From assembly GCA_026984045.1 (NCBI GenBank), contig JALSSV010000068.1:1-45795 (forward strand): DNA of 45,795 nucleotides, given 5' to 3'. Under the pieces are notes generated by a model that did no database searches, was not told the origin of the DNA, and saw nothing but the letters and a program-made list of their open reading frames with translations. A program made the translations under genes and the position numbers. The DNA is from Chromatiales bacterium (GTDB taxonomy: Bacteria; Pseudomonadota; Gammaproteobacteria; UBA6429; Thiohalophilaceae). Of this stretch, positions 1 to 45,795 are shown piece by piece (position 1 is the first letter of the stretch; every line of letters begins with the position of its first letter).

Positions 1-819
1 GAGCAGATCCTGCTTGCTGAGGATGTTCAGCTGCTGTTCGAGTTCCTTGCTGTCGGTGCGGTCGCGGATGATGATCTGGGTGCAGGATTCGCCCTCCATG
101 CTGGCGGGGGTGAATTCCATGGTGATGTCGAAGGTGTCGCCGCTGGTGTGGCGGGCGGTGATCTCCAGGGTATCGTCGGTGCCGATGCCCTTGCTGTAGT
201 TGCGCAGGAACTGCTTGAGAGTGGCGTGATCCTCGTGACTGACCATGTCGAGGATGGGCATGCCTTCCACGTCCTCGAGGCTTTCCACACCGAACATGTC
301 CAGATAGGCCTGGTTGGCGTAGATGTGCATGCCGTCGTGCACATAGGCGATGGCATCGCGGGATTCGTCGATCAGGTTGCGGGCGCGCTTTTCCGATTCG
401 TGCAGCATCTGCTCGCAGCGGCGCAGGCCCTTGCGATTGCGCAGGCTCTCCACCTCCCGACGCACCACCAGCAGCAGGCGGGATTCCTGATCGGCACACA
501 CGGCGTCGGCGGCGCCGGCCTCCATTTCCTCGATACCGGCATCGACGGTCTGGGGGTCGCAAATCACCACCAGCGGGATGTCGCGGCCGAGGCGTTGCAG
601 GATCTCGAGGGCTTCGTGGGCGGTGAAATCGGTCAGCCGCTGCTTGGCGAGGATGATGTCGACCGGATTTTCCTGCAGGATGGTCTCCATGTCCTCGGCG
701 TCCTCGGCCCGCAGATCACGGACGACCTGGCCTGCATTGCGCAGCACGTTCACCATGCGTTCGGCTTCTTCCGACGCCTCGAAGAGGGTCAGGACGCGCA
801 GCAGATCTTTTTCGCTCAC
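1..819 (-). CDS. fimX: FimX-like c-di-GMP regulator, N-terminal part (cut by window edge)
   Basis: N-terminal 273 codons of a REC-PAS-GGDEF-EAL type protein. In Pseudomonas FimX binds c-di-GMP through a degenerate EAL domain and controls type IV pilus assembly at the pole. Seen here: a receiver-like domain (about residues 1-120) in which the position of the phosphorylated Asp reads DIILAK, so the acceptor is lost as in FimX. A PAS domain follows (about 135-250) with the signature YVHDGMHIYANQAYLDMFG, then EGMPILDMVS, close to Pseudomonas FimX. The visible part stops at SKQDLL, where the GGDEF domain would begin. The start is GTG at 819, preceded by AAGGA. It lies 119 bp downstream of the FimW-like gene on the same strand. 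The GGDEF and EAL domains are outside the window and are inferred. Confidence 0.85.
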   Translation of the reverse strand, partial: MSEKDLLRVLTLFEASEEAERMVNVLRNAGQVVRDLRAEDAEDMETILQENPVDIILAKQRLTDFTAHEALEILQRLGRDIPLVVICDPQTVDAGIEEMEAGAADAVCADQESRLLLVVRREVESLRNRKGLRRCEQMLHESEKRARNLIDESRDAIAYVHDGMHIYANQAYLDMFGVESLEDVEGMPILDMVSHEDHATLKQFLRNYSKGIGTDDTLEITARHTSGDTFDITMEFTPASMEGESCTQIIIRDRTDSKELEQQLNILSKQDLL

Positions 820-938
820 TCGGTTTCCTTGTGGGAGGGGTGGTTTGCGGTATGCAATGTCAATGATGTCGGGATCGACCGCCAAAGGCAAGAGGGGCTG
901 TCAGGCGTCAGAAACGGCAGGAGTTGGGACGCCCGTCC

Positions 939-2786
939 TCAGATGGCGGACCAGATCTGGCCAAATTCGCTCTCCTCGGGGGATTCCGACCGGTTTTCCG
1001 CCGTTGCCCGGGCGCTGTCCAGGTAGGCGAACTCGAACTGGGCGAACAGGCCGGTGTTCTGCAGTTGCCGGGTCAGGGCCACTTTCACTTCCCGCCCCAG
1101 GATGTTGAGCACCAGTTTGTTGCCTTCCCGCCAGGGAACGGGACCGGTGATCAGGCTGGCCGGCTGACCGATGGCCGGGTTTTCTGGCAGCAGCAGGGTG
1201 CGCTGGTAGGCGGGATCCTTGCCGGCCGCCGCCAGGCTGCGCATGCCGATGGCGGCCGCGTCGGGATTGAGCAATTCGACCCCCAGTTGCAGGATCCGCT
1301 GGGAATTGAACTTCATCCAGCGGATCACGCCGATGTTCCATTTCCAGGCATGGGCGCTCAGGCGGCGGCGGATCCCCACCAGTTCGCCCACCTGGGAGCG
1401 GGTGCCGTCACCCTTGTCGTATTCCAGGCAGAAACCGTTGGCGCTTTCGTTGGTGATTCGCCACTGGGTCAGCGGCGGCAGCTCGGAGTGGTGGGCGCCG
1501 GCAGGGCCCGGCTTGCGGGCCGTGGCCGTGTGTCCCGCGAGCTGTTCGGCCAGGGACAGCTCCTCGTTCACGATTCGGGTCAGGTGCAGATCGGTGCCGT
1601 GGGGATAGACCATGTCCCAGACGTCCGGCTTTTCCTCGCCTTCGGCCTCGACCGTTTCGGCCCGGTATTCGGCCGGATGATCGAAAGCCGCATCTTCCAG
1701 GCGGTCGTGGTGCTGGTGGCGTAGGTGTTCGTGGATGCTGGTCAGCCCCACCGCCACCTGCACGGCTTCCCGGCGTTCGCTGCGGGGGAAGGTGCGCTGG
1801 CTCTCCACCCCCCAGGCCACCAGCAGGCGTCGCAGCAGGTCATGGGACAGGTCGGGACGGCCCATGTCGATGCCGGTGAGGGTGGTGGAGACCACGTCCT
1901 CGCTCTCCTGGATGTCCCGACGGAGGCGCGCAATGAGACGGGTGGTGTCGAGCATTCGGCAGTCCCTGCCGCAGCGCAGGCGGGATTTCAGGAAGGCGGT
2001 GGGGGGCTGATCGTGGCTCAGCAGAACCACGAACTGGCCATCCCGGCCGGGTTCGTCGGGTTGTTCGGGCAGGCGCAGCTCGCAATAGCGGACCCAGCGT
2101 TCCAGGGTGTTGTAGATCTTGGTCACTTCGCCCTGACGCAGCCGATACGGGGTGGCCAGCCAGGTGAGCAGGTTGCGCAGGTACTCGTCGGCCACGCTCG
2201 ACTTTTCCACGAACAGGTGGGTGAAGTCGCTCACGGCGTGGCGGTGCAGGCGGTGACTCTCTGCGTAGGCGTACATCTTGTGCAATTCGCCCCAGACGCC
2301 GGCCGGGTAGGGGGCGTAGACCTGGTAGGCGGTGAGCAGGCTGCGGCCGCTGTAGCCGATGGCCCGCTGCAGCAGCAGCGCCATGTGCTTCTTGTCGAAG
2401 AACAGCCCCGGGCGGCTCGCCATGTCTTCGATGGCGATCTTGTAGCCGGTGGCCATGGCCGTGTAGATCCCGCGGGTGGCGGCAGCGATCTTCTGGTTCT
2501 TTTCGGGCAGGGGATAGGTCACGCCGAGAAAATGCTTGCGCATGGACTCGGTGACGTACTGCACCGTCTCGCGCAGGCTCTCGAGGAAACGGGCGCGATC
2601 CTGGTGAGGCAGATGCAGACGGTTGGTCTCGGTCAGGGCCAGATAGACCTGACGGGCGGTTTCGCCCAGATTGGCCTTGGGCAGATTGTCCAGCCAGGCC
2701 TCCACGTTGCGGGCCCGGATACTGAAGGATTGCTTGCCCGGTTTTTGTCGGTCAGGGATGTCCAGACCCAGCGATTTTCCCACCAC
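939..2786 (-). CDS. FimW-like protein with C-terminal PilZ-like domain
   Basis: A 615-residue protein upstream of fimX on the same strand. In Pseudomonas the gene next to fimX encodes FimW, a c-di-GMP effector for surface-induced pilus assembly; gene order and size fit that family. Seen here: a long, mostly helical N-terminal region (about 1-400) with no motif I recognise, then a C-terminal PilZ-like domain. The latter holds the (D/N)xSxxG signature as NESANG within WRITNESANGFCLEY, followed by VGELVGIRRR and the segment WKWNIGVIRWMKFNSQ. A clear RxxxR partner motif just upstream was not found, so c-di-GMP binding is inferred. The start is GTG at 2786 with AAGGAGA upstream; a second GTG follows at once. 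Some annotations of this family say molecular chaperone; nothing seen here supports that. Confidence 0.65.
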   Translation of the reverse strand: MVGKSLGLDIPDRQKPGKQSFSIRARNVEAWLDNLPKANLGETARQVYLALTETNRLHLPHQDRARFLESLRETVQYVTESMRKHFLGVTYPLPEKNQKIAAATRGIYTAMATGYKIAIEDMASRPGLFFDKKHMALLLQRAIGYSGRSLLTAYQVYAPYPAGVWGELHKMYAYAESHRLHRHAVSDFTHLFVEKSSVADEYLRNLLTWLATPYRLRQGEVTKIYNTLERWVRYCELRLPEQPDEPGRDGQFVVLLSHDQPPTAFLKSRLRCGRDCRMLDTTRLIARLRRDIQESEDVVSTTLTGIDMGRPDLSHDLLRRLLVAWGVESQRTFPRSERREAVQVAVGLTSIHEHLRHQHHDRLEDAAFDHPAEYRAETVEAEGEEKPDVWDMVYPHGTDLHLTRIVNEELSLAEQLAGHTATARKPGPAGAHHSELPPLTQWRITNESANGFCLEYDKGDGTRSQVGELVGIRRRLSAHAWKWNIGVIRWMKFNSQRILQLGVELLNPDAAAIGMRSLAAAGKDPAYQRTLLLPENPAIGQPASLITGPVPWREGNKLVLNILGREVKVALTRQLQNTGLFAQFEFAYLDSARATAENRSESPEESEFGQIWSAI

Positions 2787-2848
2787 GTGTCTCCTTCAGA
2801 AAACGATACGCTCCTTTTCGGATTCGGATGCTGGGGGATCATCCCAGG

Positions 2849-2891
2849 CAGGCTGTTGAAAAGGCCCATGGACGGTTTTTTCAACAGCCTG
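2849..2891. repeat. CAGGCTGTTGAAAA inverted-repeat element, short form
   Basis: A 14-bp inverted repeat, CAGGCTGTTGAAAA (2849-2862) and its complement (2878-2891), with a 15-nt loop. The same termini bound the larger element at 4065-4225, so the pair flanks epmB. The rest of 2787-3012 is AT-richer than its surroundings and shows no gene. Confidence 0.8.
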
Positions 2892-3012
2892 TTGGAGCAC
2901 CGGGCCCGGCTCACGGGAACCCTCGGCATGGTGAAATTATGACACGTTTCCTTGACTTTCACAGACAAAAGCATGAGGAAAAGGAGAAAAATTACAAAAC
3001 ATAATCAATAAG

Positions 3013-4023
3013 TTATATGCCGGATGGCGAGAATAGGGGCGTCTTGGAGGCCATTCCGGCCCGTTCGCGCACCAGCCGGGGCACCAGGTAGCCGGGCTGG
3101 GTGTCGCGCAGGGCGGCGTGCAGGGCCAGGGCTTCCTCGTCCGGGACCTCGAAATGGCCGGCGCCGGCCACCCGATCGAGCTGGTGCAGGTAGTAGGGAA
3201 TGACACCGGCGTCGAACAGGGTTTCACCCAGTTCGGCCAGGCTGGCCAGACTGTCGTTCACGCCTCGCAGCAGCACTGCCTGGTTGAGCAGAACGGCGCC
3301 GCTTGCGCGCAGCCGGGTCAGGGCGTGGCACACCTCGGCATCGATTTCCCGGGCATGATTGCCGTGGATCACCACCGCCACGGGCAGCCGGCAGGCCGCC
3401 AGCCGCTGGCAAAGGGCATCGGTAATCCGCTCGGGCAGGAAGACGGGGTGGCGGGTATGCAGCCGCAGACGGCGCAGGTGGGGAATCGCTTCGAGGCGGT
3501 CGAGCAGGGTGGCCAGGCGGGCATCGGACAGGCTCAGGGGATCGCCGCCACTGAGGATGATCTCGCTCAGGGAGGCATCGGCGGCGATCCGGGCCAGGGC
3601 CGGTTCCAGGTCGTGGTTGTCCTGGTAGGGGAAGTGGCGGCGAAAGCAGTAACGGCAGTGACCGGCACAGGCCCCGGCGGCGATCAGCAGGGCCCGGCCC
3701 GGATACTTGTGGAGCAGTGCCGGCGCCCGACGCGCGGCCTGATCACCGACCGGATCGGCATCGAAACCGGGGCGGGATTCGAGTTCCTCGGCCAGCGGCA
3801 GCACCTGCCGCAGCAGGGGATCGTGCGGATCGCCGGGGCGCATGCGCGCGACGTAGCCCCGCGGCACCCGCAGCGGAAAACGCGCGGCCGCCGCCCGGGC
3901 CGCCGGCAGCAGATCGTCGGGCAGATCCAGCCGGCGCAGCAGTTCGGCCGGATCGCGAATGGCCTGTTGCAGGGCCTTCTGCCAGGCACTGGTCTGACAG
4001 GATGGAAGGGGCTGGGTTATCAT
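3013..4023 (-). CDS. epmB: EF-P lysine 2,3-aminomutase EpmB
   Basis: Radical SAM, PLP-dependent enzyme of the KamA family that converts (S)-alpha-lysine to (R)-beta-lysine, the substrate EpmA attaches to EF-P. It is 336 aa, the short form typical of EpmB rather than clostridial lysine aminomutase. Seen: the radical SAM motif CAGHCRYCFRR (CxxxCxxC for the 4Fe-4S cluster), ILSGGDPLSLSD, LRLHTRHPVFLPERI, and LLNQAVLLRGVNDS ahead of the C-terminal PLP region. Start ATG 4023 has GGAAAGG upstream; a longer open frame to 4218 runs through a repeat and was rejected. It is divergent from efp-epmA, which supports the assignment by context. Confidence 0.93.
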   Translation of the reverse strand: MITQPLPSCQTSAWQKALQQAIRDPAELLRRLDLPDDLLPAARAAAARFPLRVPRGYVARMRPGDPHDPLLRQVLPLAEELESRPGFDADPVGDQAARRAPALLHKYPGRALLIAAGACAGHCRYCFRRHFPYQDNHDLEPALARIAADASLSEIILSGGDPLSLSDARLATLLDRLEAIPHLRRLRLHTRHPVFLPERITDALCQRLAACRLPVAVVIHGNHAREIDAEVCHALTRLRASGAVLLNQAVLLRGVNDSLASLAELGETLFDAGVIPYYLHQLDRVAGAGHFEVPDEEALALHAALRDTQPGYLVPRLVRERAGMASKTPLFSPSGI

Positions 4024-4064
4024 ATTCGTTTGCCTTTCCGGATTCGGGACATCGAGACGATCAA

Positions 4065-4225
4065 CAGGCGGTTGAAAAACGTCGTTTTTCGACAGCCGGT
4101 GCGCGATGCATGGACGCATCGCCATTTTCAATGACGCCAAGTCATTGAAAATGCAAGGGAACGGGAAACCGCGTTTTCCGTTCCCGGGTGGAAAAAGCCC
4201 CCGGATGGGCTTTTTCAACAGCCTG
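4065..4225. repeat. Five-hairpin element between epmB and efp
   Basis: Bounded by CAGGCGGTTGAAAAA (4065-4079) and TTTTTCAACAGCCTG (4211-4225), the same termini as the short copy at 2849-2891. Inside, hairpins lie side by side: 4071-4093 (11 bp, one wobble), 4103-4122 (7 bp), 4123-4153 (13 bp perfect, loop GCCAA), 4157-4185 (13 bp, one wobble) and 4192-4215 (AAAAAGCCC/GGGCTTTTT). It ends 22 bp before the efp start codon, so it could be part of the efp leader or only an inserted repeat. Confidence 0.8.
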
Positions 4226-4247
4226 ATTCAGAGAGTAGAGGATACCC

Positions 4248-4817
4248 ATGGCAACCTACAGTACCAACGAATTTCGCAGCGGCCTGAAGATCATGCTCGA
4301 CGGCGATCCCTGCGCCATCATCGAGAACGAGTTCGTCAAGCCCGGCAAGGGCCAGGCCTTCAACCGGGTGAAGATCCGCAACCTCAAGACCGGCCGGGTC
4401 CTGGAGAAGACCTTCAAGTCGGGCGAGACGGTGGAAGCGGCCGATGTCATCGATACGGAAATGCAGTATCTGTACAACGATGGCGAGCAGTGGCACTTCA
4501 TGCACCCTGAAACCTTCGAGCAGGTGGCGGCCGATGCGACCGCCGTGGGCGAGGCGGCCAAGTGGCTCAAGGAGCAGGACATCTGCACCGTGACCCTGTG
4601 GAACGGCGTGCCCATCAGCGTGACGCCGCCCAACCACGTGGTGCTGACCGTGGTCGAGACCGATCCGGGCGTGCGCGGTGACACCTCGGGCGGTGGCGGT
4701 AAGCCGGCCACCACGGACACCGGGGCGGTGGTGCGCGTGCCCCTGTTCATCAACGAAGGCGACAGGATCAAGGTGGACACCCGCACCGGCGAATACGTCG
4801 GCCGCGTCAAGGAGTGA
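4248..4817 (+). CDS. efp: Translation elongation factor EF-P
   Basis: 189-aa elongation factor P, which relieves ribosome stalling at polyproline stretches. It has the three beta-barrel domains of the family (KOW-like, then two OB-like). The modified lysine is in the conserved loop [10 protein letters not shown] at Lys34, as in E. coli. The C-terminus reads [15 protein letters not shown], also family-typical. The short upstream stretch AGAGGA serves as ribosome binding site. epmA begins 1 nt after the stop, and epmB is divergent upstream, so substrate, beta-lysine synthase and ligase are together. No EpmC hydroxylase is in the window; that enzyme acts later and is not essential. Confidence 0.97.
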
Positions 4818-4818
4818 C

Positions 4819-5760
4819 GTGAGCGACTGGCGGCCCGCGGCCAGCCCGGCCGTCCTCCGGCTTCGGGCCCGGATCCTGGGGCGGATCCGGGCCTTCTTCC
4901 AGGCCCGGGGCGTGCTCGAGGTGGAAACGCCCTGCCTCTCACGGGCCGCCAATCCCGATCCCCACATCGAAAGTTTCCGCCTCGCCGGCGTTTCCCGCTG
5001 GCTGCACACCTCGCCGGAATTCGCCATGAAGCGCCTGCTGGCGGCAGGGATCGGCGACTGTTTCCAGATCGCCCGGGTGTTTCGCGCCGGCGAGGCCGGC
5101 CGGCGGCACAACCCCGAGTTCACGCTGCTCGAATGGTACCGGGTGAGCTGGGATCACCACCGCCTCATGGATGAAGTGGACGCCCTGCTCGGCGAACTGC
5201 TCGACGCGCCCCCTGCCCGGCGCCTCACCTACCGTGAAGCCTTCCTCGAGTTCGCGGACATCGATCCCTTCGGCACGGACGCCGCCGGCCTGCGGGCGCG
5301 GGCCGACGAGGCCGGCATCGCCGTCTCCGGACTGGGCGAGGACCTCGATGCCTGGCGGGATCTGTTGCTGACCCATCTGGTCGAACCGAATCTGCCGCGG
5401 GAGACACCCGTCTTTCTCCATGACTGGCCGGCAAGCCAGGCCGCGCTGGCCCGGATCCGTCCCGGCACGCGGCCGCTGGCCGAACGCTTCGAGCTGTTCT
5501 GGCGCGGCATGGAACTGGCCAACGGCTATCACGAACTGACCGACGCCGCCGAACAGCGCCGCCGCTTCGAACGGGAAAACACCCGCCGCCACGCCACCGG
5601 CCTGCCCCCCATGCCCCTCGACGACGCCCTCCTCGCCGCCCTCGACCACGGCCTGCCCCCCTGCGCCGGCGTGGCCCTCGGCGTCGACCGCCTGCTGATG
5701 CTCGCCGCCGGCGTGGACGACATCCGCCAGGTGCTGGCCTTCGACTGGGAACGGGCCTGA
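4819..5760 (+). CDS. epmA: EF-P--(R)-beta-lysine ligase EpmA
   Basis: 313-aa paralogue of the class II lysyl-tRNA synthetase catalytic domain, lacking the anticodon-binding domain. It adenylates beta-lysine and joins it to EF-P Lys34. Motifs seen: motif 1 region ARGVLEVETPCLSRAANPDPHIESF, read here as separate stretches; motif 2 FRAGEAGRRHNPEFTLLEWYR without its last two residues in some family members; motif 3 GVALGVDRLLML near the C-terminus; and the substrate-pocket stretch ELANGYHELTD. The start chosen is GTG 4819, 1 nt after the efp stop, with AAGGAG overlapping the end of efp. This gives the usual family length, whereas the longer open frame lies inside efp. Confidence 0.94.
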   Translation: MSDWRPAASPAVLRLRARILGRIRAFFQARGVLEVETPCLSRAANPDPHIESFRLAGVSRWLHTSPEFAMKRLLAAGIGDCFQIARVFRAGEAGRRHNPEFTLLEWYRVSWDHHRLMDEVDALLGELLDAPPARRLTYREAFLEFADIDPFGTDAAGLRARADEAGIAVSGLGEDLDAWRDLLLTHLVEPNLPRETPVFLHDWPASQAALARIRPGTRPLAERFELFWRGMELANGYHELTDAAEQRRRFERENTRRHATGLPPMPLDDALLAALDHGLPPCAGVALGVDRLLMLAAGVDDIRQVLAFDWERA

Positions 5761-5843
5761 GCGGTTCTCGGACCGGGGGAAGGGGAGACGGAGCTTGCTT
5801 GCTGTGCGCCCCCGGTGGCCCTGATTCACAGCCGAATCCGGCT

Positions 5844-5866
5844 GCAGGAGCGGCGTCTCGCCGCGA
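5844..5866 (+). repeat. REP palindrome (family A copy)
   Basis: A copy of the dispersed palindrome with consensus TAGGAGCGGCGCCTCGCCGC. It is followed at 5873-5900 by a copy of the GGTAGCGGGT/GGCGGGTACCGG repeat also seen at 26341 and 32826. These fill the gap between the convergent epmA and psd genes; no gene is seen in it. Confidence 0.75.
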
Positions 5867-5924
5867 TTCGGCGGTAGCGGGTGGCGGGTACCGGTTGCTG
5901 GTAAAACCAGAAGGCTTTTCTCCG

Positions 5925-6908
5925 CTACTTGTCTCCAGCGACCAGCAACCGCATTGTTGCGGCGAGGCGCCGCTCCTGCAGGGTGGCCGTGCCTACACGT
6001 TCTTCGTGTCCCCTGCCACCGTCTGTCATCGAAACCACCGTCCCGATCCGTTCGCCCATTTTCACGCTACGGCCGGGCCGCAGATCGGCTTCCCAGCGTA
6101 CCCGCTCGTCGGCGAACAGCAGGATGACGGTGGAGCCCATGTTGAAGCGGCCCATCTCCTGGCCCTTTTGCAGGGTGAGGTTCAGGTGGATCTGATCCCA
6201 GTGGCGGATGGTGCGGCCGGTGGGGGGCGTGATCTCGCCCTGCCAGACAGTCTCGATGCTGCCCACGTTGAGGGCGCCCACCAGCACCATGGCCATGGGC
6301 CCGGCGGCCGTGTCGAACACGCAGACCACCCGTTCGTTGCGGGCGAACAGGCCCGGCACCTGGCGGGTGGTGGCCTCGTTGACGCTGAACAGCCGACCCG
6401 GCACGTGGATGGTTTCCTGCAGGGTGCCGGTCAGGGGCATGTGGATGCGGTGATAGTCGCGCGGCGAGAGATACAGGGTGGTGAACACGCCGCCACGGAA
6501 CACGTCGCTCCAGCGCCGGGTCTCGCCGAGCAGGGTGTGCACCGAAAAGCGGTGGCCCTTGGCCTGGAACACCGCATCGCCCTCGATGTGCCCGGCCTGG
6601 CTGACCTTTCCGTCCACCGGCGAGACCACCGCCTCGGGGGCCGGGTCCACCGGGCGGGCTTCCGGTTTCAGGGCCCGGGTGAAGAAGCTGTTGAAATCGG
6701 GATAGGCCCGGTAATCGGGTTCGACGGCTTCCTCGAGGCGCACGTCGAAGTGGTGGATGAACCAGCGGGTGAAGGGGGTCTTCAGCCAGCCGATCCGCAG
6801 CCGGGCCAGCCGGTGCACGAACCGCGAGATCAGGTGCTGGGGCAGAACGTACTGCAGCGCCACGAACAGGCGTTCGCGCAGAGACGGGCGTGGCGTCACG
6901 GACGGCAT
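5925..6908 (-). CDS. psd: Phosphatidylserine decarboxylase proenzyme
   Basis: 327-aa pyruvoyl-dependent, membrane-associated decarboxylase that makes phosphatidylethanolamine. Motifs: SPVDGKVSQAGHIEGD with the processing Asp, DYHRIHMPLTG with the catalytic His, and GRFNMGSTVILL, where self-cleavage between Gly and Ser makes the beta and pyruvoyl-alpha chains (MGST instead of the commoner LGST). The conserved fold ends near MGERIG. The last about 30 residues are unusual: LQERRLAATM is the translation of a family A REP palindrome on the minus strand (5957-5980). The start codon shares one base with the stop of the upstream copper chaperone gene (TGATG), so the two are probably translationally coupled. 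Confidence 0.95.
   Translation of the reverse strand: MPSVTPRPSLRERLFVALQYVLPQHLISRFVHRLARLRIGWLKTPFTRWFIHHFDVRLEEAVEPDYRAYPDFNSFFTRALKPEARPVDPAPEAVVSPVDGKVSQAGHIEGDAVFQAKGHRFSVHTLLGETRRWSDVFRGGVFTTLYLSPRDYHRIHMPLTGTLQETIHVPGRLFSVNEATTRQVPGLFARNERVVCVFDTAAGPMAMVLVGALNVGSIETVWQGEITPPTGRTIRHWDQIHLNLTLQKGQEMGRFNMGSTVILLFADERVRWEADLRPGRSVKMGERIGTVVSMTDGGRGHEERVGTATLQERRLAATMRLLVAGDK
5957..5980 (-). repeat. REP palindrome inside the 3' end of psd
   Basis: Family A repeat GGCGAGGCGCCGCTCCTGCA in reverse orientation, about 35 bp before the psd stop codon. It forms part of the reading frame (psd residues about 310-317) without a stop. Confidence 0.85.
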
Positions 6909-7363
6909 CAGTGAGGTTGATGCGACGGGGCGTCGTCCCGTGCCACCACCGGCAGGGACAGTTCCAGGCGACTGCCGTCGTCCAGCTTCAGGGTCACGGG
7001 GATAAGGTCACCGGCCCGCAAGGGGCGGCTGGGCTTGATGAGCATGAGGTGCAGGCCGCCCGGCGCCAGTTCCACGCGGCCACCGGCGGGGATGGTGAGC
7101 GACGGCAGTCGCTTCATCTCCATCATGCCGTCTTTCATGTGCATTTCGTGGATCTCCACGGCGGCGAAGAGAGGACTGCTGGCGCCGGTCACGCGCACAC
7201 TGCGCGCGCCGGGGTTTTCGATCACCAGGTAACCGGCCAGCACGGGCGCCACCGGCGGGCCTTCGGGCACCCGGGCGTGCTTTACCGTGAGGGGGGCGGC
7301 CAGGGCCGTAGAGGTAAGGAACAGGAATGGCAGCAGCCAAAGCCGGGAAAGGGAAATCTTCAT
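6908..7363 (-). CDS. Periplasmic copper chaperone PCu(A)C
   Basis: 151-aa secreted Cu(I) chaperone of the PCu(A)C family, which delivers copper to the Cu-A or Cu-B centre of cytochrome oxidase together with SCO. A signal peptide covers about residues 1-22 (KISLSRLWLLPFLFL, cleavage after ALA). The copper ligands of the H(M)X10MX21HXM type are visible: H72, M74, H75 and M76 in IHEMHM, Met83 in MEMKR, and H105/M107 in GGLHLML. It lies 11 bp downstream of the SCO gene and overlaps psd by one base. The copper pair probably serves a terminal oxidase encoded elsewhere. Confidence 0.92.
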   Translation of the reverse strand: MKISLSRLWLLPFLFLTSTALAAPLTVKHARVPEGPPVAPVLAGYLVIENPGARSVRVTGASSPLFAAVEIHEMHMKDGMMEMKRLPSLTIPAGGRVELAPGGLHLMLIKPSRPLRAGDLIPVTLKLDDGSRLELSLPVVARDDAPSHQPH

Positions 7364-7374
7364 GGGGGCACTCC

Positions 7375-8025
7375 TCAGGGCAGGGTTTGGAGATAACGCA
7401 GGGAGCGGATCACCGCGTCGGCGTCGTAGGGCGGACTCAGCACGGCAGCCATGCGTCCCTGCGGATCGATGAACACCATCTGGGCGCTGTGGTTGACGGT
7501 GTAGTCGTCGCCGTCCCTGTCTTCGAAGCCGTAGACGATGCCGAGCTGACGGGTGAGCTTGTCGATCTCGTCGGCCGGGCCGGTCACGCCGGTGAAGTCC
7601 GCATGGAAATAGGTTACGTACTGCTCAAGCAGTGCCAGGCTGTCCCGATCCGGATCGACCGACACGAACCAGGCCCGGGGGCGGTGGGGATCTGCCGTGT
7701 CCACCGCCAGTTGCTGCCAGGCCAGGCGCAGGGTCTGCAGGGCCAGGGGGCAGACATCGGGACAGTGGGTGTAGCCGAAGAACAGCACGTTCCAGTGCCC
7801 CTGGAAGCCGGCGGGGGTGAAAGGCTGGCCATCGTGGCGCTTCAGACGGAAGCCGGACACGGGCCGCGGCGTCTCCAGCAGCACCAGGTTGGCACCGGGG
7901 ACCGGCATGGCCGGCGCCCGGGGCGGAGCGTCGTCCCCGTCACTTGCGAGATAACCGATGCCGAAACCGATCAGCAGCAGGCCGGGCAAGAGGAGAAAGA
8001 AAGGGAGGCGGCGGACATCCATCAT
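7375..8025 (-). CDS. SCO1/SenC-family copper chaperone for cytochrome oxidase
   Basis: Membrane-anchored thioredoxin-fold protein that loads copper on cytochrome c oxidase subunit II. Seen: an N-terminal membrane segment (LPFFLLLPGLLLIGFGIGYLA without its last residue as a hydrophobic run), the copper motif CPDVCP in GYTHCPDVCPLAL, the VSVDPDRDS stretch and the distal His in YTVNHSAQMVFID. The start is uncertain: ATG 8025 is chosen because it precedes the membrane segment closely, but ATG 8022 and ATG 8061 are in frame and none has a strong ribosome site. It heads the minus-strand SCO-PCu(A)C-psd group and is divergent from the S24 gene. Confidence 0.93.
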   Translation of the reverse strand: MMDVRRLPFFLLLPGLLLIGFGIGYLASDGDDAPPRAPAMPVPGANLVLLETPRPVSGFRLKRHDGQPFTPAGFQGHWNVLFFGYTHCPDVCPLALQTLRLAWQQLAVDTADPHRPRAWFVSVDPDRDSLALLEQYVTYFHADFTGVTGPADEIDKLTRQLGIVYGFEDRDGDDYTVNHSAQMVFIDPQGRMAAVLSPPYDADAVIRSLRYLQTLP

Positions 8026-8135
8026 CCGGACATTATCGCCAATCGCTGCGACGCTGACCATGCCAGGGAGGAACGAATTTGAAAAAAATCCTGTACCGGA
8101 CTATGGTTGCAGGCAAAACCTGAGGAAAATTCTCG

Positions 8136-8606
8136 ATGTCGAACGTCAGCTATCTGATTCCCAAGAAGGAACGCCCCGTCTGGACCCCGGATCTGGAAGC
8201 CCTGGAACTGGTGGCCGAGCCCCTGGCGGAGATCCCCCTGCTGGGCTGGGTGGCCGCCGGCGAACCGGTCGATCTCTCCTGCGAAGACGAACGGGTGTCG
8301 GTGCCGGCCAGCATGGTGCGCCGCAACACCTACGCCCTGCGGGTGCGCGGCCATTCCATGATCGACGACAACATCCAGGATGGCGACATCATCGTCATCG
8401 AGAAGACCGAGACGGCCGCCAACGGCCAGTCGGTGATTGCCATGATCAACGGCGAGACGGTCACCCTCAAGAAGTTCTACGTGGAGCGCGACGGCATCCG
8501 CCTGCAGCCGGCCAATCCCGACATGGAGCCCATCTGGCTGCGCAACGAGGAAGTGCAGATCCTCGGCATCGTCACCGGCGTGATCCGCCAGACCGACGAA
8601 GGGTGA
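8136..8606 (+). CDS. LexA-like S24 autoprotease domain without DNA-binding domain
   Basis: 156-aa protein matching the C-terminal peptidase domain of LexA. Seen: the self-cleavage site in LLGWVAAGEPV (Ala41-Gly42), the catalytic Ser74 in VRGHSMIDDNI, DGDIIVIEK, and the catalytic Lys112 in ETVTLKKFY. The LexA helix-turn-helix is missing: only about 40 residues precede the cleavage site and they show no HTH. UmuD also lacks HTH, but it is normally followed by umuC, absent here. No CTGT-N8-ACAG type SOS box was found in the 74-bp upstream gap. The stop overlaps the start of the next gene, so the two proteins are made together. The role is unknown; a RecA-responsive regulator or processed partner of the next protein are both possible. 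Confidence 0.85.
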   Translation: MSNVSYLIPKKERPVWTPDLEALELVAEPLAEIPLLGWVAAGEPVDLSCEDERVSVPASMVRRNTYALRVRGHSMIDDNIQDGDIIVIEKTETAANGQSVIAMINGETVTLKKFYVERDGIRLQPANPDMEPIWLRNEEVQILGIVTGVIRQTDEG

Positions 8607-9067
8607 AGTTCCTGGTCGACGAGATGCTGCAGCGGCTGGGAAGCTGGCTGCGCGCCGCCGGCTACGACACCGTGATTGCCCGCGACGGGCGCGACGACTA
8701 CGCCCTGCTGCGCCAGGCCATTGCCGAGGATCGCCTGCTCATCACCCGGGATCGGGAACTGGCCCGCCACCGCCGCGCGCCCGGACGGGTGATCCTGCTC
8801 GAATGTGAAAACCTCGACGACTGCATCCGCGAGCTGGGCGAACGGCTCGACATCGACTGGCTGCACCGCCCCTTCCAGCGTTGCCTGGTCTGCAACACCG
8901 AACTCGTGCCCGCCGACGAAGCCGCCCGCGCCCGCATCCCCGAAGGGGCCCGCGCCCGTGCCGACGAAGCCTGGTTTTGCCCCGTGTGCCGCAAGGTGTA
9001 CTGGGAAGGCAGCCACGTGGATCGCATGCGCCGGCGGCTGGAGGCATGGCAGGGCGCGGATTCATGA
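8603..9067 (+). CDS. Mut7-C RNase-like domain protein
   Basis: 154-aa protein of the Mut7-C (DUF82) family: a PIN-like nuclease fold followed by a zinc ribbon. Seen: KFLVDEMLQRLGSWLRAAGYD at the N-terminus (acidic VDEML position; shown in two parts by function), DRLLITRDREL with the conserved acidic residue, and a ribbon with CLVCNTEL and FCPVCRKVYWEGSH as paired CxxC. The start is GTG 8603, overlapping the upstream stop as GTGA; the long upstream frame is a shadow of the S24 gene. Members of this family are widespread and poorly characterised, and RNase activity is predicted from the fold. Coupling with a LexA-like protease is what stands out. Confidence 0.88.
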   Translation: MKFLVDEMLQRLGSWLRAAGYDTVIARDGRDDYALLRQAIAEDRLLITRDRELARHRRAPGRVILLECENLDDCIRELGERLDIDWLHRPFQRCLVCNTELVPADEAARARIPEGARARADEAWFCPVCRKVYWEGSHVDRMRRRLEAWQGADS

Positions 9068-9082
9068 GACGGGGGTGGAAGT

Positions 9083-9340
9083 CACACGGAGGTCACGGAG
9101 ACACGGAGGACACGGGGGTTTTTATTTCATCGAGGCAAGTTCCGTAGGGCGGCTCAAGCGCAGCGGAGCCGCCATGACAGGATGACATGATTTTTTGCCG
9201 GCTCCGCTGCGCTTGAGCCGGCCTACAGCTGGCCCGGACACAGGCCAGAAGGGCCGGCATCCCGAGAAGAAACCGTTGGTACAACACCAAACAACAACAT
9301 CAATCTCCGTGTCCTCCGTGTCTCCGTGCCCTCCGTGTTC
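9083..9340. repeat. Inverted-arm element with 8-9-nt periodic arms, copy 1
   Basis: Left arm 9083-9118 is built of repeated ACGGAG units (CACGGAGACACGGAGGACAC); the right arm 9304-9340 is its near-complement (TCCGTGTCCTCCGTGTCTCC). The interior carries another palindromic repeat (9144-9226). No gene is seen in 9068-9382. Confidence 0.8.
9144..9226. repeat. Family B palindrome nested in the periodic element
   Basis: Two 30-nt arms in inverted orientation, 9144-9173 and 9197-9226, core GCTCAAGCGCAGCGGAGC, with a 23-nt AT-richer loop. A second copy is at 32710-32791. Confidence 0.85.
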
Positions 9341-9382
9341 ATTCCACTCCCGCCCGAAAAGAAGTGACATTCCCTGCCGCCG

Positions 9383-10201
9383 TCATTTCTCGATCGGCGT
9401 GTTCGGCTCGTTGCCCCAGTCGGACCAGGAACCCGGGTAGCCCTTCACCCTGTCGAATCCCAGGTATTTGAGCACGAACCAGGTGTGGGCCGAGCGGTGG
9501 TGGGTCTGGCAGTAGACCACCACGGTCTTGTCGGGCGTCACGCCGCGTTCGGCGAGCATTTCGTGCAGTACCGGTTCGGGCTTCAGACGCAGATCCCGTT
9601 CCCGATCCATGGCCTCGGTCCATTCCATGTGTACGGCGCCGGGGATATGCCCCCCGCGTTTCGCATACCGTTTCTCGCCGAGGTATTCGCCGCGGCTACG
9701 CACGTCCAGCAACACCACATCCCGGTCCGAGAGGTGGTCGAGAATGTACTGGCGGGTGGCCACCGGTTCGAAATTCATCTGCGGCACGTAGCGGCCGGGC
9801 GTGGGCCAGTGGATTTGCGTGTCGATGGGGTGGCCGGCATTGGCCCAGGCGCGCAGGCCGCCGTCCAGCAGCGACCAGCGGCGGTGGCCGGCCACCGCCA
9901 GGGTGTAGAGCAGGCGGGCCGCCTTGCCGCCGCCCTCGTCGTCGTAGGCCACCACGTGGGTGTCGGGTGTCAGGCCGTAGGCGGAGAAGACGTGCTCCAG
10001 CCGTTCCGGCACCGGCAGCAGGCCCATGCGTGGCCGTTCGGTGCGCACGATCCAGGCGTAGTCCATGAACACCGCGCCCGGCACGTGATACTGCACGTAG
10101 GTGCCCGGTTCGGACAGATCCACCAGCAGCAGGGGGCCGCTGTCGCGGCGCGTCTCGAGTTCTTCCGGGCTCAGCAGCAAGGGCATGTCCGTGTGATTCA
10201 T
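9383..10201 (-). CDS. Two-domain rhodanese-type sulfurtransferase
   Basis: 272-aa tandem rhodanese (thiosulfate or 3-mercaptopyruvate sulfurtransferase type). The N-terminal domain (about 1-125, LLLVDLSEPGTYVQYHVPGA) is inactive; the C-terminal one holds the active loop CQTHHRS with Cys231. The loop differs from the CRxGxR of thiosulfate and CGSGVT of mercaptopyruvate enzymes, so the substrate is open. A sulfur-oxidising host would make a persulfide role plausible, but that is inference. The start at ATG 10201 gives the full first domain. It is divergent from the aminotransferase gene, with a 147-bp gap that holds a small GGCTCCC/GGGAGCC hairpin. Confidence 0.9.
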   Translation of the reverse strand: MNHTDMPLLLSPEELETRRDSGPLLLVDLSEPGTYVQYHVPGAVFMDYAWIVRTERPRMGLLPVPERLEHVFSAYGLTPDTHVVAYDDEGGGKAARLLYTLAVAGHRRWSLLDGGLRAWANAGHPIDTQIHWPTPGRYVPQMNFEPVATRQYILDHLSDRDVVLLDVRSRGEYLGEKRYAKRGGHIPGAVHMEWTEAMDRERDLRLKPEPVLHEMLAERGVTPDKTVVVYCQTHHRSAHTWFVLKYLGFDRVKGYPGSWSDWGNEPNTPIEK

Positions 10202-10348
10202 GGGGAAACTCCTGCGTGAATCGGAAGCGCAGTATAGGCAATCCGGGCGCGGGCTCCCATCGGCACAAGGGAGCCTGTATCATTGACCGCCCTGCTCGGG
10301 TATTGGCCGGGCTCAAATATCCACAACAATCCTTGCACAGAGGCAGTC

Positions 10349-11530
10349 ATGGCAGAACACAGCTTTCATCCCCCCCAGCGCACTCTGATGGGCCCCGGCC
10401 CCTCCGATGTCAGCCCCCGGGTTCTCGAGGCCCTGGCCCGGCCCACCATCGGCCATCTCGATCCGGTCTTCGTGGAGATGATGGAGGAGATGAAAGGCCT
10501 GCTCCAGTACGCCTTCCAGACCCGCAACGAACTGACCTTCCCGGTCTCCGCGCCCGGTTCGGCCGGCATGGAGACCTGCTTCGTCAACCTGGTGGAGCCG
10601 GGTGACAAGGTCATCGTCTGCCGGAACGGCGTGTTCGGCGGGCGCATGAAGGAGAACGTGGAGCGCTGCGGTGCCACGCCGGTGATGGTGGAAGACGAAT
10701 GGGGCAAGGTGGTCGATCCCCAGAAGCTGGAGGACGCCCTCAAGGCCAATCCCGATGCGAAGCTGGTGGCCTTCGTGCATGCGGAAACCTCCACCGGCGC
10801 CCAGTCCGACGCCAGGACCCTGGTCGAACTGGCCCATGCGCACGACTGCCTGGCGCTGGTGGACGCCGTGACCTCCCTGGGCGGCTCGCCGTTGAAGGTG
10901 GACGAGTGGGGCATCGACGCGGTCTACTCCGGCACCCAGAAGTGCCTTTCGGCCCCGCCGGGGCTCTCGCCGGTGAGCTTCAGCGAGCGTGCCGCCGAAG
11001 TGATCCGCAACCGCAAGCGCAAGGTGCAGAGCTGGTTCCTGGATCTGAACCTGGTGATGGGCTACTGGGGCTCCGGCGCCAAGCGCGCCTATCACCACAC
11101 CGCGCCCATCAACAACCTCTACGGCCTGCACGAGGCGCTGGTGATCCTGAAGGAAGAGGGCCTGGAGAACGCCTGGGCCCGCCACGAAAAACACCACCAG
11201 GCCCTGCGCGCCGGTCTCGAGGCCATGGGCCTGTCCTTCGTGGTGAAGGAGGGCGACCGCCTGCCCCAGCTCAACGCCGTGACCCTCCCCGAGGGCATCG
11301 ACGACGCCGCCGTGCGCGGCCGTCTGCTCAGGGACTTCAACCTGGAGATCGGCGCCGGCCTCGGCGCCCTGGCCGGCAAGGTCTGGCGCATCGGCCTCAT
11401 GGGCCACGCCTGCAACGCCCGCAACGTGCGCTACTGCCTGATGGCCCTCGAATCGGTCCTGGCCGACCTGGGCGCCGACATCGCCACCGGCGTGGCCCTG
11501 CCGGCGGCGGACAAGGTGCTTGCTGATTGA
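10349..11530 (+). CDS. Serine/alanine-glyoxylate-type aminotransferase (class V PLP)
   Basis: 393-aa class V aminotransferase of the alanine-glyoxylate / serine-glyoxylate / serine-pyruvate group. Seen: the N-terminal LMGPGPSDVSPRVLEA, APGSAGMET in the cofactor region, HAETSTGAQSD, LVDAVTSLGGSPL and the PLP lysine Lys198 in YSGTQKCLS, followed by PPGLSPVSFS. The C-terminal part has RIGLMGHACNARNV. Such enzymes convert glyoxylate to glycine in 2-phosphoglycolate salvage, which fits with glcDEF at 27-31 kb. The exact amino donor cannot be told. Start ATG 10349 matches the family's length; the upstream in-frame ATG at 10283 would add an unrelated leader. Confidence 0.87.
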   Translation: MAEHSFHPPQRTLMGPGPSDVSPRVLEALARPTIGHLDPVFVEMMEEMKGLLQYAFQTRNELTFPVSAPGSAGMETCFVNLVEPGDKVIVCRNGVFGGRMKENVERCGATPVMVEDEWGKVVDPQKLEDALKANPDAKLVAFVHAETSTGAQSDARTLVELAHAHDCLALVDAVTSLGGSPLKVDEWGIDAVYSGTQKCLSAPPGLSPVSFSERAAEVIRNRKRKVQSWFLDLNLVMGYWGSGAKRAYHHTAPINNLYGLHEALVILKEEGLENAWARHEKHHQALRAGLEAMGLSFVVKEGDRLPQLNAVTLPEGIDDAAVRGRLLRDFNLEIGAGLGALAGKVWRIGLMGHACNARNVRYCLMALESVLADLGADIATGVALPAADKVLAD

Positions 11531-11540
11531 TGAGGTGCAA

Positions 11541-11757
11541 ATAACGCAGAGGACGCAGAGACGCAGAGGGCGCGGAGGATTTTGTGCAGATCGGGCTTCA
11601 GCACCGATGGGTCGGGCTAAAGCCCGACCTCACGCAGCCTGGAAGCCGGAATCAAGCAATGCTGACGGTGGTTTGACGAACGGGTGGCATGACGTAAAAC
11701 CATCCAACAATCAAATCTCCGCGTCCTCTGCGCCTCTGCGCTCTCGGCGTTCCTTCC
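11541..11757. repeat. Inverted-arm element with 8-9-nt periodic arms, copy 2
   Basis: Left arm 11541-11578 (units of ACGCAGAGG) and right arm 11716-11757 (near-complement, CCTCTGCGCCTCTGCG). The interior carries a separate perfect hairpin GTCGGGCT-AA-AGCCCGAC at 11611-11628. It fills the gap between the convergent aminotransferase and ppsA genes. Confidence 0.8.
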
Positions 11758-11767
11758 ACCGAACCCG

Positions 11768-14146
11768 CTATCTTTCCTCCGCCTTGAGCTGTTCGGCCAG
11801 GTACAGCCACGTTTCGATCACGCTGTCGGGGTTGAGGGAGACGCTGTCGATGCCCTGTTCCATGAGCCAGAAGGCCAGTTCGGGATAGTCGGAGGGGGCC
11901 TGGCCGCAGATGCCGATGTACTTGTCCTGGCGGCGGCAGGCGCGGATGGCCATGCTCATCAGCGACTTGACCGCTTCGTTGCGCTCGTCGAACAGTTCGG
12001 CCACCAGCCCCGAGTCGCGGTCCAGTCCCAGGGTGAGCTGGGTGAGATCGTTGGAGCCGATGGAGAAGCCGTCGAAGTACTTGAGGAAGCGGTCGGCCAG
12101 CAGGGCGTTGGCCGGGATCTCGCACATCATGATGATCCGCAGGCCGTCTTCGCCGCGTACCAGGTCGTTTTCCTTGAGCAGGTTGACCACCGTGTGCGCC
12201 TCCTCGGGCGTGCGCACGAAGGGAATCATGATGTCCACGTTGGTCAGCCCCATCACCTCGCGCACCTTCCTCAGGGCGAAGCATTCCAGCTCGAAGCAGT
12301 CCTCGAAGCGATGCGACACGTAGCGGGCGGCGCCGCGGAAGCCGAGCATGGGGTTCTCCTCCTCCTGCTCGTAGGCGGCGCCGCCGATCAGGTTGCGGTA
12401 TTCGTTGGACTTGAAGTCGGAGGTGCGCACGATCACCCGCCGGGGATGAAAGGCGGCGGCGAGGGTGGCGATGCCCTCGGTGAGCTTCTCGATGTAGAAG
12501 CTCACCGGATCGGCGTAACCGGCGCTGCGCCGGTCGATCTCGGCGCGCACTTCCGGCGGCTGCTTGCGGTATTGCAGCAGGGCCTTGGGGTGGATGCCGA
12601 TGTTGCGGTTGATGATGAATTCCAGCCGCGCCAGGCCCACGCCGTGATTGGGCAGCGTGGCGAAGGCGAAGGCCCGGTCCGGGGTGGCCACGTTGAGCAT
12701 GATTCGGAACGGCAGTTCCGGCATCTGCGCCAGATTGATCTCCTCCACCCGATAACGCAGGGCGCCGCGATAGACGTGACCCGTCTCCCCCTCGGCGCAG
12801 GAGACGGTCACCGTCTCGCCGTCGGGCACCGTCTCGGTGGCGTTGCCGCAGCCCACCACCGCCGGCACGCCCAGCTCGCGGGCGATGATGGCGGCGTGGC
12901 AGGTGCGTCCGCCGCGGTTGGTGACGATGGCCGCGGCCCGCTTCATGATCGGCTCCCAGTCGGGATCGGTCATGTCGGTGACCAGCACGTCGCCCGCCTG
13001 AATGCGTTCCATCTCGTCGAGGGAGCGGATCACCCTCGCCGTGCCGCTGCCGATCCGCTGGCCGATGGCCCGGCCGCTGGCGAGGATTTCGCCGCGCGTT
13101 TCCAGCGTGTAGCGTTGCAGCACCTGGCCTTCGCGGCTTTTCACCGTCTCCGGCCGGGCCTGCACGATGTACAGGCCGCCGTCCAGCCCGTCCTTGGCCC
13201 ATTCGATGTCCATGGGCCGGCCGTAGTGGCGTTCGATGGCCAGGGCCTGGCGCCCCAGCTCCGCCAGTTCCTCGTCGCTCAGGCAGAAGCGTTGCCGATC
13301 CGCCTCCGGCACCGCTTCGATGCGGGTGGCCGAATCGCAGCCGTGCCCCTCGCCGAAGACCATGCGCTGCGCCTTGCTGCCCAGGGTGCGTTGCAGCACC
13401 GGGAAGTGGCCGCTGTCCAGGGCCGGCTTGTGCAGATAGAACTCGTCCGGGTTCACGGCCCCCTGCACCACCATCTCGCCCAGCCCCCAGCTGCCGGTGA
13501 CGAACACCACCTGGTCGAATCCGCTTTCCGTATCCAGGGTGAACAGCACCCCGCTGCAGGCCAGATCGGAGCGCACCATCATCTGCACCCCCGCGGAGAG
13601 GGCGATCTTTTCGTGGGCGAAGCCCTGGTGGACGCGATAGGCGATGGCCCGGTCGTTGTAAAGGGAGGCGAAGACCGCATGAATGGCCTGCAGCAGGTTG
13701 TCGAGGCCGCGGATGTTGAGGCAGGTCTCCTGCTGGCCGGCGAAGGAGGCGTCGGGCAGATCCTCGGCGGTGGCCGAGGAGCGCACTGCGTAACTGGCCG
13801 ACGTGCCGTAACGTTCGGTCAGCCGGTCATACGCGTCCACCAGCGCCTGTTCCAGTTCGGGCGGAAAGGGCGTGGCGCGGATCCATTCGCGGATCGCCCG
13901 GCCGGTCTCGGCCAGGGCCACCACGTCGTCCACGTCCAGCCGGGCCAGCCGTTCGGCGATGCGCCGATCCAGCCCGTCGGTGGCGAGAAAGGCACGATAG
14001 GCCTCGGCGGTGGTGGCGAAGCCGCCGGGCACGTTGACGCCGGCGGCCTGCAGGTGGCGGATCATCTCGCCCAGGGAGGCGTTCTTGCCGCCCACCCGGG
14101 GCAGATCGTCGAGGCCGATTTCGTCGAACCAGAGGATGGCTTGCAT
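11768..14146 (-). CDS. ppsA: Phosphoenolpyruvate synthase
   Basis: 792-aa enzyme, the same length as E. coli PpsA, making PEP from pyruvate with ATP to AMP and phosphate. Domains in order: ATP-grasp nucleotide domain (about 1-350, starting [20 protein letters not shown]), mobile phosphohistidine domain (about 370-460) with the catalytic His in [17 protein letters not shown], and the PEP/pyruvate TIM barrel (about 475-785) with [14 protein letters not shown] and [15 protein letters not shown]. Start ATG 14146 is preceded by GGGAGC and gives the usual N-terminus. It is divergent from ppsR with an 85-bp gap, the classic arrangement of enzyme and regulator. Confidence 0.97.
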
Positions 14147-14231
14147 GGGGGCTCCCGTACGGTGGCATGGCCGTCGGTGCAGAACCGGGTTTCTGCTATC
14201 CTGCGCCCAGTGTAGTGAGCGGAGCCGCCCG

Positions 14232-15059
14232 ATGGCAAATCCTTCCCGCCCCGTGTTCCTCGTCTCCGACAGCACCGGCATCACCGTGGAGACGCTGGGC
14301 CAGAGCCTGCTGCACCAGTTCCCGGAGCTGGCATTCGAAGTGCACGTGCTGCGCTACGTGAACGATGCGCAGAAGGCCCGCGCGGCGCGCGATCGGATCC
14401 GTGCGGCCGGCGAGGAGAGCGGACTGCGGCCCATCGTCTTCAGCACCCTGATCGAAGCGGAACCGCGCGCGATCCTGGCCGAGAGCGGCGCCCTGTGCCT
14501 GGATCCCTTCGCCACCTTCCTGCCCGCGCTGCAGCAGGAGCTGCATGCCCGTCCCCACCCTGCCGCCGGCCGGACCCACGGCGTGATCGACGATGACGAT
14601 TACACCGCCCGCATCGAGGCGGTCAACTTCGCCCTGCAGAACGACGACGGCGTGAGCACCCGCCACTATCCCGAGGCCGACGTGGTGCTGGTGGGCGTCT
14701 CGCGCACCGGCAAGACGCCCACCTGCCTGTATCTGGCCCTGCATTACGGCCTGCGGGCCGCCAACCATCCCCTTGCCGAGGAGGATCTCGACGGCGAGCG
14801 CCTGCCCGCCGAACTGCGACCCTTTCGCGACAAGCTGTTCGGCCTGACCATCGCCCCCGAGCGGCTGCACCGGATCCGCAGCCAGCGCCGTCCCGGCAGC
14901 GACTACGCCTCCCTGGCGCGTTGCCGCCACGAGGTGGGCCAGGCCGAGGCCATCCTGCGCGCCGCCGGGGTGCCCCTGCTCGACACCACCAGCATGTCGG
15001 TGGAGGAGATCGCCACCACCATCATCCCGAACGTGGAGGAAAGGGGGCATGTCAAATGA
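14232..15059 (+). CDS. ppsR: PEP synthase regulatory protein (bifunctional kinase/pyrophosphorylase)
   Basis: 275-aa DUF299 protein that turns PEP synthase off by ADP-dependent phosphorylation of a Thr near the catalytic His, and on by phosphate-dependent dephosphorylation. Seen: the N-terminal [16 protein letters not shown], the P-loop [10 protein letters not shown] and the C-terminal [15 protein letters not shown]. Start ATG 14232 matches the family N-terminus. It faces away from ppsA. The downstream neighbour htpG has its own promoter, so read-through is probably minor. Confidence 0.96.
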
Positions 15060-15090
15060 AAACAATGGCTTGCGGTATGCGCGGAGGGCG

Positions 15091-15119
15091 GTTGAAATCG
15101 CGGCGGGGCGCCCCCACTG
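15091..15119 (+). promoter_or_regulatory. Candidate sigma32 heat-shock promoter of htpG
   Basis: GTTGAAA (15091-15097), a 14-nt spacer, then CCCCACTG (15112-15119). This is close to the RpoH consensus CTTGAAA-N11-16-CCCCATnT. Start of transcription would lie about 35 bp before the htpG start codon. Confidence 0.65.
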
Positions 15120-15162
15120 AGCAGGGGCATTCCGAGTTTGCAAACCGAGGAGTCTGACCGAC

Positions 15163-17073
<1,911 letters not shown>

Positions 17074-17081
17074 TCCGGGAC

Positions 17082-17133
17082 GCCGCTCCTGCAGAGATTT
17101 CGTCATCCTGTAGGAGCGGCGCCCTCGCCGCGA
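17082..17133. repeat. REP pair downstream of htpG
   Basis: GCCGCTCCTGCAG (17082-17094) faces CTGTAGGAGCGGC (17108-17120), which continues into a full family A palindrome to 17133. It could form a stem after the htpG stop, but there is no T-run, so it is not called a terminator. Confidence 0.75.
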
Positions 17134-17187
17134 CAGCAAAACATTCCCCGCGCCGCGATCTGCTATGCTCCCCCCGGGAGGAGCGCA

Positions 17188-18312
17188 ATGGCAACCGACT
17201 GCACCCTGGTGGCGGAACTCCGGTTTCTGGCGGCGGCCGATCGGCAACGGTTGATCGAGGCGCTGCGCGAGGCCGGCTACGCCGTCCACGGGCCCCGCGT
17301 GCAGGAAGGCGTGATCCGCTACGCGCCCGTCGAGCGCATCGAGGATCTGCCTCGCGGCTGGCGGGACATTCAGGAACCGGGTCGCTATCGTCTGCGGCAG
17401 ACGGACGAAAACCGGCTGTTCGCCTGGGCCGCGCCCGCCGCATCGCTCAAGCCCCTGGTCTTCCCGCCGCGGGAGATCCTGTTCCATGCCCGGCGTGACG
17501 CCGACGGCCGTCTGCGTTTCGAGGCCGCCGACGGCGCGGCGCCGAAGCTCGCCGTGCTCGGCGTGCGGGCCTGCGATCTGGCCGGCCTGTATCTGCAGGA
17601 TCGGCACTTCCTGCAGGGTGCCCACCCCGACGAGGCCTACCGCCGGCGCCGCCGCAAGCTGTTCCTGGTGGCGGTGCACTGCGCCCATCCCGCCGACACC
17701 TGTTTCTGTGCCGCCACCGGCGACGGCCCCGTGGCCCGCTACGGATTCGACCTGGCCATCTCCGAGCTGGAGGAGGGCTGGCTGCTGGAGGCCCGCAGCC
17801 ACGCCGGCCAGGAAATCCTCGATGCGCTGCCCACCCGTGCTGCCGGTGAGACGCAGCGCAAGGCGGCCGAAGCGGCCTTCCGCCAGGCCGCCGCGGCCCA
17901 GCGGCGGCGCCTGCCCGGCGGCGATCTGCCCGCCCGCCTGGGCGGGCGGCTGGACGCCGAACTGTGGCAGGCGGTGGGCCGGCGCTGCCTGGCCTGCGGC
18001 AACTGCACCGCCGTCTGCCCGAGCTGCTTCTGCCATGCCCACGTGGAGGAAACGCCCCTGACCGGGGCGCGCACCACCCGCCTGCGCCAGTGGGATTCCT
18101 GCTTCACCGCCGGCCACAGCCTGCTGCACGGGCGCCCCGTGCGCGAGGACACCGCCAGCCGCTATCGGCAGTGGCTCACCCACAAGCTCTCGGGCTGGCA
18201 CGAACAATACGGCCGTTCCGGTTGCAGCGGCTGCGGCCGCTGCATCACCTGGTGCCCGGAAGGGATCGACATCACCGCCGAGGCGGCGGCCATCGCGGGG
18301 GAAGAAGCATGA
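17188..18312 (+). CDS. Group 3b-type hydrogenase beta subunit (4Fe-4S)
   Basis: 374-aa iron-sulfur subunit of a cytoplasmic NAD(P)-linked [NiFe] hydrogenase of the sulfhydrogenase (HydB/ShyB-like) type, passing electrons between the diaphorase and hydrogenase parts. Seen: VLGVRACDLAGLYLQDR typical of the family, then two ferredoxin-type clusters, CLACGNCTAVCPSCFC around residues 270-285 and CSGCGRCITWCPEGID near the C-terminus. The next gene starts inside its stop codon (ATGA). It heads the operon, with GGGAGGAG as ribosome site. Homology to anaerobic sulfite reductase subunit A is the main alternative, but the hydrogenase subunits downstream decide the case. Confidence 0.88.
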   Translation: MATDCTLVAELRFLAAADRQRLIEALREAGYAVHGPRVQEGVIRYAPVERIEDLPRGWRDIQEPGRYRLRQTDENRLFAWAAPAASLKPLVFPPREILFHARRDADGRLRFEAADGAAPKLAVLGVRACDLAGLYLQDRHFLQGAHPDEAYRRRRRKLFLVAVHCAHPADTCFCAATGDGPVARYGFDLAISELEEGWLLEARSHAGQEILDALPTRAAGETQRKAAEAAFRQAAAAQRRRLPGGDLPARLGGRLDAELWQAVGRRCLACGNCTAVCPSCFCHAHVEETPLTGARTTRLRQWDSCFTAGHSLLHGRPVREDTASRYRQWLTHKLSGWHEQYGRSGCSGCGRCITWCPEGIDITAEAAAIAGEEA

Positions 18313-19136
18313 CAGCCTTGCCGATGGAAGCGGAGATCCTGACCCGCCGCGAGGAATCGCCGGGTCTGTTCACCCTGCATCTGCGGCTCACCGACAGCGC
18401 GGCCCAGCAGGCCTATCGCTTCCGCCCCGGCCAGTTCAACATGCTGTATCTGTACGGCGTGGGCGAAGTGCCCATCTCCATCGTCTCCGATCCGCGCGAG
18501 GCCCGGCACATCGGCCACACCATCCGCGCCGTGGGCCGGGTCACCCGGGGCCTGGAACGGCTGCGGCCGGGGGATCGGCTCGGCCTGCGCGGCCCCTTCG
18601 GCAACGGCTGGCCGCTGGGCGACTGCGAGCAGCGGGACGTGATCGTGGTCACCGGCGGCCTGGGTTGCGCGCCGGTCACCGGCGCCGTCCAGTACCTGAT
18701 GCGCCGGCGGGAGCGTTTCGGCCATGTGAACATCGTGCAGGGCGTGAAACATGCCGACGATCTGCTCTGGCGCGAGCAGTACGAATGCTGGGATCGCATG
18801 CCCGACACCACCGTGCTCATCGCCGCCGACGAGGCCGGTCCCCTGTGGCCCTGGCACGTGGGCCGGGTAACCGATCTCTTCGATCGTCTGCGCTTCGATC
18901 CGGCGCAGGCCATCGTGCTGTGCTGCGGCCCGGAAGGCATGATGCTCGCCGTGGCCGAACAGTTGCAGGAGCGCGGCATCGCCGCGGAGCGGATCTGGCT
19001 GAGCCTGGAGCGCAACATGCAGTGCGGCATCGGCCTGTGCGGCCATTGCCAGCTGGGGCCGAAATTCGTCTGCCGCGACGGCCCCGTGTTTTCCTGGCGC
19101 GAGATTGCGCCCCTGCTGCGGGTGCGGGGACGATGA
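18309..19136 (+). CDS. Group 3b-type hydrogenase gamma subunit (FAD/NAD(P) reductase)
   Basis: 275-aa flavin and NAD(P)-binding subunit (HydG/ShyC-like). Seen: FRPGQFNMLYLYGVGEVPIS (FAD-binding domain), TIRAVGRVTRGLERLRPGD, the nucleotide site VVTGGLGCAPV and CCGPEGMM, and a C-terminal [2Fe-2S] site CGIGLCGHCQLGPKFVC as in the dihydroorotate dehydrogenase electron-transfer subunit. It overlaps the beta subunit gene by 4 nt and the small-subunit gene by 4 nt, so the three are tightly coupled. NADP preference is known for group 3b, but it cannot be read here. Confidence 0.9.
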   Translation: MTALPMEAEILTRREESPGLFTLHLRLTDSAAQQAYRFRPGQFNMLYLYGVGEVPISIVSDPREARHIGHTIRAVGRVTRGLERLRPGDRLGLRGPFGNGWPLGDCEQRDVIVVTGGLGCAPVTGAVQYLMRRRERFGHVNIVQGVKHADDLLWREQYECWDRMPDTTVLIAADEAGPLWPWHVGRVTDLFDRLRFDPAQAIVLCCGPEGMMLAVAEQLQERGIAAERIWLSLERNMQCGIGLCGHCQLGPKFVCRDGPVFSWREIAPLLRVRGR

Positions 19137-19918
19137 GCGCGAAACCGCGCATCGCCGTGCACAAGTTCGCCTCCTGCGACGGCTGCCAGCTCGCCTTTCT
19201 CAATGCCGGGGAGGATCTGCTGACCCTCGCCGAACTGGTGGAGATCGTCCACTTCCCGGAAGCCGGCCCCCTCGACCCGGCGGCGAAGGTGGATCTGGCC
19301 TTCGTCGAAGGCAGCGTCTCCACCCCCGAGGAGGCCGAACGGATCCGGGCCATCCGCCGCCACAGCCGTGTGCTGGCCACCCTCGGCGCCTGCGCCACCG
19401 CCGGCGGCCTGCAGGCCCTGCGCAACTTCGCCAATGCCGGAGAATGGCTCGCCGGCGTGTATGCCACGCCCGAGACGGTTGCGGCCCTGGATACCGCCAC
19501 GCCGATCCGCGAACACGTGAAGGTGGATTTCGAGCTGTGGGGCTGCCCGGTCAATGGCGAGCAGGTCCTGCAGGCCGTGCGCGACGTGCTCTTCGGCGTG
19601 TCGCCGGCGATCCCCGACGAGAAGGTCTGCCTGGACTGCAAGCGCCGGGGCAATCCGTGCGTGCTGGTCACCCGCGGCGAGCCCTGCATGGGCCCGGTGA
19701 CCCGCACCGGCTGCGGCGCCCTCTGCCCGGCCATGAACCGCGGCTGTTACGCCTGCTTCGGTCCCGCCGAAAACCCCAACACCGCCGCCTTCGCCAACCG
19801 CCTCGAAGGCCTGGGACTGCTGCCCGACGAAGTGGCCCGGCGTTATCATTTCATCACCAGCCAGGCCCCGGCCTTCCGCGCGGCCGGGAAAAAGGAAGCA
19901 AAGGATGAAACGCCCTGA
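19133..19918 (+). CDS. Group 3b-type [NiFe] hydrogenase small subunit
   Basis: 261-aa delta subunit (HydD/HoxY-like). The proximal 4Fe-4S cluster ligands are Cys15 and Cys18 in FASCDGCQLAF, with LGACATAGGLQAL and ELWGCPVNGEQ further on. A second cysteine-rich part, VCLDCKRRGNPC and TRTGCGALCPAMNRGCYACFG, indicates more clusters. There is no twin-arginine signal, so it is a cytoplasmic enzyme. ATG 19133 lies inside the gamma stop codon. The large-subunit gene is separated by 282 bp of repeats, unusual for partners that are normally adjacent. Confidence 0.93.
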   Translation: MSAKPRIAVHKFASCDGCQLAFLNAGEDLLTLAELVEIVHFPEAGPLDPAAKVDLAFVEGSVSTPEEAERIRAIRRHSRVLATLGACATAGGLQALRNFANAGEWLAGVYATPETVAALDTATPIREHVKVDFELWGCPVNGEQVLQAVRDVLFGVSPAIPDEKVCLDCKRRGNPCVLVTRGEPCMGPVTRTGCGALCPAMNRGCYACFGPAENPNTAAFANRLEGLGLLPDEVARRYHFITSQAPAFRAAGKKEAKDETP

Positions 19919-20200
19919 TCCTCCCGCAGGAGCGGCGCCCCGCCGCGACCATTCCGGAACGACTGGCATGGCCGTCGCCCGGGATTACGGCCCTGTGGCC
20001 CTTCATCCGGGCCACCCCCTCCCGGTAGGAGCGGCGCCTCGCCGCGACCATCCCCGAACGATGTCCGGACAACGATACTTTTCTTCGTTTGCATCACTTC
20101 GAAACATGGCCCTCGCCCCTCGGTCCTGTGCCCGTCGCGGCGAGGCGCCGCTCCTACGGGCAGGATCAGCCGCATATCACGGTGCATCGGAAACGCCCCC
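19919..20200. repeat. Repeat-filled spacer inside the hydrogenase operon
   Basis: Contains family A REP copies at about 19925-19949 and 20024-20048 (direct) and 20135-20157 (inverse). A family D palindrome, CCCGGGATTACGGCC with its complement, lies at 19978-20014. No coding region is seen. Confidence 0.85.
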
Positions 20201-21496
20201 ATGACCGATCCCCGTCGCATCCAGGTCCCCGTCCTCACCCGCGTCGAAGGCGAAGGCGCCCTGGATCTGCGCATCCGCGACGGCGAAATCGAAAAGCTGC
20301 AGCTGCGGATCTTCGAGCCGCCCCGGCTGTTCGAGAAACTGCTGGAAGGGCGTCCCTGGTCCGACGTGATCGACATCGTGGCGCGGATCTGCGGGATCTG
20401 CCCGGTGGCCTACCAGATGACCGCGGCGCAGGCCCTCGAGGAAATCTTCGGCGTAACGGTGGAGCCGGCCATCGCCGAGCTGCGCCGGGCCATGTATTTC
20501 GCCGAGTGGATCGAGAGCCATGCCCTGCACATCCACCTGCTGGCGGCGCCCGACTTCCTGGGCTTCGACAGCGTCACCGCCATGGCCGAACAGTACCCGG
20601 ACGAGGTGCGCCGGGGCCTGCACCTGCAGGGGCTGGGCAACCGCCTGCTGGCCCTGCTGGGCGGGCGTTCCGTGCATCCGGTCAGCGTCTGCGTCGGCGG
20701 TTTCACCCGCCTGCCCGAGCGCAGGGAACTCAATGCCCTGCTCGAGGAATACCGCGAGGCCCTGCCCCTGGCCGAAGCACTGCTGGCCTGGACCGCCACG
20801 CTGAAGCTTCCCGACATGACACAGGACTTCCCCGCCGTGGCCCTGCGCCATCCGCAGGTCTATCCCATCGAGGCGGGCCGGATCGTCTCCAGCGAGGGGC
20901 TGGACATCGACGCCGCGGCCTTCCCCGAACACTTCCGCGAAGCTCAGGTGGCCTATTCCAATGCCCTGCACTGTCACCTGCACGACCGGCCCTACCTGGT
21001 CGGGCCGCTGGCGCGACTCAATCTCAACCGGGATCGCCTGCCGCCACCGGTGGCCGCCGTGCTCGAGCGCACCGGCATCACCTTCCCCAGCGCCAATCCC
21101 TTCCACGGCATCGTGGCGCGGGCCGTGGAGATCCTGCTGGCCTTCCACGAAGTGATCCGCCTCCTGGAGAACTGGCGGGCGCCGGAACGTTCCCGGGTGC
21201 CGTTCACGGTACGCGGCGGCGTGGGCCACGGCTGCACCGAGGCCCCGCGGGGGATCCTCTGGCACCGCTACGCGCTGGACGAGGCGGGCATGGTCCGTGC
21301 CGCCACCATCACCCCGCCCACCAGCCAGAACCAGGCGCGCATCGAAGAAGACCTGCGCCAGGCCCTGCCCCGCTTCGGCCTGGAGCGGCCCGACGCCGAA
21401 CTGCGCGCCTTCGCCGAACAGGTGATCCGCAACTACGATCCCTGCATCTCCTGCGCCACCCATTTCCTGCGCCTGCAGGTGGAGCGCGCGCCGTGA
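20201..21496 (+). CDS. Group 3b-type [NiFe] hydrogenase large subunit
   Basis: 431-aa alpha subunit carrying the NiFe centre. The two CxxC motifs are complete: RICGICPVAYQ (Cys64, Cys67) near the N-terminus and DPCISCATH (Cys415, Cys418) at the C-terminus. Ten residues follow His421 and would be removed by the maturation protease, whose gene is next. FTVRGGVGHGCTEAPRG is another conserved stretch. The class is judged from length, motif form and the subunit set; the enzyme is reversible in characterised group 3b members. Hyp accessory genes are not in the window. Confidence 0.93.
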   Translation: MTDPRRIQVPVLTRVEGEGALDLRIRDGEIEKLQLRIFEPPRLFEKLLEGRPWSDVIDIVARICGICPVAYQMTAAQALEEIFGVTVEPAIAELRRAMYFAEWIESHALHIHLLAAPDFLGFDSVTAMAEQYPDEVRRGLHLQGLGNRLLALLGGRSVHPVSVCVGGFTRLPERRELNALLEEYREALPLAEALLAWTATLKLPDMTQDFPAVALRHPQVYPIEAGRIVSSEGLDIDAAAFPEHFREAQVAYSNALHCHLHDRPYLVGPLARLNLNRDRLPPPVAAVLERTGITFPSANPFHGIVARAVEILLAFHEVIRLLENWRAPERSRVPFTVRGGVGHGCTEAPRGILWHRYALDEAGMVRAATITPPTSQNQARIEEDLRQALPRFGLERPDAELRAFAEQVIRNYDPCISCATHFLRLQVERAP

Positions 21497-21537
21497 ATGA
21501 TGGAGGTAACGAGATCGAGCCCGGACATGTCGAAAGA

Positions 21538-21701
21538 AGGCAGCCCGGATGAAACGAAGTACAATCCGGGAAGCGCCGTCCAGGTACGCCACTATCATGG
21601 AACCCGGTAACGAGGTGGGAAGCATGCCACGCAACACGTTTCCAAACAAAACTCTCCGTGTCCTCTGCGCCTCCGCGCCCTCCGCGTTCCTTCCACCGTA
21701 A
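21538..21701. repeat. Family D palindrome plus a solo periodic arm in the hydrogenase operon
   Basis: GCAGCCCGGATGAAACG with its partner AATCCGGG (21538-21571) is a family D copy. At about 21654-21701 lies one arm of the periodic element (TCCTCTGCGCCTCCGCG) without a visible partner arm. Together they make up most of the 224-bp gap before the protease gene. Confidence 0.75.
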
Positions 21702-21720
21702 ACGGACAAGGAGAACTGAC

Positions 21721-22140
21721 ATGGACAAGCCCCGCATCCTCGGCATCGGCTCGCCCTTCGGCGCCGATCGGCTCGGCTGGCAAGCCATCGACGTCCTGGA
21801 GGACGTGGCCGACTGGCCGCTGCCGGTCGAGCTGATGCGCCTGGACCGGCCGGGGGTGAACCTGCTCACGGCGCTCGAGGATGTGGCGGGTGCCATCCTG
21901 ATCGACGCCCTGGCCGGCGAAGACGGTCCGCCCCGGTGTCTGGACCCGCAAAACCTGGCCCCGGCCGGGCGGCTTTCCTCCCACGCGGCCGGCGTGGCCG
22001 ACGTGCTGCGTCTTGGCCAGGCGCTCGAGCGCCTGCCGCCCCATCTGGCCATCGTCGGCATTCCCGCCGAGGCGAAGAGCCTCGACGGGAAACGCCTCAT
22101 TCGCATCGTGCGCGATCAGCTCCAGGTCTGGGCCGGTTAA
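21721..22140 (+). CDS. Hydrogenase maturation protease (HyaD/HybD/HycI family)
   Basis: 139-aa endopeptidase that trims the C-terminus of the large subunit after nickel insertion. The three expected metal-contact residues are in place: Asp16 in GIGSPFGADRLG, Asp62 in AILIDALAG and His88 in LSSHAAGVAD. GIGS replaces the usual GIGN. Start ATG 21721 has AAGGAGAA 9 nt upstream. It sits downstream of the large subunit in the same direction, so it most likely acts on DPCISCATH-Phe422. It is short, as many group 3 proteases are. Confidence 0.9.
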   Translation: MDKPRILGIGSPFGADRLGWQAIDVLEDVADWPLPVELMRLDRPGVNLLTALEDVAGAILIDALAGEDGPPRCLDPQNLAPAGRLSSHAAGVADVLRLGQALERLPPHLAIVGIPAEAKSLDGKRLIRIVRDQLQVWAG

Positions 22141-22196
22141 CCCGCCGGCACGGCCGCCTTTCCTGCGGCACTCACGGGCCTTCATCATGATCCGCC

Positions 22197-22261
22197 GTCG
22201 CGGCGAGGCGCCGCTCCTACAGAGTTTTCGGCACCCGGTAGGAGCGGCGCCTCGCCGCGAC
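22197..22261. repeat. Perfect inverted pair of family A REP palindromes
   Basis: 24 bp at 22197-22220 are the exact complement of 22238-22261, with a 17-nt loop. Each arm is itself a REP palindrome (GGCGAGGCGCCGCTCC). Confidence 0.9.
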
Positions 22262-22292
22262 TCCCCCGGAACGAAAACCGAAGCCTCGCCTC

Positions 22293-22361
22293 CCCGGATT
22301 GCGACCCTCACGGGCCTTCATCCGGGCTACCTCTTCCCCGTAGGCGCGGCGCAAGCCGCGA
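22293..22361. repeat. Family D palindrome followed by a variant REP
   Basis: CCCGGATTGCG with TTCATCCGGGCTAC (22293-22330), then GTAGGCGCGGCGCAAGCCGC (22340-22359), a family A variant. No gene is seen between 22141 and 22438. Confidence 0.75.
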
Positions 22362-22438
22362 GATCACACAGTCCCGGACAGCCCGCCGCCGGGAAGGAAG
22401 CGCACCGCCGCTGGCAAAAAGCTACAATACCGCCTCTC

Positions 22439-22747
22439 ATGCTGGATTATCTCGTGCTCTTCGTTCTGGCCCTGCTGGCCGCCTTCTGGTGGAGCAGCTT
22501 TCACGCCCGCGAGACGGCCAGGCGGGCGGCTCGCCGCCATTGCGAGGCACAGGGCGTGCAGTTTCTCGACGATTCGGTGGCACTCACGCGTCTGCGCGTG
22601 CGGCGGGAGGTGACGGGGCGGCTGGCCCTCTACCGGGAATACCGCTTCGAGTTCAGCCACGATGGTGAAGACCGGTTTGCCGGCCAGATCCGTGTCATCG
22701 GCCGGCGGGTGCTGGGCGTGGACGGGCTGTGGCAGGCGGTGCACTGA
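22439..22747 (+). CDS. DUF3301 family membrane-anchored protein
   Basis: 102-aa protein starting MLDYLVLFVLALLAAFWW, an N-terminal membrane helix, followed by a small soluble domain (CEAQGVQFLDDSVAL, RLALYREYRFEFSHDGEDR, GRVLGVDGLW-like ending as RRVLGVDGLWQAVH). It matches the gammaproteobacterial DUF3301 pattern. The function is not known. The start is fixed by the membrane helix. It stands alone, with repeats on both sides. Confidence 0.8.
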   Translation: MLDYLVLFVLALLAAFWWSSFHARETARRAARRHCEAQGVQFLDDSVALTRLRVRREVTGRLALYREYRFEFSHDGEDRFAGQIRVIGRRVLGVDGLWQAVH

Positions 22748-22778
22748 ACATCGTGGCATCAACCCGCTCGCATCCCCT

Positions 22779-22801
22779 GCAGGCGCGGCGCCTCGCCGCG
22801 A
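22779..22801 (+). repeat. REP palindrome (family A variant)
   Basis: GCAGGCGCGGCGCCTCGCCG lies between the convergent DUF3301 and Rrf2 genes. Confidence 0.75.
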
Positions 22802-22872
22802 AAATGCAGCGCAGACAGGAGACTCTCCGTTGCGCTCGATCCCCTTGGGGAGGATTTGGAGAACCGGCGACC

Positions 22873-23271
22873 TCAGGCCGCCTGATGCACGTCCTTGTCG
22901 GCCGCCCGGTGGATGTCGGCCAGGGAGATGGTATCGAGATGGCCGTAGACCAGGTTGGAGAGCTGCCGCCAGAGGCGGTGGGTGCGGTCTTCCTCGGCGC
23001 CGCCCTCCTGCGGGTGGACGTTGTCGATGGCGCGCACGATGTCGCCCACGGAGATCTGATCCAGGGGCCGGTTGAGGATGTATCCGCCACCCGGTCCGCG
23101 CACGCTCTTGACCAGACCATGCTTGCGCAACTGGGCGAAGATCTGCTCCAGGTAGGAGATGGAAATGTCCTGCAGATGGGCCAGGTAGGAGAGCGTCACG
23201 GGGCGGTCACGGTTGATGGACAGTTCCAGCATCGCCTTGGCGGCATAATCGGCTCGAGATGAGATTTTCAT
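22873..23271 (-). CDS. Rrf2-family regulator, IscR-like but without cysteines
   Basis: 132-aa winged-helix regulator. The N-terminal half is Rrf2 (KISSRADYAAKAMLELS, ISISYLEQIFAQLRKHGLV, RGPGGGYILNRP). In IscR the following loop holds three cluster cysteines and a His in LTHALW. Here the loop reads NVHPQEGGAEEDRTHRLW: the THxLW His remains but there is no cysteine anywhere in the protein. It therefore cannot bind the IscR-type [2Fe-2S] cluster and may act as a clusterless repressor/activator or sense another signal. No isc genes follow. The AT-rich upstream region has a dyad at 23336-23351. Confidence 0.88.
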   Translation of the reverse strand: MKISSRADYAAKAMLELSINRDRPVTLSYLAHLQDISISYLEQIFAQLRKHGLVKSVRGPGGGYILNRPLDQISVGDIVRAIDNVHPQEGGAEEDRTHRLWRQLSNLVYGHLDTISLADIHRAADKDVHQAA

Positions 23272-23335
23272 GATTCGCGTCCCCTGTGAATGTTGAAATC
23301 AATGATCCCCACGATAGGCTCTATTCCCCAATCAT

Positions 23336-23351
23336 ACAATGTGTATATTGT
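23336..23351. promoter_or_regulatory. Dyad ACAAT-N6-ATTGT, possible operator
   Basis: An imperfect palindrome in the AT-rich gap between the divergent Rrf2 and Lon-like genes, 65 bp before the Rrf2 start. Autoregulation is a guess. The direct repeat ATGACATTA/ATGACATTT lies at about 23393-23411. Confidence 0.3.
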
Positions 23352-23566
23352 GAACAAATGTTAAATCCGGTCTGCGAACCGCAGGCAAGTACATGACATT
23401 AATGACATTTTCCGATACGAGCCGGATGGCTCCGGCGCGGGACGGTCGATTGGATACTGAATGGGATGGCCAAGCGCCTTTTTCAAGTCTTCGCAGCCGC
23501 GGCAGGTGATCCCCGCCGGTGACCGGCGTATCCTGCGCCTCAATTCCTCGAGGAACGCGTTTTTTC

Positions 23567-25969
23567 ATGACCACACCACAACCGCTCAAGCCCCGACAGC
23601 TTCGCCAGACCATCGACCCCGCCCGCCTGCCCTGGCGCCGCAGCGACGAGGCCCGGGCCTTCGCCGGCGTGCTCGGCCAGGAACGGGCCATGACCGCCAT
23701 CCACACCGCGCTCGGCATCGATCAGGAGGGCTACAACCTGTTCGTCTGCGGCCCCACCGGGGTCGGCAAGCACAGCCTGGTGCTGCAGCACCTGCGTGAG
23801 CGGGCGGCGGCCATGCCGCGGGCCGACGACTGGCTCTACGTGGCCAACTTCCGGGAACGGGGCCGGCCCCAGGTGATCCGCCTGCCTGCCGGCGAGGGCC
23901 GGCGCTTCCGGGAAGCCATGGGCAGGCTGCTCGAGTCGCTGGCGGCGGCCATCCCCGCGGCTTTCGCCAGCGAACAGTACCAGCAGCGGGTCCAGGCCCT
24001 GCGCGACGCGGAACAGGCCAAGGTGGACAAGGCCTTCGAGGCCCTGCGTCAGGAGGCCGCCCAGGCCGGGATGATCGCGGTGCATGAAGCGGAGCAGATC
24101 ACCTTCGTCCCGGCCCGCGACGGCAAGCCCCTGACCGACGAGGAATACGATGCCCTGTCCGATGCCGAGAAGCAGCGCATCGACGAGACCGTCAAGACCC
24201 TGCAGGGCCGGCTGCAGGAGTTCCTGCGCCAGCGCCAGAGCTGGCACAACGCCATGCACGATGCCCTGGCCGAACTGAACCGGGAAGTGGGCATGTTCGC
24301 CGTGGCCCACCTGTTCGAGGAACTGCGCGCGCGTTACCGTGACCATGCCGACATCGTCCAGTACCTGCAAGCCATGGAAGCGGACGTGATCGACAATCTG
24401 AGCCTGTTTTTGCCCGACACCCCCGGCGAGCGGATCGACACCGACGCGCCGCCGTTTCGCGCCTACCAGGTGAACCTGCTGGTGGACAATGCAGAGGCCG
24501 AAGGCGCGCCGGTGGTACACGAAACCTTCCCCCTGCACCAGAACCTGGTGGGGCGGGTGGAATACCAGCCGCAGATGGGCGTGCTGGTCACCGATCACAC
24601 CCTGGTGCGGCCCGGGGCCCTGCATCGGGCCAACGGCGGCTTCCTCGTTCTCGACGTGCTCAAGGTGTTGCAGCAGCCCAATGCCTGGGAAAGCCTGAAA
24701 CGGGCTCTGGCCGACCGCCGCATCACCATCCAGTCGCTGGCCGAAATCTACAACCTGTTCTCCACCGTGACTCTCGAGCCCGAGCCCATCCCGCTGGACG
24801 TGAAGGTGATCCTGATCGGCGAGCGCCAGCACTACTACCAGTTGCTGCAGGCCGATCCCGAATTCGAAAAGCTGTTCAAGATCCCGGCCGATTTCGACGA
24901 CGCAATCCATCAGAGCGACGAGGCCCTCGCCGATTACGCCGGGCTGGTGGCCACCCTGATCCGGCGCTACCGCCTGCGGCCCTTCGCCGACGACGCCGTC
25001 GCCCGGGTACTCGAGTACAGCGTGCGCAAGGCCGAGGACATCACCCGTTTCTCGCTGCACCTGCAGGCCATCACCGATCTGCTGCGCGAGGCCGACTTCT
25101 GGGCCGGCGAGGCGGACAGCGACCTGGTTCGCCGCGACGCCGTGCAGCGGGCGCTGGACGAACAGGTGGCCCGCCAGGACCGCTATTACCGCCGCCAGCT
25201 CGAGGAATACCGCCGCGGCACCCTGCTGCTCGACACCGAGGGCGAGGTGATCGCCCAGGTCAACGGCCTGTTCGTGGTGGAGATGGGCCAGTTCAGCTTC
25301 GGCCAGCCGGCGCGGATCACCGCCACCGCCCGTCTTGGCGACGGCGACGTGCTCGACATCGAACGCGAGGTGGAACTGGGCGGCGCCATCCACTCCAAGG
25401 GTGTGTACATCCTCACCGCCTTCATGGCCGCCCGCTATGCCCGCAACTGTCCGCTGTCGCTCTCGGCCACCCTGGTCTTCGAGCAAAGCTACGGCCACGT
25501 GGAAGGCGACAGCGCCAGCGTCGGCGAGCTGTGCGCCCTGCTCTCGGCCCTGGCCGAAGTGCCGGTCAGGCAGTCCCTGGCGGTCACCGGCTCGGTCAAC
25601 CAGCACGGCCAGGTGCAGCCAATCGGCGGCGTCAACGAGAAGATCGAAGGCTTCTTCGACGTGTGCCGCGAGAAGGGCCTCACTGGCGAGCAGGGCGTGC
25701 TGATCCCCGCCACCAACCTCGACAACCTCATGCTGCGACAGGACGTGGTGGACGCCGTGGCCGCGGGCCGCTTCCACGTCTGGCCCATCCGCACCATCGA
25801 TGAAGCCATCGAACTGCTCACCGGTCAGCCGGCCGGCGAAGCCGACGCCGAAGGCCGCTTCCCGCCCGGCACCGTCAACGAAAAGGTCGACACCCGCCTG
25901 CGCCGCTTCGCCGAGCTGCGCCACGAATACGGCAAGGGTGAAGAGCACGACGACGGCAAGGACGGCTGA
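23567..25969 (+). CDS. Lon-related AAA+ ATP-dependent protease
   Basis: 800-aa protease of the Lon-like family with the AAA_32 type N-terminal region, distinct from classical LonA. Seen: Walker [10 protein letters not shown] (residues 62-70) close to the N-terminus, a long helical insertion (about 130-270) with many charged residues, a second ATPase part around [20 protein letters not shown] without flanks, and [11 protein letters not shown]. The C-terminal Lon protease domain has the catalytic Ser in [15 protein letters not shown] and Lys in [14 protein letters not shown]. Start ATG 23567 has GAGGAA upstream and gives the family N-terminus. Substrates are not known from sequence. It is divergent from the Rrf2 regulator, which could control it. 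Confidence 0.92.
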
Positions 25970-26046
25970 AAACCCCTACATTCAGCCGGATGAAGTCGCC
26001 GGTGTGGCGCGGTATCATCGCCGCTCCCACCCTGCGAGGTTTCTTC

Positions 26047-26352
26047 ATGAGCATTCAGGCCACCATCGAAAGAAAACTGCAGTCCGCCCTCGAGCCCGTG
26101 CATCTCGAAGTCATCAACGAGAGCCACATGCACAACGTGCCGCCCGGCTCCGAATCCCACTTCAAGGTGGTGGTGGCCAGCAAGGCGTTCGAGGGCCAGC
26201 CGCTGGTGGCCCGCCATCGCCGGGTCAACGAAATCCTCGCCGAGGAACTGCAGCAGATCCACGCCCTGGCCCTGCACACCTACACCTTCGACGAATGGCA
26301 GGAACAGGGCTTCGCCCCCCAGTCGCCCCCCTGCCATGGGGGTGGCGGGTAG
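26047..26352 (+). CDS. BolA family protein
   Basis: 101-aa BolA-type protein, a partner of monothiol glutaredoxins in iron-sulfur handling, in E. coli also linked to morphology and biofilm. Seen: [20 protein letters not shown], then [21 protein letters not shown] with the BolA His, and [13 protein letters not shown]. The start is ATG 26047; upstream in-frame ATG 25990 gives a non-family leader. The stop codon and the last residues (GGGG) are encoded by a repeat arm at 26341-26371. It is likely the BolA rather than IbaG subgroup by its long loop, but this is uncertain. Confidence 0.92.
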
Positions 26353-26423
26353 CTGGTAGCGGGTAGCTGGGAAACAACGCACACCAGTTTCCCCCAGCTA
26401 CCCGCCACCCGCTACCAGCTACC
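26341..26423. repeat. Family F inverted repeat spanning both convergent stop codons
   Basis: Arms 26341-26371 and 26393-26423, about 31 bp each, made of GGTAGCTGG/GCGGGTAGC units, loop 21 nt. bolA stops in the left arm (26350-26352) and the unknown 221-aa gene in the right (26419-26421). It could work as a bidirectional stem, but has no T-run. Confidence 0.85.
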
Positions 26424-27084
26424 GGTTATCCGCCACCATCAAACGCGCCAGATTCTCCCGCGCCCGCCGCAGGTCGTGTCCGGCGGCTTCCAGGTCCGCC
26501 AGCAGGCGTTCGCCTTCCGCGTGCAGGGCGGCGAGCTGTTCCGGCTCGAACAGGTTCACGGCCGCTTCCAGGGCTTCGGTTTCCTCGCTCAACAGGGTCG
26601 GCAGCAGTTCCGACTCCTCGATGGGCGAATCGGGCAGCAGCAGATCCGCCACCAGGGGGTGTTCCACGAGCTGCATGTGGAAGGCGCGGGCCTGTGCCTC
26701 CTCGTCCAGTTTCTGCAGCGCCAGCGGATCGCCGGCGGCGCTCTTGCGGATGGCCGACATGATCACCTCGATCAGTCGCCGGATGGCCTCGCGCACCGCG
26801 GCGTGATCGCCGGGCAGGGCGCAGACCCGCGTGTAGCTCTCGTCCAGCCGCGCCTTGATGGCCAGCACCTGATCGCTATCGGCATTGGGCGGCAGTTCCA
26901 CCGCCTCCTGCACCAGGGTCCGAAAATCGGCGAGAAACCGCTCTTGCGCGATGGCGTCGGCTTCCCGTGCGGCATCCACGTCGGCCTGATCGAGGCGCAG
27001 CGCGGCCTCGCCGAACAGGGGATTGGCGTGGCGGCGCTGGAGATGGCGTTCCCGGGGGCCGGGGTCGGGGCTGAATCGAAGCAT
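26419..27084 (-). CDS. Uncharacterised helical protein, 221 aa
   Basis: I do not recognise this protein. It starts MLRFSPDPGPRERHLQRRH, has an acidic, Leu/Ala/Glu-rich all-helical composition and no signal peptide, membrane segment or catalytic motif. Possible coiled-coil stretches are LRLDQADVDAAREADAIAQE and EALEAAVNLFEPEQLAALHA. The codon pattern is like that of its neighbours and the opposite frame is not better, so it is treated as a real gene. It is convergent with bolA and lies 80 bp downstream of glcF on the same strand. Confidence 0.7.
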   Translation of the reverse strand: MLRFSPDPGPRERHLQRRHANPLFGEAALRLDQADVDAAREADAIAQERFLADFRTLVQEAVELPPNADSDQVLAIKARLDESYTRVCALPGDHAAVREAIRRLIEVIMSAIRKSAAGDPLALQKLDEEAQARAFHMQLVEHPLVADLLLPDSPIEESELLPTLLSEETEALEAAVNLFEPEQLAALHAEGERLLADLEAAGHDLRRARENLARLMVADNR

Positions 27085-27164
27085 GGTTTCAGAATGGCGT
27101 CAGTGAAGATCGTGTCATCGTTTTATCACGAATCGAAGCCGGGAAGCGGCGCGCCTCGCCGGTT

Positions 27165-28358
27165 TCATTCGTCGGTGAGCAGGGTGATCCAGTGCACCAC
27201 CGGCACGGGGCTGTTGGCGGCCAGATGGGTCAGGCAGCCGATGTTGGCGGTGGCGACGAGTTCGGGGCCGCGGGCGAGGAGTTTTTCCAGCTTGTCGTCG
27301 CGCAGGGCACGGGCGAGGTCGGGTTGCAGCAGGCTGTAGGTGCCGGCGGCGCCGCAGCAGATCCGGGCGTCGTCGAAGGGCAGCAGCTCGAAGCCCAGCC
27401 TGGCCAGCAGGCGCTCGACCCGGCCGGCCAGTTTCTGGCCGTGCTGCAGGGTGCAGGGCGGGTGGAAGGCGATGCGCCGGCCGCGGCCAGGCTGGCCGAG
27501 GGGGGAGAGATCCTCGCGCTCCAGCAGTTCCACCAGATCCAGGGTGGCTTCGGCCACCGGGCGGGCGCGGTCGTCGTCCGGCAGCAGATCCGGATATTCC
27601 TTGAGCATGAGGCCGCAGCCGCTGGCGTTGCTCAGGATCGCCTCGGCGCCGTCGTCGAGCAGCCCTGTCCAGGCAGCGAGGTTGGTGCGCGCCCGTTGCC
27701 GGGCCGCCTCAGGTGCCGAAAGATGCAGATCCACCGCGCCGCAGCAGCCGCCGGCGCGAACCACCGAGATCCCCAGCCGGTCGAGCACCCGGGCGGTGGC
27801 CGCGTCGATGCCCGGGTCCAGCGCCGGTTGCACGCAGCCGCCCGGCAGGATGACCTGCCGGGGATGAGTACTGACCGGCAGCGGTCCGGCATCGCCGGGC
27901 GCAGGGATGCGCGCGCGCAGGCCGGCCGGCAGGAACGGGCGCAGACGGCGGGCGAGGCCGAGCGCCAGGGCGAAGCGACGGGCGTCCGGCAGCAGCCAGC
28001 GCAGGGCGGCCCGGTGTAGGCGCTGGGGCCATGGGCGGGGTTTTTTCCGATCGAGCCGTTCCCGGCCGATTTCCAGCAGGCGGGAGTAGCGCACGCCGGA
28101 AGGGCAGGTGGTCTCGCAACCGCGGCACAGCAGGCAGCGATCCAGATGGTGGCGGGTGTGTTCGCCGACCGGCTGTTCCTCCAGCATCTGCTTGATGAGA
28201 TAGATGCGCCCGCGCGGGCTGTCGCGCTCGTCGCCCAGCAGGCGGTAGGTGGGGCAGGTGGCCGTGCAGAAGCCGCAGTGCACGCAGCGGCGCAGGATGG
28301 CCTCCGCCTCGCGGCCTTCGCGGGTGATCAGCACGGATTCGGGGAGGCGGGTCTGCAT
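27165..28358 (-). CDS. glcF: Glycolate oxidase iron-sulfur subunit
   Basis: 397-aa subunit with two 4Fe-4S clusters and two CCG domains, passing electrons from GlcDE to the membrane quinone pool. Seen: CVHCGFCTATCPTYRLLGDE and CLLCRGCETTCPSGV in the N-terminal part, then VRAGGCCGAVDLHL and DARICCGAAGTYSLL (CCG motifs). The start is ATG 28358, 5 bp after the glcE stop; the long upstream frame is a shadow of glcE. It is the last gene of the glcD-glcE-glcF operon. Confidence 0.95.
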   Translation of the reverse strand: MQTRLPESVLITREGREAEAILRRCVHCGFCTATCPTYRLLGDERDSPRGRIYLIKQMLEEQPVGEHTRHHLDRCLLCRGCETTCPSGVRYSRLLEIGRERLDRKKPRPWPQRLHRAALRWLLPDARRFALALGLARRLRPFLPAGLRARIPAPGDAGPLPVSTHPRQVILPGGCVQPALDPGIDAATARVLDRLGISVVRAGGCCGAVDLHLSAPEAARQRARTNLAAWTGLLDDGAEAILSNASGCGLMLKEYPDLLPDDDRARPVAEATLDLVELLEREDLSPLGQPGRGRRIAFHPPCTLQHGQKLAGRVERLLARLGFELLPFDDARICCGAAGTYSLLQPDLARALRDDKLEKLLARGPELVATANIGCLTHLAANSPVPVVHWITLLTDE

Positions 28359-28363
28359 GGCGG

Positions 28364-29425
28364 TTACAGGTCGGGATAGAGGCAGCCGTAGTTGAACAGC
28401 CCCTGGGGGTCGAAGACTTCCTTCAGGCGCAGGTGCAGTTGGCGGGCGGCCATGGGCAGGGGATGGAAGGCGTCCACGTCCTGCGGCCGCTGGCGGAAGG
28501 CCGTGGCATGGCCGCCCAGGGCCTCCGCCCCGGCGCGGATGGCGTCGGCCGGGCGGAAGGAGCGCAGCCAGCGTTGGGCGCCGCCCCAGTCGAGCAGCAG
28601 GGGCTCGTCGTGGACGGGCAGCGGCGCCGCCGGGGGCAGCGAGAGCCGCCACAGGGGCGCCTCGCCGGCGAAGAAGGGATGGGTCTGCTCGCGCAGGGCG
28701 GTCCAGAAGCTGTCGGCCTCGTCCAGGGTCTCACCGCCGAGCCGGCGCGCCGTTTCGGCCACGGTAGCCTCGCTTCCTTCCAGGCGCAGATACAGGCAGC
28801 CGTCCACGTGCGCCGCGCCGGTCAGGGGCAGGGATTCCCCGCCCAGGCGCCGCAGGGTGTCGAGGGCCGCGTCGGCGGCACATTCGAGCACCCGGGTTTC
28901 GCTCGCCTCGGCACGGGGCAGGACCTTGAGCGAAATGTCGAGCAGGATGCCGAGGGTGCCGAAGGCGCCGCACATCAGCCGGGCCACGTCGTAGCCGGCC
29001 ACGTTCTTCATCACCTCGCCGCCGAAGTGCAGGATGTCGCCCTTGCCGGTGAGCACGGTCACGCCCAGCACGTGATCGCGCACCGAGCCGCTCCAGGGCC
29101 GACGGGGGCCACACAGGCCGCTGGCCACCGTGCCACCGAGGGTGGCGCCGGGGCCGAAACGGGGCGGCTCGAAAGGCAGGTGCTGTCCCTCCGCCGCCAG
29201 CACCGCCTCGAGCTCGGCGAGGGGGGTGCCGGCGCGGGCGGTGACCACCAGCTCGGTGGGTTCATAGCTGAGGATGCCGCGATGGCCGGCCAGGGACAGC
29301 GGCTCGCCCCGCACCGGGTTGCCCAGAAAGGCCTTGCTGCCGCTGCCGGTGAGACACAGGGGGGTGTGCGCTTCCATGGCCTCCCGGACCCTGGCCTGCA
29401 GGGCGTCGCGCTGATCGGCGTCCAT
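28364..29425 (-). CDS. glcE: Glycolate oxidase FAD-binding subunit GlcE
   Basis: 353-aa FAD-binding subunit of glycolate oxidase, truncated relative to GlcD as is normal. Seen: PLCLTGSGSKAFLG at the PCMH FAD-binding domain start, RFGPGATLGGTVASGLCGPR, FGGEVMKNVAGYDVARLM and the C-terminal FDPQGLFNYGCLYPDL. ATG 29425 shares a base with the glcD stop (TGATG), which supports this start over the long frame to 29602. Works with GlcD and GlcF in one complex. Confidence 0.95.
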   Translation of the reverse strand: MDADQRDALQARVREAMEAHTPLCLTGSGSKAFLGNPVRGEPLSLAGHRGILSYEPTELVVTARAGTPLAELEAVLAAEGQHLPFEPPRFGPGATLGGTVASGLCGPRRPWSGSVRDHVLGVTVLTGKGDILHFGGEVMKNVAGYDVARLMCGAFGTLGILLDISLKVLPRAEASETRVLECAADAALDTLRRLGGESLPLTGAAHVDGCLYLRLEGSEATVAETARRLGGETLDEADSFWTALREQTHPFFAGEAPLWRLSLPPAAPLPVHDEPLLLDWGGAQRWLRSFRPADAIRAGAEALGGHATAFRQRPQDVDAFHPLPMAARQLHLRLKEVFDPQGLFNYGCLYPDL

Positions 29426-30900
29426 CAGAAACGCTCCAGCTCGGGATGGGGCAGCCGGCCGCGGTGGACGTGCATGGCCCCGAACTCGGCGCAGCGGTGC
29501 AGGGTGGGGATGGCCTTGCCGGGATTGAGCAGGCCGTCCGGGTCGAAGGCCTTTTTCAGGGCATGGAAGTATCGCAGCTCGTCGGCGTCGAACTGCACGC
29601 ACATCTGATCGATCTTCTCCCGCCCCACGCCGTGCTCGCCGGTGATGGTGCCGCCCACCTCCACGCAGATCTCGAGGATGCGGCCGCCGAATTCCTCGGC
29701 CTTGCGCAGCTCGCCGGGGCGGTTGGCATCGTAGAGGATCAGGGGATGCAGGTTGCCGTCGCCGGCGTGGAACACGTTGGCCACCGGCAGGCCGTATTCT
29801 TCCGAGAGGGCGGCGATGCGCTCCAGCACCTCGGCCAGGCGCTTTCTGGGAATGGTGCCGTCCATGCAGTAGTAGTCGGGGGCCAGCCGCCCCACGGCCG
29901 GGAAGGCCGCCTTGCGGCCGGCCCAGAAACGGGCCCGTTCCTCGTCGTCACGGGCCACGCGCACCTCGCTCGCGCCGGCGGCCTGCAGCAGGGCACGGAC
30001 CCGCTCGGTCTGGGCCGCCACTTCCGCCTCGCAACCGTCCAGCTCGCACAGCAGGATCGCCGCCGCCTCGGTGGGATAGCCGGCGTGCACATAGTCCTCG
30101 GCGGCCCGCAGCGAGGGATTGTCCATCAGTTCCAGGCCGGCCGGGACGATACCGGCGCCGATGATCCGCGCCACCGCCTCGCCGGCGGCCGGGATGCTGT
30201 CGAAAGCGGCCAGCAATACCTGGATGGTGGGCGGACGGGGCAGCAGGCGCAGGGTCACCTCGGTAACGATGCCCAGCAGCCCTTCCGAGCCGTGCATCAC
30301 CGCCAGCAGATCGTAGCCGGGTCCGTCCAGCGCCTGGCCGCCGAGGCGCAGGCGCTCGCCTTCCATGGTCAGCATTTCGATGCCCAGCACGTTGTGCACG
30401 GTGAGGCCGTATTTCAGGCAGTGCACGCCGCCCGAGTTCTCGGCCACGTTGCCGCCCAGGGTGCAGGCAATCTGGGAGGAGGGATCGGGCGCGTAGAACA
30501 GGCCGTGAACGGCGGCCGCCTCGGAGACGGCCAGGTTGGTCACGCCCGGCTGGACGGTGGCGGTGCGGTTGGCCGCATCGATTTCCAGGATCCGGTTGAA
30601 GCGGGCCAGGCTCAGCAGCACGCCCTCGCGATGGGGCAGGGCGCCGCCCGACAGCCCGGTGCCGGCCCCGCGCGCCACCACCGGCACCTCGTTCACCTGG
30701 CACAGTTCCAGGATCGCCTGCACCTGTTCCACCGTCTCCGGCAGCACCGCAATCAGCGGCAGCGCCCGGTAGGCCGACAGGCCGTCACACTCGAAGGGCC
30801 GCAGATCCTCCTTCTCCGTCAGCACCGCCTCGGACGGCAGGATCCGGCGCAGCGCCCGGGCCAGGGCCGCGCGGTTTCGTTCGTGCAGCGATTGCGTCAT
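29425..30900 (-). CDS. glcD: Glycolate oxidase subunit GlcD (FAD-linked)
   Basis: 491-aa catalytic subunit oxidising glycolate to glyoxylate. Seen: VVARGAGTGLSGGALP (FAD pyrophosphate loop), DPSSQIACTLGGNVAENSGG, VMHGSEGLLGIVTEVTLRLL, HAGDGNLHPLILYD and GGTITGEHGVGREK, then the C-terminal FDPDGLLNPGK. It is the first gene of glcDEF. With the glyoxylate aminotransferase at 10.3-11.5 kb, the window holds two steps of 2-phosphoglycolate salvage, which is expected when RubisCO is used; RubisCO itself is not seen. No GlcC regulator gene is adjacent. Confidence 0.96.
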   Translation of the reverse strand: MTQSLHERNRAALARALRRILPSEAVLTEKEDLRPFECDGLSAYRALPLIAVLPETVEQVQAILELCQVNEVPVVARGAGTGLSGGALPHREGVLLSLARFNRILEIDAANRTATVQPGVTNLAVSEAAAVHGLFYAPDPSSQIACTLGGNVAENSGGVHCLKYGLTVHNVLGIEMLTMEGERLRLGGQALDGPGYDLLAVMHGSEGLLGIVTEVTLRLLPRPPTIQVLLAAFDSIPAAGEAVARIIGAGIVPAGLELMDNPSLRAAEDYVHAGYPTEAAAILLCELDGCEAEVAAQTERVRALLQAAGASEVRVARDDEERARFWAGRKAAFPAVGRLAPDYYCMDGTIPRKRLAEVLERIAALSEEYGLPVANVFHAGDGNLHPLILYDANRPGELRKAEEFGGRILEICVEVGGTITGEHGVGREKIDQMCVQFDADELRYFHALKKAFDPDGLLNPGKAIPTLHRCAEFGAMHVHRGRLPHPELERF

Positions 30901-30990
30901 GGGGCCGCATCATAGCAGGCCTTGGCGGGGCAATAACCCTGGAGAATGTTGAGGAAAGGCGAGGCGCATGCAATTGTGCAGGCGGATGTG

Positions 30991-31231
30991 GAAGGGACGC
31001 AGAGGGCGCAGAGACGCAGAGAGCACAGAGCGTGTCCTGTGGGCTGTCGAGGTGAAAAAACCGGTTTCGCGGAAACGTGCGCTGGAGATACCGGTATCTC
31101 TTTTCTTCTGCCGCTGGCTGACAAAATGCCGTAAAACATGTGAACTGCCAGAACGACAGGCCACCTTCCGTCTGCCTGAGAACAAACCGACCGACAATAC
31201 TCCGCGTTCTCTGCGTCTTCTGCGTTACTTC
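30991..31231. repeat. Inverted-arm element with 8-9-nt periodic arms, copy 3
   Basis: Left arm 30991-31029 (GACGCAGAGGGCGCAGAGAC) and right arm 31198-31231 (CCGCGTTCTCTGCGTCTTCT). No gene is seen in 30901-31249. glcD therefore starts downstream of a region built largely of this element. Confidence 0.8.
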
Positions 31232-31249
31232 CAGCATAGCGCCGATATG

Positions 31250-31630
31250 TCACCGATCATGGATGTTCCGGAAGCGAACGATCCGCCGGCGCTGGCGTTT
31301 GTCGGGGCGTTTTGCCGGGCGGGGGGCGGCGAGGCGGCGCTGTTCGCGCAGGGCTTCGCGGCGGGCGCGGCTGGTTTCGTCCTCGATGTAGAGGGTCCGG
31401 GCTTCGCTGGCGGGGCCGCGCCGGTCGGCCAGGGCCGTGATGGTGATTTCCCAGGTGTCGCCGCCGCGGGTGATGCGCAGACGGTCGCCGGGGCGCACGG
31501 CTTTGGATGGCTTGACCCGCTGGCCGTTGAGGTGCACGTGACCGCCCTGGATGGCTTCCACCGCCAGGGCCCGGGTCTTGTGGAAGCGGGCGCACCAGAG
31601 CCATTTGTCGAGGCGTTGGGATTGGTCCAT
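31250..31630 (-). CDS. hslR: Ribosome-associated heat shock protein Hsp15 (S4 domain)
   Basis: 126-aa S4-domain RNA-binding protein. In E. coli Hsp15 binds free 50S subunits carrying nascent peptide. Seen: RLDKWLWCARFHKTRALAVE and GGHVHLNGQRVKPSKAVRPG (S4 domain, about 5-65), then a basic tail rich in Arg/Lys (RREALREQRRLAAPRPAKR). Start ATG 31630 is preferred as MDQSQRLDKW matches the family; the upstream ATG 31669 would add 13 residues. Divergent from the Nudix gene. Confidence 0.9.
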   Translation of the reverse strand: MDQSQRLDKWLWCARFHKTRALAVEAIQGGHVHLNGQRVKPSKAVRPGDRLRITRGGDTWEITITALADRRGPASEARTLYIEDETSRARREALREQRRLAAPRPAKRPDKRQRRRIVRFRNIHDR

Positions 31631-31701
31631 GCGGAGATCATCCCACAGCCCGGCCGCCTGTGCGATCATGGCGATCCGTTTTCCGGCTTCAGGAGAGTGT
31701 C

Positions 31702-32142
31702 ATGCCCGCGCCCCGTACCCCGCTGCTGGCGGTGGACATCATCATCGCCCTGACCGATCGGCCCGGGCGGCCCATCGTGCTCATCGAGCGGCGCAATCCG
31801 CCGCCCGGCTGGGCGCTGCCCGGCGGTTTCGTGGACGTGGGCGAGCCGCTGGAAGCGGCGGCGGTGCGCGAGGCGAAGGAAGAGACCTGTCTCGACGTGA
31901 CCCTGCGCGCCCTGCTGGGTTGTTATTCGGATCCGCGGCGCGATCCGCGCGGCCATACGGTGAGCGCCGTGTACGTGGCCGAGGCCGTGGGCGAGCCCCG
32001 CGCGGCGGACGATGCCCGCCACCTGGTGCTCGTGGATCCCGCGGCCCCGGGGCGGCCGCTGGCCTTCGATCACGATCTCATCCTGGCCGATTACCGTCAC
32101 TGGCTGGACACCGGCGAACCGGCGCCCTTGCGCCACGTGTGA
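31702..32142 (+). CDS. Nudix hydrolase
   Basis: 146-aa Nudix protein with a complete box: GGFVDVGEPLEAAAVREAKEET, read as GX5EX7REUXEEXGU with Cys in place of Gly after EET. The flanking RRNPPPGWALP and DPRGHTVSAVYVAEA suggest the ADP-ribose pyrophosphatase or general NUDIX subgroup. The substrate cannot be told. Ribosome site AGGAGAG lies 6 nt before ATG 31702. Neighbour of hslR, divergent. Confidence 0.88.
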   Translation: MPAPRTPLLAVDIIIALTDRPGRPIVLIERRNPPPGWALPGGFVDVGEPLEAAAVREAKEETCLDVTLRALLGCYSDPRRDPRGHTVSAVYVAEAVGEPRAADDARHLVLVDPAAPGRPLAFDHDLILADYRHWLDTGEPAPLRHV

Positions 32143-32202
32143 CTTCAGGTCTCTGAAATCTCAGGCACTTTTTTCCAACGCGCGGCCGCATTTCCATTTC
32201 GG

Positions 32203-32208
32203 TATAAT
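32203..32208 (+). promoter_or_regulatory. Candidate -10 box of the thioredoxin gene
   Basis: TATAAT at 32203-32208, 71 bp before the start codon; no good -35 hexamer is seen at 16-18 bp. Confidence 0.4.
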
Positions 32209-32279
32209 CGGGCACTTGTGTTTTTCGCACCTTCCCCCATATCGATTTCATTCCCCAGCCATTTTCAGGAGAACGCCCC

Positions 32280-32657
32280 ATGGCGACCATCGAACTGACC
32301 AAAGAAAACCTGGTAAACACCGTCAACGAGAATCCCTTCGTCATCATCGACTTCTGGGCGCCGTGGTGTGGACCCTGCCAGTCCTTCGCTCCCGTGTACG
32401 AGCAGATTTCGGAGAAGCATCCCGACATCGTCTTTGCCAAGGTGAACACCGAAGAGGAGCAGGAAATCGCGGCCCAGTTCAACATCCGCTCCATACCCAC
32501 GCTGATGATCTTCCGTGATCAGATCATCATCTACGCCGAACCCGGCGCCCTGCCGGCCCAGACCTTCGAGCAGCTCATCGAGCAGGCGAAGAACCTGGAC
32601 ATGGACGAAGTACGCAAGCAGGTGGCCGAGGAACAGCAGCAGGCCCAGGGACAGTGA
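32280..32657 (+). CDS. Thioredoxin-family protein
   Basis: 125-aa thioredoxin fold with active site WAPWCGPCQSFAP and the cis-Pro in NIRSIPTLMIF. It is a little longer than standard TrxA (108 aa), with a C-terminal Gln/Glu-rich extension (QVAEEQQQAQGQ). Likely a cytoplasmic disulfide reductase. ATG 32280 has AGGAGAA 9 nt upstream. It is a single-gene unit, with a -10 box upstream and a terminator 8 bp after the stop. Confidence 0.93.
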   Translation: MATIELTKENLVNTVNENPFVIIDFWAPWCGPCQSFAPVYEQISEKHPDIVFAKVNTEEEQEIAAQFNIRSIPTLMIFRDQIIIYAEPGALPAQTFEQLIEQAKNLDMDEVRKQVAEEQQQAQGQ

Positions 32658-32665
32658 CACGAGCC

Positions 32666-32705
32666 AACAAAGCCCCGGCGATTCCGATCGTCGGGGCTTT
32701 GTTGT
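32666..32705 (+). terminator. Rho-independent terminator of the thioredoxin gene
   Basis: AACAAAGCCCCG and its complement CGGGGCTTTGTT form a strong stem, followed by TTGTTG. Confidence 0.9.
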
Positions 32706-32709
32706 TGAT

Positions 32710-32791
32710 GTAGTCCGGCTCAAGCGCAGCGGAGCCGGCGTTTGGGTATATCGCATTTTTTGCCGGCTCCGCTGCGCTTGAGCCGGCCTAC
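32710..32791. repeat. Family B palindrome, second copy
   Basis: Arms 32710-32739 and 32762-32791 (GCTCAAGCGCAGCGGAGC core) with a 22-nt AT-rich loop. It starts just after the terminator. Confidence 0.85.
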
Positions 32792-32797
32792 AGGACT

Positions 32798-32930
32798 GTA
32801 GGAGCGGCGCCCTCGCCGCGACCCGGCGGTAGCGGGTTACGAGTTGCTGGTGATGGGAACAGAAATTTTTCCCAGCCACCCGTCCCCGGCTACCTGCCGC
32901 TGCATATCGCGGCGCGGGCGCCGCTCCTAC
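32798..32930. repeat. REP pair enclosing a family F repeat
   Basis: Family A copies face each other at 32798-32822 and 32907-32930. Between them, 32826-32897 holds GGTAGCGGGTTACGAGTTGC and its rough complement (family F). No gene is seen in 32706-32972. Confidence 0.75.
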
Positions 32931-32972
32931 CTATTTGTACCCTCCGTGTTTTCTGCCGCCGCAGCCGGTTCG

Positions 32973-34244
32973 TTATGACAGAACCCCCTCGAAGGGCTGC
33001 ACGTCCACCAGCGTGCCGGCGTCCACGCCGCCGCTTTCGCGGGGGAGGACGATGAAGCAGTTGGCGCGGCTCATGCCGCTGAGGATGTGGGAGGCCTGCT
33101 GGCCGACGCTGCGCACCACCAGTTCGCCTTCGGCGTCGCGTTCGAGGATCCCGCGCTGGAAGTCGGTGCGGCCGGGGCGTTTCTTCAGGGGCTCGGCGGC
33201 CGGGACGCGAATCGTCAGCGGGGCGGGGATGTCGCGCTCGCCCATCAGGCGGCGCAGGGCGGGGCGGGCGAACTGGTAGAAGGTCACCAGGGTGGAGACC
33301 GGGTTGCCCGGCAGGCCGAAGAAGCAGGCCCCTTCCACCTCGCCGAAGGCCAGCGGCTTGCCCGGTTTCATGGCGATCTTCCAGAAGTCCACCTTGCCCA
33401 GCCGGTCGAGGGTTTCCTTCACGTAGTCGGCATCGCCCACGGAGACCCCGCCGGAGGTGACGATGGCGTCGGCCTGCGCGGCGGCGTCGTGGAAGGCCTG
33501 TTCCACGGCTTCGCGGGTGTCGGGGATCACGCCCAGATCCAGCAGTTCCACGCCCAGTTCCCGCAGCATGCCGTAGATGGCATAGCGGTTGGAATCGTAG
33601 ATCTGGCCGGGGCCGAGAGTGCCGCCGGGGGCCACCAGCTCGTCGCCGGTGGAGAAGAAGGCCACCTTCGGTTTGCGGTGAACCATGACCTCGGGCACGC
33701 CGAGCGAGGCGAGCAGGGCCAGCTCGGCGGCGCGCAGGCGCTGGCCGGCTTCCAGCACCGTGTCGCCGGCGCGGATGTCCTCGCCCGGCTGGCGCACGTT
33801 CTGGCCGGGCTGGTGGCCGCTGGCGATGACGATCTCATCGCCCTCCCGTTCGGTGTGCTCCTGCATGATCACCGTGTCGGCGCCGGCCGGGACCTCGGCG
33901 CCGGTCATGATGCGCACGCACTGCCCCGGCGCCACTTCACCTGGCCAGGGCCGTCCGGCCCACGCTGAGCCGACCACCGCGAGACGGGCCGTGCCTTCTG
34001 CCGGCAGATCGGCGGCGCGCACGGCATAGCCGTCCATGGCCGAGTTGCGGTGGGGCGGCACGTTCACCGGGGAGACGACGTTTTCGGCCAGCACGTGCCC
34101 CAGTGCCTCGAAAAGCGGCAGGGAACGGGTTTCGGTAACCGGCGAGACGAGGGCGAGGATCCGCTCGCGGGCCTGTTCCACGGTCAGGGTGCCGGGGGGC
34201 AGTTCGTCACAGCCGCAGGGGCTGGGGGGAATGGCGCTGTTCAT
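32973..34244 (-). CDS. moeA: Molybdopterin molybdenumtransferase MoeA
   Basis: 423-aa enzyme inserting molybdate into adenylated molybdopterin. Seen: PPHRNSAMDGYAVRAADL, VRIMTGAEVPAGADTV, the MPT-binding domain with VAFFSTGDELV and TSGGVSVGDADYVKETL, and FFGLPGNPVSTLVTF. The C-terminal MoeA domain IV follows. It is 62 bp downstream of mobB, with a perfect hairpin in the gap. The set mobA-mobB-moeA makes bis-MGD type cofactor, but no molybdoenzyme gene is in the window. Confidence 0.96.
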   Translation of the reverse strand: MNSAIPPSPCGCDELPPGTLTVEQARERILALVSPVTETRSLPLFEALGHVLAENVVSPVNVPPHRNSAMDGYAVRAADLPAEGTARLAVVGSAWAGRPWPGEVAPGQCVRIMTGAEVPAGADTVIMQEHTEREGDEIVIASGHQPGQNVRQPGEDIRAGDTVLEAGQRLRAAELALLASLGVPEVMVHRKPKVAFFSTGDELVAPGGTLGPGQIYDSNRYAIYGMLRELGVELLDLGVIPDTREAVEQAFHDAAAQADAIVTSGGVSVGDADYVKETLDRLGKVDFWKIAMKPGKPLAFGEVEGACFFGLPGNPVSTLVTFYQFARPALRRLMGERDIPAPLTIRVPAAEPLKKRPGRTDFQRGILERDAEGELVVRSVGQQASHILSGMSRANCFIVLPRESGGVDAGTLVDVQPFEGVLS

Positions 34245-34274
34245 GGACGACTCGGTTCTGTTGAGACTGGGGAT

Positions 34275-34292
34275 ATCGGCCTGAAGGCCGAT
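34275..34292. repeat. Perfect hairpin between mobB and moeA
   Basis: ATCGGCCT-GA-AGGCCGAT. Similar in form to GTCGGGCT-AA-AGCCCGAC at 11611-11628, so probably a dispersed palindrome. Confidence 0.6.
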
Positions 34293-34306
34293 CTACGGGG
34301 GCGAAA

Positions 34307-34855
34307 CTATACCATCGGGGCCTGCGGAGTGGATCGCAGGAAGTCCACCACGAACCCGGCGATGGCGCCGGTATCGTTGAGATCCAGCACCGGCAGGCGG
34401 GTCTCCACCGGCAGCGGCCCGTCACTGGCCACGGCGACGATGTGGGGATCCTGGGGGAACAGCAGGGGCTTGCCGAGGGCCGGGCGGTGCAGCTCGATCT
34501 TGGGAAAGGCCTCGTGGCGGAAGCCTTCCACCAGCACCAGATCGGCGCGCGCCGGATCGATCAGCCGGACCAGTTCCGCGAGTTGCGGATCGGCCGTCTG
34601 CTCCGGGGTTTCGACGATCAGCGCCCGCCGGTGGCGGGAGGCGATCAGCACCTGTTCGGCGCCGGCCTTGCGCAGCGCGTAGCTGTCCTTGCCCGGCACG
34701 TCGATCTCGAAATCGTGATGGGAATGCTTGATCAGCGCGGGCCGCAGACCGCACTCGCGCAGGGCCGGGATCAGGGCCTTCAGGAGGGTGGTCTTGCCGG
34801 TCCCGCTGTAGGCGGCGAAGCCGAGCAGCGGCAGGGGAGAATCATCGTGGACCAT
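34307..34855 (-). CDS. mobB: Molybdopterin-guanine dinucleotide biosynthesis adaptor MobB
   Basis: 182-aa P-loop GTP-binding adaptor of Mo cofactor synthesis. Seen: the Walker A motif AAYSGTGKTTLL near the N-terminus, LIKHSHHDFEIDVPGKDSYA and VLVEGFRHEAFPKIELHR. The start ATG 34855 is inside mobA (14-nt overlap); the longer frame to 34984 is a shadow of mobA. It is the middle gene of a mobA-mobB-moeA operon. Confidence 0.94.
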   Translation of the reverse strand: MVHDDSPLPLLGFAAYSGTGKTTLLKALIPALRECGLRPALIKHSHHDFEIDVPGKDSYALRKAGAEQVLIASRHRRALIVETPEQTADPQLAELVRLIDPARADLVLVEGFRHEAFPKIELHRPALGKPLLFPQDPHIVAVASDGPLPVETRLPVLDLNDTGAIAGFVVDFLRSTPQAPMV

Positions 34856-35453
34856 GTTGCAGTCGCTCCTGTAAACGGGAGAGGTCTTGCGGGGTGTTGA
34901 GATTGACGAAGGCCGTGGCCTCATCGCTGAAGTCCACCGCCACCGCATCCTGCCGCGCCAGCCAGGCGCCCAGGCGCCGTTCACCCCGGGCGAGGTAGTC
35001 GGCCAGATCCGCCCGGCAACGACGATGGATCAGACAGAAGGCCGGCTGGGTCTTGCCGGCCACACTGGCCAGCACCGCCTGCGCCTGCCGTGCCTTAGCC
35101 GTTGCCAGCAGGCGTGAACCCAGATCGGCGGGCAGAAGCGGACAGTCCACGGGTGCCACCAGCAGCCAGTCGTTGTCGATGTGTTCGAGGGCGGCCAGGA
35201 TGCCGGCCAGAGGGCCGGGCCGGCCGGGCAGGGTATCCGGCCAGACGGGCACGCCCAGGGCCCGGTAGCGATCGAGGTTGCGGTTGGCGCTGATGGCCAG
35301 CGACCGAACCTGTGGTCGTAGTCGCTGCAACACCCGTTCGACCAGGGGGACACCGTCCAGCCTCAGCCAGCCCTTGTCGCGGCCCTGCATGCGCCGGCCG
35401 CGCCCGCCTGCGAGGATCAGGCCGTTGAGGGAGGCTGGGGCGGTGTCTGCCAT
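34842..35453 (-). CDS. mobA: Molybdenum cofactor guanylyltransferase MobA
   Basis: 203-aa enzyme joining GMP to molybdopterin. Seen: the nucleotidyl-transferase motif LILAGGRGRRMQGRDKGWL, then PGPLAGILAALEHI, LLVAPVDCPLLPADL and the C-terminal FVNLNTPQDL. It begins the molybdenum cofactor operon. The sigma28-like promoter at 35479 faces away from it, in the 82-bp gap to the 63-aa gene. Confidence 0.95.
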   Translation of the reverse strand: MADTAPASLNGLILAGGRGRRMQGRDKGWLRLDGVPLVERVLQRLRPQVRSLAISANRNLDRYRALGVPVWPDTLPGRPGPLAGILAALEHIDNDWLLVAPVDCPLLPADLGSRLLATAKARQAQAVLASVAGKTQPAFCLIHRRCRADLADYLARGERRLGAWLARQDAVAVDFSDEATAFVNLNTPQDLSRLQERLQHGPR

Positions 35454-35478
35454 GCCTGGCAGTATATCAATGGTCGGC

Positions 35479-35505
35479 TAAAGATATGTCCCTCCCGGCC
35501 GATAC
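35479..35505 (+). promoter_or_regulatory. Candidate sigma28 (FliA) promoter
   Basis: TAAAGATA (35479-35486), exactly 11 nt, then GCCGATAC (35498-35505), against the consensus TAAAGTTT-N11-GCCGATAA. Fourteen of sixteen consensus positions or close to that match, and the spacing is exact. Transcription would start about 23 bp before the 63-aa gene. Confidence 0.8.
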
Positions 35506-35535
35506 TGCCCCTAATCCTACTGCGAGTCGGCATGC

Positions 35536-35727
35536 ATGAGCATATCCTCCATCCTCAACAAGGCGATCTTCGGGGCCGAGAAAGGGCTGCGGGACGCACG
35601 CGACGTTTCCAGCCAGTTGGCCGTGGCCACCCCGGATCCCGACGAATCATCGACGGATACCCCGAACGCCCGGGTGGAGAAGGCACGGGATGCGGATCTT
35701 GGTCGGATCGTCGACGAACAGGCCTAG
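35536..35727 (+). CDS. Small 63-aa protein, probably motility-linked
   Basis: Not assigned to a named family. It begins MSISSILNKAIFGAEKGLRD, an amphipathic helix followed by VSSQLA, then an acidic, Asp/Glu-rich tail. The first 30 residues recall the N-terminal helix of flagellar axial proteins, but this is only a resemblance. The strong support is the FliA-type promoter 30 bp upstream; no clear Shine-Dalgarno is seen. Its TAG stop is inside the CTAG that borders the inverted-repeat element; taking the element out keeps the same stop, so the gene is not truncated. It would then be 25 nt from the HDOD gene. Confidence 0.6.
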   Translation: MSISSILNKAIFGAEKGLRDARDVSSQLAVATPDPDESSTDTPNARVEKARDADLGRIVDEQA

Positions 35728-36054
35728 CCCGGATATTGCACCATGTCGAGGGCGGGCGGTGACTCAAGCGATTGAAGAGAAATGGCATATTGAGGATTAT
35801 CTGCTTTTTTGGCAGACACATTTCGTTCCTGCCCGCCCTCTGCGCCGGCCCTTGCGGCTTTGGTGGCAGACCGTCCCTGGTCTGCCTCCTGCGGGCGCGC
35901 TTTGCGCGACCCGTTTCGTTCCAGACGAAACGGTCGCTCGCGCTCGCTTGCGCTTCACGAAAGCCGTAGCCATGGCCACGCCTTTCGCTCCAGCGCGGCG
36001 CGAGCGCGGCTGCAAAGACCGCAATCATCCGGCGCCCATGGTGCAATATCCGGG
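35728..36054. mobile_element. 327-bp MITE-like element with 18-bp terminal inverted repeats
   Basis: Left end CCCGGATATTGCACCATG (35728-35745), right end its exact complement (36037-36054), and CTAG directly outside both (35724-35727 and 36055-36058), a possible 4-bp target duplication. The interior has no transposase and no credible gene, but has hairpins such as CCGTTTCGT/ACGAAACGG. CTAG is its own complement, so it could also be part of the inverted repeat. Confidence 0.8.
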
Positions 36055-36083
36055 CTAGCCTCGTCACGGAGACACGCCATTCC

Positions 36084-36962
36084 ATGCAGGAAATCGAAGT
36101 GGAAAAGATCCGGGTCCGCGTACAGGATCTGACCGAACTGCCTGCCGCCTCACCGCTGGTGGCCAGCCTGCTCGATGCCATTGGCAACGATGACATCACG
36201 ATCCGTGAACTGGCGGCCCTGATCCGCCAGGAACCGGCCCTGGTGGCGCGCATCATCGGCCTGGCCAATTCCGCCTATTTCGGCCATGTGGAGCCCATCA
36301 CCTCGGTCGAGGAGGCCATCTTCAAGTCGCTGGGCCTGCAACTGACCAAGAGCCTGGCGCTGAGCATTGCGCTGGTGGGCAGTTTCGGCCACAAACCCGG
36401 TGCCCGGCATTTCGATCTCTACCGCTTCTGGAGCGACGCGGTGCTCACCGCCACGCTGGCGCGCACTCTCAGTGGGTATGTGCGGACCATGCCCAGACCC
36501 TCATCAGACGATGCCTATCTGGCCGGCATGCTGCACAACTTCGGCATGCTGCCGCTGGCCTTTCTCTATCCCGAAGCCACCGATGATGTGTGCGAATCGG
36601 CCCACGGCGAGGCCGATTTCGCCCGCCGCATGCAGCAGGCCATCGGCACCGATCAGTACGAGGTGGGCGTGCTGCTGGCTCGCCAGTGGCAGATCCCCGA
36701 GCAGGTGGTGGCCGTGATCGGCCATGCGCACGAGCCCGATTACGAAGGCGACTACCAGCCGCTGGTGCGCCTCCTGTACGGCGTGTCCGGGGTGGTACAT
36801 CATCTGCGGAACGAGGCGTCGTTCGAGGGCGAAACCGAGGAAGCGGTTTTCGAACCCCTGCGTTCCCTCGGCATCGATGCGGTGCGCATTCGCGGCTCCC
36901 TGGAAAGCCTGCAGCGCAAGGAAGCGGCGCTGGAGTCCATGGTGCACGTGCTGGCCCACTGA
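36084..36962 (+). CDS. HDOD domain signalling protein
   Basis: 292-aa single-domain HDOD protein. Seen: ELPAASPLVASLLDAIGND, then IRELAALIRQEPALVARIIG, and NSAYFGHVEPITSVEEAIF, the usual core. The HD motif of catalytic phosphohydrolases is degenerate, as in the HDOD family; GMLHNFGMLPLAF keeps only the H. Such proteins act in signalling and motility, in some bacteria through gene regulation, and are not enzymes. It begins 14 bp before the GGDEF gene ends up in the same direction, and before the element inserted it would have been co-transcribed with the 63-aa gene. Confidence 0.88.
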   Translation: MQEIEVEKIRVRVQDLTELPAASPLVASLLDAIGNDDITIRELAALIRQEPALVARIIGLANSAYFGHVEPITSVEEAIFKSLGLQLTKSLALSIALVGSFGHKPGARHFDLYRFWSDAVLTATLARTLSGYVRTMPRPSSDDAYLAGMLHNFGMLPLAFLYPEATDDVCESAHGEADFARRMQQAIGTDQYEVGVLLARQWQIPEQVVAVIGHAHEPDYEGDYQPLVRLLYGVSGVVHHLRNEASFEGETEEAVFEPLRSLGIDAVRIRGSLESLQRKEAALESMVHVLAH

Positions 36963-36976
36963 GCGGAACGAAAATC

Positions 36977-38110
36977 ATGGAGACCCAGCCCTTCGTCGCC
37001 GCCTTCCAGGAGATCAACAACCGGCTGATCCGGCTGATCGGATCCATGTCGGCCCTGCGTGAACTGTCCACCCTCGAACCGCGGCACGTGGACGAACAGG
37101 AACTCCTGGATACCTCGCTGCGCATCCTGCTCGACAACCACGAACTCGACTATGCGGCGATCTTCCTGCGCGAAGACGAGGCCCTCGAGGAGCGGGCCAG
37201 CCGGGGCTGGCAGGCGGGCGGGCCGTTGCCGGAGGAGGCCGTAATGCCTCACCTTTCCGAACTGGCCGCGGAGGCGCTGGCCCGGCGCGCGGTGTGCTAC
37301 CGGCGGGAGATGCAGGGCCTTCAGGCCGTGGAAGGTTCGGCCATCGCGCTGCCCCTGAGCAGCGGCGACAGTCCTCTCGGCGCCCTGTGCGCCTGGTCGC
37401 CCGACAGCGACTTCTTCACCCAGGCGCATGAGCGCAGCCTGGTCATCTATTGCAACTTTCTCGCCCAGTCGATCCTCAACAACCGCCTGCTGCAGCAGAT
37501 GGATGCGCTGGTGAAGGCGCGTACCGAACAGTTGCACGATGCCCTCTCCGAAGCCAAGGAACTCAAGCGGCGCTACGAGGAACTGTCGGTGATCGACGAT
37601 CTGACCGCCCTGCACAATCGCCGCTTCTTCTTCCCCGAGGCCCGCAATCTGGTGGCGGCGGCGATTCGCTACGAAACCCCCCTGTCGATGCTGATGATCG
37701 ACATCGATCGTTTCAAACAAATCAACGACACCCACGGTCATGCCACCGGCGACCGGGTTCTCAAGCGCATGGCCAGCCTGCTGCGTGAAGAGAAACGGGA
37801 AGCCGATATCCTGGCCCGCTTCGGGGGCGAAGAGTTCATCATGCTACTCCCCGAAACGGGTGTGGAGGGCGCCGCCACTTTTGCCGAACGGCTGCGGCAG
37901 AAGATCGCGGATCTCGACTGCGATGGCGGCGAAAGGCTGTTCCGGCTCACCGCCAGTTTCGGGGTGGCCAGCCTGACCTTCCCTGCCGGCAGTGATGCCG
38001 GGCAGGTGCTCGAAACGCTGGTGCAACAGGCCGACGCGGCCCTCTACCGCAGCAAGGCCGACGGCCGCAACCGGGTCAGCCGCTATTCGGACATCGGCTG
38101 TGCGATCTGA
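36977..38110 (+). CDS. GAF-GGDEF diguanylate cyclase
   Basis: 377-aa protein predicted to make c-di-GMP. An N-terminal GAF-like sensor domain (about 40-185: LLDTSLRILLDNHELDYAAI) is followed by a coiled coil (ARTEQLHDALSEAKELKRRY) and a GGDEF domain (about 215-375). The active site is GGEEF in ARFGGEEFIML, with the inhibitory RxxD site (READ) exactly five residues before it, so product feedback is expected. DDLTALHNRRFFF and DIDRFKQINDTHGHATGD are further GGDEF motifs. It begins 14 bp after the HDOD gene. There is no signal peptide or membrane segment, so it is cytoplasmic. Confidence 0.93.
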   Translation: METQPFVAAFQEINNRLIRLIGSMSALRELSTLEPRHVDEQELLDTSLRILLDNHELDYAAIFLREDEALEERASRGWQAGGPLPEEAVMPHLSELAAEALARRAVCYRREMQGLQAVEGSAIALPLSSGDSPLGALCAWSPDSDFFTQAHERSLVIYCNFLAQSILNNRLLQQMDALVKARTEQLHDALSEAKELKRRYEELSVIDDLTALHNRRFFFPEARNLVAAAIRYETPLSMLMIDIDRFKQINDTHGHATGDRVLKRMASLLREEKREADILARFGGEEFIMLLPETGVEGAATFAERLRQKIADLDCDGGERLFRLTASFGVASLTFPAGSDAGQVLETLVQQADAALYRSKADGRNRVSRYSDIGCAI

Positions 38111-38293
38111 AGGCGTGCCGGGAGACAGGAATGGGCTTTTTATCGAGCCGGCCCTGGAGGCCGTTTTCCGGTCGCCCTGACCAACAGCAGATAGGCAAAT
38201 ACGTTCTCCTCAGCCATAATAAAGATCAAACAAAAGGCAGGGATAGCACAACAACAACCTCGTCCCGACCGTTTGCCGGTCTGGAGGTGTGTC

Positions 38294-39172
38294 ATGCGGT
38301 CACGATGCCAGCACAGCCGCTTCCTGTGCCTGCTGTTTCTGTCGTTCCTGCTGTCGTTGCCGGCAGCCACGCTGGCGGCCGATGCGCAAGCGGTCATCCG
38401 CTTCGGCATTCTGTCCATCGCGCCCCCGGCGCGCATCCATCGCAACTGGCAGCCGTTTGCCGATCATCTGGCCCGGGTGCTGCGACAGCCCGTGGAGCTG
38501 GTGGTGCCGCGCGGTTTCGGCAAGCTGGCCCGGGCCGTCGAGGCCGGCGAGGTGGATTTCTTCTACGTCAACTCCTACGTCTTCTACCGGCTCAAGCAGG
38601 CCGGCCGGGCGCGGGGCGTGGCGCAGATGGTAAACCTCGACGGCAAGGTGACCAGCCGCAGCGAGATCTTCGTGCGCCGCGATTCGGGCATCCACAGTCC
38701 CGCCGATCTCAAGGGCCATGCGATCGCCTTCGTCAGTCCGCTGGGGGCCGGCGGCTACCTGGCGCCCCGCGCCTATCTGGCCCGCAACGGGCTGGCCGCC
38801 GGTGAAGACGTGCAGCCGGTGTTCACCCGCAATCTCGCCAATTCCATTCACCAGGTTCTGCTCGGCGACGTGGAGGCAGGCACCATGTGCGGCGTGAACT
38901 TCCGGCTCATGCAGCGCAAGCTGAATACGGGTGAGCTGAAGATCATTGGCCAGAGCGAAGCCTATCCCGAGAATCTCATCGCCGCCCGCGCCGATCTCGA
39001 CCCGGCCCGGCTGGCCCGTTTCCGCGAGGCGGTGCTGAACATGACGCAGACGGCGGCGGGCCGGCAGGTGCTCGCCCGGATGCACGGCATGAAGATCCGG
39101 CGCTTTGTGCCCTACGATCCGGCCATCGAGGCCATTACCCGGCGACTGCTGCGGGAAAGCGGACTCGAATGA
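38294..39172 (+). CDS. PhnD/phosphonate-type periplasmic binding protein
   Basis: 292-aa protein of the phosphate/phosphonate-binding PhnD family. A signal peptide covers about residues 1-28 (FLCLLFLSFLLSLPAATLA). IRFGILSIAPPARIHRNWQP opens the mature part, with EAGEVDFFYVNSYVFYRLK and AFVSPLGAGGYLAPRAY later. No ABC permease or ATPase gene is next to it. Instead its stop overlaps the start of a histidine kinase by 4 nt (ATGA), which suggests the ligand-bound form is read by the kinase. Ribosome site GGAGG lies 9 nt before the ATG. Confidence 0.88.
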   Translation: MRSRCQHSRFLCLLFLSFLLSLPAATLAADAQAVIRFGILSIAPPARIHRNWQPFADHLARVLRQPVELVVPRGFGKLARAVEAGEVDFFYVNSYVFYRLKQAGRARGVAQMVNLDGKVTSRSEIFVRRDSGIHSPADLKGHAIAFVSPLGAGGYLAPRAYLARNGLAAGEDVQPVFTRNLANSIHQVLLGDVEAGTMCGVNFRLMQRKLNTGELKIIGQSEAYPENLIAARADLDPARLARFREAVLNMTQTAAGRQVLARMHGMKIRRFVPYDPAIEAITRRLLRESGLE

Positions 39173-40656
39173 GCCTCGTTCCCCGCAGTCTGTTCGCGCG
39201 CCTGGCCTGGAGCCTGGCCGTGGTGCTCACCCTTGCCATGCTGGGCATGGGCTATCTGCTCCTCGACGAAAGCCGGGAGCGTTTCGAACAGGAACGCCAC
39301 CGCCTGGCCGTGGCCAGCGCCCGGGTGCTGGCCGAAGCCGGCGTGGATGCCCTGGCCGCCCGTGACTACGAACTGCTGGATCGCTGGGTGCATTCGGTGA
39401 TGCCCACCGACGACATGGCCTGGGTCTATCTGGATCGGGCCAATGGCCAGATCCTCAGTCATACGGATCTCGACCAGGTGGGCCGTTACGAGAAGGCCCT
39501 GGGTGCTCTGCCGCGGCCCCTGACCCGCCAGCGACGCGACGCGAAGGGAGAGCCGGTTTTCGAGGCCGTGCACCCGGTCTGGCTGGGCGAGCGGCACCTG
39601 GCCAATGCCCATGTGGCGTACTATCCCGGCCGCGTGGCCTTCTTCTCCAGCCTGGCCTTCGACAAGCTGGTGGGGGTGCTGGCCGTTGCGCTGCTGTTCA
39701 TGCTCCTGGCCACCCTGCTGATCGTGCGTCGCCATCTGCATCCCCTGGGGCGGCTGGCCGAACAGGTCGAACACCTCTCCCTTGATGCGCTGAATCTGAA
39801 ACTGGCCCCGGCCCTGCTGCAACGGAACGACGAGGTGGGCGCCCTGGCCCGGGCCTTCGATGCCCTGGCGCGGCGCATCACCCGTCTGGTGAGCGAACTG
39901 CGTGATGAGGAACAGCGCCTGCAGGCCACGGTGGCCGAACGCACCCGGGCCCTGCAGCACAGCAACCGGGAACTGGAATCCTTCTGTCACAGCGTCTCCC
40001 ACGATCTGCGCGCCCCGCTGCGGGCCATGGACGGCTTCAGCCAGGCCCTGTTGGAGGACCATGGGGAAAAGCTGGACGAGGAGGGGCGGCAATATCTGCA
40101 CCGGATCCGTGCCGCGGCCGACCGCATGGGCCAGCTGATCGACGATCTGCTGCGCCTCTCGCGCATCTCGCGCCAGGCCCTGCAGGTCGAGCCGCTGGAT
40201 CTGGTGCCGCTGGCGCGGCGCATCTTCGACGAGTTGCAGGCCGGCGAGCCCGAGCGGCAGGTCACGCTGCGGCTGCCGGAAAGCCTGCCGGCGACGGGCG
40301 ATGCACGACTGCTGCGCATCGCCCTTGAGAACCTGCTGGCCAATGCCTGGAAGTACACCTCGCGGCGCGAGGCGGCCGAAATCGCCCTTGGCGCCGAAAC
40401 GGAAGCGGGCGAGACCATCTACTGGATCCGCGACAATGGCGAAGGCTTCGACATGGCCTATGCCGACAAGCTGTTTCACGTCTTCCAGCGCCTGCACCAC
40501 CAGGACGAGTTTCCCGGCACCGGCATCGGCCTGGCCACGGTGTCGCGCATCGTGCAGCGCCACGGCGGCCGGATCTGGGCCGACGCCGAACCGGGCCTGG
40601 GCGCCATCTTCTTCTTCACCCTGGGCCGGTCCGCGTCCACCTCGCCTTTGCCATAG
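39169..40656 (+). CDS. Membrane sensor histidine kinase, partner of the PhnD-like protein
   Basis: 495-aa kinase. Two membrane segments (about residues 13-33 and 165-185) flank a periplasmic sensor region; a HAMP domain follows (VRRHLHPLGRLAEQVEHLSL), then a coiled coil (EQRLQATVAERTRALQHSNR). The dimerisation domain holds the phospho-His in CHSVSHDLRAPLRAMDGF, and the ATPase domain has NLLANAWKY (N box), DNGEGFD (G1) and GTGIGLA (G2). No receiver domain is fused and no response regulator gene follows, so its partner is elsewhere. Its 4-nt overlap with the PhnD-like gene points to a joint function. Confidence 0.92.
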   Translation: MSLVPRSLFARLAWSLAVVLTLAMLGMGYLLLDESRERFEQERHRLAVASARVLAEAGVDALAARDYELLDRWVHSVMPTDDMAWVYLDRANGQILSHTDLDQVGRYEKALGALPRPLTRQRRDAKGEPVFEAVHPVWLGERHLANAHVAYYPGRVAFFSSLAFDKLVGVLAVALLFMLLATLLIVRRHLHPLGRLAEQVEHLSLDALNLKLAPALLQRNDEVGALARAFDALARRITRLVSELRDEEQRLQATVAERTRALQHSNRELESFCHSVSHDLRAPLRAMDGFSQALLEDHGEKLDEEGRQYLHRIRAAADRMGQLIDDLLRLSRISRQALQVEPLDLVPLARRIFDELQAGEPERQVTLRLPESLPATGDARLLRIALENLLANAWKYTSRREAAEIALGAETEAGETIYWIRDNGEGFDMAYADKLFHVFQRLHHQDEFPGTGIGLATVSRIVQRHGGRIWADAEPGLGAIFFFTLGRSASTSPLP

Positions 40657-40726
40657 ACCCCGAACCGGTAGCCGGGACGCAGGCCCGCCAGGGCCGGAAC
40701 CCGGGAATGGTTGCCGCCCCGAACGG

Positions 40727-41827
40727 TTACCCCTGCCTCTTCCTGCCCAGGCGCGCCAGCGCCCAGCCCACGTGTTCGCGCACCAGCGCCGAGGGGTGAT
40801 CGCGGCGGGCCTCCAGCGCAGCGACGGCTTCCGGCGAGGCCGGGCCGTTGCCCAGGGCCACGGCGATGTTGCGCAGCCAGCGTTCGTGGCCGATGCGGCG
40901 GATGGGCGAGCCGGCCAGCCGCTCGAGGAACTGCGGTTCCGTCCAGCCGAACAGATCGACGAGCGCCGGGGCATCCAGGCCGTGGCGGGGCGCGAAGTCG
41001 GCCAGGGCCGCCGGGCGGGCGAAGCGGTTCCACGGGCACACGAGCTGGCAGTCGTCGCAGCCATAGATCCGGTTGCCCATCTGCGGGCGCAGGGCTTCGG
41101 GAATGGCGCCCGGATGTTCGATGGTCAGATAGGAGATGCAGCGCCGCGCATCCACCTGGCGGGGGGCGACGATGGCGCCGGTGGGGCAGTCGTCGATGCA
41201 GGCGGTGCAGTCGCCACAGTGTTCGTTCAGCGGCGCGTCTACCGGCAGATCCAGATCCGTGTAGATCTCGCCCAGGAAGAACCATGAACCGGCTTCCCGG
41301 GCGAGCAGGTTGGAATGCTTGCCCACCCAGCCGAGCCCCGCGCGGCGGGCGATGGCCTTCTCCAGCACCGGCGCGCTGTCCACGAAGACCCGGTAACCGA
41401 AGGGGCCGATGGCCCCGGCGAGGCGTTCGGCCAGCCGTTGCAGCCGCTTGCGCATCAGCTTGTGATAGTCCCGCCCCAGCGCGTAGCGCGACACGTAGCC
41501 GAGCCGGGAATCGCCCAGCACCGTCCAGGCGTCGGCGGCGTCGGGGGGCAGATAGTCCATGCGCACGCTGATGATCCGGCGGGTGCCCGGCACCAGTTCC
41601 GCGGGCCGGCTGCGCAGGGTGCCGTGGCGCTGCATCCATTCCATCTCGCCGGCCATGCCCGCCTCGAGCCAGGCCAGCAGGCGCGGCTCGTCCTCGGCGA
41701 GATCCGCATCGCAGATGCCCACGGCGGCAAAGCCCAGCTCGGCCGCCCACTGCCGGAGCCGCGCGACGAGTTCCGCCGCGTCGTCGCTCGTGAGGGCCCT
41801 GGCCTGCTGGTTTTGTCCGGGTTGCAT
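40727..41827 (-). CDS. queG: Epoxyqueuosine reductase QueG
   Basis: 366-aa cobalamin- and 4Fe-4S-dependent enzyme of the last step of queuosine tRNA modification. Seen: SRYALGRDYHKLMRKRLQRL, RVFVDSAPVLEKAIARRAGL, then GWVGKHSNLL, and two cluster motifs CGDCTACIDDCPTGAI and CDDCQLVCPWNRF. A HEAT-like tail (RDHPSALVREHVGWALARL) follows. The start ATG 41827 is 18 bp from the divergent nnr start. The queG/nnr/tsaE/amidase neighbourhood is common in gammaproteobacteria. Confidence 0.95.
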   Translation of the reverse strand: MQPGQNQQARALTSDDAAELVARLRQWAAELGFAAVGICDADLAEDEPRLLAWLEAGMAGEMEWMQRHGTLRSRPAELVPGTRRIISVRMDYLPPDAADAWTVLGDSRLGYVSRYALGRDYHKLMRKRLQRLAERLAGAIGPFGYRVFVDSAPVLEKAIARRAGLGWVGKHSNLLAREAGSWFFLGEIYTDLDLPVDAPLNEHCGDCTACIDDCPTGAIVAPRQVDARRCISYLTIEHPGAIPEALRPQMGNRIYGCDDCQLVCPWNRFARPAALADFAPRHGLDAPALVDLFGWTEPQFLERLAGSPIRRIGHERWLRNIAVALGNGPASPEAVAALEARRDHPSALVREHVGWALARLGRKRQG

Positions 41828-41845
41828 AGGGACTATGATAGCGGC

Positions 41846-43336
41846 ATGTCTTCGCTGCCCGTGAACCTTTATCGCGCCGAACAGTGCCGGGAACTGGATC
41901 GCCTGGCCATCGAGTCCCACGGCATCTCCGGCAACATCCTCATGGAACGCGCCGGCGAGGCGGCCTTCGACGCCCTGCGCGAAGCCTGGCCGGCGGCCCG
42001 GCGCGTGGTGGTGCTGTGCGGCATCGGCAACAACGGCGGCGACGGTTTCGTGCTGGCCCGCCTGGCCCACGAACGGGGCCTGGAAGTGGATGTCTACCAG
42101 GTCGGCGACGCCGCACGCATCCGCGGCGATGCCCTGGCGGCCCGCCAGCGGCTGATGGGCGTGGATGTCACGCCCCGGCAGTGGAGCGGTCAGCCCCTGG
42201 AGGGCGCCGACGTGCTGGTGGACGCCCTGCTCGGCACCGGGCTCGGCGGCGAGGTGCGCGAGCCCTTCCGCGGCGTCATCGAGGCGGCCAATGCCAGCGG
42301 GGTGCCGATCCTGGCGCTCGACATTCCCTCCGGCCTGGATGCCGATACCGGCATGCCCCACGGCGTCGCCATCCGCGCCGCCGAGACCATCACCTTCATC
42401 GGCCTCAAGCCGGGCATGCTCACCGGCCGCGGCCCCGAGCACTGCGGGCGGATTCGCTTCGACGATCTCAAGCTGCCGGAAGAACTCTACGCCCAGGTGC
42501 CGCCGGCGGCCCGCCGTCTGGTGAGCGGGGAACTGCGCCGGGCGCTGAAACCCCGCCCCCGTGCCGCGCACAAGGGCGAATTCGGGCACGTGCTGCTGGT
42601 GGGCGGCAACCACGGCATGAGCGGCGCGGTGCGGTTGGCCGGGGAGGCGGCCCTGCGCACGGGAGCGGGGCTGGTGAGCATCGCCACCCGCCGGGATCAC
42701 GCCCCCCTGATCAGCGCCTGCCGCCCGGAACTGATGAGCCACGGCATCGAGTCGGCCGAGGCGCTGAAGCAGCTCTCGGCCCGGGCCACGGTGATCGCCG
42801 TCGGCCCCGGCCTCGGGCAGGACGACTGGGCACGGGAGATGATCGCCATCGCCGTGGCCCGCAATCTGCCGGTGGTGATCGACGCCGACGCCCTGAACCT
42901 GCTGGCCCACATCCCCCTGCAACGGCCCGACTGGGTCCTCACGCCCCATCCGGGTGAGGCGGCGCGGCTGCTCGACACCGACACCGCCAGCGTGATGGCC
43001 GACCGCTTTGCCGCCGCGCGCGAGCTGTCCGAGCGCTTCTCCGCCACCGTGGTGCTCAAGGGCGCCGGCACCATCGTCCAGCCGCCGGAGGCGCTGCCCG
43101 GTGTCTGCACCGCCGGCAACCCGGGCATGGCCACGGCCGGCATGGGCGACGTGCTTACCGGGGTGATCGCCGCCCTGGCCGCGCAGGGCCTGCCCCTGCC
43201 CCAGGCCGCCGCCCTCGGCGTCTGCCTGCATGCCGAGGCGGGCGATCTGGCAGTGCGCGGCATTGGCGAACGGGGCCTGGTGGCCGGCGACATGATGGCG
43301 CCCCTGCGCCGCCTGGCCAACGAAGGGGGCGACTGA
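41846..43336 (+). CDS. nnr: Bifunctional NAD(P)H-hydrate epimerase/dehydratase
   Basis: 496-aa YjeF-type protein that repairs hydrated NAD(P)H. The N-terminal epimerase domain (about 1-215) has GIGNNGGDGFVLARLAHERG and LLGTGLGGEVREPF. The C-terminal ADP-dependent dehydratase (about 225-496) has VLLVGGNHGMSGAVRLAGE, TPHPGEAARLL and NPGMATAGMGDVLTGVIAAL. Start ATG 41846 is just downstream of the queG start; the stop overlaps the tsaE start (TGATG). No strong Shine-Dalgarno was seen for this start. Confidence 0.95.
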   Translation: MSSLPVNLYRAEQCRELDRLAIESHGISGNILMERAGEAAFDALREAWPAARRVVVLCGIGNNGGDGFVLARLAHERGLEVDVYQVGDAARIRGDALAARQRLMGVDVTPRQWSGQPLEGADVLVDALLGTGLGGEVREPFRGVIEAANASGVPILALDIPSGLDADTGMPHGVAIRAAETITFIGLKPGMLTGRGPEHCGRIRFDDLKLPEELYAQVPPAARRLVSGELRRALKPRPRAAHKGEFGHVLLVGGNHGMSGAVRLAGEAALRTGAGLVSIATRRDHAPLISACRPELMSHGIESAEALKQLSARATVIAVGPGLGQDDWAREMIAIAVARNLPVVIDADALNLLAHIPLQRPDWVLTPHPGEAARLLDTDTASVMADRFAAARELSERFSATVVLKGAGTIVQPPEALPGVCTAGNPGMATAGMGDVLTGVIAALAAQGLPLPQAAALGVCLHAEAGDLAVRGIGERGLVAGDMMAPLRRLANEGGD

Positions 43337-43803
43337 TGGAGCGTTATCTGCCCGACGAGGCGGCCACCCTGGCCTTCGGCGCCGAGCTGGCCCGGTTGAT
43401 TCCGCCGGGTCTGCGGATCTGGCTGCACGGCGATCTCGGTGCCGGCAAGACCACCCTGGTGCGCGGCCTGTTGCGCGCCCTCGGTCACAGTGGCCCCGTG
43501 CGCAGTCCCACCTACACCCTGGTGGAAACCTACCCCCTCGCGGAGATGCCACCGGTGCATCACTTCGATCTCTACCGCCTCGCCGATCCCGAAGAGCTGG
43601 AATACCTCGGCGCCCGCGACCTGCTCGGCGGCAGCGAAACCTGCCTGGTGGAATGGCCGGAGCGGGGGGCCGGCTTCCTCCCGGCGCCCGAACTCGAAAT
43701 CTTCCTCAGCCACCGCCCCCCCGGCCGCACCGTGCGGGTGCTCGGCCACGGCGAACGGGGCCTCGCCGTGGCGCGACAGCTCGAGCGTTCCCTCCCGGCC
43801 TGA
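43336..43803 (+). CDS. tsaE: tRNA threonylcarbamoyladenosine biosynthesis ATPase TsaE
   Basis: 155-aa P-loop ATPase of the t6A machinery (with TsaB and TsaD). Seen: Walker A WLHGDLGAGKTTLVRGLLRA, SPTYTLVETYP and HHFDLYRLADPEELEYLGA. Its start codon shares one base with the nnr stop. The amidase gene follows after a 418-bp gap that is full of repeats. Confidence 0.96.
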   Translation: MERYLPDEAATLAFGAELARLIPPGLRIWLHGDLGAGKTTLVRGLLRALGHSGPVRSPTYTLVETYPLAEMPPVHHFDLYRLADPEELEYLGARDLLGGSETCLVEWPERGAGFLPAPELEIFLSHRPPGRTVRVLGHGERGLAVARQLERSLPA

Positions 43804-43822
43804 AGCTGCCCCGAAACCGAAT

Positions 43823-44097
43823 CGAAGGGCCCCCTCCCCCCCACCGCGGGGGAGACGACTGCAGGGATGCAGGAGGTAGAGCGGAGCAGGAGCCAGAGCT
43901 TAGGGTCGGGGGGAGAGGGCGTCCCTCCTGAAAATCGCGGCTTGCGCCGCTCCTGCAGGATGTTTCGACCGGGATGTTTTCGGCACCATGGCCGAAACGA
44001 AGGGCTCCCTCTCCCCCGCACCGCGGGGGAGACGACTGCAGGGATGCAGGAGGTAGAGCGGAGCAGGAGCCAGAGCCGAGGGTCGGGGTGAGGGGGG
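43823..44097. repeat. Two direct copies of an about 95-bp repeat at 177-bp spacing
   Basis: Copy 1 lies at about 43823-43919 and copy 2 at about 44000-44097. Both contain CACCGCGGGGGAGACGACTG and GGAGCAGGAGCCAGAGC. The ends (CCCCTCCCCC / GGGGGAGAGGG) are near-complementary. Between them is a REP variant (43934-43958, CGCGGCTTGCGCCGCTCCTG). No gene is seen between 43804 and 44221. Confidence 0.85.
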
Positions 44098-44221
44098 CAA
44101 CATTTCAACATTTTTCTCAAGAAGATCCCCTATCCCCCTAAGTTATATGGAAAATCGCTTGAATTTTCCGTCGCCTCGTGCACAATTGAAGGAAACACCA
44201 CCAACCACCGTGGGGGATGCC

Positions 44222-45529
44222 ATGAAGGCATGGTTGCGGAACATCGGCGCTATCGTGCTGCTGGCGGGCCTGGCCCTGCCGGCGCTGGCCGACGTGGCGG
44301 TGCAGGGCGTGCGCATGTGGCCGGCGCCCGACAACACCCGCCTGGTGTTCGATCTCAGCGCCCCGGTGGAGCACACCATCTTCACCCTGCGGGCCCCCGA
44401 TCGCCTGGTCATCGATCTCAAGCAGGCCCGCTATCCCGCCGGCAAGCTGCCCGCCCTCGCGTTCGACAAGTCCTACGTGCGCCAGATCCGCTATGCCCGC
44501 CGCCAGGACCGGGTGTTGCGCTTCGTGCTGGATCTGCGCCAGCCGGTGCGCCCCAAGAGTTTCGTGCTGCGGCCCCAGGGCAGCTACGGTCACCGCCTGG
44601 TCATCGATCTGTATCCGCTCGAGGCCACAGGCCAGCCCAGGCCCCGCCCGGTACCCCATCAGCGGCCGCGTTCCCGCGACGTGATCATCGCCATCGACGC
44701 CGGCCACGGCGGCGAGGATCCGGGCGCCATCGGTCCGCGTGGCACCCGCGAGAAGGACGTGGTGCTGGCCATCGCCAGGCGGCTGGCGGAACTGGTGCGC
44801 AGGGAGCCGGGCATGAAGCCGGTGCTGATCCGCCGGGGTGACTACTACGTGGGCCTGCGCAAGCGGGTGGAGAAGGCCAGTGATGCGCGCGCCGATCTGT
44901 TCGTCTCCATCCATGCCGACGCCTTCCGCAACCGCCGCGCCCGGGGCTCCTCGGTGTTCGTGCTCTCCAATCGCGGTGCCACTTCGGCCATGGCCGCCTT
45001 CCTGGCCGAGAGCGAGAACCGCTCCGACCTCATCGGCGGCGTGAGCCTCGACGACAAGGACGATCTGCTCAAGCGGGTGCTGGTGGACATGGTCAAGAAC
45101 TCCACCCTAGAAGACAGCCACGAAGTGGCCCAGAAGATCCTGACGGATCTTGGCAAGGTGACCCATCTGCACAAGCGGCGGGTGGAGCAGGCCGGCTTCC
45201 GGGTGCTCAAGTCCACCAACATTCCCTCCATCCTGGTGGAGACCGCCTTCATCTCCAATCCCCAGGAAGAGCGCAAACTGCGCAGTGCCCGGCACCAGCA
45301 GGCCCTGGCCCGGGCCATCATGAACGGCATCCGCCGCTACTTCCGTGCCAACCCGCCGCCCGGCACCCGCCTGGCCCAGGCCCCGCGCCGGCACGTCATC
45401 AGCCGGGGCGAGACCCTCTCCGGCATCGCCGCCCGCTACCGGGTCAGCGTCAACGCCCTGCGCCGCCACAATGGCCTGCGCTCCGACCGCATCAAGCCGG
45501 GCGACGTGATCCGCATCCCCTACAGTTGA
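44222..45529 (+). CDS. N-acetylmuramoyl-L-alanine amidase (AMIN-Amidase_3-LysM)
   Basis: 435-aa cell-division amidase of the AmiB/AmiC type that splits septal peptidoglycan in the periplasm. A signal peptide covers about residues 1-24 (WLRNIGAIVLLAGLALPALA). Then come an AMIN domain (about 25-140), the zinc amidase domain (about 155-375) with IAIDAGHGGEDPGAIGPRG, the later FVSIHADAFRN and ILVETAFISNPQEE, and a C-terminal LysM (HVISRGETLSGIAARYRVSV). The LysM domain separates it from E. coli AmiC and resembles AmiB homologues of other gammaproteobacteria. In many relatives mutL follows; here it does not. Confidence 0.94.
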   Translation: MKAWLRNIGAIVLLAGLALPALADVAVQGVRMWPAPDNTRLVFDLSAPVEHTIFTLRAPDRLVIDLKQARYPAGKLPALAFDKSYVRQIRYARRQDRVLRFVLDLRQPVRPKSFVLRPQGSYGHRLVIDLYPLEATGQPRPRPVPHQRPRSRDVIIAIDAGHGGEDPGAIGPRGTREKDVVLAIARRLAELVRREPGMKPVLIRRGDYYVGLRKRVEKASDARADLFVSIHADAFRNRRARGSSVFVLSNRGATSAMAAFLAESENRSDLIGGVSLDDKDDLLKRVLVDMVKNSTLEDSHEVAQKILTDLGKVTHLHKRRVEQAGFRVLKSTNIPSILVETAFISNPQEERKLRSARHQQALARAIMNGIRRYFRANPPPGTRLAQAPRRHVISRGETLSGIAARYRVSVNALRRHNGLRSDRIKPGDVIRIPYS

Positions 45530-45539
45530 TGCCAGACCC

Positions 45540-45577
45540 GTAGCCGGATGAAGGCCCGCCGGGCCGCAATCCGGGGC
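45540..45577. repeat. Family D palindrome after the amidase gene
   Basis: TAGCCGGATGAAGGCCC with the partner GCAATCCGGGG. It resembles the copies at 19978, 21538 and 22293. The rest of 45530-45714 shows nothing clear. Confidence 0.7.
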
Positions 45578-45714
45578 TCACCTGCCCCTGGCCCGTCCTG
45601 AGAGAACCGTCTCAAACCGTGACTGGTTTCACATTCCCGCTCCCCGGCGGCTTCCATTCGGCCCACTTCCGGCGGTAGCATGGCGGGCAGGACAGTCACG
45701 CCAGGGAGCACCAC

Positions 45715-45795
45715 ATGGCGATCGAGGAACAATCCGTTTACTACAAGGAAATCCAGGCGGAGCAGGACGCCTTCTGGAAACGCCGCCGGGCCCGG
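45715..45795 (+). CDS. Start of an unidentified gene (cut by window edge)
   Basis: 27 codons from ATG 45715, AGGGAG 6 nt upstream; begins MAIEEQSVYYKEI and is charged and hydrophilic. There is too little to name a family. It is not the N-terminus of MutL, the common neighbour. Confidence 0.6.
   Translation, partial: MAIEEQSVYYKEIQAEQDAFWKRRRAR

Follow-up and report, generated by a model that had tools for sequence, protein, structure and literature searches.

A predicted FliA-class operon pairing an HDOD protein with a diguanylate cyclase, interrupted by a MITE in a Chromatiales bacterium

The window analysed here (a stretch of 45,795 nucleotides, contig JALSSV010000068.1 of the Chromatiales bacterium assembly GCA_026984045.1) carries three consecutive genes, for a 63-aa protein, an HDOD protein and a GAF-GGDEF protein. 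In our opinion they quite probably make up a late flagellar (FliA-class) operon, in which the HDOD protein would act as the partner of a diguanylate cyclase and which has been interrupted by a MITE harmless to the genes. The locus comprises the following features.

35479-35505, + strand: predicted sigma28 (FliA)-type promoter TAAAGATA-N11-GCCGATAC, read from the sequence, an exact match to TAAA-N15-GCCGATA
35536-35727, + strand: 63-aa ORF, assigned by orthologues and profile comparison, as a divergent member, to a family of small proteins whose C-terminus is Flg_bbr_C-like
35724-35727: left target-site duplication CTAG, within which the 63-aa ORF has its stop codon
35728-36054: MITE-like element of 327 bp, with no gene of its own and with 18-bp perfect terminal inverted repeats
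36055-36058: right target-site duplication CTAG
36084-36962, + strand: HDOD protein of 292 aa (PF08668 match; orthologues in relatives)
36977-38110, + strand: predicted GAF-GGDEF diguanylate cyclase of 377 aa (GGDEF and GAF_3 matches; motifs)

The insertion interrupts the operon and leaves all three genes intact: their frames are undamaged, and the ribosome-site-like motif GGAG of the HDOD gene (36068-36071) lies outside the element. The coordinates bear out the original prediction that, once 35728-36058 is removed, the 63-aa gene ends 25 nt before the HDOD gene, as well as the 14-nt gap between the HDOD and GAF-GGDEF ORFs.

Comparison with relatives shows the predicted three-gene operon to be ancestral and conserved, the MITE having been inserted between its first two genes in this lineage. 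In a genome of the same genus (G001) the small gene is 80% identical and is followed, with no element, by the HDOD start 44 nt on; the contig ends within the HDOD gene, so that the order is visible there only as far as that start. The full order of small gene, HDOD and GGDEF was found in five further members of the family, G012, G018, G022, G028 and G033, where 15-21 nt (82 nt in G012) separate the small gene from HDOD and -1 to 9 nt separate HDOD from GGDEF. Thus the adjacency of the 63-aa and HDOD genes without the element, on which the prediction had staked the operon beforehand, was found in all six of these relatives. The HDOD orthologues directly following the small gene are 41-46% identical to the HDOD protein of the window, and moeA-mobB-mobA-type genes lie divergently upstream of the relatives' operons wherever the contig extends that far. 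Within the family, the small gene and the cyclase co-occur (p = 3e-6); at the order level the sample of 40 genomes is identical to that of the family.

The promoter of the 63-aa operon appears, as predicted from its sequence, to be of the FliA class. The box TAAAGATA-N11-GCCGATAC is separated by 30 nt from the 63-aa gene that follows it and fits the consensus TAAAGTTT-N11-GCCGATAA, distance included. An equivalent box with the same spacing precedes the operon in six of six relatives (seven of seven genomes together with the window's own): G001, G012 and G018 have it in exact form, G022 and G028 as a TAAG variant, and G033 in a more degenerate form. Across the seven operons the best scores are 28-31.5 of 33.5, equalled in 0-1 of 200 shuffles of the upstream region. 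This conserved box, together with the uninterrupted gene order, upholds the proposal of a single operon under a sigma28 promoter. The exact pattern TAAA-N15-GCCGATA occurs 11 times in the 2.98-Mb genome of the window, against one occurrence of the reversed pattern, and two FliA-type sigma factors are matched there above the curated cut-off. Other exact boxes of this genome precede genes for FliL, MshE-like, PilM-like, HAMP, receiver-GGDEF and GGDEF-EAL proteins, so the pattern picks out motility and surface genes. Two of these exact sigma28-like boxes, at G000:C88:33039-33064 and G000:C58:41848-41873, stand before receiver-GGDEF and PAS-GGDEF-EAL genes, which may point to a wider group of c-di-GMP genes linked to FliA. 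It is from promoters and gene content that we infer the tie of the three genes to motility.

As to the products of the second and third genes, the HDOD protein matches PF08668 with 149.5 bits (cut-off 22.9, E 1.1e-43), and its nearest solved chains are of the HDOD type (e.g., 9qzk and 3mem). The cyclase matches GGDEF (PF00990, 146.6 bits, E 7.2e-43) and GAF_3 (32.3 bits, E 1.5e-7) and has both the RxxD inhibitory-site motif and the GGEEF active-site motif (READILARFGGEEF), the latter within RFGGEEF.

A class-wide search with a profile of the N-terminal half of the GAF-GGDEF protein gave matches in 27 of 369 gammaproteobacterial genomes. At 26 of the 28 loci found (the window excluded), belonging to 15 families, an HDOD gene is directly upstream of the cyclase gene, at a distance of -8 to 15 nt (24 loci), or forms a fusion with it (two loci, G015 and G237, with HDOD N-terminal to GAF-GGDEF); of the remaining two, one is truncated by a contig end and the other is a weak, unpaired match (L214, 1e-19), which was taken as not orthologous. 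A gap of 464 nt at L215 proved to be a start-codon artefact, the profile match starting at 1501. The two fusions share 55% identity along 665 residues and so probably go back to one event. RxxD and GGEEF are kept in nearly all of the class-level cyclases, which are therefore predicted to be active and product-inhibited. From fusion and adjacency alone we infer a direct contact between the HDOD protein and the cyclase. A scan of contigs found matches only in uncultured MAGs and no named cultured host.

Sigma28-like boxes, counted by a fixed number of matches to the Escherichia coli FliA consensus within 200 nt upstream of HDOD, are present at 13 of 25 class-level pairs. The corresponding counts are 94 of 2700 for random windows (Fisher 9e-13) and 18 of 115 for generic ORF starts (p = 2.6e-4); at about half of the pairs no such box was found within this distance. 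The contrast with unpaired HDOD genes (4 of 21, p = 0.02) is weak and needs care, because the threshold for scoring was chosen once the data had already been looked at. The G015 fusion, whose start is preceded at 47 nt by an exact sigma28 box of its own, stands outside this count. The class-wide pairing, a fusion and the sigma28-like boxes add support to the suggestion that the set is a small signalling module.

The 63-aa protein has orthologues of 80-41% identity. It has no Pfam match of its own, and hence none to PF06429 (Flg_bbr_C). Nevertheless, the profile of its family aligns (hhalign probability 98, E 7e-14) with that of a family of proteins of 70-82 aa found across the class, several members of which match PF06429, the flagellar rod/hook C-terminal domain (best 4e-6, above the cut-off). 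These profile comparisons place the 63-aa protein, as a divergent member, in a family whose proteins resemble the C-terminal end of the rod and hook proteins of flagella; its association with the axis of the flagellum or with the export route is probable. Its structure prediction contains only an N-terminal helix (residues 3-30), and its mean pLDDT of 62.9 does not suffice for a fold search. In G015, two tandem small-gene paralogues stand alone at a mobA-adjacent site behind a sigma28 box, and in G159, from another family, a homologue lies about 119 nt before an HDOD gene, no sigma28 box being found at that locus. The small gene adjoins the pair only in the window's family and in G159 and is absent upstream of most class-level pairs. 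Upstream of 19 members of the wider small-protein family that were scanned, no sigma54 sites were found, and sigma28 boxes were clear only in G015 and possible, at 164 nt, in L116. These widespread 70-82 aa proteins (L104-L126), with Flg_bbr_C-like C-termini and a conserved N-terminus (A..GIQ.GL...NA..IA), are barely covered by Pfam or NCBIfam.

The inserted element suspected at 35728-36058 is real, as its inverted repeat, target duplication and further genomic copies attest. A perfect 22-nt inverted repeat (35724-35745 and 36037-36058) consists of the 18-nt terminal repeats (35728-35745 and 36037-36054) and the CTAG target duplication, which is 4 bp long and of the YTAR type. In the genome there are three full copies and a fourth with an internal deletion; the two other full copies are 93% and 88% identical to that of the window, and the duplications are CTAG at each full copy and TTAC at the deleted one. 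The element end (16 nt, at most one mismatch) occurs 18 times in the genome, compared with none for the reversed control, and none in G001, whose orthologous site is empty. Being short, multi-copy, flanked by a target duplication, provided with terminal inverted repeats and devoid of a transposase gene, the element is by its sequence features a MITE; its multiplicity here and absence from G001 therefore mark it as a family expanded in this lineage. An IS1380-type parent was considered and rejected, the genome being without any PF13701 transposase. Near-identical ends also enclose shorter elements with another interior (GGATTCGATTCTCA...) at five loci of the same genome (L009, L013, L016, L018, L021), which suggests a mixed miniature-element family with one common transposase. 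An unrelated MITE-like repeat (CTAGGAGCCTGTCGGGTTTAGG ... CCTAAACCCGACAGGCTCCTAG) with CTAG ends immediately precedes the HDOD-GAF-GGDEF fusion found in another family (L203, G237:C53, reverse complement 1-168).

The transcript of the element region is predicted to fold with -200.6 kcal/mol over 360 nt (z -9.66); the fold is common to the element copies, with almost no covariation as proof of selection. No sigma70-type promoter or intrinsic terminator was recognised in 35440-36100, element included, and an Rfam scan of 35440-36120 gave nothing convincing, the RsmW candidate (18.9 bits) falling short of the gathering score for that family, 52. Transcription most likely continues through the element, whose highly stable RNA hairpin may lower or uncouple the expression of HDOD and GGDEF. 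MITEs can act via promoters, IHF sites or RNase processing by RNase III or RNase E, and one of them, Chunjie, is cited as lying within an operon without disturbing it (review PMC10969869). Like Correia/NEMIS, ERIC and Chunjie (PMC10969869), the element of the window is short and non-coding, with terminal inverted repeats, a target duplication and a stable RNA hairpin, and with Chunjie it shares the location inside an operon; unlike them, it is of other sequence, and no promoter or autonomous parent was found for it.

The operon could work as follows. When the hook is complete and FlgM has been exported, FliA would transcribe the three genes; the HDOD protein would contact the cyclase and control its activity, and the resulting late pulse of c-di-GMP would be a motility brake or a switch to surface life or attachment. 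Since the FliA-class enzymes described in E. coli and Pseudomonas putida are phosphodiesterases (PdeH and BifA, respectively; PMC5635695, PMC5026340), the cyclase would act with the opposite sign. We think it unlikely that this extends to a class-wide flagellar checkpoint, in which a FliA-driven cyclase would be restrained by HDOD and a tiny mimic of axial proteins would report on assembly or export; if true, it would be a built-in brake on motility once the flagellum is finished.

Several other explanations have to be considered. It is quite possible, though short of probable, that the core unit is the HDOD-cyclase pair only and that the 63-aa gene is an unrelated small flagellar gene which shares the promoter in this family. 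Most class-level pairs are indeed without the small gene upstream, and in G015 the small genes and the fused HDOD-cyclase occupy separate sites, each with a sigma28 box; the latter fact, however, speaks both ways, as the two units keep such boxes even when apart. Moreover, the order is kept in six relatives (in G001 as far as the HDOD start) with gaps of mostly 15-44 nt (82 in G012), and the presence of the small gene is tied to that of the cyclase within the family, which argues against a fortuitous association. An origin of the sigma28 boxes in chance, or their weak use, with the pair serving a non-flagellar role such as surface pili or general c-di-GMP control, seems quite improbable to us: only about half of the class-level pairs have a box and some boxes of the same genome precede pilus-like genes, but the position of the box and its N15 spacing are conserved at seven divergent operons and one fusion.

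As for the consequences of the insertion, it is rather doubtful that the element has broken the operon, leaving HDOD-GGDEF silent or under another promoter inside or beyond the element. The 331 untranslated nucleotides of extremely structured RNA between the 63-aa and HDOD genes, and the ability of such elements to bring promoters and RNase III or RNase E sites (PMC10969869), would agree with this. However, no sigma70-type promoter or intrinsic terminator is recognisable in 35440-36100, neither the frames nor the motifs of HDOD and GGDEF are damaged, and Chunjie has already been recorded within an undisturbed operon (PMC10969869). The reading that we prefer remains a FliA-class operon interrupted by a MITE that does not harm its genes.

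Phosphodiesterases under FliA control are known, and so are HDOD proteins in the vicinity of c-di-GMP enzymes; what appears to be new is the HDOD/GAF-GGDEF pair, which was not found described in a full-text literature search that covered open-licence papers and is weak evidence of absence. Like PdeH and BifA, the enzyme of the window would be a c-di-GMP enzyme of the FliA late flagellar class; unlike these c-di-GMP-degrading enzymes (PMC5635695, PMC5026340), it is predicted to be a cyclase, and its partner gene encodes an HDOD protein. In P. fluorescens F113, SadB and AdrA similarly bring together an HDOD-containing protein and a diguanylate cyclase in flagellar control, but SadB has an extra YbaK-like domain and is described as acting downstream of AdrA instead of being its neighbour-encoded partner (PMC6543031). 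In Burkholderia pseudomallei (cdpA (I2284)/I2285), an HDOD gene likewise adjoins the gene of a c-di-GMP enzyme, both affecting motility; that enzyme, however, is a phosphodiesterase and not a GAF-GGDEF cyclase (PMC9040570). Fusion of HDOD to a c-di-GMP enzyme is known from EAL-HDOD phosphodiesterases, such as ZpdA of Vibrio cholerae, in which EAL is N-terminal and HDOD C-terminal (PMC12607878); in the present loci HDOD comes first, either as the upstream gene or as the N-terminal part of a fusion with GAF-GGDEF. The HDOD motility regulators PSPTO_4229, PFL_0554, PFL_5871, GsmR and CJ0248 affect swimming, and the passages cited report no cyclase partner gene for them, unlike for the HDOD protein of the window (PMC11813219, PMC11004494). 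HDOD proteins influence swimming in several bacteria by a mechanism that is not known (PMC11813219, PMC11004494, PMC6543031).

Against this background of widespread HDOD proteins that affect motility without a settled mechanism, a near-constant neighbour cyclase, fused in some cases and in many preceded by a promoter of the FliA type, offers a concrete target for HDOD function. If our reading is true, the last stage of flagellar gene expression would include a producer of c-di-GMP and not phosphodiesterases alone. The insertion in the window is a natural test of how a MITE in an operon alters expression.

The region beside the operon (38294-40656) contains a gene for a phosphonate-type periplasmic binding protein followed by one for a HAMP histidine kinase. 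In several relatives their place is taken by a gene of opposite orientation, which by its sequence we take to be queG-like.
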